Assembly (NCBI GenBank): GCA_963924555.1
Contig: OZ004594.1
Coordinates: 6,727,563 to 6,791,562, forward strand
DNA length: 64,000 bases
DNA from: Crambe crambe
Lineage: Eukaryota; Porifera; Demospongiae; Poecilosclerida; Crambeidae
Direction of reading: 5' to 3'
The notes below the pieces were generated by a model. It had not been told where the DNA came from and searched no databases. It saw only the letters and a list, made by a program, of their open reading frames with translations. The position numbers and the translations under genes were made by a program. How positions within the stretch are numbered: position 1 is the first letter of the stretch; each line of letters begins with the position of its first letter. Shown piece by piece: positions 1 to 64,000 of this stretch.

Positions 1-144
1 GTCCTGACCCTCCTCACCACATTCCAAATGTTATGAGCCTACTCCTAAAAACTACATTATAATGCTGTTGGCCCATTGTTCTAGCTAGCAATTATGATTT
101 CTGATGGAACCTATAACCATCTTACTGCTTTACTTTTGTTGTAG

Positions 145-3100
145 TGAGCAAGTTCATCCACTGGCATATGAGATCCCACCCATGAAATATTCAGCTGAAA
201 CCATTTTGAAAATATTATTGAGTCCTTCAATTGATAAGAACAAGGTGTGTTCGGTATGGCCTATAGAAGTTGAGAGTAGCAGTACATTTGTAGTGGACAT
301 CACAAAACTAAAGCATCCAGATGATGTGCGCAAGGATTTTTTTGGAAAGTGGATACACTCTGGTTCCCATCCAACACCATTTAAAGCTAAAGTTAATAGT
401 AATGGGGAGATCCAAGTTGAAAAGTGTGCTCGTGGAGCTACTGGTGAAGTGTATTATCTCCGGCGACTCCATTGCTACCACCCATCCAATTCAGATTTTC
501 GACGGCTTCTTGCTTTTATTTCAGGTATGCACACTAATTTTTATAGTAACAGAATACCTTATCTCATGAGAGGAATGTAATGTGGAAGAGGGTCATATCA
601 CTACATTCCCTCCCTCCCCCCCCCCCCCCCCCCCCAACCCAACCATCTCACCAGTAAGCCAATACGTAGAATCATAACACCCCACATAAAAGTTGTACAT
701 GTACCAGATGTTGAGTGTGATGCGGTCAGGACTTATGAATATTTATAGAAGTATCATCACTTGGGAACATATGAGCAGAAGGGCAATATTTTGATACCAA
801 AATTACCTGTATAGACAAATAAAACAAACGAAAAATTTTCATGCCATAAGCCTCCCTTTATAAATGTATTGTAATTTTTTTCATAGATGACTTGCACAAT
901 CCTCATCCATTATGCCTGGTTGTATACCATATTCCGGTTGGATTTGTGCCCACAGTTGTAGGCCATGGAAATTCAAAATCTAATAAGCCTTTTTTTGCAA
1001 CACTTCCTAGTACATCACAGCTTATCAAGTCGGAATGTTCAAGCATAGGACCCAAAGAGGTTGTAGCTTCAGTGTCATCTAATGTCGGGGGTATAATAGG
1101 AGCAAATTATCCAGGTGAATTGCCACGGAATGAAGTTCAAGTATCGAACTTTAAAAAAAGGAAAATGAGCAGTGGAAGCAGCTGTCAAGACAAGTTGTGT
1201 GCAGAAGCAAATGATCTCTACTCAGTAATGCTACAAGCTCATTTAGAAGATACTGACAAGAAATTTGCTCGTGATATCAAGGCTTATCCTGAGCCTGCTG
1301 TTATTCTAGCAAATGAACGCCAGTTGAGTGATGTGGCTAGATTTTGTTGCAATCCATTCGAGTTTTCCATACTTACTGTCGATCCTACTTTCTCACTTGG
1401 TGACTTTGATGTCACTCCAACGACATATCGTCACCTTCTTTTGGTGTGTAATCGAAGTGGCAAACCACCTGTAATGATAGGTCCTACTCTTGTTCATTAT
1501 AAGAAGACATTTCAAGCTTACCTCTTTCTGGCATCTTCCATGGTTGGTTTGAATAAAAAAATTGCAAATCTACATGCATTTGGCACAGATGGCGAAAAGC
1601 CATTGATTGATGCATTCTCACAAGAGTTTAGATTTGCCTCTCATCTTACCTGCTTTATTCATGTTAGGCGGAATATTAAAGATGAGCTTAACAGACAGGG
1701 GATCCCTGATTCATTACGAAATGAAATCCTGGATGATATATTTGGACGAAAGTCTGGCACCGTGTTCTTTGAAGGACTTGTTGATTGTGTTGATCAAAGC
1801 TCCTTTGAAGAAAAATTACCTATTATCATGGAAAAATGGAGAAGTAATGATGAGAATACTGAAGCACTTACGGGTTTCTGTGATTGGTTGTTGAAGAACA
1901 AAGTCAATGTAATCCGGAGTACAATGCTACGTTCTGTTCGTGAAGATGCAGGTTTAGGGTGCCCACCTGATGCTTTTTATACCAATGCGAGTGAATGTAT
2001 GAACAATGTTGTTAAAGTAAAAGTGCATTATAAACGTCATGAATTGCCAAATTTTATCAGCAAATTTCGTGAGTTGTGTGAAGAACAGGAACGTGAAGTT
2101 GAAAGAGCTGTCATACAGCGGGGAAAGTACCGGTTGGCATCCCAGTATCATCATATGGAAGTGTCCGAGAATAAATGGTTTAAAATGACACGAGAACAAA
2201 GAATTCAGCACTTGAAAAAATTGAACGACATTCCTGTGGCAAGGGAGAGTCTCCTTAGTGATGATAGTGGTCCCTCTCACTCGTGTGCAGCAGATATCTC
2301 ATGTGACCTCTCCTTACTATCCAGGGAACTAGCGCCCTTGTCAATTAATCTGAGACTTCCAATTAGTGCTATTGATGCTATTTCAAGAAAAGCATTGGAT
2401 ATTCTCAGTGTTGATGGTGGAATAATAGCTGCACCTGGCCAACCTACTGCACGAATGGTCATGAGCAAGACTGGTAAGCGGCCTCATTTGATAGTGCCAA
2501 AGAAGAATGGGGGGTTTGCCTGCGATTATGACTGCCCACAGTATAAATCTGCCGGCCTCTGTTCCCACATAGTTGCTGTAGCCAAACATGATTCGAAAAT
2601 TCAAAGTTTTGTATCATCCTATGGAAGTACCAAACGTGGTCCTAATTTAACAAAGCTTGCTGTCAGTGAAATGCCCAAAGGACGAGGCAAAAAAGGTGGT
2701 AAAGGTCCCTCAAAGAGAAGGAAAACACTATCAGTTGAGAATAGATATGAGCTGAACCCACACTGTAATGCATCATCTGCTCCTGCTATTAGTGTTACTA
2801 CCAATTCGTCCATCAGTGTTACTGCTCCTGTTTCGATATTTAATGCTTCCATGTATAGTGATTCTTCACCGAATTCTGTGACAGCACAGTTTCAAATATA
2901 TCCATCGTTTCTGCCATCACCAGCAGCAACTCCTTCACCATCCTATCCACTGTTTCCACATTATAATTATATTAATCAAGGTGGTTTTTGCCAATATCCA
3001 AGTCAGTGTCCCTTTCGTGTGTGTTTTATCACCGGTAACATTAGTGTATGTCATGGATGTAAAGGAAAGTATCATAAGGAAGTTGGTCCACCTCATGATC

Positions 3101-3324
3101 TCTGTGTTCAACACGAGGAATGGCGAACATTCACTCCAAGTGGGTCAGCAACCCCACAATCACGCTTTGGCAATGTTTATTATCATTGTAACCCCCCATG
3201 CATATTTGCGGTTAATCCTTCATTTGAACCTTCATCAGTTATTATATCTCCTAATGTGCATTCAAAGCTGGATCGTGTCCACAAGGAATGGCTTAACGTA
3301 CATTTCATGCTAATGCTACACTGA
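145..3324 (+). CDS. MULE-type transposase with SWIM zinc finger (5' end outside window)
   Basis: Two exons, 145-524 and 887-3324, fit a GT-AG intron in phase 1; the first starts after a TTGTAG acceptor, so the gene begins upstream of the window. The protein has the DDE catalytic pattern of Mutator-like elements: VDPTFSLG (Asp codon at 1381), GTDGEK (Asp codon at 1588), then CFIHVRRN, and NASECMN (Glu codon at 1993). A SWIM finger follows at about 2517-2580 (C-x3-C-x8-C-x-H). A Cys-rich C-terminal module at about 2985-3310 (C-x2-C-x4-C pattern, ending near a conserved-looking HKEWL) resembles the tail of many sponge and cnidarian transposon proteins, from memory. The reading frame is uninterrupted for 810 codons in exon 2, so it could be active or domesticated. 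Family assignment is confident; function in the host is unknown. Confidence 0.8.
616..635. repeat. poly-C tract in MULE gene intron
   Basis: About 20 consecutive C lie inside the 525-886 intron. This is simple sequence and prone to length error in assembly. Confidence 0.9.
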
Positions 3325-3499
3325 TATTAATTATATCTAAAATTAAAAATATATATATACATGTATATATAAATAATTAAAAATTTTTTTTTCGGAATTT
3401 GGGTCAAAGGTCTTTTTTTAAATTTCCCGCCAGAGGCAAATAAAGTGTCAAAGGTCATTCCAGTATTCCAGTCCAGTAGTCCAGTCCACTGATTACTGA

Positions 3500-3588
3500 C
3501 TACCCTTTACTCTCTGGGGTTAACCTAATAATTCTTTGATGTGGATTTTAATACACCTTGTGGTGAAGTAGTTTTTATTGTGCTTTAA
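3500..3588 (+). repeat. dispersed repeat copy, split by a MITE
   Basis: The stretch containing TCTCTGGGGTTAACCTAATA and the following bases down to GTAGTTTTTATT recurs near 38185-38255, with partial copies near 37775, 39660 and 40830. It ends where the MITE at 3589 begins, so the MITE entered an older dispersed repeat. Confidence 0.7.
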
Positions 3589-4148
3589 GGGTGCCAATAC
3601 ATAGTAACTGAGGCATGTGCTACTATAAGCACTAATTAACCACACAAACACTACCGCGCTAAAATAGCAGATAGTAAACCACAATAGTAGCAGCTGCTCT
3701 GGCACATCTAAAATCCATGCTAGCATGATGGGAATGAGCCAATATTTTGTGTACAATAACTACAAGGTAAGGTCTAAAAAGTTACGATTTGTTTTAGTTC
3801 ATATCTATTCTAGAATTTCCAGAATGCATGGTCTTGTGTGGATATATAGAAAAGTAAAATACAAATCAACAAAAACTCATCGTAATTTTGATAGAAATAT
3901 GTATAGGAAGCTTCATAACAAAAATTAGCCATAGAATCCAAGCGGTCTTTGAGATGCAACGCAGTTTACCTTAAGAATGAAATCGGTTGTAACATCTGTG
4001 AAAATCATCAGGCACTCTTCATTTTTGGTGTGTGTAGTACTATTTTTTAGTATGTAATAACTTGGTCCAAGTTAGATGTCTCTAAGGCAAATAGTTTTAA
4101 AGCTATTCTTCCATAGCAACCATGCGTGGGCGGGATGTATCGGCACCC
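3589..4148. mobile_element. MITE-like element with TTAA target duplication
   Basis: The ends are inverted: TTAA then GGGTGCCAATACAT on the left, ATGTATCGGCACCC then TTAA on the right. TTAA flanks both sides (3585-3588 and 4149-4152). Length is 560 bp and there is no credible ORF; the small ORFs inside are AT-rich noise. TTAA duplication is known for piggyBac and Kolobok families. The GGG terminus fits neither with certainty. Confidence 0.7.
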
Positions 4149-4559
4149 TTAATAGAGGAGATTCATTGTGGATGATTATGAAAATGTTCTGGACAATTAC
4201 TACTTAAGGAGTCAGAAAATCAAGGAAAGCAAGATCTGGAACAAGTCACCATCGTCATCACTATCTAAAACCAAGGTTAAGGTTACGGTGCAATGTTTGC
4301 TCATGAATATTCATAAGATTTAAAAAAAATTGTTTTTGTGACTATAGCAACAGTTAAGAAACTGTAATTCACAACAATGAAAGTTTATTACAACTGCTAA
4401 ATACTTAACAAATTATAGATCTTAGCTGTTACTGGTTCTCCTGATAAGTGACCGTGGAGAATTACAGGTAGGCATAAAGTCCAGTCGGCAAATTGTGCCC
4501 ATATTAATCACTCCAGCTCAGCTTTCTTGCCAAATCCTTGTAGACTTTCTCTTTCTTGA

Positions 4560-4704
4560 GGGCGGCTCGAAGACATTATAGTTCTGTGGGCTAAAAGTGT
4601 AAAGAAATCTAGCTAGGTAAGCTTGTCGAGACTCGTCTCTCCATGATTCAGGCCTTTAACTTCTGAAACGCTAGCTTTCTTCAGGAAAACTTTTCGAGCC
4701 GCCC
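4560..4704. repeat. short inverted-repeat element upstream of the Mutator/YqaJ gene
   Basis: GGGCGGCTCGAA at 4560-4571 is repeated inverted and perfectly at 4693-4704. The 121 bp between the arms hold no ORF. It may be a small MITE, or simply part of the promoter region of the gene starting at 4868. Confidence 0.4.
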
Positions 4705-4867
4705 CGCCCCTGCCTTCCTACAATTGGAATAGTCTATTTCTGTGCAGATTGGCTGTATGCTTTAGCTTAAAAATGCCGACTTAACTGTAGACCGCAAAGC
4801 CCGCTAAAATGCTCACAAAGCGCGCGAGATCGCCCACGCATTCAGGCAGGAAAAATTAATATTCATA

Positions 4868-7767
4868 ATGGCAAATGAGAAGAACAAGAATAATAAGAGA
4901 AAAAGTAGTCACAGGCATGTGTATGTAAAGAAGAAGATACCTAGAAAGGGAAATAGAAAAAAAAAACATACTGAGACAGAGGAACGACACAGAGACATGG
5001 ACACTGAGCAGCAAACAGACATGGACACTGACACAGTACAAAGAGTAAGCATTGAAGGGAGCAGAATAATAAACATGGAAAAATTACAACAATACACTGA
5101 CAATTTGACCAAACACTCCACCACTTGTGCCGGCTCTATCACTTTGAGTGGAGAAACTAGAGATGGCTTGGCATCTATCCTCACAGCTCGCTGTAACACT
5201 TGCGAGCATGCCATCAGATTTGAGATTGCCAAGAAAGTAAAGGGTCCAAGAGGTTACCACAGGTAGGCACTGATATACATGAAGAAAGAGAGTAATATTT
5301 TCTTTCTGGACAGGTGGGAGTGTAACCTTGCTGCTGTGTGGGGACAAATGTCTACTGGAGGTGGACATAGTCAGTTAGAGGAAACCATGAGCGTTTTTGG
5401 AGTACCTGTGATGACGAAGACCAGCTTCATTGAAACTGAAAAAGATATAGGGGAGCTATGGAAGAAGGAGCTGAAAGAGTCGATGCTGAAGGCTGGACGA
5501 GAAGAGAAACAGCTGGCAATAGAGAAGAAGTCCTTCCATGAAGATGTTCCTGCTATCACAGTGATAGTCGATGGGGGTTGGAGCAAGAGAGCACATAAAC
5601 ATTCCTATAATGCGAAGTCAGGTGTGGGAATCATCATTGGCAAAGAGACTGGAAAGCTGTTATATCTTGGAGTGCGAAACAAGTACTGTCATGCTTGTGC
5701 CAGGAAAATTCCACATCACACCTGTTACTTGAACTGGACTGCATCGTCTTCCGAGATGGAAACCGACATCATTCTAGAGGGTTTCCTAGAGGCCGAGAAA
5801 GTTCATGGAGTTCGTTACACCAAGTTCATCGGGGATGGTGACAGCTCCGTGCATCCCACTCTCATCCAAAATGTACCAGGATGGGGTTTTGCCATCAACA
5901 AGATAGAGTGTGCTAACCATGCATGCAAGTGCTATCGGGGTGCACTTGAACAGCTGGTGAAGAATAATCCCTCTTACAAGGGAACCAGAGGTCTCACAGT
6001 GAAAATGCGAAGGCGTCTAGTGAGTGCAGCCAGGTGTGCTATACGCATGAGGAGCAGAGAGTCTGACACCAAAAAGGCATTGACATCTCTCAGGAAAGAT
6101 CTTGCGAATGGACCTCGTCATTGCTTTGGCATCCACACCCAGTGTAACCCTGATTTCTGTACAACAGCAAGAGGCATGGCTCAGCAAGGTTCATCTTCAG
6201 GTAGTGGGAGTGGTGACTGTGAAGAGGAGCGTCATGGTGGTGCTGATGGGGGATGTGGTGGTGCTGGTGGAGAGGATCATACTGACAGTGAGAGCGATAT
6301 TGAAGGTAATGTCACACCTGCAAAATCAAATAGTCATCGTCATAGATACTTAGTCAGAACAATGGCTAGGGGTTGACCTAATTAATGATTATAGGAGAGG
6401 TTGTAATGTAACCAAGGACTTATCTTTAGCTTAAATTTTTAGGGGTTATTAGTGATCAAGAGGTGATGTGGAGAGATACGCTTGCAGATGACAATCCTGC
6501 TATAGAGGAAGAAATACGACGAGGTGAACCCACACCAGTCGAAGTAGACCCAAGTCTTCTACATGATGTACAAGCTACAGTCAGCAGGCTTGTAGGAAAA
6601 GCCAGTCAACTACTAGGAAATTGCACAACCAATTTAGCAGAATGCTGGATGCATATCAGGTCCAAGTTCGATGGTGGAAAGGTTATAAACCGATCCCAAA
6701 GTGGCTCATGGCAGCACAGGTGCATGGGGGCTGGATTGCGCCAGAACATGGGAAGACAGTGGGGGCCAGAGATTTGGAGAAAGATGACCACTACTTCTCC
6801 AAACAAAGTTTACACCAACACAGCAGATCGTTTGGCCAAGAGAGTGGAGAGAGACAGAAAAAGAAAGGCATCAGAAGAAGCAAAAGAATCCCGACGAAGA
6901 AGCAAATACATGCGAATAGATGACACACCTGCAGCTCGCAAGGCCTACAGTAGACATGACGATTGTATTTCACCGGATGAAGTTACTGACGATATTCCCC
7001 CAGAACAATTGAAGCAGCTAGCAGATAGTTTTTACAAGACGAAAGTAGCCATTACTACAGAAAAAGGTCAAGAGATTGAACGACACACACGAAATCAGGC
7101 TGATAATGGGCAATGGATGATGGAAAGAAGATTAAGACTTACAGCATCGAGAGTGGGAGGCATAGCAAAGATGAGAGAAACAACAAAAAAAGGTAATAAA
7201 GTCAAGGATTTACTGTACAGTAATTTTAGGGGTAACAAGGCCACACAATATGGCTCAGCAAAGGAAGATGAAACGATACTACAATATATCACTTACCAAC
7301 GAAGGAATGGTCATCCTGATTTGAAAGTTGACAGGTGTGGACTCTTTGTATCCCTCACCAATCCTTGGTTAGCAGCAAGCCCGGATGGTTCAGTGAACGA
7401 TCCAAGTGATTCAAACCACTCTTTGGGATTGGTAGAGATAAAGAATCCTTTTAGTGTAAAGGAGAAAACCCTAGCTGAAGCCAGTACCAGCTCAACATTC
7501 TGTTTGGTGAGGGAAAAAAATATGTACAAGTTGAAACGTCGACATGACTACTATTTTCAAGTTCAATGCCAGCTCTATTGCACAGACAGAAATTGGTGTG
7601 ACTTTGTACTCAGGACCAACAAGGACATTCACATAGAACGAATTTACAGGGACAAAAAATGGTGGGGAGTACAAATGACCAAGCTCAGGAAGTTCTACTT
7701 CACTGCTCTCTTGCCTGAATTGGCATGTCCAAGACACAGAAAGGGAGGCATCAGGGAATCTCAATAG
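4868..7767 (+). CDS. Mutator-like transposase fused to YqaJ-type exonuclease
   Basis: Three exons (4868-5262, 5314-6305, 6443-7767) join in phase 2 and phase 1 with GT-AG introns of 51 and 137 nt and give about 903 residues. The N-terminus is Lys/Arg-rich. Exon 2 carries the Mutator-like core: ITVIVDGGWSKR (first Asp), CHACARK, then FIGDGDSS (second Asp). The likely catalytic Glu, NLAECWMHIRSKFDGG, is in exon 3, which also encodes a YqaJ/lambda-exonuclease-like domain with GSAKEDETI, ASPDGS, LVEIKNP (the ExK of PD-(D/E)xK nucleases) and FQVQCQL. All motifs look intact. A Gly/Asp-rich linker lies just before the second intron. YqaJ-family nucleases trim DNA ends 5'-3'; pairing one with a transposase suggests end processing during transposition, which is inference. 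No flanking terminal repeats were found. Confidence 0.8.
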
Positions 7768-8450
7768 CTAATACATTTATGAATTTTACTGGTTCTCATC
7801 CTAGCTAGCTATCTATTGGAATCTATACAGTCTGGAAGTACACATTTAGACAGTCTGGGACATATCAGTTCAATGGGATTGTTACTTATAAACTTAGTAA
7901 CATACCTTCTTCATAAATCTTCACTCTGAGTCTCCTTTCTTCTAGGTATACACCCTTCTTCATTGCATGTAGCAGCTAGCTATTGTCACGCGCAGGTCAC
8001 GTACATGACCACGAAACAGAATGTTACGTAATACCTTGTAACTTTTAATGATATTCACGAGGGTAATGAATGCGTGGGTACAACACTATACCGTAACCCA
8101 TTTGTAGTCCATGCTAGAGCCCATTAGTCTCGTGGGGCCAGCCTCGTGTAAAAGCAGAGTCTGGGGACGTGCCTGTTCTGCTGAAATGTGTATCAAAGTA
8201 GGCATGATCAGACTTGTCGTTAGGCTTGAGACCTTATCGGGTTAGGGGATCTTTTACGGTTGAGTGACGTGTTCACTGGAATGATGTAAATATAATTTGT
8301 AGTCCTGACGTTAGTCCCTTTATCACCTACCCACCCTCGATTTAGTGGGCAGCCTCGTTTTTTTGGTGACGAGGTTGTAATTGACACTAGGGGCCGAATC
8401 CAAAAATCACAAAGAGCTAGAAACTCCAACAGTGTTTGCGGAAGCTGCTA
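7768..8450. other. intergenic stretch, no gene seen
   Basis: The ORF at 8220-8429 has no recognisable features. A GGCCAGCCTCG segment near 8138 resembles the ends of the foldbacks at 15646 and 61387. Confidence 0.5.
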
Positions 8451-9067
8451 TATCAAGTATGAAAAGTATCGTTCTACCTACCTAGGCCCAGAGAGATGGA
8501 AGCACCAGGAGATCGGCCTCGAGAAAGCCTCTTCCAGGAAGATGGAGATAAATCCTACGTAAGTTGACCAGTTTGTTAAACGGAAGTCTAAATAGCTATA
8601 GCTGATGTTTCCATTTCTGATAGGCCAGTTTGCAGTTTGTTAATGAGGAAATGGAATTTTTAGCTCTAGCTATAGCTACGCACCGTCTTACCTTTGTAGC
8701 TGAAGCAAACCCAACTCTCGTTCGGCCTTGCCGATTAGCCATTGGCAGAATCTAAACATTCGGCATGATCGCTTTTTCGACTTTATGATCCAAATCGGTC
8801 ACGAAAATTATTTTCCTACCAAACTTTGCCAATTCTAATGTCAATCTGAGCCTAGATTCGCTTTTGACTGTTAAAACCCAAATCGGTCGTAATGATTTTA
8901 TGAAGCTAAATGTCGATTTCGACTGTTTCAAACCCAAATCGGTTGAGAGTTGGAATGACCTTGTAATGTGCTTGCAGATCACCCAATCGGTGTGCTGCAA
9001 ATAATTGTTTACATAAAGGGCAATGCTATTATATAGAAATCTGTTTATATTTCAAAGTATTGTGTTA
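8451..9067. repeat. start of the shuffled-cassette repeat block
   Basis: It contains the GGAAGATGGA / GCACCAGGAGA segments, the AGTCTAAATAGCTATAGCTG cassette and the CAAATCGGT segments that recur through 9.9-15.4 kb and 49.5-52.6 kb. The ORF at 8752-9000 (-) lies in this repeat and is not credible as a gene. Confidence 0.6.
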
Positions 9068-9887
9068 TAGCGTAAGCCGCCGATTATCGACCATACTTGC
9101 CCCTCGCACCATATCTCCCTCACCGATGGTCGTCAAAGTCTCAAACAACAACTATAGGAAAGATAATTTCATCCTCTATAACGTCATATAAATTATTTTT
9201 CTCATAATTGGATAGAAATTTTGCTATGCTGAATCTACTACGTCAACAAAAAAATCATTTATCGATCACCAACACCTCGACGACCCGTTGAAAATCATAA
9301 TATCAATCATCGTCTGTTCCATTCTTTCTTTCAGTTTTGCTCCACTACATGTTAGGCCCCTTAAAAAGATACTTTTATACTATTTTATGCTATAAAATAC
9401 ATCATCATAACAAATTTTATAAAAAATGAACGAAGCATTTCTACCATAAACTGCTCCACAATTTAACGGTGGAATGGAACTGCTGCAGAAGCTCTCCTTT
9501 TTGTTGGATTCTGGTGATACTTTTCGGAAACAGTCTTCATTGGTCTGTGTTTCACATTCCTACAGAATCCAGTCATAATCTATGATACAGTCCTCACTAA
9601 ATAAGCACCAAATTCGACTTTAAGTCGATAGCTTTCGTACCTTTTAAGCGATCTTCCGGAGCCATGGCGATAGGTAACGTGAGCTAGTAACTTACTTTCA
9701 TACTGCAGTTGATAAATACTTGCTGTTGAAGTCCTGTTTTCTCTCTAGAGCTTGTAAGTTTTTCCCATATATTTTTCAATGCAGCCATTTTCTTAAACTC
9801 CGTTTACGTTCGTATACTAAGTAGTCGATAATTGGTGCTGCCACAGTCGATAATACATACTGGTCGATAATCGGGCGGCTTACGCTA
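9068..9887. mobile_element. 820-bp non-autonomous element with 26-27 bp terminal inverted repeats
   Basis: The left end reads TAGCGTAAGCCGCC followed by GATTATCGACCA; the right end (9861-9887) is its inverse with one extra G. Extra GTCGATAA copies sit just inside the right end. There is no coding frame. It interrupts the cassette repeat block. Target duplication could not be fixed by eye. Confidence 0.7.
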
Positions 9888-12800
9888 ACGCTAGGTGGTA
9901 TCATATATTTTTCGAAATTATCGATATCCACAAATTAAACATGTGATCAGAAAGTACACACAGAGAGCAATGTATTGATATCAAAGTTATCTGTATAGAC
10001 TTAATAACAAAAACGTTATGAGCGAAAAGAGAATTTCTATATTATACAGGTACAAAACTTCGTTATCCCTTTACCGTACATGTCTATGTCAAGTCAAGCC
10101 ACCTTAGTGAAACTTTCCGCCTAGGAAGATGGAAGCGCCTGGAGAGCAGCCTCGAGTGGATAAAACCTCTTCGCATTCGCAACCCCAACTGTAGGTTTAT
10201 CTATTGCCAGTTTGGTCTAAATAGCGGCTTGTTTTGATCCAACCGTAGGTACAGTGGTTATGGTAGCTATAGCTGATATGCTTCCATAGCTGATGTTTCC
10301 ATTTCTGATAGTCCTTCTGTAGGTACCAAATGGCAGTCTAAATGGTATTCCCATGGCTGATGTTTCAGTAGGCACATTGGCTATAGCCAGTTTGTTAATG
10401 GCTATAGCTAGATTGTTCAATGGTTATACCCTTTTTGTTGAATGGCAGTCTAAATTGTTGATTTCCAACTGTAGGTTCAATAGCCAGTTTATCAGTCTAA
10501 ATAGTTGTGTTTCCATAGCCATTCAAACTGTAGGTACACTTATGTTTCCCCAACCTCAGTAAGAGTTAGCAAAAACCACCTTATATTTTTATTGTGTGTA
10601 TTATTTCCATTGGATGGCCCTACCACACTACCACAATCGTCAACTCAATCTTCTAGCTGGATATGAATCTTCAAGCTTTCCTATCTGAATATCAATTGTG
10701 CAGACCCTCAGTTTCAATTTGCATCTTGTCTTTGAATGCAGTAGGCCCATGTGAGCTCCCTCGAAATAAGCTCCATCGTGATTCTGAAAATCTGTCTGAA
10801 GATCGTATCCCTGCTACATCAGGAGATGAGCTGCTAAATCCTCTTTCCAACCCAGAAGTTCATTGCTATAACCAGTTTGCTAAATGGCAGTCTAAATAGC
10901 TATAGCTGATGTTTCCATTTGTGATAGTCCAACCGTAGGTAAGTTACACTGACTATAGCCATTTGTTGATTCAAGTTTGACATTGATGGTCTTCCATTGG
11001 CTATAGCCAGTTGCTATGGCAGTCTAAATAGCTATAGCTTTAGCTGATGTTTCTATTTCTGATGGTTCTACCTACCATGCCAAATGGCAGTATATATAGC
11101 TATATCTGGTATTTCTTTGGCTGATGTTGAATGGTCCAACCGTAGGTTCGTGGCTATAGCTATACAGTCTAAATAGCTGTAGCTGTTATGTTTCAATAGC
11201 CATTCCAACTGTAGGTGCACCGATGTTTCCGGTCCGACCTTAGTAAGAGTTAGCAAAACCACCTTATAATTTTCTTGTATATCCCCACTAGCCACTCCCA
11301 GCCCGTTTTGGTCTGGAGCCATCGACTCGGCTACCAAGTGAAAGTGCCAGGAGATCAGCCTCAAGAAAGCCTCTTCTAAAGGGCCTAGGAAGATGGAAGC
11401 ACCATGAGATAAATCCTGGTACCCCTATATAAGTTCATGGTTTGTTGAATGGCAGTCTAAATAGCTATAGCTGATACTTCTCTGATACATAATCAGCCTT
11501 GCCAATTAGCCATCAGCAGAAATCGGGTGCATTGCCTTCAGCTTCTTGTCCATTCACACATGGTGCCTAGATATTTAATTTACCAAGGCTATATATAAAC
11601 TTGCAATTTTTTGCTGAATCCATATTGAACCTTCAGCTTCTTGTCCATTCACACGTGGTGCCTAGAAATAATTATAGATGTGAAGCTAAATGATGAGCAC
11701 GATGCATAGATGCACTTTTGACTGTTTCGGACCCAAATTGGTTATGGCTTTTACCGAGGCTTGAGAAATAATGTTGGAATGACCTTGTAATGTGCTTGCA
11801 AATCACCAATAGGAGTTCTCTGTAATCTGGAAAATTGTCTCCCAAGTTGGTGGGACCTGGTCCCATCGGTTCCAAGTTGATGTTGGGACCTGGTCCCATT
11901 ATTCAAAAGTTGTTGGATAAAAAAGAAATCTAACTCCCTGCAAATAATTGGTTACCTTATTGAAACTCTTGTAGCAATCACTTTAGTGGAGAGAGCTAAC
12001 CTGACTCTTCTAGTATGTCTTAACTGTTACGTCAGTGAATTGCAAGTGGGTTGTCCAATGCTAAAAGACTTCAACTCTAGGGCTATGTGAGGTTCAGCTA
12101 TTGTTATTTGGAAAATCTGGTATAATTATCATAACCCTCCCATTTTGGTGGGTTAGTAATGAGCCATTGACTGCAAGAGCCAGTTTGTTAAAATGTCTAT
12201 AACCAGTTTGTTGATTAAGTTATGGACACAAGGTTGGAAATGAAATTTTAGCTTTAGCTTACTATAGCTACACACACAGTGTAGCTGATCACACACTTCA
12301 GTAGATGATGATAGTAAACCCAACTCTTCTGATATGTAATCAGTCTTGCCAATTAGCTGTCAGCTGAATTCAGCTTCTTGTCCATTCACGCATGATGCCT
12401 AGGTTATATACTTGCAATTTTTTGCAAGACGGATAACACTCAAAATAGAATCTAAACATTTGACATGATGCCTAGCCTCACTTTGACATCCACAATAAAA
12501 ATTTTTTCCTACCAATGCTATAGACTCTGTGTTTCCATAGCTATTCCAACTGTAGGTACACTGATGCTTCCAGTCTTAACAAAAACCACCTTATATAATT
12601 AATTTTTGTTGTGTGTATATTCCATGACCCTATCACACTACCACAGATGGCCAACGAGGTACAGGGAGATGGAGATCAGCCTCGAATCAAGCCACTGAGT
12701 AGAAAGCCTCTACTTCAGGGCCCAGGAAGATGGAGATAAGCTCTTCCCAACCTGGCACCCGTACAGAAGTTCATCAGTTTGTTAAATGGCATTCTAAATA

Positions 12801-15640
12801 GCTAGACTCATTTGTGATAGTCCAACCGTAAGGTAAGTTACATTGGCTATAGCCATTTGTTAAAATGTCTATAGCCAGTTTGTTGATTCAAGTTTGGCTC
12901 GTGTTTCCATTGATGGTCCTACATTGGCTGTAGCTAGTGGATGTTTCTGATGGTCCTACCATACCGTAGGTACCAAATGGGCAGTCTAAATAGCTCTATC
13001 TGGTATTTCCATGGCTGATGTTGAATGGTCCAACCGTAGGTTCATGGCTATAGCTGCCTTGGAAGATGGAAGCACCAGGAGAGCAGCCTCAAGTGGAGAA
13101 GACCTGTTCAAGACTCAAATTGTAAGTTTATCTATAGCCTGTTTGGTCTAAGTAGCTATAATATCGTGGCTTGTTTCCATTTTCGATGGTCCAACCGTAG
13201 GTACAGTGGCTATGGTAGCTATAGCTGATATTATTTCCATAGCTGATGTTTCCATTTCTGATGGTCCTACCGTACTGTAGGTACCAAATGGCAATGGCTG
13301 TAGCTAGATTGAAAAGTGGTTATGGCCATTTGTTAAAATTAATGTCAGTCTAAATATGCCACATAGCTCACGTTGATGGTCCAACTGTAGGTACGTCAAC
13401 TATAGCCAGTTTGTTGATGGATTGGTTATAGCCTTTTGGTTGAATGGCTATAGCTGATGTTTCCATTTAGCCATAGCCATTAGGTACGCTCTACCATAGT
13501 TCTACCACAGCTTTCCTATAAGATTGTCACCCTCAACTCTCACTGTTTCGGTCCAATTTGCATCTTGTCTTTGAATGCAGTAGGCCTATGTGAGCTCCCT
13601 CAAAATCAGCTCCATTGTGATCTGGAAAATCTATCTGAAGACGTAACCCCTTTTCATAGCCCACCATGAGATAAATCCTCTTTCTAACCGGGTACCCCTA
13701 CAGGAATTCATGGCTATAGCCAGTGTGTTAAAATGGCAGTCTAAATAGCTATAGCCAATGTTTCCAATTGCCAGTTTGTTAAAATATCTTTATGCAGAAG
13801 GTGGACACAAGGTTGGAAATGAAATTTTTAACTCAATCTTACCTTTGTAGCTGATTCGAGCTGATCACACACTTCAGTAGATGATGATAGCAAACCCAAC
13901 TCTTCTGATACATAATCAGCCTTGCCAATTAGCCATCAGCAGAAATTGGGTGCATTGCCTTCAGCTTCTTGTCTGTTCACACATGGTGCCTAGATATTTA
14001 ATTTACCAAGGCTATATATAGACTTGCAATTTTTTGCAAGAGGGTACATTGTGAATCCATATTGAACCTTCAGCTTCTTGTCCATTCACACGTGGTGCCC
14101 AGAAATTTACCAAGGCTATAGACTTGCAATTTTTTGCAAGACAGATAAGACTCAAATGTGAATCTAAGCATTCAGCATGATGCCTAACCTCACTTTTTTG
14201 AACATTATAATCCAATTTGGTCACAAAAATTGTTTTCCTACCAATGCTACACCAAATAAGCAGGCTGCCATATTATGGCTACTCCTTGCAGCAAGGTAAA
14301 TACCCTCTAATCGTGATCCCTGAAATGAGGCAACCCCCGTATTCAGGAAGTCTCAATTTATACTTCATAAGGTGCTTTGCAAGTTGGTTGGCAGAGTTTG
14401 CGTCTTAACTGTCATGTCAGTGAATTGCAAGTTGGTTGTCCAATGCTAAAAGACTTCGACTCGGTCCAATTTGCATCTTTTTTTTTTTGAATGCTGTGAG
14501 GTTCTCTAGCTCCCAGCTATTGTTATTTGGAAAGCTGGCTGAAGACAATATAATTTTTCCTATATCTATCTCTTTAGCTATTGACTGGAAGAGCCAGGAG
14601 ATCAGCTCGAATCTAACCGTGGAGGAGAAAGCCTCTTCTCGAGGAGATGGAGATCAAGCTAAATCCTCTTTCCAACCCGGTACCCCTATGTAGGTTCATT
14701 TCTGATAGTCCAACCGTTGGTGATTTATATTGGCAGTCTATTAAAATATCCGTAGCCAATTTGTTAATGTTATGCAACTGTACTGAAGGCGGAGAAAAGT
14801 TGCATTAGTCACACACAATCTTACCTTCGTAGCTGATATGAGTTGATCACAAACTTCAGTAGATGATGACAGAAAACCCCGATACATAATCAGCCTTGCC
14901 GATTAGCAATTAGCACAAGTAGGGTGCATTGCATTCTTGTCCATTCACACGTGGTGCCTAGATAGAAATTTGCCAAGGCTATAATATATAGACTTGCAAT
15001 TTTTTACAAGCCGGATAGCACTCAAATGTGAATCTAAATATTCAGCATGATGCCTAGCCTCACTTCTGACTGTTAAAATCCAAATTGGAAATTTCAAAAA
15101 AAAATATCAATTGTTTTACGAGACCAATAGCATTCTAATGTGAATCTAGATTCACTTTTTGACTGTTAAAACCCATTAATGATTTTTTGAAATTACCAAG
15201 GCTACTAGACTTGTGATTTTTTACGAGATCAATAGCACTCAAATATGAAGCTAAATGTCCAGCATGATCCCTAGATTCACTTTTGACCGTTGAAATCCAA
15301 ATTGGTCAGGTATTGGGAAGTAATGTCAAGAGTTGGAATGACCTTGTAATATGCTTGCAAATCACCAATAAGAGTTCTTTGTAATCTGGGAAACTCGTCA
15401 CAAAGGTGAGTGCATACATGGTTGAGCCTGGCACGAATGCTAGTTGGACTAAATTTTAGCACATCGTGTCGCCAACAAATTTTCTCACCAAGATGACTTA
15501 TATGCATCTCCTTTGCTCTACATTAGATAATATAATAGATGTTGTGGCACACAAATCAGCACCGTTAAGGAACGATGCATTAAGTTCAGTATTGGTTTTT
15601 TTACTTGGTAGAGCTAAGTGGCTGCCCCAGGCATCATAAA
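9888..15640. repeat. mosaic of recurring short cassettes, no gene
   Basis: Cassettes such as GGCTATAGCCAGTTTGTTAA, ATGGCAGTCTAAATAGCTAT, GCTGATGTTTCCATTTCTGA and GTCCAACCGTAGGTA recur many times in varying order and with deletions. Longer segments (AGCTTCTTGTCCATTCACAC, CAGTAGATGATGATAG, CCTTGTAATGTGCTTGCAAA) also repeat. The same material is present at 49250-52650. The small ORFs here follow the repeat and shift frame between copies. Confidence 0.8.
11838..11905. repeat. GGGACCTGGTCCC tandem motif
   Basis: Two copies of a unit with the near-palindrome GGGACCTGGTCCCAT are followed by GTTGTTGGATAAAAAA. The same arrangement appears at 51968-52060. Confidence 0.6.
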
Positions 15641-15645
15641 CAAAC

Positions 15646-15731
15646 CTAGCATCGTCCCCAGGCTCTCTGCACAAAAAAGGAAGGGGAAGGAATCTCCACT
15701 TTTCACGTGGAGAGCCTGGGGATGAGGCTAG
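15646..15731. repeat. foldback element with CTAG..CCCAGGCTCTC ends
   Basis: Arms of 22 nt (15646-15667 and 15710-15731) match at about 20 positions and enclose a purine-rich loop. The terminal GGATGAGGCTAG resembles the GGAACGAGGCTAG after the foldback at 61387-61462, suggesting one MITE family. Confidence 0.65.
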
Positions 15732-17376
15732 ACAGTGCTTTGCAAGTTGGTTGGCAGATTTATATTACTGGCTTCTTAACATAAATATTGCTTGGACCTC
15801 AGGCCCTGAAATGAGGCATTCAGGTAGTCACTTCATATATCCACCATGAATGAGGGTAGCAGCCCAAATTAGTTTACACCACCCAGGTTTTGTGACCACT
15901 CCCTGTTCTAGCAGAGCTCCTATTCGTATGCCTTCTAGCTTAGCCAGAGCTCATATTAATACTGTTCAATCCTAGTAAGTTTGTAGGTGTGTGGCTTTCT
16001 CCAGAGCTATAAAGCTGTATGAATGTACAGTCGATATGGCTATATACTAGCTCTTTAGCTTCCCAATGAATTCAGTTAGGTCTTATTTAGTCGCACATTC
16101 CTGTTGAGTTTATGGTGTTGTGATTGTGTGTTGTCGTCCATTTGCAGTGTGAGGGCAGAGCTAAAAATAAGGGTTCAATGTTGCCAGGACAACTTGTCCT
16201 AGCAAAATGAGATTTGATTGGTCATTTAGTAAAGTTGGTCGGACATAATATATACACAGCGGGGAAAAAAAAAGAAAAAGGCAGGACTGCGCGCGCTGTC
16301 CATGTGGAGCATGCGCAGTGCGCTCACTACATTAAAGTGGGCGGAGTCTCGAACTAGAGTTAGTTAGAGAGAAGTTAGTTTCTCACCTCCTGACTCTAAG
16401 CAGTGCCAACTGAAGCCTAGATAAGAGTAACAAGGTACTGAAGGTAGCGTAGATAGCTTTGTTAGTTCATATTTTCAAGCGTATAAGCTCGAAAGCCTAC
16501 CAAAGTTCTGGTTTCAGCTGCTGGATTTTCCTTGCACGAAGCTTTCATGGCTGACTAGCTAACTTTAACGATTCATTTGAAGCCTTTCTACTTTAGTCTA
16601 AATTCCAAAGCTTGGTTAGAAGTTTGTTCAAGGATCATTTTAGTCTGAAACTGTTGTTAGGACATTGTGGCAGTGCAAACTGTGAATTGATCGTTCAAAT
16701 CTGATATTTTTAGCTCTGTGAGGGTGTGCTAAAAGTTGTCTTGTTTACTGGGTCTTTGCTGGGTCAGCTAATCCAAAGATCCCGTACATTATAGTTGTCG
16801 TATTGAGCTGGAAAGTGTTGGAATGTGTGGTGCAGTGAGAACCAAGTATTATCTGACATAGATGACGACTGTGTGTGTTGAGTCAACTCTTTCAAACTGG
16901 CCATTCCTGCATGTTTGTATGTTTCTCCATATCCATCGACTCCTGTCAGTCCTACATTATCTTGTCATCAGTATAATACGTCACCATGTCGTAGTGGCCA
17001 GTTCTCTGACATGTCATCCTCACTAGTCCTTTAGGTCAGAGGTCAAGTATAACCCGTGCCATGTGACCAGTAGTCAGAAATAGGTGCTTTTGTACAATTA
17101 AGGGCTTCCTGCTGCCATGGTACAGTGCTTTGCAAGAGTCTTAAATTGACTTCAACTTGCATCTATTGAAGAAAGCTTACACAGCTCTTTTAGATTTCCC
17201 ATCTTGGTAATAGCACTCAATAGAGATTGTACATAACTACAACTGCAGTTAAGATATAAACTCTGCCAACCAACTTGCAAAGCACTGTCTGAAGTATACA
17301 GTGAGACCTCCTAAATACAGGGGTTGCCCTCATTTCAGGGATCCCGATTATAGGGAGTTTATTATTATTTATATAT
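15732..17376. other. gene-free stretch with a GC-rich promoter-like patch
   Basis: No ORF or splice structure is convincing. The patch at 16285-16345 is GC-richer than its surroundings. TTGCAAAGCACTG-type segments (near 15735, 17115 and 17275) belong to a dispersed repeat. Confidence 0.5.
16309..16324. promoter_or_regulatory. NRF1-like GCATGCGCAGTGCGC site
   Basis: GCATGCGCAGTGCGCT fits the alternating GCGCAYGCGC type of motif bound by NRF1 in animals, and lies in the one GC-rich spot of a long AT-rich stretch. No coding exon was found downstream, so any transcript would be non-coding or its exons were missed. Confidence 0.3.
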
Positions 17377-17502
17377 GTGACAGTCGAGGGTAGAAATCAA
17401 ACTCTTTCTACTTAAGTTTGAAAGGCAGAAATTTATTGTATAGCATCAGTCGTGACAAAAGTAAACTTTGACTAAAACTTGATTTCTACCCTAGACTGTC
17501 AC
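17377..17502. repeat. 126-bp foldback element
   Basis: Arms of 24 nt, GTGACAGTC(G/T)AGGGTAG.. and its inverse, differ at one position. No ORF lies inside. Non-autonomous MITE-type element. Confidence 0.75.
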
Positions 17503-17584
17503 ATGTACATGTATGCAAGATATTCCCTGTAGCAAGTCTGTTGGCAGAGTTCGTGTATTCCAACCAACTGACAAAGCAGTACCA

Positions 17585-17740
17585 TCTGCAACAACAAGCT
17601 TAGACTCCTTTTTCTTGAAGCTAGCCGATACGCCTCATACGCCTGACTGCTGCTGATGCCTAATTGACTTTGTCAATTGGGTACCAGAAGGGTCAGGTTT
17701 GTTCTCTCCACTACAAGAGTTTGAATGATATCGGTGATGA
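17585..17740. repeat. dispersed repeat family with TGCCTAATTG..CAATTGGGTACC core
   Basis: The hairpin-like core plus AGGGTCAGGTTTG and TCTCTCCACTA recurs at about 41690-41765, 43645-43690, 52090-52165 (inverted) and 56090-56225. Copies sit next to other repeats, typical of a non-autonomous transposon family. Confidence 0.7.
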
Positions 17741-18884
17741 TATGCGGTAAATATAACTAAAACTATATACAATTAAATTGCATTTCTTTTTTTGTTGATT
17801 ATTACCAAACAGTTGCTGTAGAGAGACACAAAGAGGTGGAGAGACAATCCCCTATTCGTAATCGTAATTCGTAATTCGTAATGATCGTAATTATTATGGT
17901 CAGTCAAGTACGCAATGGGCCTATCTCTGACAACACTCACAAAACTTAGTGGCTACAAACATGTTTTCCACAGTTTTATATATCCCTATACCCTTCCTAT
18001 CTGAATTCATTGTAATATAAATTTTACATCAACTTTTTATGGTAAAGATGCAGCTTTGCATATTTCATCCTGCGTAATGGTCGCTGGTTCAAGATGATGA
18101 TATTAAACAGACACTTCAGTTGATTATAGCTACATCTGTTTGACACACAATCTTACCTACATGGCTTGTTCGAGTTGACCACACACTTTAGTAGACGATG
18201 ACAGCAAACCCAATTCTTTTGATACGTAATCGGCTAGCATCAGCAGCAGTCGGGTGCATTGCATATTAGTGAGTAGTTTGTAAAACAATTGTCTTACATC
18301 AGGCAGGGATGAGGTGGTGGCCTTGAAGTAATGAGATGTTTTCAAAACCCTATATATTGTTCTTAGCCACTAGCTATTCCAGAGGTGCTGCCTATCTCTG
18401 CCTCGTGTTTGACAACTGTTCTGCAAGGATGGGCTAATGATAAAGTATGCAACAGTACAGAAGGTGACACACAGCACAAACTAAGATAGACATTAGCTAT
18501 GACTATAGCAATCTTACCTATGTAGCTGGTTCAAGCTAATCACACACTTTGGTAGGTGATTATAGCGAAATAATTGCAACTCGTAATTGGCAAGGCGTCA
18601 GCAGAAATCAGGTGCATTGCATATCGAACCTTGGTCTTCGCATTGACTGATCCTTCAGCTTCGTGTCCATTTACACATAATGCCTGGCCTAATGGCCTAG
18701 ATTCACTTTGGACTTTAAAAAAATCGTTTAAATTTTTTTTCTCCAATTTTTGGAATTTACCAATATTACTCAAATGTATCTGTGTAAGCTTATCAAGTGG
18801 ATTGTAGGAGCTTAGCTTATCTAATTTACAGTTTTCTGCATGGCGCTTCTCGCCACTTACATGACTCTCTCTCATACTAGTATA
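17741..18884. other. gene-free stretch with repeat fragments
   Basis: Fragments of the 10-15 kb mosaic (CACACTTYAGTAGAYGATG and CAGCAGAAATCAGGTGCATTG types) appear near 18170 and 18550-18620. The ORFs at 18157-18345 and 18540-18875 read through them and are not supported as genes. Confidence 0.5.
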
Positions 18885-19140
18885 TTGTATATCTGTAATT
18901 TCATAGAAATCCCCCTGATGGTTTTCGAGATATGGTATTACAGTAATAACCCCTTAATGACTTAACGGAATTCAGATATGTTGTAGGGATGTACTAGTAT
19001 ATTATTGTATATCTGTAATTTCATAGTGATGGTTTTCAAGATATCGTATTATGGTAATAACCCCTTAATGACCTAACGGAATTCAAAGAATTTAAAATAT
19101 GTGGTATGAAATTACTAGTATGTGTAATTTCATAGAAATC
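18885..19140. repeat. tandem repeat around AATAACCCCTTAATGAC
   Basis: Two to three diverged units contain TATATCTGTAATTTCATAG, GGTTTTCGAGATATGGTATT and AATAACCCCTTAATGACTTA. The same family is at 56255-56640. Both copies lie just 3' of a minus-strand gene. Confidence 0.75.
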
Positions 19141-19523
19141 CCTTTTGTTATTAAGGAGTTATTTTGTCATCATTGGGAGATACCTATAACAAGGGTAAGC
19201 ATACAAATTTCTACTAGGAATCACCAGGCTCCAAGTTACTTTGGAAAGTTGCAAAGATGCAAAAAAAAAAGTCAACCTTTTCAATCCCGTATCCATCACT
19301 TGTATAATGTAGATGAACATTTACATTTGACATGCATTTATATCGCAAATCTTCTGCTATACAGTTTGTTACTCTTAAAAAATATATATATTATATATAG
19401 CAAATCTTATAGTATACAGTGTTACATCTTAAAAAAAAAATTTTTATATAGGTCTACTATACAGTGTTACATCTTTAAAAAAACCAAACAAAACACGATT
19501 GCCGTGTGTTGCATTAATTTTAT

Positions 19524-20923
19524 TCAAGTCTCGGCAAAATATTCTGGAAACCAGTTGAGAGACATTATGTGCACATTTTTATCCTTTGGTTTAGTAGGCT
19601 GGAAAGTGGCATAAATGTAAAAGTGTTCTTCAAATCCAAGTTTATCACGATAAAAGTCATAAACCGTAGTCGATGTATTTGGCATTGTCAATTCTTTTAA
19701 ATGTTTGTATTTCGTATCGTGGTTGTGATACTTTGAGTAGGAACACTGGATGAAGTAAACGAAATTATTTGAACAATTGAAAAGTATCAAATCAATGGCT
19801 GGATGGTTTCGCATCAATTGTATCAACACCACACCAACGCTACGACGAATGTCGTCGTCAGTGCTTGTCTGTATGATCCTTTCGGTGACGACGGGTAATG
19901 CCAAAGGTAGTAATCCACTACTGTTCCGACAATCTTGATTAGTTAGGAGTATATATTCTGCCACAGCCTCCAGCCTGTCGAAGGACGAGCCGCTATGTTG
20001 CACGGCCACATATCCTAACTTGTACACGAGTTCCAAGTAACGAAGATGTGCTAGATAACAGGTGGATCCAACTTTGTACGCGATGCCCATATTTACAAGC
20101 TGCAACAGGTTCGACCTCCCATAAAATAGGGTATGCACAGCCTTTGCAAGGTCAGCCTTGGATGCAAACATCTGTTGCTCTCGGTTTATAAACAACATGG
20201 CTGAACTCAGCTGTCCCGTGATGATGCGATCCATTGCCACAAAATTGCCAAACATCAAAAAGTCAGCAATATAGCCTGGTGTTCCACTGGTTATGAAAAG
20301 TAAGCGTAGTATTTCTATACTACTAATTACTTTCTCCTTCTTGATTCTTTCATTATCAATCAGATCAACACTGATACAATGGTTCGGTGGATCCTCATCA
20401 CTGACAGTATACCCGTACTTAGTGAGCACCTTGTACATATCAGAGAGATGAAAAGGGGTAACATAGAAAGGAACAGATCTGGTCCCAAGTTCCTTCGTAA
20501 GCCACTTCTCTGGATTGCTGTCAGATCCGTGCTTCACTACCATTTGTGGACTGAAGGCTGCAATAATCAGCGAATACTTTTGAAGTTGGAGAAGACCTTC
20601 ATACAATTGCGCATTATCCAACAAGAGAATAGTTTGAGATTGTTTACCTATCTTTTTCAGGGCTTCATTCAAAAGAATCAAGTCTTTCCATTGGGCCAAG
20701 TCTACATATAAAAGCCCGAACTCGCTAATCTCTAATGTATTTCCCAGTAATCGTAAGGAAATGGTCTTCCCAAAATCGGAGGGGCCCACAACAGAAATCA
20801 ATCTCCTGGAACTTCTATAAGTCCACACCTGATGTACCAAACTCAAAAACTTCTCAAAGACAGATGACTTTATCCAAGTTTTATTCGCCACTAATGCTTC
20901 AGATGAATGCTTCAGTACAGAAC
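19524..20923 (-). CDS. Crinkler-like protein: P-loop ATPase with C-terminal nuclease-like domain
   Basis: An uninterrupted frame of about 466 codons starts after a CTCTACACAG acceptor, so at least one 5' exon is missing; none was found upstream. The ATP-binding loop is GPSDFGKT and the Walker B-like strand is TILLLDNAQ. The C-terminal part (about the last 100 residues) has IDLILFNCSNN and VYFIQCSYSK, which fits the D..(E/Q)xK core of the PD-(D/E)xK domain seen in Crinkler-RHS proteins. That family combines AAA+ ATPases or kinases with such nucleases and is widespread in eukaryotes, as pathogen effectors and as transposon-associated proteins. In an animal the role is unknown. Assignment rests on motif order and length, without a database search. 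Confidence 0.6.
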
Positions 20924-21017
20924 CTGTGTAGAGCATGCAAAAAAATTAGGTGCATGGCATAGTGAAAAGGCATTTTTAATGAAAGGGAAAAAAAAATGCT
21001 TAATAAAAAAAAAAAAA

Positions 21018-21188
21018 CATGTAGGGTTAGCCTGTACTTTAACCTATAGCAGTTTCTGTCAAAATTATGCTGCCTTTGATAATAATCCCTACATCACTGC
21101 CTAGAACTGTTACACTTACATGAACAATTAAAGCAGTGATGTAGGGATTATTATCAAAGGCAGCATAATTTTGATCTAACCCTACATG
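21018..21188. mobile_element. foldback element with perfect 41-nt arms
   Basis: Outer ends CATGTAGGGTTAG and CTAACCCTACATG are inverse. Inner arms at 21060-21100 and 21133-21173 are perfectly complementary over 41 nt. It lies about 100 bp upstream of the Crinkler-like exon, probably in its first intron or promoter. Confidence 0.8.
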
Positions 21189-21505
21189 GCCTTTTTATTT
21201 AGCATAATTTTTTTTTACTTTCACTCGTTTACTTCAAGATCTTTTCTTGCTAAAATTATATAGTTAATTTCTGGGATGGCACATGCGTGATTGCCACAGA
21301 TGCGCATTCGTTAAATGATGTCGTTAATTTCATAAGCATATGCTAATACCTTTTCCCTCATTAGTTCTGTGCAAAGTAAAAGCTTAAAGTTACTACAGCC
21401 AAGTATAATGAGTGGTGGCCAAAATAGCCCAAGTGGTTGCCTGTTGACCAGCGTAGGCAGAATCCTGCTAACAGCAGCTGCCTGGCTGATACGAGTAATG
21501 ATTAA

Positions 21506-21636
21506 TAGGCAATCACATGCTTTTTCGTGCAATTTGGGTATAATTGCATTGAAATTGTATAAATTGTACTCTGGCTCATGCGCCAGTTTCTCATGCAATT
21601 ATACCCAAATTGCACTCAAAAGCATGTGATTACCTA
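21506..21636. mobile_element. foldback element with 44-nt arms
   Basis: Arms 21506-21549 and 21593-21636 are inverse with about four mismatches (core GCAATTTGGGTATAATTGCA). The ORFs reading across it on both strands are artefacts of the palindrome. Confidence 0.75.
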
Positions 21637-22241
21637 TACAAATGGCTGCACTGACATAGTATAATGAAAAGTCATTTGATACGAGCGATTATTTTTGAGG
21701 AAAACTGCGTGGATAACGTTGGTGAAAGCACATTGTGTGGTTATAGTTGAACATGTTGTCACATCATGGAGCTACAGCCTGGCAAGATGAATCTGATTAA
21801 CGAATCAAAAATTTTAGATTTAGACGGTGGCTGGTGACGATTGTTGACGCTGTTCTGGAGGAGTCTGAGCGGACATATCTTCTGCATTTTTTTCTAGATG
21901 TAAGCAGTTTAGTTGAGCCTATAGCAAGAATATAGGCGTCTAGTTTGTATTGTTCGAATGAGAGAAGCCATGCCCATTCCGTGCTACCACACTCTCTGAT
22001 AGAAAAGGTTTTTTGGAGTCCAAGAGCCTTATAAATTCAAAAAAAAATGTAAAATCTGGTTTACCAACCCTCCACTGCAAGATGTCCAAATACTGCTGCT
22101 AATTAGTTGTGATAAGATCAATTAACAAAGGAATATATATAATAGGGGGAGCACGAGCGAGCCCCACACTAGCGAGTCGGCCAGGAGATTTCTACCATGT
22201 TTCGTACAGCTAAGACTGTAGTTTTCACATGCGATGACCAT
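21637..22241. other. gene-free stretch
   Basis: No ORF, splice structure or repeat of note was seen. Confidence 0.45.
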
Positions 22242-22570
22242 CTGGCAGCACAATCAACACATGATGCACTTTATTTTGAGAATTGTTATTCACTGACTAG
22301 CTAGCTATGGATAAAGCAGAAAAATTGAAGCGTAGAAGAGAATTTGGCAGCACAATCAACACACGAATCACAATGCACTTTATTTGAGAATTGTTATTCA
22401 CTGACTAGCTAGCTATGGATAAAGCAAAAAAAAATTGAAGCGTAGGAGAGTTCAACATGCCTCCGAAACTGTTGAGCGAAAGCGAAGGACAGGATCAAGC
22501 AAAGTGTGCTGCTCAAACTACCAAAGAAAGACGGGCCAGTTTGGAAAGAGCAAGGGATTAGCTAATTACC
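22242..22570 (+). pseudogene. tandem duplication carrying remnants of an Arg/Glu-rich reading frame
   Basis: A segment of about 100 bp (CACAATCAACACA ... GCTATGGATAAAGC) occurs twice, at about 22242-22343 and 22344-22449. Each copy contains a start reading MDKA..KLKRRR. After the second copy the sequence continues, through a frame change, as HASETVERKR and then KCAAQTTKERRASLERARD before a stop. Such Arg/Glu repeats are common at the N-terminus of transposon proteins (Helitron-like and others). Broken fragment; identity is a guess. Confidence 0.35.
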
Positions 22571-22668
22571 TGTGCATTCCCAACCCCCAATCTGCTTGAA
22601 GAAAATCACGTGATCTCTTTGATATGCATAGCTAATTATTTCCATGAAATGAAAAAAAGATGTAGGGC

Positions 22669-22963
22669 TCAGAACAAGGGTAGGGGGTCAATCTTTACCC
22701 AGCAAACATTTGACTTTTGTATCGTGATTATGTGGTGTGCACCAGCGCTCTCATTATGCCAGCCCCACAATGCTTGCATTTCCCTAGTACCAAACCTACA
22801 ATATTTACACTTGTATACATACGTACTTTTTTGTTCCTCCACAACATCCTCAGAATATTCCTGAAATTTATGAATCATTAATCAGATGTGGTATAGTTTT
22901 AGTGACATGCATACATGCATCATGTTATAAACATACCATGCGTGCCATCTTAGTTCTTGACAT
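22669..22963 (-). CDS. small two-exon gene, possible zinc finger
   Basis: Exon 1 (22963-22937) encodes MSRTKMARM and ends at a GTATGT donor; exon 2 (22860-22669) starts after AAATTTCAG in matching phase 0 and runs to a stop, giving 72 residues. The middle holds YKCKYCRFGTREMQALWGWH, a C-x2-C followed by His, like a C2H2-type finger. The sequence is not repetitive. A further 3' exon is possible, because a GTAAAG donor occurs before the stop. No family recognised. Confidence 0.4.
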
Positions 22964-23067
22964 GGTAATTGGGGATAGCAACCTGCATGATGAGAGGAAG
23001 ACCAGAGCATAAAAAATCAGACTTCATTCTAATGACCCTAGTGTATTAACCACAGCCTGCATGCATA

Positions 23068-23345
23068 CTCAACAGCACTCAACCTAGCCACAACGTGAAA
23101 ACGTTCTCCAAGTCTGTGACCCCTCCCCACTTCACCGGGAGCAACAAAACTCCACAAAGTACCATGGAATTATTTAAGTCAAACCCCCCACCCAACTAAA
23201 AGGTACAGCAAGGAAAGAAACTGAACCAAACCCTGGCTATAGTACCTAGCCACAACATGAACACATTCTCGACCCCTCCCCAGTTCACCCTTGCCAAGAA
23301 GATGGGAGCAGCAGGACTCCATAAAGTACCATGCAATTAAGTCAA
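23068..23345. repeat. tandem repeat flanking the large transposon (left side)
   Basis: Two copies of a unit of roughly 190 bp contain CCTAGCCACAACRTGAA, CCCCTCCCC and AAAGTACCATG. A partial copy in the same orientation lies at 30776-30888 on the other side of the transposon, so the element probably inserted into this array. Confidence 0.65.
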
Positions 23346-23396
23346 ATTTCGGTTCCATAGAATATGTCACTAAATTGTAAAAATTCCTACTATATA

Positions 23397-23861
23397 TAGG
23401 GAAGATTTAGTGACAAATTGTACTGAATCTCTCCTAATAATATAGGGAAGATTAGTGCCAGGTGCACTAAATCTCTCCTATAATAATATAGGGAAGATTT
23501 AGTGCCAGGTGCACTAAATCTCTCCTATAATAATATAGGGAAGATTTAGTGCCAGGTGCACTAAATCTCTCCTATAACAATATAGGGAGGATTTAGTGCC
23601 AGGTGCACTAAATCTCTCCTAAAATATAGGGAAGCTTTAGTGCCAGGTGCACTAAATCTCTCCTATGATAATGTATTATAGGGAAGCTTTAGTGCAAGGT
23701 GCACTAAATCACTCCTATAATAATATAGGGAAGATTTAGTGCAAGGTGCACTAAATCTCTCCTATAGTAATATAGGGAAGATTTAGTGCAAGGTACACTA
23801 AATCTCTCCTATGATAATATAGGGAGGATTTAGTGCCAGGTGCACTAAATCTCCTGTGATT
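23397..23861. repeat. left minisatellite array of the transposon
   Basis: About ten units of 46-50 bp, each with the imperfect palindrome TTAGTGCCAGGTGCACTAA followed by ATCTCTCCTATAATAATATA. A lone related copy (TTTTAGTGCACAGGCACTAAA-like) lies at about 24067. Confidence 0.9.
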
Positions 23862-24338
23862 CAAGCTAATAAGTCTCCAATTTCATCCCCCGTACTTATG
23901 TATCTGCTCATACCCTAGCACTTGTAGAACCCACAACACCTATGATGTCATATAAAGTGTGGAATGTAGTAAGCACTCATGTGCTCACATACATATCAAT
24001 TTTTATATGTACAGATTACATGCATCCAATAGGGGATATTCAGTCACTACACATCATAGCAGGAGGGTTTTAGTGCACAGGCACTAAATAAAAAATTCGT
24101 AAAAAGTAGCTGGAGCCTCAGACTGAGAGAACTATTCACTCAGCCTTCTATCACTGTTTCTGACTGATCATGAGACAATTGAAAGTGAAAATAAAAGTGA
24201 AAGTATTGACTACAGGGTAGATTAATTGTGTGCAAACAGTCTAAGAAGGTAGCCTGAGACTGTTACTTAAGGGCATCCAGCTTCTGTTATAAAGTAAGGC
24301 CTGCCATCAATAATCAAGAGTTGGTCAAGTTTAGCAAG

Positions 24339-26634
24339 ATGGAAATTGATGAAGCAGATTTAGGTGATAATATGGATCAAGAAGTTTCTCCATATTTAAG
24401 TGATGAGGTGGATGAAGATTTTTTAAGAGATGAAAAAACCCCAGATTTAAATGATGAAGGTATGTGTACTCATATCTATCATTTACTTGAACAAGCTTAT
24501 TTACATATTGTAGAACCAATAGAGTGTGAAAACTGTGGCGATCAAGCCACAGTTTTTTGTGAGCAGTGCAATAGTCACCACTGCAAGCAGTGTTCTAGTT
24601 TAAGGCACAAACATGTCACAAAAAAAAATCACACTATCAAGAATCTACGTGATCAGAAGAAAGGTAATTCAATGGTCTGTTTGTAAAATAGAAAATATAA
24701 TCTAAATCATGGATAAATCCTTTATTCAGTATTTTCCACATCAATTGACCTTATGGTTCATGGCATAATGGCCAAAAAATTCAATATTGCACATGGCAAA
24801 CAAATGCAATAGCTGCTGCTCTTAATGGGAAAGACAGTCTAATCATCCAGCCAACTGGCACAGGAAAGAGCATGTGTTATACTATACCTCATCTTTATGA
24901 CAACAAGACTGCCATCGTTATATCTCCAACAATCAGCTTAATGACTGATCAAGTGAAGAAATTAGTGAGACTAGAAATTCCAGCAACACTACTAGGTTCA
25001 GCACAGAGTAAGGATGTCACTCAACAGATGCAAAATAATGAATTCCGTATAATCTTCTCTACTCCGGAATCATTCTATGACACCAAAAAAAGAAGTCCCC
25101 GCCAAGTGTTTATGGAGATGGCAAACAGGGGGGAAATCTGCTTGATAGCCATTGACGAAGCCCATCTAATCATTAGCTGGCAGTCATTCAGGTTAGTGGC
25201 TAATGGTCGCATATCTGAGTCTCAATGTATCTTTGCATAGACCTGAATATGGCTATCTTAGTGAGCTGGGTTCCCTATTCACTAACATACCCCTCATGGC
25301 TTTTACAGCTACTGCCACCCCCTACATTCGAGATCAGCTTATCGATATCCTGAGAAATCCAATCAAAGAAATCAGCAGTGTAAACCGACCTAATATTGCA
25401 TTGTATGCATATGAGCTAACAAAATTAGCATGAAATGGTTAGTGGTTAATTAAAGCTTGGTAGCTTATACAACTAGTCTTGATATACATATATTTCTGTA
25501 TAGTGTCTTCAGCTTTCACTGTATGTAGCTGCCTGCTACCAACTTATTGAGTTAACATCTTAGGAGTAGCCTATCAGCTATAAATAACCTCTGAGTCAAA
25601 ACTTTATTATTCACCATACAGTGATATACAGAAGTGTATTATAGCAAGTTACTTCACTCGTAGGCTATATATTTTACTTGCCTTCAGCTCATAAAAGTAT
25701 GGCCACGTGCCCTACTCGAACTTGTGAAATAACTTACCATATTCCACTCTGACTCGTGTAATAAGATAGTATTACATACCTATGTAGGTACTCAATCCTA
25801 TTACACACAAGTTGCCGATCATCTTGGACAGCTAATTGGAACCAGCAGAACAATTGTGTGAAGGATGTAGCACCTTTGGCTATAGCTCTATGTGAGAAGG
25901 GAATAAAAAGTTGGAGCTACCATGGCAAGAATATGTCTACACATGACAAGGTGAAAGCTGTGGATAACTGGTGTCCTGAGGACTCAAGTATCCAGGTAGA
26001 TAAATCACTATCTTTATTATAATAATGAATGCTAAATAATTGGTTTTGTTGAATACTCAGGTCATGGTGTGCACAACTGCATTTGGGATGGGAGTTGATG
26101 TGCCCAATGTAGATGTCATTATCAGGATTGGATGTCCCTCATCACTCGAAGAGTTAGTCCAGGAATTTGGGAGGGCTGGTAGAGATGGTCGCAAAGCAAA
26201 AGGTCAGCTTAATGTGTGTTACACAACATGTATGTATATAATATATTGTATTGTAGGAATTTTGCTTTTCAATGAAAGTGATCTACAGCATGCACTGTAT
26301 TGGTGCAAGGACAAAAGTCAAGAATACCAGCAGAGATTATTAAGCGATTTCCAAGCTGTCTGGAGGTAAAATTTTCCTAAATCAAACCAGATTTAATTGA
26401 TGTTTTTATGTTCTTTTAATTAGATATGCACTAGCAAATCATTATGGCAAATGCAGACGAAGCATTATTTTGGAACATTTTGATGAGGATTTGCCTGAGA
26501 ATCAAGTGGAAGTATTAGATGAATGCTGTGATGTATGCTTCCAGTCAAGCTCAGTTGAAATGGTGGATTGTTCACATGAGATGAAATCCATTATTCAAGC
26601 AGTCAAGGACAGACCCAACAAAGGAGAAAAGAAG
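24339..26634 (+). pseudogene. transposon gene, 5' part: B-box zinc finger and RecQ-like helicase
   Basis: Exons 24339-24459 and 24514-24663 give an acidic N-terminus and a B-box (CENCGDQATVFCEQC..HHCKQC..H). Exon 24730-25191 starts the helicase (QPTGTGKS, IAIDEAH), exon 25241 onward has FTATATP and SVNRPNI, exon 25787-25995 the second helicase lobe, and exons 26061-26202 and 26257-26365 carry TTAFGMGVD and FGRAGRDGR. Exon 26424-26634 adds the RecQ-type zinc site (YALA..CRR..IL.HF....CCDVC). Introns are 48-66 nt, GT-AG and phase-consistent. Breaks: a one-base loss near 24794 just before WQTNAIAAAL, an in-frame TGA at about 25431 and a frame change near 25860. The helicase motifs are otherwise complete. 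Confidence 0.75.
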
Positions 26635-26682
26635 GTAAGACATCAATGTGATATCTGTAGTGTGAATTCATAATATCCACAG

Positions 26683-29439
26683 ATAGCAGAGTGGTTACGT
26701 GGCTATGCTGGTAGTTCATCAGTGAGGAATTTCAGTGATGAATCTTCATCTATCAGTGAGGAGTCATCTCTTGGTGTTGGAGCTCATCTCCATCTGACAG
26801 AGACAGAATGGAGATTACGTGTCTGCCAAGCATGGCTGATAGGGCTTCTTGAACGAACCATGCAGCTTGGCTTTGGTTATGGTCGTATCAAGAATATGAT
26901 TTTCAACTCATACAGTCTCACAGAAGCTGGACAAAAGTATGCAGTAGAATCACATTCTGTTGAACTGCCAAAGCTCAGAAGCAACATGAAGTCTGCTCGA
27001 GTTCAGACTGACAGCTCTCCAGATGCTACCAAACACACCAGACAGAGCAAAGGGACACATCTTCTCCCTGTCCTTACTAAACTTCTCTCTTCCAAGGATA
27101 ACTGGTACATAATTGAACAAAATGAGGATTATCACTTTCCAGGAAAACTTCGCTTACCATATCCTCATCGTCTTGGATTTGTACCTGACATAACCACCCT
27201 CTCATTCTATGTCAAGGATGATGAACACTTTCTGTTCAATGACATACAGATAGGCAAAGGCAAATCAAGAGCTGCACGAAAGGTGCTTCTATCAGTGGAT
27301 GGGAAGGAGGAAGAACTCTACTACCGTATAGCACCATGTGGAGGAGCTAAATATCGTCCAATTGAAGGTTGTTCCTTCACTATATCCACTAGGGAACACC
27401 GAAGATGCCCAGATCACCCAGATTCTCACTTGACTCTTCAAGAATGTCAAGTGGAGTTCGTTTATGTCTGGCCTGAAAAAGATGAAGACAAGAGGAGGTG
27501 GCTGTCAGGTATACTTAGAAGAGGGACTATGGAAGCAGATAATCTCCACAATCACCCTCTCCATGGCTCTACCAAAGTACCATCTAAAGTAGTACATGAT
27601 ATTCAACAAGCTTTAAAACTAGATCCAACTCTGAAGACACATGATCTTATGACTGGTGAGTATCCGATAATTATTATAAGCTAGATTTTCATTTAGTGAA
27701 CACATCTGCAGGTAAAGGAATGCCATACATGCCAGCAGCTGCTTCATTCTCAGCAGCACATGAAGGACGGATTCAGAACATCAGAGCTGCTACCCTCAGA
27801 GAAACTAAAGAAGAAAGAAAACCTGGAGTTGTTATCTTGAATTTTGAAGATGAAAGTGTTCGCTACGACAAAAGCCAGAAGGAGCACTTGGGATACTCAG
27901 GTATGAAGCATGTTGTTTTGGATATTATGAACAGCTTCCACCTTACTTCTATTGAAGCCCTCACACATGTTATATATCTTTCAGAACATATGGAAGAGTA
28001 TTTTGAACTTGGGCATGAATACATTTGTGATTACTCCCTCAATCCTTCTTACACATGGGTCTTGGCAATGAGTCCAATAATGGCTGGCATTTTGAGCAAA
28101 GCAGAATGTGTTGAAGTGGATGCAACATTTAGAGCTTCAATTGAACTGGAATATCTACTCAATGTTGTTTGCTTGACTATGACTCTCTTTTATGTAAGTT
28201 TTTCAATACACAACAGGAATTCATACAGGATTTTGGGATTGGAGAGGGGAGGTATGCAGGGCTTAATAAATGTATACCTATTATTATTATTATCATCATC
28301 ATCATCATCATTATTATTATTATTGGAGGGGCCTCATCATCATCATCATCATTATTACTGGAGGGGCCTCATCATCATCATCATCATCATCATTATTATT
28401 GGAGGGGCCTCATCATGATCATCACCATCATTATTATTATTATTGGAGGGGCCCTACTACACAAATGTGAAAATTTATCCCTTCAGGGACTGTGGTCGCT
28501 CGAGTTAGGATGAATAAGCTGGATGCTGCATCCTACACACATGCATTTAATGCAATTTTCAGAAAAATGAAGGAAAAGCATCCCACCTTTGGAGTTGGAA
28601 AAACCTTGAAGGGAATCATAACAGATTGGTCAGACACACAGTTACATGGGCTCAGAGATGCAATAGGAGAGGAGATTACCAGTCAAGTGGTGAAAGGATG
28701 TCAGGTTAGGGAGAAAATACATGTTAATACAAAATGTAATGTCTTATGTTTATAGGTCCACTTCCAGCGTTCAGTGAAACGTGTTAGCGACAAAATTAAC
28801 AAAGGCTTGTCCACCAAGGCATACAAAGCATTCACAACTATTGCCTATGCAATACCTGCAGCCAAGACCAAGAAAGATGTAGAGTCCTTATTTCGAGTTC
28901 TGTCTGGAACTGAGCCACTCTCAGTAGCAATCAGTGTCTTGCCCAATCCATCAACATTGAAGGAATACGAGTCCGAGCACAAAATGGAAAAATGGGAGCA
29001 GTGTTCGCATTGGTGTGAGTGGTGGATGCGACCAAACCACCTCAGTAAGACAACACTAGCTACAGTATGTATATGAAAAGCATAGGTGATCTTATATTTT
29101 TAATAGTGATGTTATGTGGATGCCACTCATCTATGGATCGTCAGCAATTTGAAGAACTCCCAACTTCTACAAACGCTGTTGAATCATATAATCGTTTTGG
29201 CAAACACAGACACAGACAGCCTCTCAAGGTAGCCATGATGGCCACTTACAAAGAGGACATGGCCAAAACCCTGGAAATCATGGCCAGTAGACAGGGTCTC
29301 ACAACTAGCATGATAATCAGTCAACTAGTGCACGTGCCAAGCGTTCATCCAAATAAAATCGTGCCCGCCAGAAACGTCTCCGAAGTGAGAATGATGATCC
29401 TGAAGGACCCCCAGATACAAAGAGAAAGTTTTTTTCCAG
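26683..29439 (+). pseudogene. transposon gene, central part: MULE-like transposase
   Basis: Exon 26683-27655 continues in phase from the helicase exon. Exons 27712-28193, 28487-28704, 28756-29044 and 29107-29439 follow. The DDE triad is visible: VEVDATFRAS (Asp), GIITDWSDTQLHGL (Asp), then CQ-VHFQRSVKR across an intron, and TSTNAVESYNR (Glu). The segment before it contains CGGAKYRPIEGC and a Cys/His stretch (RRCPDHPDSHLTLQECQ) that may be the DNA-binding part. A one-base loss near 28174 puts the end of exon 27712-28193 out of frame; in the shifted frame the junction to 28487 gives W-TVVARVRMN, which is what related transposases have. Further frame changes are likely near 29330 and in the T-run near 29430. 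Confidence 0.75.
28261..28460. repeat. intronic ATT/TCA microsatellite punctuated by GGAGGGGCC
   Basis: Runs of (ATT)n and (TCA)n are broken four times by GGAGGGGCC within the 28194-28486 intron. The His-, Ile- and Ser-rich ORFs predicted here are artefacts. Confidence 0.9.
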
Positions 29440-29545
29440 GTAGCTATTTTTGTATAATTTATAATCATACCATGGTCTAATTTCAATATTAGCTGCACAT
29501 TTTCCATGCATTATTTTAGACATGTATTGCTGTGTATACATGTAG

Positions 29546-30320
29546 GTGACACACCAGGTAGATCTACAAGCAAAAAACTAAGCCTCCGAAACAATGATTC
29601 AAATTCCTCTGGTAAGTACCTGCTCAGTGATTAATGTGATGCCAACATAACTACGGTTTAGCATATCTTTGTTTTTTTATGTTTGCTCTTTCTTTATTAA
29701 TTCCTAACAGCTCAAATGATTACTAATGACTGTCCATCACCAGAATATAAATGGTGGGTCAAGGAACTGGGCCTTCAGGAGTCTGAAAATCCAAACTCAA
29801 AAACAGAGAGGAGCTAACTGACTTACACATGAGCGCAGTAATTGCACTCTTCAATCGACAGTTTGAGGCTATGCCAAAGATGCTACAAACAATCATATTC
29901 CAGAAGCCAGATAAAGTGAGCAGGGCTTTGGACAATCACATTCAAATTCACTTCACCAATGGCCATTGGGTGGTGTCTCAACTACACGAAGGGACAGTGA
30001 ACCTATATGACAGTCTCAATGCTACTACAATTTCTGCTAACCTATCTGAGCAGATACAAGCCCTTTACTTCAAGGGAGCTGGTTCTGGTAGTGTCAGTCT
30101 CATCCCAGTCCAGAAACAGCCAAATGTGACAGATTGTGGACTATATGCCATAGCTAATACCACATCATTAGCATATGGGGAGGCTCCTGAAAAGAATTTG
30201 TATGATGAGAAAGAAATGCGGGACCACCTACTCTCCTGCTTTGAAGCAATGGTTCTCATTCCATTCCCCACTAAAAGTAGAAGTAGAAGGAAGACTAAAT
30301 CAATCGTACTGTGTATTTAG
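29546..30320 (+). pseudogene. transposon gene, 3' part: Ulp1-like cysteine protease
   Basis: Exons 29546-29611 and 29711-30320 continue the same gene in phase 1. The protease core has NGHWVVSQLH (His), VNLYDSLN (Asp), and PVQKQPNVTDCGLYAIA (Gln and Cys), the H-D-Q-C set of the Ulp1/SENP C48 family, which cleaves SUMO-like conjugates. C48 proteases are known passengers of MULE, CACTA and other transposons. One frame change lies near 29787, where QESEN and EELTDLHMS are in different frames. The protease frame itself is open to a stop at 30320. Confidence 0.75.
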
Positions 30321-30397
30321 TATTAAGGACATTAATTATTAATTTGAATGCATAGTGTATTGCTTCAGGTTTAAAGTACTCCCTGTCATTAAATAGG

Positions 30398-30741
30398 TGC
30401 ACCTTGCACTAAAGCTTCTCTATATTATTGTAGGAGAGATTTAGTGCACCTGGCACTAAATCCTCCCTATATTATTATAGGAGAGATTTAATGCACCTGG
30501 CACTAAATCCTCCCTATATTATTATAGGAGAGATTTAGTGCACCTTGCACTAAAGCTTCCCTATAATATATTATTATTATAGGAGAGATTTAGTGCACCT
30601 GGCACTAAAGCTTCCCTATATATTGTAGGATAGATTTAAAATTAATAATAGTGCTGTATTCCACTAGTAATATAGGAGAAATTTAGTGCCACATGTCACT
30701 AAATCTCCCCTATATATTATAGGGATTTATTTCATTTAGTG
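30398..30741. repeat. right minisatellite array of the transposon (inverted relative to the left)
   Basis: About six or seven units contain AGGAGAGATTTAGTGCACCT and GGCACTAAATCCTCCCTATA, the reverse complement of the left-hand unit. Units near 30410 and 30550 end in AAAGCTT, a variant also present in the left array (23630-23690). Confidence 0.9.
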
Positions 30742-30775
30742 AAAGTTTATATATGCCCTCAAATTTCCACTCAGC

Positions 30776-30888
30776 ACTCGCCTAAAAGGTACAGCAAGGA
30801 ACCTAACCCTGGTTAATAGTACTTAACCACAACATAAACACATTCTCCAAGTCTGACCCTCCCCAGTTCACCCTTGCCTAACCCTGTA
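30776..30888. repeat. right-side partial copy of the flanking tandem repeat
   Basis: CTAAAAGGTACAGCAAGGAA, ACCACAACATAAACACATTC and CCCTCCCCAGTTCACCCTTG match 23197-23300 in the same orientation. Confidence 0.7.
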
Positions 30889-31074
30889 TAACCTAAAATC
30901 CATAGTTTATGGGGGGAAAAGGACACCCAAGGTGCAATAGTAGGTATTTACACCAAACTTAGTTATTTAGGTGGGTACTTATAATTATGGGGTACTATAA
31001 AAACGCCTGTGAATGATGCAGAAAGCAATGCTAGGACATTATTGTAAGCTTACTTAGCATAGTGATACTTACAG

Positions 31075-33115
31075 GTTAGGAGACCGAAGACAGGAATCCA
31101 CAAAAGGACGAGGGAAAGCAGGCAGAAGCAGGAGGAAGACTCAGTGACAGCTACCACACAATGAAATATTTTAATTCACACAATGAAATAATTAAAGAGT
31201 ACCTAGCTCAAATTTGACAATTTTGGCAAGGAACAACCATTACATAAATGACAACAAGAGTAGACTAGTTTGCTGCAAAAGTGTTCTTGTTCTATCTAGC
31301 TAGGTTGAATACTTACAGGACCGAAGACAGGAATCCACACAAGGGAACAGTCCCACGCAGGCAAACAGAGCAACAGCAGGCAGAAGCAGGAATCCACACA
31401 AGGGAACAGTCCCACGCAGGCAAACAGAGCAACGGCAGGCAGAAGCAGGAGGAAGACTCAGTGACAGCTACCACACAATTAATTCACACAATGAAATAAT
31501 TAAAGAGTACCTAGCTAGCAATAAAAGTCTCAAATTTGACAATTTTGCTAAGGAACAGCCATTACATAAATGATAACAAGAGCAGACTAGTTTGCTGCAA
31601 AAGTGTTCTTGTTCTATCTAGCTAGGTTGAATACTTACGGGACCGAAGACAGGAATCCACACAAGGGAACAGTCCCATGCAGGCAAACAGAGCAACAGCA
31701 GGAATCAACAGAAGGGAACAGTCCCACGCAGGCAAACAAAGCGGCAGGCAGAAGCAAGACTCAGTGACAACTACCACACAATGAAATATTTTAATTCACA
31801 TAATGATAATTCAAGAGTACCTAGCTAGCAATAAAAGTCTCAAATTTGACAATTTTGCCAAGGAACAACCATTACATAAATGACAACAAGAGTAGACTAG
31901 TTTGCTGCAAAAGTGTTCTTGTTCTATCTAGCTAGGTTGAATGCTTACAGGTTAGGAGACTGAAGACAGGAATCCAAAGAACAAGGGAACAGTCCCACAA
32001 CAGGCTGAAGCAGGAGGAAGACTCGGTGACGGCTACCACACAATGAAATATTTTAATTCACACAATGAAATAATTAAAGAGTACCTAGCTAGCAATAAAA
32101 GTCTCAAATTTGACAATTTTGCCAAGGAACAACCATTACATAAATGACAACAAGAGTAGACTAGTTTGCTGCAAAAATGTTCTTGTTCTATCTAGCTAGG
32201 TTGAATACTTACAGGACCGAAGACAGGAATCCACACAAGGGAACAGTCCCACACAGGCAAACAGAGCAACAGCAGGCAGAAGCAGGAATCCACACAAGGG
32301 AACAGTCCCACACAGGCAAACAGAGCAACGGCAGGCAGAAGCGGGAGGAAGACTCAGTGACAGCTACCACACAATGAAATATTTTAATTCACACAATGAA
32401 ATAATTAAAGAGTACCTAGCTAGCAATAAAAGTCTCAAATTTGACAATTTTACCAAGGAACAACCATTACATAAATGACAACAAGAGTAGACTAGTTTGC
32501 TGCAAAAATGTTCTTGTTCTATCTAGCTAGGTTGAATACTTACAGGACCGAAGACAGGAATCCACACAAGGGAACAGTCCCACACAGGCAAACAGAGCAA
32601 CAGCAGGCAGAAGCAGGAATCCACACAAGGGAACAGTCCCACACAGGCAAACAGAGCAACGGCAGGCAGAAGCGGGAGGAAGACTCAGTGACAGCTACCA
32701 CACAATGAAATATTTTAATTCACACAATGAAATAATTAAAGAGTACCTAGCTAGCAATAACAGTCTCAAATTTGACAATTTTACCAAGGAACAGCCATTA
32801 CATAAATGACAACAAGAGCAGACTAGTTTGCTGCAAAAGTGTTCTTGTTCTATCTAGCTAGGTTGAATACTTACAGGAATCCACACAAGGGAACAGTCCC
32901 ACGCAGGCAAACAGAGCAACAGCAGGCAGAAGCAGGAGGAAGACTCAGTGACGGCTACCACACAATGAAATATCTTAATTCACACAATGAAATAATTAAA
33001 GAGTACCTAGCTAGCAATTTAACAATTTGGCCAAGGAACAACCATTACATAAATGACCACAAGAGTAGACTAGTTTGCTGCAAAAGTGTTTCTTACCAGA
33101 AGAAGGCCAGCAAAT
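31075..33115. repeat. 331-bp tandem repeat array, about six units
   Basis: The landmark GTTCTTGTTCTATCTAGCTA occurs at about 31282, 31612, 31915, 32178, 32509 and 32840, so spacing is 331 bp where units are full and shorter where deleted. Some units carry an internal direct duplication of about 59 bp (GAATCCACACAAGGGAACAG...). Units at 32177 and 32508 are nearly identical, a sign of recent amplification. The repeated ORF in each unit is not credible because 331 is not a multiple of three. Confidence 0.9.
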
Positions 33116-34043
33116 AGCTCCAACTGTGAAAAATTTGATAGAGAAATGCAGGCGATTAGCAAGTAATTTAAGCCATTATTCATAGCTCACCCAAGGAACA
33201 GACCTTACCAGTACACTTACCAGTTAACGGGAAGAAGGCCGAGAGCAGAAGAACTAAAGTAACAACGAGAGACAACAACGAGTGACAGTCCAGCAGCCGG
33301 CAGACAAATAGTCTTCTCTGCCAAAAGGCCTTTTATAGGCTCTAACCACGATACGCGTCATAATTATATCACATCGTGACGTAATTAATTTGTACCTGAC
33401 CCTTGACCCACATTGTTGGATCAATCACTGCTAGCTCCCTACCTCTGCCGTGTCTCCTTCGGGGAACCCATAGTTAGGAGAGGATTGCAAGATTGCAAGG
33501 ATGATTGTAAGTTGTGAGGATTGCAAGTCGGTTGTCCAATGAGAGATGCAAAACTTGAGGCTGTTCCTCAATAGATGCAGTTGTGCTTTACATTTGGACA
33601 ACAGACTTGTAGATGAGACGTGGTGTAACGTAATGCCAAGTTGTGTGTTGCAGGACCTTGTAAACTAGTGGCACAGATCACATACAGTATTTCGTGACAT
33701 GTCTGCTTCTTCCTCTGGGTTGGCTATGCCACTATTATTATTATAGCTAATTTGAGCCTGACCTTTGACCCTAATCTCAATGCTAAGTAAGTTTATCCCC
33801 CTTGCAGGCAAGCCAGCTTAAGGACTGAACAGTTTGGTTTGAACTGGAGCGCTACCAGCTACTATGACAGATGCTATTTTTATGTCTCTTTCTGGTGAGG
33901 ATTGTATGGACTATAGATTCCATATCATTAATTAATTAATTAATTAATTAGTGTGTGGAATGCTGTCCAGTGGTGGTACAAGTGGCGTGTAATAAGTGAA
34001 TTACCCTGACAGTAATCTCAAATTTGATTTTGTTTCCTCTAAA
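33116..34043. other. gene-free stretch next to the array
   Basis: It holds an (ATTA)n tract at about 33927-33953 and repeat segments (GGATTGCAAGTYGGTTGTCCAATG) shared with 40930 and 48140. No exon was recognised. Confidence 0.5.
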
Positions 34044-34197
34044 TTGGCAGCGACAGCATTGGTAGACGTAGCCTTTCTTTTAATAGACACCAGGTTTGAA
34101 TGAAACTGTTGGAGCTACGACGCGGGGTCTGAAATGAGGCAAAGAAATAGGTTAGAGACCAGACAGGCAAGGTGTCTGCCAATGCTGTCGCTGCCAA
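34044..34197. mobile_element. 154-bp MITE with 23-nt inverted ends
   Basis: TTGGCAGCGACAGCATTGG at the left end and CCAATGCTGTCGCTGCCAA at the right end are perfect inverses, flanked by AT-rich DNA. No coding frame. Confidence 0.75.
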
Positions 34198-35005
34198 TCT
34201 TAAGACTTATTGTGCCTAGTCACCTTTATTACCGTCACCTACTAAAGTATAGGCCCATTATGTTAATAAAGTTCTTGCCTATATCACATAATTCATGGTG
34301 GTAAATATCTCTTTACAAACTTGATGGATGACTAAATGAGGCTAAGATTTGAATGTGAGTTTTTACGTGTAAGTGGCAGGCAGCTGCACACGTAGAAAAA
34401 CTGTAATGCCTGTACTTGTATATAACTATTAAGCCTTGACACTTGGGCCCAAAAAGGTTGTAGAAACTGATAGCTGATTTGTGCTTTGCTGTTGAGTTAT
34501 GTAAGTGGCAGGCAGCTGCATGCAAGTACTTACCACAAAGCACTACAATCCTACAAAGTGATGTAGAGGCCAATCAAGCAATTACTGTATGTAGCTAGCC
34601 ATGGGCTTTATAGGGCAGGGGTTCTGGCATTATATAATAGGCATACCCACAGACTAAGAATGATTATTATTATTATATTTTGGCATGCCACAACCTTCAC
34701 TATTAAAATTGACATAGTGAGATAGTTACAACAAGCCTTCTACTCTGGTGGCACGGATGCTGGCTATGCAAGATTACATTGGTGGTTGCTGTCACCATTA
34801 CTGTCACTTTCTAAACTTTACCATCTCATGTTGTTGGCTAATCACAGAAATGGCATAGTAGAGTGAAGGTCAGCACACTAGCAACCTCAACAGGTGGTTG
34901 ACTGTTCCCTTGAGGTCAACCTCACTCCAAGATACAGTGGATTTCAGCTGAGTTGTCCATAGACTTCAGAAATAGGAGTGTCTTAGTTGTTTACATAATG
35001 TTATT
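34198..35005. other. gene-free stretch with dispersed repeats
   Basis: AAGTGGCAGGCAGCTGCA occurs at 34370 and 34503 and again near 38658 and 38743, showing a duplicated block. No supported gene. Confidence 0.5.
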
Positions 35006-35949
35006 GTGATAAACCACCATTGTGGTTTTGGTTACAGTACTAGCAGGTCAAAGTACAATTTTGGCTTTTTACCCATGGCTAAATTTAACTACTTCTGGAG
35101 TGGACCTATTCCTGGGCCACATCAACCAGCTTATTCACCAGTTCAACCTCCTGTCAACCCAACTCCTGCTAGTACTGTCACCGAGCATGTAAACTTGGAT
35201 CTCAAAGTCCTCAGCCCTATGAACAAAAAGGACTACCGTATGTTTGTCTTGAGGCATGTATCTACTGAAATAGATAGTCCTTGTAAGTTCAGAGATGAAA
35301 TAATAAGGCAGTATGGAGAGACAGTAAAGCTAGACCCTGATATGGAAATAGGCTATTTTCATCATTCTCAAAAAATTTGGATTAGCAGCAGGTTAGATGT
35401 TATGGATATGTGGTCCTTGATATCAAGTGGGGAAAGGGTGACTTTTTGGTGTGTAGGAAAGGAATCCCTCGTCCAAGCCAGTAAAAAGAGACCGCCTAAT
35501 CACGAAAAGGATCTAAAGTATCGCAAATGGAAGTATTGAGGGAACAAGTGAAGGATTATGAGACAAAGCTTAAAACTAAGCATGAAAACTTGTACAGTCC
35601 ATTTCAATATAAATTATGGGCTGAAATGCTTGCCAGAGGATCCCATGGTTCTCTTGACAACCCCCCTCAAGTTGCAATGTTTGGCAGAGAGAAAACCCAG
35701 AAGTCCATACACGGGAGTGATCTAATGCATGTGGTATGTTCTGCTTTGACCCCTAATTAAGAAACTGGGACAAATTCTGCACCACTGACTCCAACGCTAT
35801 CCCCGGTTAGAAAGGCAGAATTAAGAAGCACATATATTGAACAGTTGAGTGAATTGAAACAACTACATGAATCTGGAGTATTAACGGATAGTGAGTTTGA
35901 AGAACAAAGAATAAATTTAGTACAACTCCTTAGGGGATTAAAACAATGA
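35006..35949 (+). pseudogene. decayed transposon-associated protein with PB1-like and SHOCT-like segments
   Basis: A frame of 177 codons (35006-35539) carries a Pro-rich start, then a globular part with MFVLRHVS, FRDEIIRQYGE, IGYFHHSQKIWI and GERVTFWCVG, which looks like a PB1/ubiquitin-like fold. The frame shifts near 35525 to KDYETKLKTKHENLYSPFQY and LWAEMLARG, hits a stop at 35758, then continues as SPVRKAELRSTYIEQLSELK and LHESGVLTDSEFEEQ, a short helical tail like SHOCT domains. I recall the same order in a protein family expanded in sponges and corals; function unknown. At least one frameshift and one stop make it a pseudogene. Its 3' end overlaps the 3' end of the mariner-like gene on the other strand. 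Confidence 0.5.
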
Positions 35950-36908
35950 CAGTCAATATGTAACCCGAATGTCTAATGGAATTCAAACAATTATCTTGTG
36001 TGATAGTAGAAAATGCCATTTTCACAATTGTTTCTGGTTCTGATGTTGCCAAGTATCCACTATCATTAGCTCTCAAGACGTGTTTCACCTTCGAAAATAC
36101 TTCCTCAAGGGGCATTAGGTCGGGACTATATGGTGGCAAGAAACATAGTCTAGCTCCAATACCTGTAATGATTTTCTGCACTCTATCTAGGTGGTGAATG
36201 CTTGCATTGTCCATCACCAAAACACACCGAGGATTCTGACCATCAAATGGCAATATAATAGGGAGAACACATTGAAAAAGAAAGTCAAGGAATTTGTCCT
36301 CATCAACATTCTCCTGGGTTGTGTACACATCCTCTATCCCTCGAGTTGTCATTACAGGAATGGCAGATACTCTCTTCCCCCCTACTCGTAGCTGTATACT
36401 TTGAGGTGACATTCCCCTAAGAGAGTAACCATGGGTTTGGATGCTCTTCCGCCTATCAGACCCTGTCTCATCTAACCACATTAGCATTTCTGGGTCATAT
36501 TGCGATATCTCAGCCATATATTCAATTCTTTTTTCTTCACTCCTTTGCAAAGCAATGATTCTTACTTACTTATAAGTAAACCCTTGTTGTCTGATAGTCC
36601 GAGCTATAACTAGCCCAAATACCAGTGGCATCAAACAGGTCTCTCTGTACTTCATGCAGGTAAGAGGTTGGCCTATGAACAAGTGTTTGTAGGATTGTAA
36701 ATTGTTCAAATTCACTAAGCATCCTGTCTGGGCCTCTTATGTACTCCTTTGGTGCCACATTCCCTGTTAGCTCGAATTGAGTGAGGTACCGATGCACAGA
36801 CTTCTCACACATGAATAAATGGTGGGCAATTTCTGAACAGTTCATACCTCTCACTATCGCCATCCACACAGACCTCCATCTAAGGTCTTCAGAGTAGGCT
36901 CTGGGCAT
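35930..36908 (-). pseudogene. Tc1/mariner-IS630 type transposase, broken
   Basis: The N-terminal helix-turn-helix part (36908-36570) starts MPRAYSEDLRWRSVW. The catalytic part (36550-35930) has LDETGSD, VLVMDNASIHH and YSPDLMPLEEVFSKVK, the DDE triad of the DDE_3 family. Between them, near 36575-36590, the frame shifts and then meets a TAA where Lys is expected. Otherwise the coding sequence is well preserved. No terminal inverted repeats were found. Confidence 0.8.
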
Positions 36909-39799
36909 CTCTAACTCCTAAAAGATAGCTACCAAGTTCAGAAATTTGAATTCTAAGCATGCTCAGTTGCAGTGGTGTGTTTGTGTCTGAATGACCCTCA
37001 AACAGTCAGTTGTGGTTAAGTATGTAAACTGCTAAGACACTCCTATATCTGAAATCTATGGATAACTCAGCTGAAATCCACTGTAGTGTTGATGAGCTGT
37101 ATGCTGTTGATAAGACAGTGCTCTGTTGATAAGACAGTGCTTTGACTAGAAGCCTCAGTGATAACTGACCAGTGTGCTGATTTCTAGCAAATTGTGTGGA
37201 TAGTAAACTTATGCCAGTATACTTGTTCAATACCACTCTGATGGGGCTATGTCACCCATTATAATTATGGGCTTGAGGTAGGTAACCTGCACATGGGATA
37301 TCCAAGAGTAGACATGTTTACCATCTTGCCTACAATATCATGTTGTTGGCTAAATGGCCATCCTAGGCATCCTTGCCATAGTACAGTGAAGGTCAGCACA
37401 CTAGCTTCTAACCTAAACAGCTGGTCAGCAGGTATATAGTTTGGTTGACTATTTCCATCATTCTCGAGGCTAGTTCTAGATACTTTTAGAAGCCCCCAGG
37501 GTTGTGATAACTGACCAGTGTTTTGATACTAAAGCAGCTGCAGGCTGCCAACTGATTCTAGAAAACCATGTGGATAGTAAGCTTTCCTCTCTAGAAGGCT
37601 ATGCCAGTATACTTGGTTTGGAGTGTATGGAAATGTGAATGAACAAGTCTGTAGTATCTTAATCTGGGAACACAGAATAACACAGAGAGAGGAATTGATA
37701 TGGTAACTGCTAGCTGTCAGAGAATTAAGGGAGGGGGCTTGGCCACTTTAGTGGACTGAATGGTGAATCAAAACCAACTTTACTCTCTGGGGTTAATGTT
37801 ATCTGAACCGAGCTTAGACTAACACCTGGCTCGAGGTCAAAGGTATCCTGATTCGTAATGGTCTTAGAAAGATGTAGATGCAATATGGGTAGCCAATAGC
37901 ATATCACTCCCCAAAGGGTGTTCAATGCCACCGGCTGGCAGGAATAATTCTTTGACGTGAATTATAATACACTGAGCATATCAGAAACGTGTGTGGAATG
38001 CAAAGTTGTAATTATGAGCTAGAGCAAAAATGGAATTAATATGTGGCCTGAACATGGGCTTGAGCTAGGTAACCTGCAGGTGGAGCAAACCCACCAGCAT
38101 GGATCCCAAGCCAGGATAAAGGGAAATATGACTGATATTGCTTTAGTGGTTTAGTGGCAAATGAAAACCACCTCTATGGCACTTTACTCTCTGGGGTTAA
38201 CCTAATAATTCTTTGATGTGAATTTTAATACACCTCGTGGTGAAGTAGTTTTTATTTGGACAACCTAGCCCTAGACCTGTGGTAACCACTATCAGTCCTT
38301 TCTGCAGAGCATAAAATCAGTGTGTGGAATGCTGAGTTGGGGCATCACATACCATTATAATTCGAGCTAGAGCCAAACCGAAATAACGTGGCCTGAACCC
38401 ATGTCACCCGTTAATAATTATTGACCAGCATGGATGGAATATTGGTGACACGATGGACGAGTTCAGACTATGTTATTTTGATAAAATTCTTGCCTATATC
38501 TGATATTATCACATGGTAAATATTTCTCTACAGAGTGTTCCATGCTGCAAACTAACTTGATGGATGACTAAATGAGGCTACAAATTATGCTATGATAACT
38601 AGGGCAATGTACATTTGAGTCACAGAAGATTTAAATGTGAGTTTTACATGTATATAAGTGGCAGGCAGCTGCATACATAGAAAAACTGTAATGCCTACGT
38701 ACCTCGAAGTACTTGTATATGACTATTAAGCTGAGTTATAGAAGTGGCAGGCAGCTGCATGCAAGTACTTACCACAAAGCATGTCTAGTGCCTACAATCC
38801 TACAAAGCTACTGTATGTAGCCAGGGGCATTTTGGTAGATATATATTGCTGCAATTAATTTTCTTACCCAGATTTTTTTAAAGCACGATAGGCATTTCGA
38901 TTGAGCATAATAGGGAATTGGAAGGGGAAAAAAAGCATATCTCTACATTTGGCATAAATGTAGACCCACAGACTGTTGCTGCAATAAGAATTATATAAAA
39001 ATTGACATAGTTACGACAAGTCTTCTACTCTAGGGCCTAGGGATGGTGGCACGGATGCTGGTGCCTCGTCACCTTTATTACTGTCACCTTCTAAACTTGA
39101 TTTGAGGGGGGAAAGCCCCCTCTACCATCTCGTGTTGTTGGCTAGTGGCATAGTAGAGTGAAGGTCAGCACACTAGCAACCTCAGATAGTGTCGATGAGC
39201 TATATGCTGTTGATGAGACGGTGCTTTTCCCTTCTCCTCTCTAGAAGGCTATGCCAGTATACTGGGTTTGCAGTGTATAGAAATGTGACCGAGTGCTCCA
39301 TAGTGTGATATAATTACAAACTTTAGTGGCAAATGAAAACCACCTCTTAGACTAACACCTGGCTGTACCGTGACGTGTATATTCTCATCGCTATAGTGAC
39401 TCGCACAGCTTGCAGTGTGGATCCCTAAGGAAACCAAAGAGCTCGAGGTCAAAGGTTTAGTCAGGTATCCTGATTCGTAATCACCTTAGATGCAATATGG
39501 GTAGCCAATAGCATAACAATTCGGGGTTCTCCCCAAAGGGTGTTGAGAGAGGTGCAATACCACTCTGATGGGGTCCATTGTATATGAATAGCCACATGAA
39601 TATCGAAATCCTTTAATGTGGCATTCAAGCACCTTTTTCACTGGAATAATTCTTAGATGCGAATTTTAATACACCTCGTGGGCCCTGAGAAAAGTAGTTT
39701 GGTAATATGGGTGTGATTATTGAAATTAGGTATGATGGCAATCGTGTGTCTCCATAGTGAGGATGAGATAGTTTTATTGTGCTTTACCAACCACTATCT

Positions 39800-39865
39800 G
39801 CAAAACCAAAATTTACATAGCCTCCTTTTCAAGTAGAAAGGAGACTATGTAAATTTTGGTTTTGC
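39800..39865. repeat. compact hairpin, 29-nt arms and 8-nt loop
   Basis: GCAAAACCAAAATTTACATA and onward to 39828 pairs with 39837-39865 with one mismatch. It is much tighter than the other foldbacks and could form a stable RNA stem if transcribed. Confidence 0.75.
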
Positions 39866-40240
39866 TGTTCTGGATTTCGTGTTGCAAGATCACTGCAATC
39901 TGCTGTATCAGAAACTTGTATTAGTGTGTGGAATGCCAAGTTGTGTGTTCCGGCACAGGTGGGGCATCGTTATAATTACGAGCTAGAGCCAAATCGAAAT
40001 AATGTCCCATCCATTATGTCACACATTGAAATTATGGGCTTGAGCGTCAGGTGGAGCAAACCCACCAGCATGGATCCCAAGCCACACCACATGGGATATC
40101 CAACGAGTAGACATGTTATGGAATACTGGTGACAGGTTCAGGCCACATTATTTTGATTGGCTGGTGTGAAGTTCTTATTACTAGTACATTCCCATGAGGT
40201 CAACATGGTGTTGATGCTGTTGATAAGACAGTGCTTTGAC

Positions 40241-40366
40241 TACAGTAGTTTGCAGAACAGTTGTCATGCATAAGGCAGTGGCTCTGGAGTAGCTACAGCC
40301 ACAAATACTCGAAAGCCACCACCTATCCCTGCCTGATGCATGACAACTGTTCTGCAAACTACTGTA
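40241..40366. repeat. 126-bp foldback with perfect 30-nt arms
   Basis: The arms start TACAGTAGTTTGCAGAACAG (40241) and end with the inverse at 40366. A fragment (TGACAACTGTTCTGCAAG) occurs at about 18409. MITE-type element; the ORFs crossing it are artefacts. Confidence 0.75.
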
Positions 40367-41639
40367 GAAGCCGCAGGGTGGGTAATCACACGATAACTGA
40401 CCCCATGTGGATAGTAAACTGATTCCCTTTTCCTCTCTAGAAGGCTGTGCCAGTATACTTGGTTTGCACTGTAAGATCTTAATCTGGGAACAAACCAACT
40501 ACACACAGAGAGGAATTGGTATAGTAACTATGTGGGGTTATTGTCATCTGAAACAAGCTTAGACTAAAGTGTGTGACATGTATATTCTCATCACTATAGG
40601 CATATCATCTGACTCACAGAGCTTGCAGTGCAAAGAGCTTGAGGTCAAAGGTTTAGTCAGGTATCCTGATTCGTAATTGCGTAGATGCAATATGGGTAGC
40701 CAATAGCATATCAATTCAGGGTTCTCCCCAAAGGGTGTTCAATATCACTCTGATGAGGGCCCATTGTATCTGAATAGATTGAAATCCTTTAATGTGGCAC
40801 CTTTTTCACTGGCTGGCAGGAACAATTCTTTGACGTGAATTTCAATACATCTCATGGGAGTAGTTTGGTAATATGGGTGTGATTATTGAAATTAGGTATG
40901 GTAAGCATGTCACCCATAGTGAGGATGAGATTGTGAGGATTGCAAGTTGGTTGTCCAATAGAAATCCGTGTAAACTTGATGCCTTTCCTGAATAGATGCA
41001 GGTTTTTAGACTAGACGTGACCTGTAGTGACCACCATCCGACCTTTCTGCAGAGCATATCAGAACCTTAAACTAGTGTAAGTTGTGTGTTCCGGCACAGG
41101 TGGAGTTATTAGGTAGAGCCAAATCGAAATAACGTCCCATCCATTATGTCACCCATTATAATTATGGGCTTGAGCGTAGGTAACCTGCAGGTTGGAGCAA
41201 ACCCACCAGCATGGATCCCAAGCCACACCACATGGGATATCCAACGAGTAGACATGGGTTCAGGCCACGTTATTTTAATTTGGCGGGTGTGAAGTTCTCA
41301 TTGATATCTGAATCGATATTAATATATAATCATCACGTAAATTTGTTCGCGTCGAGGATATGCATATCGGTAGGGACTACTCCCTGCACGGACTGCATCT
41401 GTCCCCTGCCAACTATCGTAGATTACACGTATCACTGCTGCCCTTTTGGCTACTCCTAGCGATGTAGGAATTCTGTGACTGTTAGCAGAGCGCAAATGCA
41501 GTCCATGCAGCAATGTGGGGTCTGTGTCGATACTGTGACAGTTACAGAATACAAATGCAGTACGTGGGGAGCAAGCTACCCTACCTCTACATTATGTATG
41601 CAAGGAATAATAGAAAAGAATAATTGATATTTTATGCCA

Positions 41640-43000
41640 GTTTCGTGTATTACAACAGACTTGCAAACTGGGGATCAGCCGATGCACCCGATTGCTGCCG
41701 ATGCCTAATTGGCCTTGCCAATTAGGTACCGGAAGAGTCAGGTTTGCTCTCTCTGCTACAGTTATTGCTGATAATGTCAGTGACGATACGAGGTACGTTA
41801 CTTGCAGCACGCTAATTGTCAATTAATTTGCGTTTCTTTTATCACCCAACAGTTGAAGACACAGAAGAGGTGGAGAATAGATCAGCTGACTAGTGGTGCT
41901 CGAAGATTTTTTTTTCTTTTTCTTTGGTCTAGAGATTACCCTTCATCGTTATCTCCCTCTCCATAGCTTCAACATCATCTGGTAAGACCTACGAGTTATT
42001 ATAGATGTTACTTTTGCAACTGCATCACGTCTGGTATTACTCTATATGTAGCAACCTAGCCAGGTCATAGCTGATTGAACCACCTGTGTGTGGCTGTCAT
42101 GTATATTTTATTCTGGTCACTGCCCCAGTTGTGATATTAAAAGTCTTTGCTACATAAAGCATGCTATGGAGGTAATGTTAGCCTACACCACTGCCCCATG
42201 TACACCACCACGCCCCACACCCATCGCCCCATGTAAAACAATACTCCATATTGGATGAAATAATTACGTGATATATTTCTTGTTAGACCATTCTGATAGC
42301 CGTAGGCTTCCCTCCATATCTGGTAGAAAATTTGTCTGTCACTATTGAAACGATTGACGGGCTCACAAATTCATTCCTTCTTAAAAAGGTTTCTAGACAT
42401 TGTCTCGTTCCATGGTGTGAAAAGGATGATGATGTGAATTGCAGTAAAGTTTTGCCTGCACGGTTTCCTTCTAATGTAGAGTAGAAGGAGAAACGTGAAG
42501 ATGATCCAATTGCCTGTACAATGAAATTGTCAATTATACCTTGAGACTTTTCATTTGGCGATATTAAATCCATTAACATCACAAACTCTGATCACCCAAA
42601 CGACTCTCGTAATCACAACTCTTGCCATGTTTATATACCCAGTGTAAAGCAGTGGTTTTCCAGGCCTTGTAGACATATCATATATAGTTTCTTCATTTGA
42701 TCAGTTACTATAATTTCTCCCCCGTGAAGCGATGGAAGTAACGATCCTTTAAAAGTAGCTCTAAGTCACTCTAGTCATACAACTCTGACAAAGTGGCTGT
42801 TACAACTGCATGAGAAAAAACAAAACAACGTAAACAAGTTAGTCTTTTAAAAGACTAGGAATGCCTCGGCACGTACTCGAGTGCAACCTTTAAATTTGTT
42901 CTAAATGCTTTACAGTGAATATGACAGTGGCATATAAGAAGATACACTGAGGGATCACCGGCTTGAAGCCAGACTCCTACAAGGATGGAATTGGTGAACA

Positions 43001-43031
<31 letters not shown>

Positions 43032-43640
43032 GTATTTTTACCAAACAGTTGAAGACGAGGTGTAGAGAAGACACAGAAGAGGTGGAGAGTAGACTAGCTG
43101 ACTAGTGGTGCTATTATAATCGGATCCAAGCTTGACAGTTCTAGAGACTGGAAGACATTCTTGCTGAGGGCAGTTTCGCTCGTCTAGAGATTACCCCCTC
43201 CGTAGCTTAGACATCATCTGGTAAGACCCTGCGAGTTATTAGCTATAGATGTTACTTTTGCAACTGCATTGCATCTGTCTTGCTCTATATGTGGCAACCG
43301 ATCCTTAGCTAGCCAGTTTGTTACTGTCATTGAGCCACCAGAGTGTGTGTGTGTGTGGCTGTACCGTGACATGTATATTTTATTCTCGTCGCTATATAGG
43401 AAAAATACTTACGCAGCTTGCAGTGCAGGGGATCCATGAGGAAACCAAAGAGCTCGAGGTCAGAGGTTTAGTCTTGTATCCCGATTCGTAAAGGTGACAT
43501 CTCTGTAGATGCAATATCGGTAGCCAATAGCATATCAATTCGGGGTTCTCCCCAAAGGGTGTTAGAGCAATACCACTCTGATGGGGCCCATTGTATTTGA
43601 ATAGCCAGAGTCTAATGATACAGTAGAGTAATTATTTTAC
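41640..43640. repeat. dispersed repeats and duplicated segments, no clear gene
   Basis: It contains a copy of the GTACCRGAAGRGTCAGGTTTG family (41690-41765) and two versions of a segment with GAAGACACAGAAGAGGTGGA (about 41860 and 43065) followed by CATCATCTGGTAAGACC (about 41970 and 43210). The latter look like paired splice donors of untranslated exons, but no coding exon was tied to them. A 26-base T run sits at 43006-43031. Confidence 0.5.
42283..42582 (-). CDS. unassigned 99-codon frame, possible terminal exon
   Basis: The frame lies in sequence not repeated elsewhere in the window and encodes a mixed composition (TLEGNRAGKTLLQF, FLRRNEFVSPSIVSIVTDKF, RYGGKPTAIRMV) that looks more like protein than chance. 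An AG acceptor occurs just upstream of its start. No family was recognised and it may be spurious. Confidence 0.25.
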   Translation of the reverse strand: MMLMDLISPNEKSQGIIDNFIVQAIGSSSRFSFYSTLEGNRAGKTLLQFTSSSFSHHGTRQCLETFLRRNEFVSPSIVSIVTDKFSTRYGGKPTAIRMV

Positions 43641-43972
43641 ACGTTGGCCTTGCCAAATAGGTACCAGAAGAGTCAGGTTTGCTCTCTACTCTCCTTCCAT
43701 TGTCTTGACTGCACGAATTGAAACAAGTGCAATGTGAGAAGACTCGGCTCCTCGAGCCCTACAATATCGAGTGGAAAATTAATTGAGTTACTCGTTGGTT
43801 TCAAACAAGTGGGATAATTAGTTTGTGGTGAACTGTTTGTCTGTCCAGTCATATGTTGCAAAGAGCCATTTGTAGAAAAATCAGATCTAACAACAAGACT
43901 ACGTATCTGCAGGTTTTCAAGTAGTTAAGAAATTCTCCATAAATGCAGGTATGCAACTTTTTTTCTTTGTAG

Positions 43973-44274
43973 CTGCATGCAGAGTTATTTAATCTTAGCA
44001 AACTCTAGGATGGGGCTCCGAGGCAAAGTCTACAAACTGACCCCACAACGTGCAATACCCCTCATCAGGTGGTTTGAAGACCATAGGCAAGACCCTTACC
44101 CAACTAGTTACGAACGAGTGTTGCTTTGTCGGTCCACACAGCTGACTTACAAACAAGTAGGCTTATACCATTTAGCAGCAATTTTGCAGCAAATGTGATT
44201 GAAAAATGCAGGTGTCCACATGGTTTGTGAAAGCTAGGAGAAGGATGAAAAAGGTGGAGAGCAGATCAAACTGA
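43973..44274 (+). CDS. TALE-class homeobox gene, last two exons, atypical homeodomain
   Basis: Exon 43973-44156 starts after TTTCTTTGTAG, and exon 44212-44274 follows a 55-nt GT-AG intron in phase 0 and ends at TGA. The joined frame reads RAIPLIRWFEDHRQDPYPTS and YERVLLCRSTQLTYKQ, then VSTWFVKARRRMKK. DPYPT is the hallmark of the three-amino-acid-loop extension (TALE) class, and Trp48, Phe49 and the Arg cluster of helix 3 are present. Position 51, Asn in nearly all homeodomains and essential for contacting adenine, is Lys here. The basic N-terminal arm is weak. The intron falls between homeodomain residues 44 and 45, a site used by many homeobox genes. The protein ends 11 residues after the RRR. 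Upstream exons were not found. A transcription factor with altered or lost DNA binding, or an old pseudogene, are both possible. Confidence 0.75.
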
Positions 44275-45166
44275 TGTGTATGGAATGAGTGCAATGGACG
44301 GTATGAATACAGGGGTTTTAACCTTTCGTGCTTGTCGTGTCAAGTTCCAAGCCCTAGGGTAGCTCTAGGGTAGCTTTCATAAAGATTCCTTTCAAATTCA
44401 AATTCAAATACATGTAAACCCGTAGGCATCAAAAACAAAAATAATAAAACAGCATTACTGTGTTAGTCTGAGGGTGGACATATGATTAGGTGAGAATAGC
44501 CTGATGATGTGATCGATGTCAGGGTTCTCCTTCTTCAGCTCTCCCGTAATTTCTTCCTTGGCTGGTTAGCAGGGAGGTGACATGTAAGAAGATGTTCGAA
44601 ATAAGTTTCTACAACTAGCGCATGCGCTAGGAGGAGCTACAATTTGCGCATGCGCTAATAAGAACACTAGAGGAGGAGGAGAAAGTTGGGAGAAAGGCCG
44701 TCTCCCTTTCAGAGGTGTCTCGTTGCTCGAGAAAGTGTTTTCTAGAACTTTGGGAGTGGATGAGGACAAGATGGAGCTCTTCTACTCTTACTGGATCAGA
44801 AGTTTATCCCTTCCATGTCCTCGTTACTAGAACACAGGTAATCTTTCCAATAACAGATTTTGTATTTGATTTATAGGGGAAAAAATCAGCTATGGATCTA
44901 TGACGTATTTAATAGACTTTTCAACTATGATTCATCTATCAATCATGTATAGAATCACTGGTGTAGATTCACAAGTGATTTCAATATCATTGGCTGATTT
45001 AATAGATGAAAATTCATTTATGGAATCATTAACTGATTTATAAAATCACGCATTGATTTGAATTCATTGGAATCTGATTCCAATTCCACATTTTTATTAA
45101 TGGGGATGTCATTAAACTTTTATCAATGTAATAATACAGTCAATTTTTAATTGATAGGGACGACTT
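44275..45166. other. intergenic region between convergent genes, with palindromic sites
   Basis: Apart from the GCGCATGCGC pair it holds AT-rich sequence. A possible short first exon on the plus strand (44760-44837, ATG to a CAG/GTAATC donor, 26 open codons) lies 100 bp after those sites, but no following exon was found. Confidence 0.4.
44615..44657. promoter_or_regulatory. two NRF1-like GCGCATGCGC palindromes
   Basis: CTAGCGCATGCGCTAG (44615-44630) is a perfect 16-base palindrome, and GCGCATGCGC recurs at 44646-44655. Two consensus NRF1-type sites 28 bp apart (start to start) in AT-rich DNA suggest a promoter, possibly for the putative exon at 44760. Confidence 0.45.
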
Positions 45167-46366
45167 TTACTTGTAATGATAGTTCTGTGCCGCTGAAGTA
45201 GGAGCTACAATGACAAATCATAATTATGATACAAACAAGTGCCATATATTATGAATCAACTTACAATAACCAGGAGGAGGCCATTGTGTTTCGTCACTAT
45301 CATAAGGAGCTAATAATTATTAATAAACCACAGTCATTATTATTATGCAATGTTGTATGAATCAACCTACAATAACCAGGAGGAGGCCATTGTGTTTCGT
45401 CACTATCATAAGGAGCTAATTAATAAACCAGCAGTCATTATTACTATGCAATGTTGTATGAATCAACTTACAATAACCAGCCGGATGTGGATCACCACTG
45501 TCAAATAGCAGTGGACTTTCTTGTATATTATTATGACATCTCTGTATTACCGATAATTGTAACCATTATTAATAGTATGTACATGTAGCTACTACCTTAG
45601 CTGTTTCCCTTTTCTGAGCCTTTACTCTCCTTGCCTTCTTCGAAATCTCCATCCTCTTCTCCACCCTTTTCTCCACGTCTTCATCACCACTGCTAATTAC
45701 ACTCTCAATCCTGACCTAATTGTCATAATAATTATAGAGTACCTAATAAACCTCACCTTAGGTATTCCTTTTCGGATCCTTTTAACTTCATCCTTATTCT
45801 TCACATTTACCGTCCCTTCATTCACTGCCTTCCTTACTGCCTCCTCCCTTGCCATCTACATATTGTGATATTGTGTAATTGCTATGATGAAAATTAGAGC
45901 TGCAACATACATATGTAATCCTGCTGGCCTTGACTGACTTCTTCCTCTTCCTTTCGTCATCCAAATTAGTCAACTTAATTGAACAGACCTGGCCACAGGA
46001 GAGTCGTGATTAGGCCTGTGAAATTTCGAGAGACCACGAGTCAGTGCAGAATGTACAAGTGTAAAATGTATTTTACTACTGTGAAATATACAAGCATTTC
46101 CAGTGACAATTGATCAAAGTGAAGAGCTGCAGGTTGATAAAATAATCACCACATGCTGAATGATGAAAAAAAAAAAAAAAAAAAGTCTGCAGATGATGAT
46201 GAACATCTTACTATGTAGCTAAATTCATCCTCCTCTGCCTCTTCCAAAAGCTCCATCAGGTTGCCATGGCTACGAGAATGTCCCGGGGTCGTTGATTTTC
46301 TGAATTTCTTTCTAGCATGTGCTCGACTAGCAATCATCTCTGTTCCAGACTGGTTGTTGGCAATGT
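45167..46366 (-). CDS. eight-exon gene for a small charged protein with tandemly duplicated exons
   Basis: Exons on the minus strand: 46366-46212, 45988-45911, 45855-45757, 45715-45596, 45541-45472, 45415-45371, 45309-45265 and 45204-45167. All have GT-AG borders and join in frame (phase 0 for the first joins, phase 1 for the last three) to a TAA stop. From the ATG at 46337 this gives 206 residues; an earlier start is possible, since the first exon is open upstream of it. The protein is rich in Lys, Arg and Glu (AREEAVRKAVNEG, KNKDEVKRIRKG, DVEKRVEKRMEISKKARRVK), suggesting helical, possibly nucleic-acid-binding segments. Exons 6 and 7 are identical 45-nt copies encoding SPYDSDETQWPPPGY, and exon 5 ends in the related SPLLFDSGDPHPAGY. 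No family was recognised. A possible upstream exon with MASTWNTQKQPSSIG lies at about 47261-47214. Confidence 0.7.
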
Positions 46367-46619
46367 CTACATTTTTACAGGATTAGTATGTGAATAGTTC
46401 TGTACGAGGGGAAGGTTTAATTTAGATGCTAGAAGGGTTACTAAATCTACTAAAGTGCAACCTTTTTAAAAATGCTTTACAGTGAATATGACAGTGGTAT
46501 ATAAGAGACGATAAAGATACACTGAGGGAAGCCAGAGTCCTACGAGGATGGTTATGTTTGGAATTGCTGAACACTCGCTGCATGGGCATAAATAATGAGA
46601 ATGCCCTATACACATAGCA

Positions 46620-47160
46620 ATCCGAATAACGGACAACTAGCCCTCAAAATACCATCATATATACACCCCATTTAGGATAACCACACCCTCTGGCGCCCTT
46701 AGCCAAACCTGGTTCTAGGTCCGAAAAACAAACAACTAGAGGCCCTATACACCTAGCAATCCGAATAACGGACAACTAGCCCTCAGAATAACCACACCCT
46801 CTGGTGGCCTTAGCCAAACCCTCACAGATATATGGTGGTTCTAGGTCCAAAAAAACAACGACAAGACCAAGCAATCCGAATAACAGACAACTAGCCCTCA
46901 GAATAACCACACCCTCTGGCGGCCTTAGCCAAACCCTCACAGATATATGCTGGTTCTAGGTCCGAAAAACAAACAACAAGAGGCCCCATACACCTAGCAA
47001 TCTGAATAAAGGACAACTAGAGGCCCTATACACCTAGCAATCCGAATAACGGACACCTAGAGGCCCTATACAACTAGCATTCCGAATAACGGACGACTAG
47101 CGACCACACCCTATGGCGGCCTCACAGATATATGCTGGTTCTAGGTCAGAAAAGCAAACA
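46620..47160. repeat. tandem repeat of about 120 bp
   Basis: Four to six irregular units contain CCTAGCAATCCGAATAACGG, ACCACACCCTCTGG and TATATGCTGGTTCTAGGTC. It lies upstream of the charged-protein gene and may fall in its 5' introns. Confidence 0.8.
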
Positions 47161-47579
47161 ATAAGAGAGCCATCTCTTCTTTCAATCAGTAACCCAGTCC
47201 CACAAAGAATCTTACTCCAATACTGCTTGGCTGCTTCTGAGTATTCCAAGTGCTAGCCATTTCCTACAAAAACATTCAAGAAGCTAGCCAAGTATGATCC
47301 AGACCGATTCCAAAAAGTATATACGACACATTTGAGACTGGCGCTATAATCGTGCTTGCTCCACATTCCAGAGACAGTCTCTCTGAGGCATGACAGCCCT
47401 GCACACACACAAGTATATAAGGGCAAAGTTCACAATGTCTTGCTACCACCATAAAGTGGTTGGTAGTGCCAGTATCTAGCAATAAATCTCGAAAGTGACC
47501 GATTATGCCTACAGACTGACGATAGCCGACAAGGGAAGGAACGGAGACTGACAGCCAAGAGTAAGCTTAGCTAGCACTA

Positions 47580-48010
47580 GCCATAACAAAGGCAACACAG
47601 ACTCAATACTCACCTAAAACAATGCCGAGGCAGACAGGCCAGAGAGAGCCACAGGCAGCTATACGCAAAACAAATAAGACATGGGGGACGAGACGTGGAT
47701 GCATATCAAGCTCAAACACCTTTGTTGTCATTTAAAAATTGTAATGGCTGTTCTAGGGCTATTACACGATAAAATATTTCAGTAGCTAGCAATAAATGTG
47801 ATCATTTTTGACAGCCAAGGAACAGCCATTGCCCTTTAAAAGAAAACAAGAGTATTACACAATGAAATGGAGCAATTTAAGTCTCAAGTTTGACAATTTC
47901 GTACACAAGAGTACACTAGTTACCAGTTAACGGGAAGAAGGCAGACGATTGACAGGAACGTGGAAGAGGGAACAGTCCCGCAGCAGCGGAAGAGAGGCAG
48001 CCGGGGCCCT
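47580..48010. repeat. diverged relatives of the 331-bp array
   Basis: CAGTTAACGGGAAGAAGGC, GACAATTT and GGGAACAGTCCC segments match the 31-33.3 kb array and its right border. No gene recognised. Confidence 0.5.
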
Positions 48011-48309
48011 CTGTGCAAGATTCTTCATGTAGAGTGTCATGGCCCTGACCTTTGACCTGACCTTTGACCCTCATTGTTGGACAATGTCGACCACTACCGT
48101 GTCTCTTTCATAGGATTGCAAGGACGATTGTAAGTTGTGGGGATTGTAAGTTGGTTGTCCAATGAAAGATGCAAAACCTGAGGCTGTTCCTGAATAAATG
48201 TTCGATATTTTATTGCATCATTTTGTGCTTTACATTTGGACAACCTGTGATAACCACTGATTAGTGTGTGGAATGCTAAGTTGTGACATTGTAAACTAGT
48301 GGACAGGTG

Positions 48310-49200
48310 GGGGATCACATTTAGTTGGTATGTGTGTGCTGTGCTAGGAAGGTTAGTGCTGCTTTGGAGAGAGAGAAGCAGATTTTGGACTAAAGAGCTG
48401 GCACTTTATTATTCCATACCTACGTGTCAGATGCTTCATTGAATTAGTTAGTTATAAGAATGTACCCCTGCCTCTACTCGTAGAAACCCATAGCATATTT
48501 CCATTGCATATGTCCGCCTGAGAAAAAGAAGGTACCACTAAAGTCCGAGTATTAGGCTTAGCTGGATCATATAGTCTAGCAAATTAAGACAGCATATCTA
48601 AAGGACTTTACTTGCTTAATCACAAGGATGTAAAGAGATTCTACATCGTAGTCTCATATCTTTTCTAGTGTTGTTGCAGTGAAGTCGTCAGAGTGGCCGC
48701 TGGATGTGACTACATTTCCAAAATGCATGCAACCGTGACCTTGTATCTGTCTCTTCTGCTGTGCAGGTGAAAGTTGGTGGTATGTCTGGCCTATCTGACC
48801 TCTGAATAATAAACACACTTGGGACCGGAGAGGCTGTCCTCTTTTGGAGGTATGGAGTGTGCTATAAAGCATACTTTTAGATAAAAATGACAAACCTTTT
48901 GTAATTAAAAAGTGGATCGTAAAGTGCTGGTATGTGTGTACTGTGGTTAGTGCTGCTTTGCAGAGAGAGAATGCACTTTATTATTCCATACCTACATGTC
49001 AGATGCTTACAAGTATATCATAAACTTGGAAGTCGATGATCGTTATAAGAATGTACCCCTGCCTCAAAGTGCATTCTTAGTCCATATTCCCATTGCATAT
49101 GTCTGCCTGAGAAATAGAAGGTGCCACTAAAGTCGAGTGTTTTCGTTTATCACTTTAGGCTTAGCTGGATCATAGTCTAGCAAATTAAGACACCATCTTT
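48310..49200. repeat. tandem duplication of a segment of several hundred bp
   Basis: TTAGTGCTGCTTTG, TTATTCCATACCTAC and GAATGTACCCCTGCCTC each occur twice (about 48350-48480 and 48945-49070), followed by TTAGGCTTAGCTGGATCATA in both copies. ORFs here are not supported. Confidence 0.65.
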
Positions 49201-49249
49201 ACTTGCTATTCCCACAGCTCAGACTGAGGTTTCTGATTGGACCATCAGA

Positions 49250-52200
49250 AATAGCTATAGCTGCCAAACTGGGTACCTACAATTGGACGATCAGAAATGG
49301 TACTTGGTTCAATTGCTGGGCCAGTCTGTGGTCCATAATTACTGTTGTCACAGCATTAATATTTCGTAACACTTGATGTACATTTTATCGAAGGCTCTTC
49401 CCAATGTCCGAATTTCACCGGTACCCGGTCCTATCTCCATCCCTCGGGAACCTTCCAGTGAGTTTGTACCTACCTATATATATAGAATTCTCTTTTCGCT
49501 CGTGTAATTAGCTAGGGACGATTGTATCGATACTCGTCTGTGCCCTATTGTTCTTAGCCACTATCCGCTCCCAGCTCGTTTTGGTCTGGAGCCATCGACT
49601 CGGCTACCGAGGCCCAGGGAGATGAAAGCACCAGGAGATCAGCCTCGAATCAACGAATCAAAGCCTCTTCTTGAGGGCCAAGGAAGATGGAAGCACCAGG
49701 AGATAAACCTCGTGTCAAGCTAATTTCCAACCGGGTACCTACGTAAGTTCGTGGCTATAACCAGTTTGTTAAATGGCAGTCTAAATAGCTATAGCTGATG
49801 TTTCCATTTCTGATAGTCCGACCGTAGGTAAGTTACATTGGCTATGGCCAGTTTGTTGATCCAAGTTTGGCTTATGTTTCCATTGATGGTCCTACGTTGG
49901 CTATAGCCAGTTACTATGGCAGTCTAAATAGCTATAGCTGATATGTTTCCATAGCTGATATTTCCATTTCTGATGGTCCTACCTTACTGTAGGTACCAAA
50001 TGGCAGTCTTAATGGTATTTCTGTGGCTGATGTTCCAAGCGTAGGCACATTGGCTATAGCCAGTTTGTTAATGGCTATGTTAAAATTTAAAATTACTGTC
50101 CGTCTAAATATGCCACATAGATGGTCCAACTGTAGGTACAGTGGCTATGGTAGCTATAGCTGATATGTTTCTATAGCTGATGTCTCCATTTCTGATGGTC
50201 CTACCTTACTGTAGGTACCAAATGGCAGTCTAAATGGTATTTCCATGGCTGATGTTTCGGTCCAAGCGTAGGCACATTGGCTATAGCCAGTTTGTTAATG
50301 GCTATAGCTAGATTGTTAAATGGTTATAGCCATTTTGTTGAAATTAATGTCAGTCTGATATGCCACGTAGTCATTTTTGATGGTCCAACTGTTGGTACGT
50401 TGGCTATAGCCAGTTTGTTAATGGTTGTAGCCAGATTATTTAATGATTATACCCTTTTTGTCGAATAGCAGTCTAAATTGCTATAGCTGATGTTTCCATT
50501 TCTGATTTCCAACTGTAGGTTCGTGGTAGCCATTTTGTTAATCCATGGCAGTCTAAATAGCTGTAGCTGTTGTAGGTACACTGATATTTCAGGTCTTACC
50601 TTACAATTAATTTTTGTTGTGTGTATATTTCTTCTAGCTGTCGCACTACCACAGTTCTACCGCAGCTTTCCTATCCAAACATCAATTGTGCAGACCCTCA
50701 GTTTCAATTAGGCCTATGTGAGCTCCCTCGAAATAAGCTCCATCGTGATTCTGAAAATTTGTCTGAAGATCGTATCCCTCTTTCCAACCCGTAAGTTCGT
50801 TGCTATGACCAGTTTGCTAAATGGCAGTCTAAATAGCTATAGCTGTTGTTTCCATTTCTGATAGTCCAACTGCTGGCTATAGCCAGTTTGTTGATTCAAG
50901 TTTGGCATCGATGGTCTTACATTGGCTATAAGCCAGTGGCTATGGCAGTCTAAATAGCTTTAGCTGATGTTTCTATTTCTGATGGTCCTACCTACCATGC
51001 CAAATGGCAGTCTAAATAGCTACATCTGGTATTTCTTTGGCTGATGTTGAATGGTCCAACCGTAGGCTATAGTTATATATCCATGGCAGTCTAAATAGCT
51101 GCAGCTGTTGTGTTTCAGTAGCCATTCCAACTGTAGGTGCACCGATGTTTCCGGTCCAACCTTAGTTTGAGTTAGCAAAACCACCTCATAATTTTTGTGT
51201 GTATTCCCACTACCACAGATTGCCCTTATTCACATCTGAATATCAATCATCTACTCAAATCTTCTAGCTGGATATGAATATTCTAACTGGCATAGTTCTA
51301 CCACAGCTTTCCTATCCAAATATCAATTGTGCAAACCCTCAACTCTCACTGTTTCGGTCCAATTTGCATCTTGTCTTTGAATGCAGTAGACCCATGTGAG
51401 CTCCCTCGAAATCAGCTCAATCGTGATTTGCTATCTGAAGCCCTGCTACAGCTTTCCTATATCTATATCGATCATCATCTGACGATGCAAGTACCATGAG
51501 ATAAATCCTCTTTCCAACCGGGTACCCCTACAGAAGTTCATGGCTATAGCCAGTTTGTTAAATGGCAGTCTAAATAGCTATATAGCTGATGTTTCCATTT
51601 CTGATAGTCCAACCATAGACGAGTTACATTGGCTATGGCCAGTTTGCAGTATGTTATAGTTATGCAGAAGGTGGACACGAGGTTGGAAATTAAATTTTAG
51701 CTTTAGCTAACTATAGCTACACACACTGTGTAGCTGATTCGAGCTGATCACACACTTCAGTAGATGATAGCAAACCCAACTCTTCTGATACATAATCAGC
51801 CTTGCCAATTAGCCATCAGCAGAAATCGGGTGCATTGCCTTCAGCTTCTTGTCCATTCACACATGGTGCCTAGATATTTAATTTACCAAGGCTATATGCA
51901 ATTGTTTGCAAATGTGATCTAACCTATACTTCTTTGTGATAGATCTGGAAACTTATCACAAAGGTAGTCCCAAGTTGATGTTGGGACCTGATCCCATTGG
52001 TCCCAAGTTGATGTTGGGACCTGGTCCCATTAGTCACAAGTTGTTGGATAAAAAAAGGAATTGTTCTGCAAATAATTTTTCTTGTAGCAATCACTTTAGT
52101 GGAGAGACCAAACCTGACTCTTCTGGTACCTAATTGGCAAGGTCAATTAGGCATCAGCAGGCTGCCATATTATGGATACTCCTTGCAGCAAGGATTATTA

Positions 52201-52650
52201 CTTGTAGTAAACTCCCTCTAATCAGGATCCCTGAAATGAGCAACCCCTGTATTCAGAAAATCTCAATGTATACTTCATACAGTGCTTTGCAAGTTGGTTG
52301 GCGGAGTTCATGTCTTAACTGCAGTTGTAGTTATGTGAACTGGATTACAGTTAATTGCAAGTTGAATATCCAATGCCAGATGCAAATCTAAAAGATTTCA
52401 ACTCTCACTGTTTCAGTCCAATTTGCATCTTGTCTTTGAATGCTGTAGCTCCCTCATAATCAGCTATTGTTATTTGGAAAATCTGGCTGAAGACTCATAC
52501 AATTGTTATAACCCTTTCCTATATCTATCTCTTTGGCTATTGTCACAGTGGCCAGCTGGAGCTAGCAGTTTGGAAGAGCCAGGAGATCAGCTTTGAATCA
52601 AACCATGGAGGAGAACTCTTCTTGAGGACCCAGGAAGATGGAACACCTCA
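49250..52650. repeat. second copy of the shuffled-cassette repeat mosaic
   Basis: It shares with 9.9-15.4 kb the cassettes listed there, plus longer stretches such as GTCTGGAGCCATCGACTCGG, CACTGTTTCGGTCCAATTTG and the GGGACCTGGTCCC unit. Order and copy number of cassettes differ between the two blocks. An inverted member of the GTACCAGAAG.GTCAGGTTTG family ends the block near 52090-52165. No gene. Confidence 0.8.
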
Positions 52651-53173
52651 AGATGAAATATATATCTTGTGAATTTTAACTAGTTTGCTGGTTTTTCAAA
52701 ATTAAATTAAAGTGTAGAGCACGCCTACACCTTAGTTTAAGACTCTGCACTGTACGTTATACTTCCACATGTATGTAATAATATTAATGTTATTCCATAC
52801 AAGAGTATAAAGAAAAATATTCGTAATTATAATAACTACGTGTACATTCAATCACCCTTCACTTTCAGTGTCAGGTGGTTGAGATGGGTGGTATGGATTA
52901 ATTACACACAATTATAACAATCGTATTGGTAGCATATCTGCCAATGTCAAAGTCGACCTGCAATATGAAGGGGGAAAACTAATGATATCATGTTGGGATA
53001 TGACCACACCCTATAGACTTACACTAATATTCATTTCAAGAGCTCTGAGATAAAGAAGAAAGGGTCATTTGATTTGGGTGATATTAAAGTACACCGGCAC
53101 AAGAACCTACGAGAACAAAGTATGTGGTACGTGGTTCAACATTTCCAGATCGAAATTTTAGCCATGAAACATA
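52651..53173. other. no gene seen, possibly decayed 3' end of the transposase below
   Basis: On the minus strand short coding-like pieces occur, but no frame longer than about 30 codons could be linked to the EnSpm-like gene. Confidence 0.35.
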
Positions 53174-54712
53174 TCAGTGAAATAGAATCTCACTACTAGC
53201 CCTTGACAATGCTTCCCCTGTCAGTTGAATTAAAATCACAGAAAACATCTGTCCATTAACAAAACAGCATCCAAATTTACTGATTCTTGGATGTACATGA
53301 TTGAGATTAATGTCATACAAGTCTTGAAAAAAAATTAATGATAAAGTTCTACTGGAAAATCTTGATTGACTCTTACATTTTTTCTGGATGGGTGCATTAA
53401 TTTCAAAGGCCAATTGATAACATCTCCTTTGTCTAGAGTTTGCCGACAAAGAAACCTGTTTTCAGGAACTGTATTCAAAGCAGATAATACCCAGGAAAAG
53501 TCATGTTCTTCCTTTGGAGATGATGACAACATGACTTCTTTTAATACTTGTGCATTCAAATGGAATTTCAGCACCACAAACTGAAATAATGCAATGAATG
53601 TGGTGGTCCTAGATCCATTATGATTTCAGGAATATGGAGACTCATAATTATAGTAATTGACTGTAACAGCCCACTTTCCATACGCTTGATGAAAGAGTCT
53701 GAAGATACCAGAGAGACTATCCTACAAAGAAGAACTAGGCTTTTATAGGCTCTGTTTGGGAGAAGCTTGTAAAGGCATGGTCGTGCAAAAATAGTGGCAT
53801 AGATTTTCCACTGATCAGCACTTGGACCACTCATCGAATTTCCCTCCTTATCAAACATATTGATGGGTAGTCGTCCTATATTATATGGTAGTTTCACTCT
53901 CCTGATAAATTCTTTCTTGTTTTCAGGTGAGAGGTTTCCCATATTTAATTCAGTCTCTCTCTTCACCATACCCAACAGAAAAGTATGCATGGGGTCGACA
54001 CTAACCATTCTGATCATATCAGAATACCTCACTGTTTCTTCGTGCACACAGTAGTGCATCTGATTTGCTGGCTGTCTGTTGATACTCTATATATTGCTTG
54101 TGAGACAACCTCATCATGTGTTCTTTTAAGCGGCATTGATGATGTATAGTAGCTCATTTTTCCAGTTGCACCTGTAGTACCAGGTTCACGCTCAGCTTGA
54201 AACTTACACTTTGGACAGCCAAACTGTGTAACTGTCCTCATAGCAGGTAGATCAGCAGAAACTGCTAGTAGGGCATCCAGAAGATCATCAACAAGAGGCT
54301 TCAAGAAGGTATTAATGTTATTGCATGGTTAGTCTGGTCCTGGAATGATACGTACCTTAAAAATAAAGTAACATCTCAATCTATTATAACTTACTTGCAG
54401 CTACCTTGTACTCAGACCTTTTGAAAGGTTTGAACCAGTCAATGTTTCGCTGATTATTGAAGAACCCTTCCTCAACAAACTGTTCTCTTGATAAATATCT
54501 TCCAAAACATCCAGGTCAACATTCATTCCCCAATTTTTTATGAAGGACACAAAATCCTTTCTTGTAAACAATTTTCTAAGCCATGTGGATGGTGATACAA
54601 AGTGGAAGCATTTAAAGGGAGTAGATCTGGTCTTCCCAAAAAAAGTGCCTTTCAAACACCTCATAGTCATCATGTGTATCAATTGAACAATTGATGTTGA
54701 ATCAAATGGCAC
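53174..54712 (-). pseudogene. EnSpm/CACTA-like transposase, decayed
   Basis: Reading 5' to 3' on the minus strand: an N-terminal piece (54712-54401) with TRKDFVSFIKNWGMNVDLDV, then, in another frame, FFNNQRNIDWFKPFKRSEYK; a piece at 54304-54029 with SADLPAMRTV and GCPKCKF..REPGTTGATGKMSY; and the core at 54059-53568 with SVDPMHTFLLGMVKRE, GRLPINMF, and SADQWKIYATIFARPCLYKL. The DPMH motif followed by a TADQW-like motif is typical of metazoan EnSpm-like transposases, as I know the family. Downstream frames (53577-53174) may be the C-terminus. Frames change at least twice, so it is a pseudogene unless several introns were missed. Confidence 0.65.
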
Positions 54713-55095
54713 AATATCATCATCAGACTCTCATTATTTTACTTATTGTTGTTCTCATGTTTGTACAATGGGCTGATAAGTTTAGTCCTTAAAAATAAGC
54801 TGATGCAAAAAAAGGCTAATAGATAATTTCTTGTAGAATTTCTAGCTAGCTAATTAGATTGATATAATGTACATACCAGTTTCAGCATCACTATCATGAT
54901 AATTGTTAAAACAACTTGTAAACAAAGGTGCAGATAGAGCTCTGCTTGTTTCCGGATTATGGACAGAATCTATCATTTATTAAGCCATACAGTGAAGAAT
55001 GTCGGCTTATTGTGGAGTTTGAGACATATTTCTCTCCTTTGCAATTGGAACATTTGCAGCAATAAGATGCCATAATCAATCTAGACTGAGCATGC
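54713..55095. other. no gene seen
   Basis: AT-rich spacer between the minus-strand transposase remnant and the plus-strand fragment. No repeat was recognised. Confidence 0.4.
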
Positions 55096-55735
55096 TTGAG
55101 TAGTAAAGGAAAAAGTTCATGTAACCAAGAGATTTATCATGACATGGACAAGAACAGAGAAATATTGGCCAGTTTTCTGAATGAAATTCTATTCGAGCTT
55201 CGAGCTGTAAGATCCCAAAATGTTCAATTTGGGAATGCAATGAAAAAAATGGAAGAAGGTACTTACGTACTAGCTAGCTATAGCTAGCTAAGCATTAGCT
55301 TGATTGTACTATAACAAGAGTGATCGATTTAATGTAGCTGTATCGCATTTTCAGATTATGCTGAAAATCTTCAGCACTTTACTTCGAGAATATCAGTAAT
55401 AGAAGAGAAGCTGATATCCAACTCTACTTATTTTGCAGCTACGAGAAGAGCTGGTAGCAGCACATCTACCAAAGCCACAGTAAACATTCCTATGGCATGA
55501 ATTAAATGACTAGATGTCTATCACCAAGGCTATATATATTACAATTGTATATAATTGTTATCAATTTTAATAGTCTATACTTCGAGATGCATTTGATGGT
55601 GAACTGAAGGAAGAACTTGATGTAATGTATGACACAAAAGTCTGGAGTGAGCTGGATAGACATATTATTGAAAAATTAACATCATCTGTCGAAAATGGGA
55701 TGAGCATCTGTCAACTGGAAGTACCCATGCAGTAG
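55096..55735 (+). pseudogene. fragmentary spliced gene, helical protein
   Basis: Exon ending at 55258 (FLNEILFELRAVRSQNVQFG) joins across a 96-nt GT-AG intron to 55355 onward (YAENLQHFTSRISVIEEKLI), and a third piece after an AG at 55572 reads LRDAFDGELKEELDVMYDTK and VWSELDRHIIEKL before a TAG. Further downstream, to about 56060, only broken frames remain. The composition suggests coiled-coil segments. It may be the partner ORF of the nearby EnSpm-like element. No family recognised. Confidence 0.35.
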
Positions 55736-56089
55736 GAAGGACATAAGAAAGAGGATCAAAGGCTTTTATTCCATGAGCTTGCAATTAATAAAGAAAGACC
55801 CTGAAAAGAAAAAGAAGCGAAAATTTGATTTAAATTATCATAGCAATACAAGAGGGTGAAATAGATGGAGATAACGAAGATGAGATAGATGCAATCAGAA
55901 AGAGCTATTTTAACTATTATAATAATTTATTTCTTAAAAAGGTACAGGTGGAATTGGTGTCTCCTCCTGAGAGCAGTGATGATGAAGAGGCCAAACAGAG
56001 GACATCGAGAAAAAGACTGCGCCATTTAGGCAGGAAAAGAAATAAAAGCAAAATGCAACTGTGAGTTCATGCAATATGTTTGACTTTGT

Positions 56090-56225
56090 AATCTGCAACG
56101 AGCTTAGACTCCTTTTTCTCGAAGCTGGGGGATCAGCCGATGCACCTGATTGCTGCTGATGCCTAATTGGCTTTGCCAATTGGGTACCAGAAGGGTCAGG
56201 TTTGCTCTCTCCACTAAAGTGATCA
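56090..56225. repeat. copy of the GGGTACCAGAAGGGTCAGGTT dispersed family
   Basis: CTTAGACTCCTTTTTCTCGA and CTGCTGATGCCTAATTG match 17605-17665 closely. Confidence 0.75.
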
Positions 56226-56254
56226 CTACAGGAGTTTGATGATACCGAGGTATC

Positions 56255-56640
56255 TAACTAGTATATCGTATATCTGTAATTAATGACTTAACGGAATTCT
56301 AAGAATTTCAAGTATGTTGTAGGAATATACTAGTATATTGCATGTCTGTAATTTCCATCCAATGGTTTTCGAGATATGGTATTACAGTAATAACCCCTTA
56401 ATGACTTAATGGAATTAGAAGAATTTCAAGTATATTGTAGGGATATACTTATATCTGCAATTTCATAGAAATCTCCCAGATTGTTTTTTAGATGTGGTAT
56501 TATGGTAATGACCCCTTAATGACTTAACGGAATTCGAAGAATTTCAAGGGATATACTAGTACATCTGTATTATTTATCCCTCCGATGGTTTTCGAGATAT
56601 GGTATTACGGTAATAACCCCTTAATGACAGTAAATGTTGT
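56255..56640. repeat. AATAACCCCTTAATGAC tandem repeat, about four units
   Basis: Same family as 18885-19140, with TTTTCGAGATATGGTATTAC and ACTTAACGGAATTC in each unit. It lies directly 3' of the minus-strand gene at 56749-57998. Confidence 0.8.
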
Positions 56641-56748
56641 TAAATATTTATTAAAATACTATGCACAAAATGTACACGAAGACTACACAATGAAACATCA
56701 TCAATATCTTGAGCCACCAATTTGTATGCAAAATGAAGGTGGCAATAG

Positions 56749-57998
56749 TCAATCACGATATTTTGCAGTTTCGTCAAACTGGTCCGCTTGCCTCCATTTT
56801 TTTCTAGCGTCGCTATTTCTCCAATCCAGGCACTCGCAAAATTTTTTCCAGTCTTCAACGTGTACAAATGTTCTCCACTTGGTGTCTGAGATTTTAGTGC
56901 TGCCAGGTTTCAATACGACATTTTTAGCATACTGAGGGTCGCGAAACTCGATTTCGACCCCGACTCTCGTCCGCTTTCTGGCAGGCTCACCTACCATTTC
57001 TTCCTTAATTTCAGTTTTCAGGGGCTTTACTGCAACTAAAGGCAAATCATGTTCTCCAGTTTTCAAATCCTCGGTATTTAAACCGTCAAACATTTGATGA
57101 AAAGGCCAGCTTGCTGCGATTTTATTATATTCTTTGTTCTCGAGCACTTCAAATCTGGCCTTGGGTTTCACGTGACAGATGTAAGGCCTGAATCCTTGCA
57201 ACATGTCTTTATCTTCGAGACTCTGGAACTGTACCAAAGGTGCACCCAAACTTACAACTGAGCATGTGGAAGACTTGCAAGCATCAAACTCATCCAAACT
57301 GTGCATTGGTGACTCCGAGTCACCAGCAACATAGTGAGATAACCTCACAGCGGAAAGTTCTTCTTTCTCCACCAGCATTGTTTCAATCTTTTCTTCTACT
57401 GTTACATCACCACTCTTAACCACAATGGGGTTTTTCTGGTGCCAGGTTGAAAGAAAAAAAAAACAGAATTCGTTGGCCTTGGTTTTTTCCTCAAACCAGA
57501 GTTCTATATTCAAGTCGGTGCTTTCATCGTCGTACCATATGGACCTTGACCTGTCCGTAGGTGAATAGCATGCACCATGCTCTTGTGCATACTTGTACAC
57601 AGCAGCTCAGATTCCCCTACAATTTTTGACATTACTGTACTTTGCAGAAACCCCATAGCACTCGACAATTGACTCCTTCAAAGAGAGAATAAACATGGTG
57701 CCTGCAACGGGTAGCTTCAGAAGAACACCAAGAACACCAGAATCCAAAGCCATGAAACTTGATCCATTTATTTTTGCACCTATATTGAAGTGAAAGACTT
57801 TTGATACAAGCTCTACCACTACCTCAATACTCCACAAGCCTGTGGAGGTTGTTCTGGTCACAAGTTACCTTTCAGCGATCTCAGGTGATTTCTTCCAATC
57901 ATAGTCTGGTTATTTTCCCTATATTTCTCTTGAATCCATGTCACGATTTCTTCACTGGTGAAAGTACGTCTAAATTTAGCAGGCCCACGGCTCGCCAT
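56749..57998 (-). CDS. unknown protein with possible SAM-like domain, carrying one in-frame TGA
   Basis: From an ATG at 57998 the first exon reads MASRGPAKFRRTFTSEEI to a GTAACT donor at 57868. The frame resumes after CCTCCACAG (57840) as GLWSIEVVVELVSKVFHF, NGSSFMALDSGVLGVLLKLP and FILSLKESI, a pattern reminiscent of a SAM domain (Trp-Ser start, G-x-x-F-x-x-L, final helix). An alternative acceptor 60 nt further keeps the frame but removes half of that pattern. A TGA at 57609-57607 interrupts the frame once; coding then continues for 280 codons to 56749. The C-terminal part is charged and contains a basic RKRTR motif. A single stop suggests a recent nonsense mutation or a missed intron. No family is certain. 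Confidence 0.5.
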
Positions 57999-58060
57999 AG
58001 TCTTCCAGGCAGCTTGGTGGAGACAGAGTCAGAGAGGAGCCTCTTAATTTTTTCCCTAAG

Positions 58061-58883
58061 CCCGATCTACAATGGTTGAAGGATAAAGCAAGGTTCATAG
58101 TGCAGAATACAATACATCCCATCAATTCAAAGGATCAAGCTTACACCAGACATAGATCTTTTCTACATTTGGGTTTTCTCTACATTGATCTGAGACGTGA
58201 TATTCGATGGGAAGATGGTCCTCACATCATTCGTCATTGGAAACTATGGCTCCCCAGATTTTTAGGAACTGGATGCAAAAATTATTCTACTGAAGCAGTC
58301 AACCTGATTGCTCATTTAGAGGCCGATTTTCCAAGACACATTTCGTACATCACAAAACACAATCGTACAGTCAACACGACTGGAAAATCTGGACATGGAA
58401 AACCCTATAGACCAACTAATGGAACACTATGTACTGTAAGCTAGTAACAGTTAAACCCGTTTCATACCTTTAATAATGTCCATTCTGTTATCCAGAGTTT
58501 TGAAACAGGCCTTGCGGTCAAGTGGAGCCAATGTTACAGATAAGCACATCACTGACGTCTCCATGTGTGCCCTCTTCCTGCTAAAGGCAGCTAAAACATG
58601 TGACAAGGTGTTTGCCGTACCGCCACAATCAACAGCACACACTGTTCGGGAGTTCAAGTCCGACATTCGAAAAATCCACACTCTTCTAATAGAAAAAAAA
58701 ATTATCCAAGAAGATATCAGCCGTACAACTCCCACATTTGTAGATCCAACAGAAAGTGGTTTGAATACACTTACCAAAGGTGACCGGTTAAAAAAAGTAT
58801 TGATAAAGTCAGATGAGAATCTACAAAATGAACAGGGTCATGGTGAAGTGGATATAGACTACGAATTAGCTGAATCACTATAA
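58061..58883 (+). pseudogene. DUF6589-type protein, 5'-truncated and frameshifted
   Basis: Exon 58061-58435 begins after a TTTCCCTAAG acceptor and exon 58496-58883 follows a 60-nt GT-AG intron. The sequence LGFLYIDLRRDIRWEDGPHI, IRHWKLWLPRFLGTGCKNYS and HNRTVNTTGKSGHGKP, then LKQALRSSGANVTDKH, matches the C-terminal half of DUF6589 proteins as I know them; these are abundant in cnidarians and sponges and behave like transposon genes. One extra base near 58409 shifts the frame before the intron. The N-terminal half is absent: the minus-strand gene occupies that side. It ends 112 bp from the 3' end of the RecQ-like gene, tail to tail. Confidence 0.65.
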
Positions 58884-58995
58884 AATCATTACCTTCATCT
58901 AATTTTACATAACATTTTTTTTGAATAAGTTCTGTTTGGTCTTGCTTTCATCATAATTATTATTACAATTGTTATTAGTAACATGAATGAAAAAA

Positions 58996-60842
58996 TTATA
59001 CTACTGCTATTATTACATTAAAAAATCTTTCCTTAAGTTCTTGCCGAAGATTAAATGTATCCATATCAGTAACTACAGATACAAATTTTATACTACTACA
59101 TATACTATTGATTACACTATCTGGACACACCAGCTGAACACCTAAGATTGCTAAGTTTGGATGTTCTGAAATATATTGTGCTCTCTCTGCCTGTAATAGC
59201 GATTTTATATCTGAGCACTGCCGTTCAGTGATTTTCCGAATAGCAACTCGTCTCTTTTTCCTTGGCACTGTCACTGCTTTCTGCATGATGTCTAATCTCC
59301 CATCATCAAAATGTGGAGTGGGATTACACACCATGCAACACAAGGAACTGTTCTCTGCTCTACCACCTAGAGCACTGATCATTGTTGATCGCAAGCAGTT
59401 TTCTTTGTCCGTGCAAAATGCTTTCAATGTGGGGTCGGTTATCTTGTCTACATCTGATGTAAAAAGTATATGAGCTCTAGACTGACATCCTGCACGACCA
59501 CATAGCTATCATAATAATATAGTACTGATAGACACATAATCCATTTACTAACATTCTGAATTAAATACCTGATATAACTGAGACATAGTGTCAGGAAGGC
59601 CATAAACAACTATTAGCTCAACATCGGGTACATCCATGCCCTATAATTATTATACAGCAACTTTCTTTGTTATACCTAATGCATTAAATTATTATTACCA
59701 TGCCAAATGCAACTGTTGCTGATAAACATCAAAGTCTGGTACCAGCCTTGAAGTCACTTTGAACTGCAGTCTTAGTAACTTGGGTAAGCGAGGAATGATA
59801 CATAGTCACAATACCCTTGTTAGCTGACTTAGATAAAAACTTGTACACATTAGAGGAATCATTCCTTGATCTACAAAAAATAATCGTTTTTGGCACTTGC
59901 TGGATATCTGTGCCTGTGGCCTGGCTCAGTACATCTGCAAGACCTGCCAAATCTCTCTTTGTGTGTATTGAAATTAAAATAAAAGATACTGCACGAGTCG
60001 ACTATTTCATACTTACAGTTAAACCTTTGGACTTAGAGCATGATAGAAATATATTAGGACTGTCAAGGCTGTGTGAAATATACACAGGGGATTTCAGGTG
60101 TAGAGAGTCTTCAATGGACTTGGCCACTAATGGTGGAGCAGATGCTGAGAGTGCCATAAATGGAACATCAGCCAATGCCCTCAAACCACCTATGCTCTGA
60201 AATGACCGTCTAAAATCAGAACCCCTACACAGCCAGCAATAATATTGTGTGATTCAGTGTGAAACTATGGGTATCACCATCACCATTCAGGAATGCAATG
60301 AGCCTCGTCCACTGCTACCAAGGCTAAATGTTGCTTAAAAAATGGGGATTGGAAGATGCCTCTCCATGGAGCCCGAACAGCTATCTCAGGAGACATGAAC
60401 ACTATTTAAATTAGACGATAATGATAAACTTTAACAAAACTAAACACCAACCAAAGCGATAATCTCCTACACATACAGCATCATATGTGGAACAACTTCC
60501 AATCTGAATAGCTGAGATGCCAACATCTTGGAGAATTTTCACCTAGATTTTTTTACCTCGAATGAGTTATAGCTTTAATATGGTGTAAAGTGCATACTTG
60601 TTGTTCCATCAATCCATTAAGTGGACTTATAATCACCCCAATTGCCTGATTACTCTTGCAGAGAGGAGCCAGAAACATGCACAGGCTTTTTCCTGATCCA
60701 GTAGCCATGCGCACAAACACATCTTCTCCATGCAGGATAGAGAGAGATGCCTCCACTTGTCCTGCACGAAACTCTGAGAAACCAAAATATCTCTGCAGCA
60801 CCCCCCTGGAGCTTTATCCGGCAAGAACAGGCTGTGCCTCCA
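58996..60842 (-). pseudogene. RecQ-like DNA helicase, seven exons, damaged
   Basis: Exons on the minus strand: up to about 60842-60598, 60542-60452, 60401-60284, 60224-60017, 59956-59699, 59640-59569 and 59505-58996, all GT-AG and phase-consistent. Motifs in order: YFGFSEFRAGQVEA, MATGSGKSLCMF, VIISPLNGLMEQQ, VAVDEAHCIPEW, FMALSASAPP, TIIFCRSRN, TVAFGMGMDVPDVELIVVYG and LCGRAG. Damage: a six-G run near 60808 throws the start out of frame, a TGA lies at 59731-59729 where Arg is expected, and the conserved GRAGR reads GRAGC. The last exon encodes a Cys/His tail (CCMVCNPTPHFDDGR) and a basic segment. It pairs with the DUF6589 gene, probably as parts of one decayed transposon. Confidence 0.7.
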
Positions 60843-61360
60843 TGGCAACTGCTATCTGACATGGTCACTGGTTGCAGCCACAATTTGTCCACTTCTCAAC
60901 CACATGCACAATGCGCGCTATCTATCTCCAGCTAGTTAGTCACGTGCTGACATGCAAGACCAAACTAGTACTGTATAGTACTATCTAGTACACAAACAGT
61001 TCAGCTACGAAATCAGTGGACTAGGTTAAGAATAAGGCCTTCACCATTCGCACTATTGCCTTGGCTGCGGCAGAGAAGGCCCTAAAAACTAGGCTAAACT
61101 TATACCAGAATTGATACTTACCATATTTTGAGATAGCGAGCCAGTCAGGCACCAGCGACTCGTTACTTCACGCTTACAGATCCAAACCAGCTTCCCCTTC
61201 TAGTAGCCAGCATAGCAATTTTCCCGGGAGAAACGCGGTAACCTCTACCTTCTTCCCGGGCTCTTGAACGCGTAGGCGCCTAGGCGAGTTGCTCACATCA
61301 TTATTGTTGCCGTGGTGCGGTTTCCAATGCGCCCACGTTCATTAAGTATGACTCATATCG

Positions 61361-61368
61361 TGACGTCA
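61361..61368. promoter_or_regulatory. CRE palindrome TGACGTCA
   Basis: A full consensus CREB/ATF site in a CpG-richer patch, 520 bp upstream of the RecQ-like gene. An eight-base match can occur by chance. Confidence 0.35.
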
Positions 61369-61386
61369 GTCGCGTGACAAGTTTTA

Positions 61387-61462
61387 CCAGGCCTTCCTCT
61401 CCTTTATTTTTCTCGTTTTTCTCTCGCGCGTTTAATTTTGCGAGGTGGAGAGGAAGGCCTGG
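61387..61462. repeat. foldback with 16-nt perfect arms and GGAACGAGGCTAG end
   Basis: CCAGGCCTTCCTCTCC at 61387 and its inverse ending at 61462 enclose a T-rich loop. The adjoining GAACGAGGCTAG resembles the border of the foldback at 15646-15731. Confidence 0.7.
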
Positions 61463-61646
61463 GAACGAGGCTAGACTCATACCACTCGTACATCACACCC
61501 TTTATACCATACTCGCACGTTATTAGGCACATGCGCTTATATCTCCGCAGGAAGCAAATCACCGCTCGACAGTGAACGGCGAGACCGATAATTTAATCTG
61601 GGTGGGCATTGATTAGAGTACCATGTGAAGTGTGTCACGTTTAAGT

Positions 61647-63758
61647 TTACCTGTCTATAAAGAAAGGAGAAAAGTTATTTGTTTGGAACTGCCTAAGCAG
61701 AAACAGTAAGGAGCACTTAACAAGGAGTAGTCCTAACAACGAATGTGCGCTTAACGTGCGAGTACAGTAACACACATCCAACTTGCCTTCAGAAATCAAC
61801 TCCTCGATAAAATCGTCTTCCTCGTCCCGTGTAAACAGTTTAATTGTTAACCCCAATTGCTTCCAGTCGAGTTTTTCAGCCTGCCACGAAACGGGTTTCT
61901 GATAATACGGTCCCGAAAAGGGTGGCAAGATATAAGAGTGCGACTTTTTGATTCTGTCCATGTCAATCAGAACAGCCTTGCAGTCTTCCCCTTCCAACGA
62001 AAAACACACGTTTGGTACTCTTATGTCCAAATGTGCCCATTTCAATCGATGTAACGAAGACAATGCCTCCTTGACTAGCCTTGCAAAGTCAAAAAGGCTT
62101 CGTTTAGCATTCATGTACTGCAAAGGTCCCAACATTGCAGGTGACACAAATAAATGACTATCCAAATCTACTGGTTCATAGGACAATAAATGGTCACATT
62201 TTCCAATCCTTCTAATAGCATATGAGACCGTCGCCACCTCAGATTCCAGAACTATGTACTTCCAGTATTTCTTTTTGTCGGTGATGACTATAGAGTGGGA
62301 TGTTACTTTCTGGCGGCATTCACCGCTTGCCTGCACCATATCTCTGAAATCTTTTAGTTCCTTTGAACCAAATCTCACAAAATAAGAATGTGGATCAAGT
62401 CTTTCCTTTCTTGCAACGTCTATCCACGTAAGCGATTCTCTGAGCAGATCTAGAACCCACGTTCTGACTTCAGAAAGAGGTAGATATTCCGCGACCACAT
62501 TAAATTGTGGCGGTGCCGCCACAAACGTGCATCGAATTACTGTGACACAATGCTGATAACCACGCTTTGGAAAAACCAAAGAAAAAATCTCATTGATCTC
62601 TGGCGTGTACATTTTTAACGAGCGAAGAAGGTCAACCGTGTTGGACACGGCTTTGATTATGGTATGTTGATAACTGTCGGGTGAAGTCCCAGAGTGCATC
62701 TCAACCATGAAAAACATAACCCATTCGTTACTCACTTTAATTTTAAACGAAACGTCTGGTCTGATATCAGTAGACGTCAATAAGGGAGACAATTTACCAA
62801 CGAAATTGGAAGACTCTCCTACGGAAAACACCACGTTTTGGAAACGAAGGTCAAGATTTTCCTCTTTTATGATGTGCAGTAAATAAAGGAGAGGGAGATA
62901 TTCAGCCTCAGCTCGACCAGAGATTCGATTCGATCTCTGTAAAGTTGCAATGTAACAGCTTGGTCCATTTCTGTATCATCGATAAGTTTTTGAAGGTCAT
63001 ACGAGTGGTCATTTTCTGGATGCATAAATCTCAATTCTATCATATGACAGTTGGTGATATTCTCAAGTCTTAACTGGTTTGACGCTATTGGACCGGCGGT
63101 GTCTACGATAAAAAAAACCACAAAAACACGGGTTATGCACACACAATATATAAAGAAGAATCTGCCGGGCAACAACCCCCCATAAAAAAATAGGGGTCTG
63201 ACGACATCACTATACTGGACCAGTTCTAATGGAATGTGATCAGGGCAAATTGAGGATGTCATTGCAGTCACGGAAAAAACAACAACCGAAACCTGAAACT
63301 GTAGATCTTTCAGGTGACCTGCCAGTACGATGGACTAGGCGCTTAGCCGTGGAAGCCCCAGAGAGGTAGCTGATATTTCAAGCCTGCTCCTTCCTTCCCC
63401 GATCCCAGCAACTATATATTTACCAGGAAGTGGCCAAAGATATATATTCCACAGGAAGTGATTGAAAGCCGGCTTAAGACTACCCCTTGGTTCTTGATAC
63501 CTTAGCTATTAGATTACCTGAAGAATTTTCTAATGTACCAGATGCAGTCAAAAATGGGTCAGGTGGAGACCTATAAAAAGAAACAGAGGGTGGCAATAGG
63601 GCATTTACGAGTTTGTCCACATTCCCCGAAAGTTTGTCCACATCCCCCTTAATTTCAGCAAGTTCGTCAGACACCTGTTGTAAACTCTTGCTTTCCTTTC
63701 CCTTACGTTTCTTTAAAAGTGGACCACCCGTCTCTTTTGCAGTTCGTTTCTTGGACAT
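61647..63758 (-). CDS. Crinkler-like protein with nuclease-like segment and kinase domain
   Basis: Exon 1 (63758-63518) starts MSKKRTAKETG with a basic, nuclear-signal-like stretch, then heptads (LAEIKGDVDKLSGNVDKLV). Exon 2 starts at 63318 in matching phase (intron 199 nt, GT-AG) with LKDLQFQVSVVV. A probable further intron ends at TTTATCGTAG near 63103. The main frame (62834-61647, open upstream to about 62880) has PDVSFKIKV and MFFMVEMHS, like the D..ExH/K strand pair of PD-(D/E)xK domains, then a protein-kinase-like part with WAHLDIRVPN (catalytic HxDxxxxN), VLIDMDR in place of DFG, and LDWKQLGL. Nuclease-kinase order and the very short C-lobe fit Crinkler-type proteins. The frame breaks near 62905 (one-base change or missed intron), so it may be inactive. 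Function in an animal is unknown. Confidence 0.55.
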
Positions 63759-64000
63759 ATTTCAATAGTAGTACCAGCTAAAAATGATACCGTAGTGAGA
63801 TTCAAAATATTTCAAGAGATTAGCTGGTGTAGCTAGGGTGTTTGTATTCACTGGACTGACCTTTTCAGTGCTCAGTTTATACAAAGAGTGCAGCAGGGGA
63901 GCGGGAGAGAAAACTGATAGCTGTTACACAAAAGAGCAAGTGTGACTGACCATTGCTCGTGGTATAGTTGTGGTTTAGCTTGTTCCATCTAGCTACACAG
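63759..64000. other. upstream of the Crinkler-like gene, nothing recognised
   Basis: Presumably its 5' untranslated region or promoter; no motif stands out. Confidence 0.4.

Follow-up and report, generated by a model that had tools for sequence, protein, structure and literature searches.

On the forward strand of the window, the 64,000-nucleotide stretch of Crambe crambe DNA analysed here, lies a transposable element with one spliced gene, the read-through of which passes from an acidic N-terminus and B-box through a RecQ helicase, a Cys/His linker and a Mutator-type DDE transposase to an Ulp1 domain (Table 1). The gene model has 15 exons, with GT-AG at 14/14 introns, and reads through 1516 residues; the earlier note's fourteen or so exons are corrected accordingly, and its estimate of about 1,500 residues was accurate. 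The order that it gave for B-box, RecQ and Ulp1 on the plus strand is borne out by Pfam matches over cut-off.

Table 1 Features of the element and its gene (window positions).
Feature	Position	Exon bounds	Strand	Basis or detail
Left target-site duplication copy	23342..23350		.	9 bp, TCAAATTTC
Whole element	23351..30758		+	7408 bp, termini GGTTCC.../...ATGCCC
Left array, ~47-bp repeats, most with palindromic core	23405..23853		.	
Exons 1-2: acidic N-terminus, B-box	24339..24663	24339-24459, 24514-24663	+	PF00643, splice model
Exons 3-8: RecQ helicase core, RecQ zinc-binding domain	24730..26634	24730-25191, 25241-25437, 25812-25995, 26061-26202, 26257-26365, 26424-26634	+	PF00270, PF00271, PF16124
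Exon 9: RQC/winged-helix-like region, Cys/His-rich linker ending LHNH	26683..27655		+	
Exons 10-13: Mutator-type DDE transposase	27712..29439	27712-28193, 28487-28704, 28756-29044, 29107-29439	+	D, D, C..H, E columns; Transposase_mut
Exons 14-15: linker, Ulp1/Peptidase_C48 domain	29546..30320	29546-29611, 29711-30320	+	PF02902
Right array, same repeat as left array, inverted	30397..30621		.	
Right target-site duplication copy	30759..30767		.	9 bp, TCAAATTTC

The exons had been described as joining in consistent phase, which is true only if the reading is carried across four frame breaks (two in exons 3-8, near 24793 and 25856; one in the transposase exons, near 28172; and one in the exon 15 region, near 29785) and an in-frame TGA at 25431-25433, again within exons 3-8. 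Because of these breaks and this stop, the window copy is dead. Its family (family 1) is low-copy, and all three long copies are broken. Between the window and C8 copies, exons diverge less than introns (2.0% versus 4.3%, p = 5e-5), and the gene as a whole bears the mark of purifying selection (pN/pS 0.38, p = 1e-5). Broken down by part, with p values uncorrected for five parts, pN/pS is 0.34 for the RecQ segment (p 0.015), 0.45 for the transposase segment (p 0.028) and 0.25 for the Ulp1 part (p 0.004); selection on exon 9 by itself is not significant (pN/pS 0.44, p 0.12). Sites in the N-terminal part are too few for a measure of selection.

The element's boundaries are common to a C8 copy and abut an exact 9-bp duplication, and they replace the previously proposed span of 23368-30741. 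Flanks joined so as to keep one duplication copy align with a neighbouring unit of the flanking repeat. Recovery of insertion sites, suggested earlier as a means of defining the termini, gave an exact 9-bp duplication in three of the four insertions with both ends examined (the window, C8 at 3.68 Mb and C18 at 2.94 Mb); the C8 element at 7.56 Mb lacks a clean target duplication. The terminal inverted repeats of the window element consist of imperfect ends plus the inverted arrays, and those of the C18 element extend over 442 bp at 96%. Nine cores of the form TTTAGTGC..GCACTAAA occupy 23451-23849 in the left array, and four cores were scored in the right array (30440-30609). Hairpin-capable palindromes number 8 in the left end (23351-23860) against 0.12 in 50 shuffles, and 5 in the right end (30390-30758) against 0.14 in 50 shuffles; an excess over shuffles is found in the ends of both the window family and a second family from the same genome (family 2).

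In the N-terminal half of the window protein, the B-box scores marginally above threshold (24.3 bits versus a cut-off of 24.1), and the helicase is recognized through DEAD (75.7 versus 26), Helicase_C (45.9 versus 23.5) and RecQ_Zn_bind (26.5 versus 25), these Pfam parts being the only profile matches to RecQ in this copy. The full set of RecQ motifs reported earlier is not present intact: motifs 0 and IV are damaged. The window copy has no ubiquitin-like domain. Exon 9, in which a Pfam scan of the window copy gave no convincing family, contains a linker that by eye is FLYWCH/WRKY-like. The exon is homologous in relatives, among which its Cys/His columns are invariant, and one of the six linker cysteines common to them is an arginine in the window; RQC exceeds its cut-off in the relatives P0127 and P0130.

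Scanned singly, none of the four transposase exons of the window matches a transposase family in Pfam; once combined, with an X marking the break, the exons match Transposase_mut below threshold (0.003, 17 bits, cut-off 21). Recognition is slightly better among relatives: in the five scanned, out of ten family cores, Transposase_mut (PF00872) was found in three (best 1.9e-4) and MULE (PF10551) in one (0.012). The earlier call of a DDE transposase is upheld by the way D, D, C..H and E of the window protein fall into conserved columns of the relatives, with the Pfam match under cut-off: D, D, C and H are present in all 11 sequences that reach them (the window and P0121-P0130) and E in 10/10. By analogy, this D-D-E triad with C..H between the second D and E may well comprise the catalytic residues. 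The likeness to Pfam Mutator models is distant. Five hhalign comparisons with MULEs of the same genome and with P0131, a MULE protein without a helicase, were poor; the best, in which D, D and C..H were aligned, reached a probability of 23.6% (E 8.6e-4) and the others 0.2-2.1%, and a PDB search with the transposase profile gave no match.

Family 2 encodes helicase and transposase in one unbroken 1479-codon frame, with a ubiquitin-like domain that terminates in GG followed in order by a B-box-like cluster, RecQ, linker, transposase and SH3/Tudor-like tail. The C18 copy of this frame lies inside an insertion of 7562 bp that has the 9-bp duplication CTGGTAGAT; the target is uninterrupted in four other copies that are 94-100% identical over bases 3-300 of a 300-base query. 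C18 and C8b copies differ at 11 of 909 synonymous and 17 of 3471 nonsynonymous sites (p 0.03). Searching with the transposase half of the family 2 frame brought up nine database proteins, all of which have RecQ parts. Three of the nine are cut short; the six in which neither core is incomplete have Walker A, DEAH, D, D and E within one chain. RecQ is upstream of the transposase in the window, in P0121 and in the database proteins. All three relatives scanned surpass the TIGR00614 recQ_fam cut-off of 219.8 (P0121, 314.7; P0124, 301; P0129, 327.4). Ubiquitin (PF00240) is detected in all four sister-family proteins (best 4.9e-15), with an invariant C-terminal GG, and solved ubiquitins match at ~2e-11 in alignments ending at GG, residue 76; the PF00240 match in P0121 is under cut-off (0.0041). 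The SH3/Tudor-like tail, assigned by eye, stands at the place of the window's Ulp1 in five relatives, and Pfam gives no convincing family for the sister-family tail.

Since relatives hold helicase and transposase in a single unbroken reading frame, the fusion is real, and with RecQ in frame upstream of the transposase, the two form one polypeptide. The assertion that they belong to one gene is thereby supported; copies with separate genes were sought as a refutation, and the opposite, fused frames, was seen. The lineage is diverse (pairwise identities among twelve aligned proteins are 31-62%, with one pair at 76%), yet its RecQ parts fall together: nine fusion members including the window form one clade (100/99) against 14 other RecQs, in a tree that excluded P0059, the incomplete P0122 and P0126, P0128 and P0091 (cut domain too long) and host RecQs. 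We therefore regard the window element, with a probability of about 0.8, as a dead copy of a MULE whose lineage carries a RecQ helicase fused in frame upstream of the transposase, an event that by the tree occurred once.

MULEs are known for gene capture and RecQ is an ordinary host gene, from which one might suppose that a MULE had accidentally picked up a host RecQ fragment, as in Pack-MULE-like transduplication. This is very improbable given the single clade of nine fused RecQs apart from the 14 others (host RecQs being outside this tree), the purifying selection on the RecQ segment, the conserved motifs and a part order that is the same wherever RecQ and transposase are both present. Cellular RecQs (RecQ, BLM, WRN) have the helicase core and zinc-binding domain in common with the fusions, some members sharing RQC as well, but are without a transposase and fall outside the fusion clade. 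Hardly any weight falls on a second possibility, an element of KolobokH or Academ type, although DNA transposons of both types do carry RecQ. Kolobok elements duplicate TTAA and Academ elements 3-4 bp, whereas the three insertions here have 9-bp, non-TTAA duplications; Academ/AcademH, as generally described, also have a transposase of another superfamily, and the weak matches of the present transposase point to Transposase_mut and MULE. In the available portion of PMC9587614, KolobokH DNA transposons, reported from fungi only, encode a RecQ helicase downstream of a Kolobok transposase, and B-box, ubiquitin-like domain and Ulp1 go unmentioned there; RecQ is also named for Academ in PMC3627910. 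The upstream RecQ of the present lineage thus contradicts KolobokH, as do its duplications.

A fused MULE remains the preferred reading, and the likeness to MULE/MuDR elements extends to the 9-bp duplication, the inverted ends, the DDE domain with C..H and the Cys/His domain that MULEs have upstream. Ulp1 is likewise known from MULEs, and P0131 has an Ulp1-like C-terminus by similarity to that of the window. The RecQ fused upstream, the B-box and the ubiquitin-like domain of sister families are unlike MULEs. No RecQ-MULE fusion appears among the open-access literature matches listed, in the portions of those papers available. RecQ is already known from Kolobok and Academ transposons.

For the Ulp1 part the evidence is mixed. 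Peptidase_C48 (PF02902) scores 22.3 bits in the window against a cut-off of 20.7, in agreement with the H-D-Q-C core recognized earlier, the residues of which were assigned by eye; a match to a solved structure is weak (Ulp1, E 0.7). Ulp1 is seen only in the low-copy window family, and it was found in none of the eleven other proteins aligned with that of the window, three of which (P0001, P0126 and P0130) stop before that point. Of the claim that all four parts share one gene, the joining of helicase and transposase is supported by relatives, and that of Ulp1 comes from the window family only. It is conceivable, if quite unlikely, that helicase and transposase are fused and Ulp1 makes up its own gene or 3' unit within the element, as its absence from the aligned relatives, the SH3/Tudor-like tail at its place in five of them, and a short derivative element that keeps the Ulp1 exon and is missing helicase and transposase would suggest. 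Against this, the exon 13-14-15 junctions are GT-AG with compatible phases, the Ulp1 part is constrained within the joined frame, and P0131, the sole match when proteins were searched with the half of the window protein that runs from transposase to Ulp1, carries the Ulp1-like stretch in one chain, where it is 31% identical to the Ulp1 part of the window (E 2e-16 in that pair) and unmarked by Pfam. Inclusion of Ulp1 in the same gene as the helicase and transposase of the window family is suggested by these junctions and by the purifying selection on the Ulp1 part, and is not fully supported.

DDE cut-and-paste elements mostly use the host for DNA unwinding; here, a helicase is built into the transposase protein itself, which makes the role of unwinding in cut-and-paste transposition testable through single point mutations in one protein. 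We infer roles in transposition for the helicase, the ubiquitin-like domain and Ulp1 along the following lines. The Cys/His linker and winged helix would dock the protein onto the palindromic subterminal repeats, and the DDE domain would cut the ends and join them with a stagger of 9 bp. Anchored in the same complex, the RecQ motor could melt or refold the hairpin-prone ends and/or unwind DNA at the donor break or joined target, after which host repair would complete the reaction. The ubiquitin-type modules, namely the GG-ending domain in sister families and Ulp1 in the window family, would tie transposition to host protein modification and may act on host or self protein conjugates, releasing or stripping the modifier to let a long-lived protein-DNA complex be tolerated or remodelled. 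A bolder and on balance doubtful proposal is a self-sufficient one-chain transpososome with its own ubiquitin economy, in which a GG-ending ubiquitin-like protein would be cut off or conjugated, RecQ would unwind the palindromic ends and DDE would join them; the window lineage would have swapped the ubiquitin-like donor for an Ulp1 protease, donor and protease being alternative solutions to the same step.

A search with the whole window protein returned 940 proteins, the best 120 of which were mostly ordinary RecQs, with P0001 distinctive among them. Viral contigs scanned with the family alignment yielded 10 loci, with matches within the first 96 query residues, in the RecQ part.

Exon 9 of the window gene, used as a query against the window's own genome, gave eight matches: four in the three long copies of the window's family (family 1, with members also on contigs C8 and C5), two at a degraded place on C3, and two at places of 29% identity within long open frames. 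This search for further copies, proposed in the earlier note, turned up, at one of these last two places, helicase and transposase in one unbroken 1479-codon frame, that of a second family (family 2; see the table). The frame reads, in order, a ubiquitin-like domain ending in LALKGG, a B-box-like cluster (named by eye, with no Pfam match), RecQ, a linker, a D-D-E transposase and an SH3/Tudor-like tail. As there is no methionine ahead of the ubiquitin-like domain, the gene probably has a further exon upstream. The element on C18 sits within a reverse-transcriptase frame, with CTGGTAGAT on either side, and joining the flanks with one CTGGTAGAT copy restores that frame. The 300 bases so joined match 11 places in the genome: four hold the uninterrupted target site over bases 3–300 (two at 100%, one at 96% and one at 94%), two correspond to the flanks, one matches over only half the length and four are distant (68–71%). 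For a near-identical broken copy at C8 7561310-7568834, a clean duplication was looked for and not found. Between the C18 element and this copy, synonymous changes (11/909) exceed nonsynonymous ones (17/3471) per site (p 0.03). On C3 and at other places there are degraded relics; one (locus L038, C3:1512001-1521000, at 3529-5236) belongs to a further RecQ-MULE family and resembles the 1479-codon frame more closely than it does the window copy.

The transposase half of this frame, compared with 5.8 billion proteins, matched nine, each of which also contains RecQ parts on the one chain. Six of them (P0123, P0124, P0125, P0127, P0128, P0129) have the full set of Walker A, DEAH, D, D and E; the N-terminal side is missing from P0122 and P0126, and the E from P0130. 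A further relative found via the window protein, P0001, has a B-box-like cluster, RecQ and the linker, and reaches into the beginning of the transposase region. Ten sequences extend upstream of the helicase (P0001, P0123, P0124, P0125, P0127-P0130, the window's, and P0121, the protein of the 1479-codon frame), and four of them carry the ubiquitin-like domain, which matches PF00240 in 4/4 (best 4.9e-15; P0121 only 0.0041) and also matches solved ubiquitins, the match stopping at the invariant GG, residue 76. In a tree of RecQ domains from nine family members, including the window, and 14 other RecQs, the nine form one clade (support 100/99). With the tree drawn midpoint-rooted, the window copy splits off before the other members, and its branch is long, which leaves its position within the clade uncertain. 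Judged from sequence, the RecQ identity is firm, and the helicase-transposase fusion is evidently not an accident of the window copy. The earlier note had placed four domains in one gene: helicase and transposase do share one chain in the relatives, but Ulp1 was not found in any of eleven relatives of the window protein.

The window gene model, with splice sites picked by hand under the guidance of phase and homology, comprises 15 exons from 24339 to 30320, with GT-AG introns in 14 of 14 cases. Its 1516 residues run from acidic/B-box through a RecQ core with zinc-binding domain, a winged-helix/Cys-His linker and a DDE transposase to Ulp1, in agreement with the roughly 1,500 residues given in the earlier note. 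The exons, previously said to join in consistent phase, are compatible in phase throughout, though only if the reading passes over breaks of the frame near 24793, 25856, 28172 and 29785 and over a TGA at 25431. These four breaks and the TGA mark the window copy as dead. Small indels are numerous in the C8 copy, and in the C5 copy, within the stretch examined, the left part is missing, an internal segment is deleted and another stretch is inserted.

Of the four larger parts of the window gene, three show signs of purifying selection. Between the window and C8 copies, codons with gaps excluded, 37/920 synonymous and 52/3424 nonsynonymous sites differ (pN/pS 0.38, p 1e-5); by part, with uncorrected p values, the ratio is 0.34 for RecQ (p 0.015), 0.45 for the transposase (p 0.028), 0.25 for Ulp1 (p 0.004) and 0.44 for exon 9 (p 0.12), the N-terminal part being too small (0 synonymous and 2 nonsynonymous changes). 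Exons have also changed less than introns (89/4383 versus 50/1166, p 5e-5). The synonymous excess and slower exons thus indicate that, prior to its decay, selection acted on the gene as read and on its Ulp1 part too. Decay between the two copies (C8 loci L021+L022) is unusually indel-rich: over 24339-30320, exons and introns counted, C8 shows 19 deletions and 20 insertions, a total of 39 indel events of which several measure 8-15 bases, compared with 139 substitutions.

Features of the two families
Feature	Position	Strand	Size	Remark
Single frame, family 2	C18:2943431-2947867	minus	1479 codons	stop to stop
Family 2 element	C18		7562 bp	442-bp inverted repeats, 96%
Whole window element	23351-30758		7408 bp	both ends common to C8 copy, C8:3680911-3687886
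Inverted arrays	just inside both ends of window element			~47-bp repeat with palindromic core

The termini and target duplication that the earlier note wished to see defined are now in hand: the window element (window at C17:6727563-6791562, in a genome of 143 Mb in 119 contigs) lies between two exact copies of a 9-bp sequence, TCAAATTTC, and the C8 copy between two of another, GCGTAGAAA. The window insertion splits a local repeat unit, and its flanks, closed with one duplication copy, align, with gaps, to the neighbouring unit. Hairpin-capable palindromes number 8 at the left end and 5 at the right, versus 0.12 and 0.14 in 50 first-order shuffles, with none in the interior control or in one outside control; the family 2 ends hold 3 and 2 (versus 0.02 and 0.12). 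The family 1 right end is complete to its last base at at least five loci, a lower bound on which the family looks low-copy.

Assignment to the Mutator/MULE superfamily draws on a 9-bp duplication, present at three of the four insertions, on the D-D-C..H-E pattern, on the inverted ends and on profile matches. Transposase_mut was matched by three of five relatives scanned (best 1.9e-4) and MULE by one of five (0.012). Single window transposase exons matched no transposase family; joined, they reached 0.003 for Transposase_mut, under the cut-off, which slightly strengthens the Mutator reading. Profile comparisons with MULEs are weak, and a PDB search with the transposase profile gave no match; like the sub-threshold score and the unmatched single exons, these results speak against a close relationship. 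RecQ is also carried by KolobokH (PMC9587614) and Academ (PMC3627910) DNA transposons, and helicase domains have been traced to AcademH, KolobokH or Helitron (PMC10799480); KolobokH is ruled out by the duplication and the gene order. We file the element as a putative MULE-type transposon on a deep branch, outside any named MULE family.

Ulp1 in MULEs is already known, and the C-terminus of P0131, a MULE protein without helicase, is similar to the window's Ulp1 stretch. Neither a RecQ-MULE fusion nor a ubiquitin-RecQ-transposase protein was found in the open-access papers searched; passages in PMC4522978, PMC3985635 and PMC11457142 concern other subjects. The single chain would probably carry an unwinding motor to the ends cut by the DDE domain. 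Palindromic ends in both families, a correlation across two families only, suggest that a RecQ-type helicase might find its substrate there, and the ubiquitin-GG of sister families, like the Ulp1 of the window family, points to a possible role of protein modification at some step.

Other family 1 remains were also seen. The C5 copy (L019+L020, C5:4963001-4979000) has a ~4.2 kb extra stretch within its Ulp1 exon, and the same 6 exon bases stand on either side of that stretch. A short derivative (L023, C18:3762001-3771000, about 4518-7575) retains the Ulp1 exon, the right end and some of the left array but has lost helicase and transposase. Locus L024 (C11:2356001-2365000, up to about 6019) has the right end and an Ulp1 exon piece in the opposite direction; the rest of its interior hardly resembles the window, and no frame exceeds 105 residues. 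In the window, a repeat array at 31070-33090, spaced ~250-330 bp, adjoins the element's right side.
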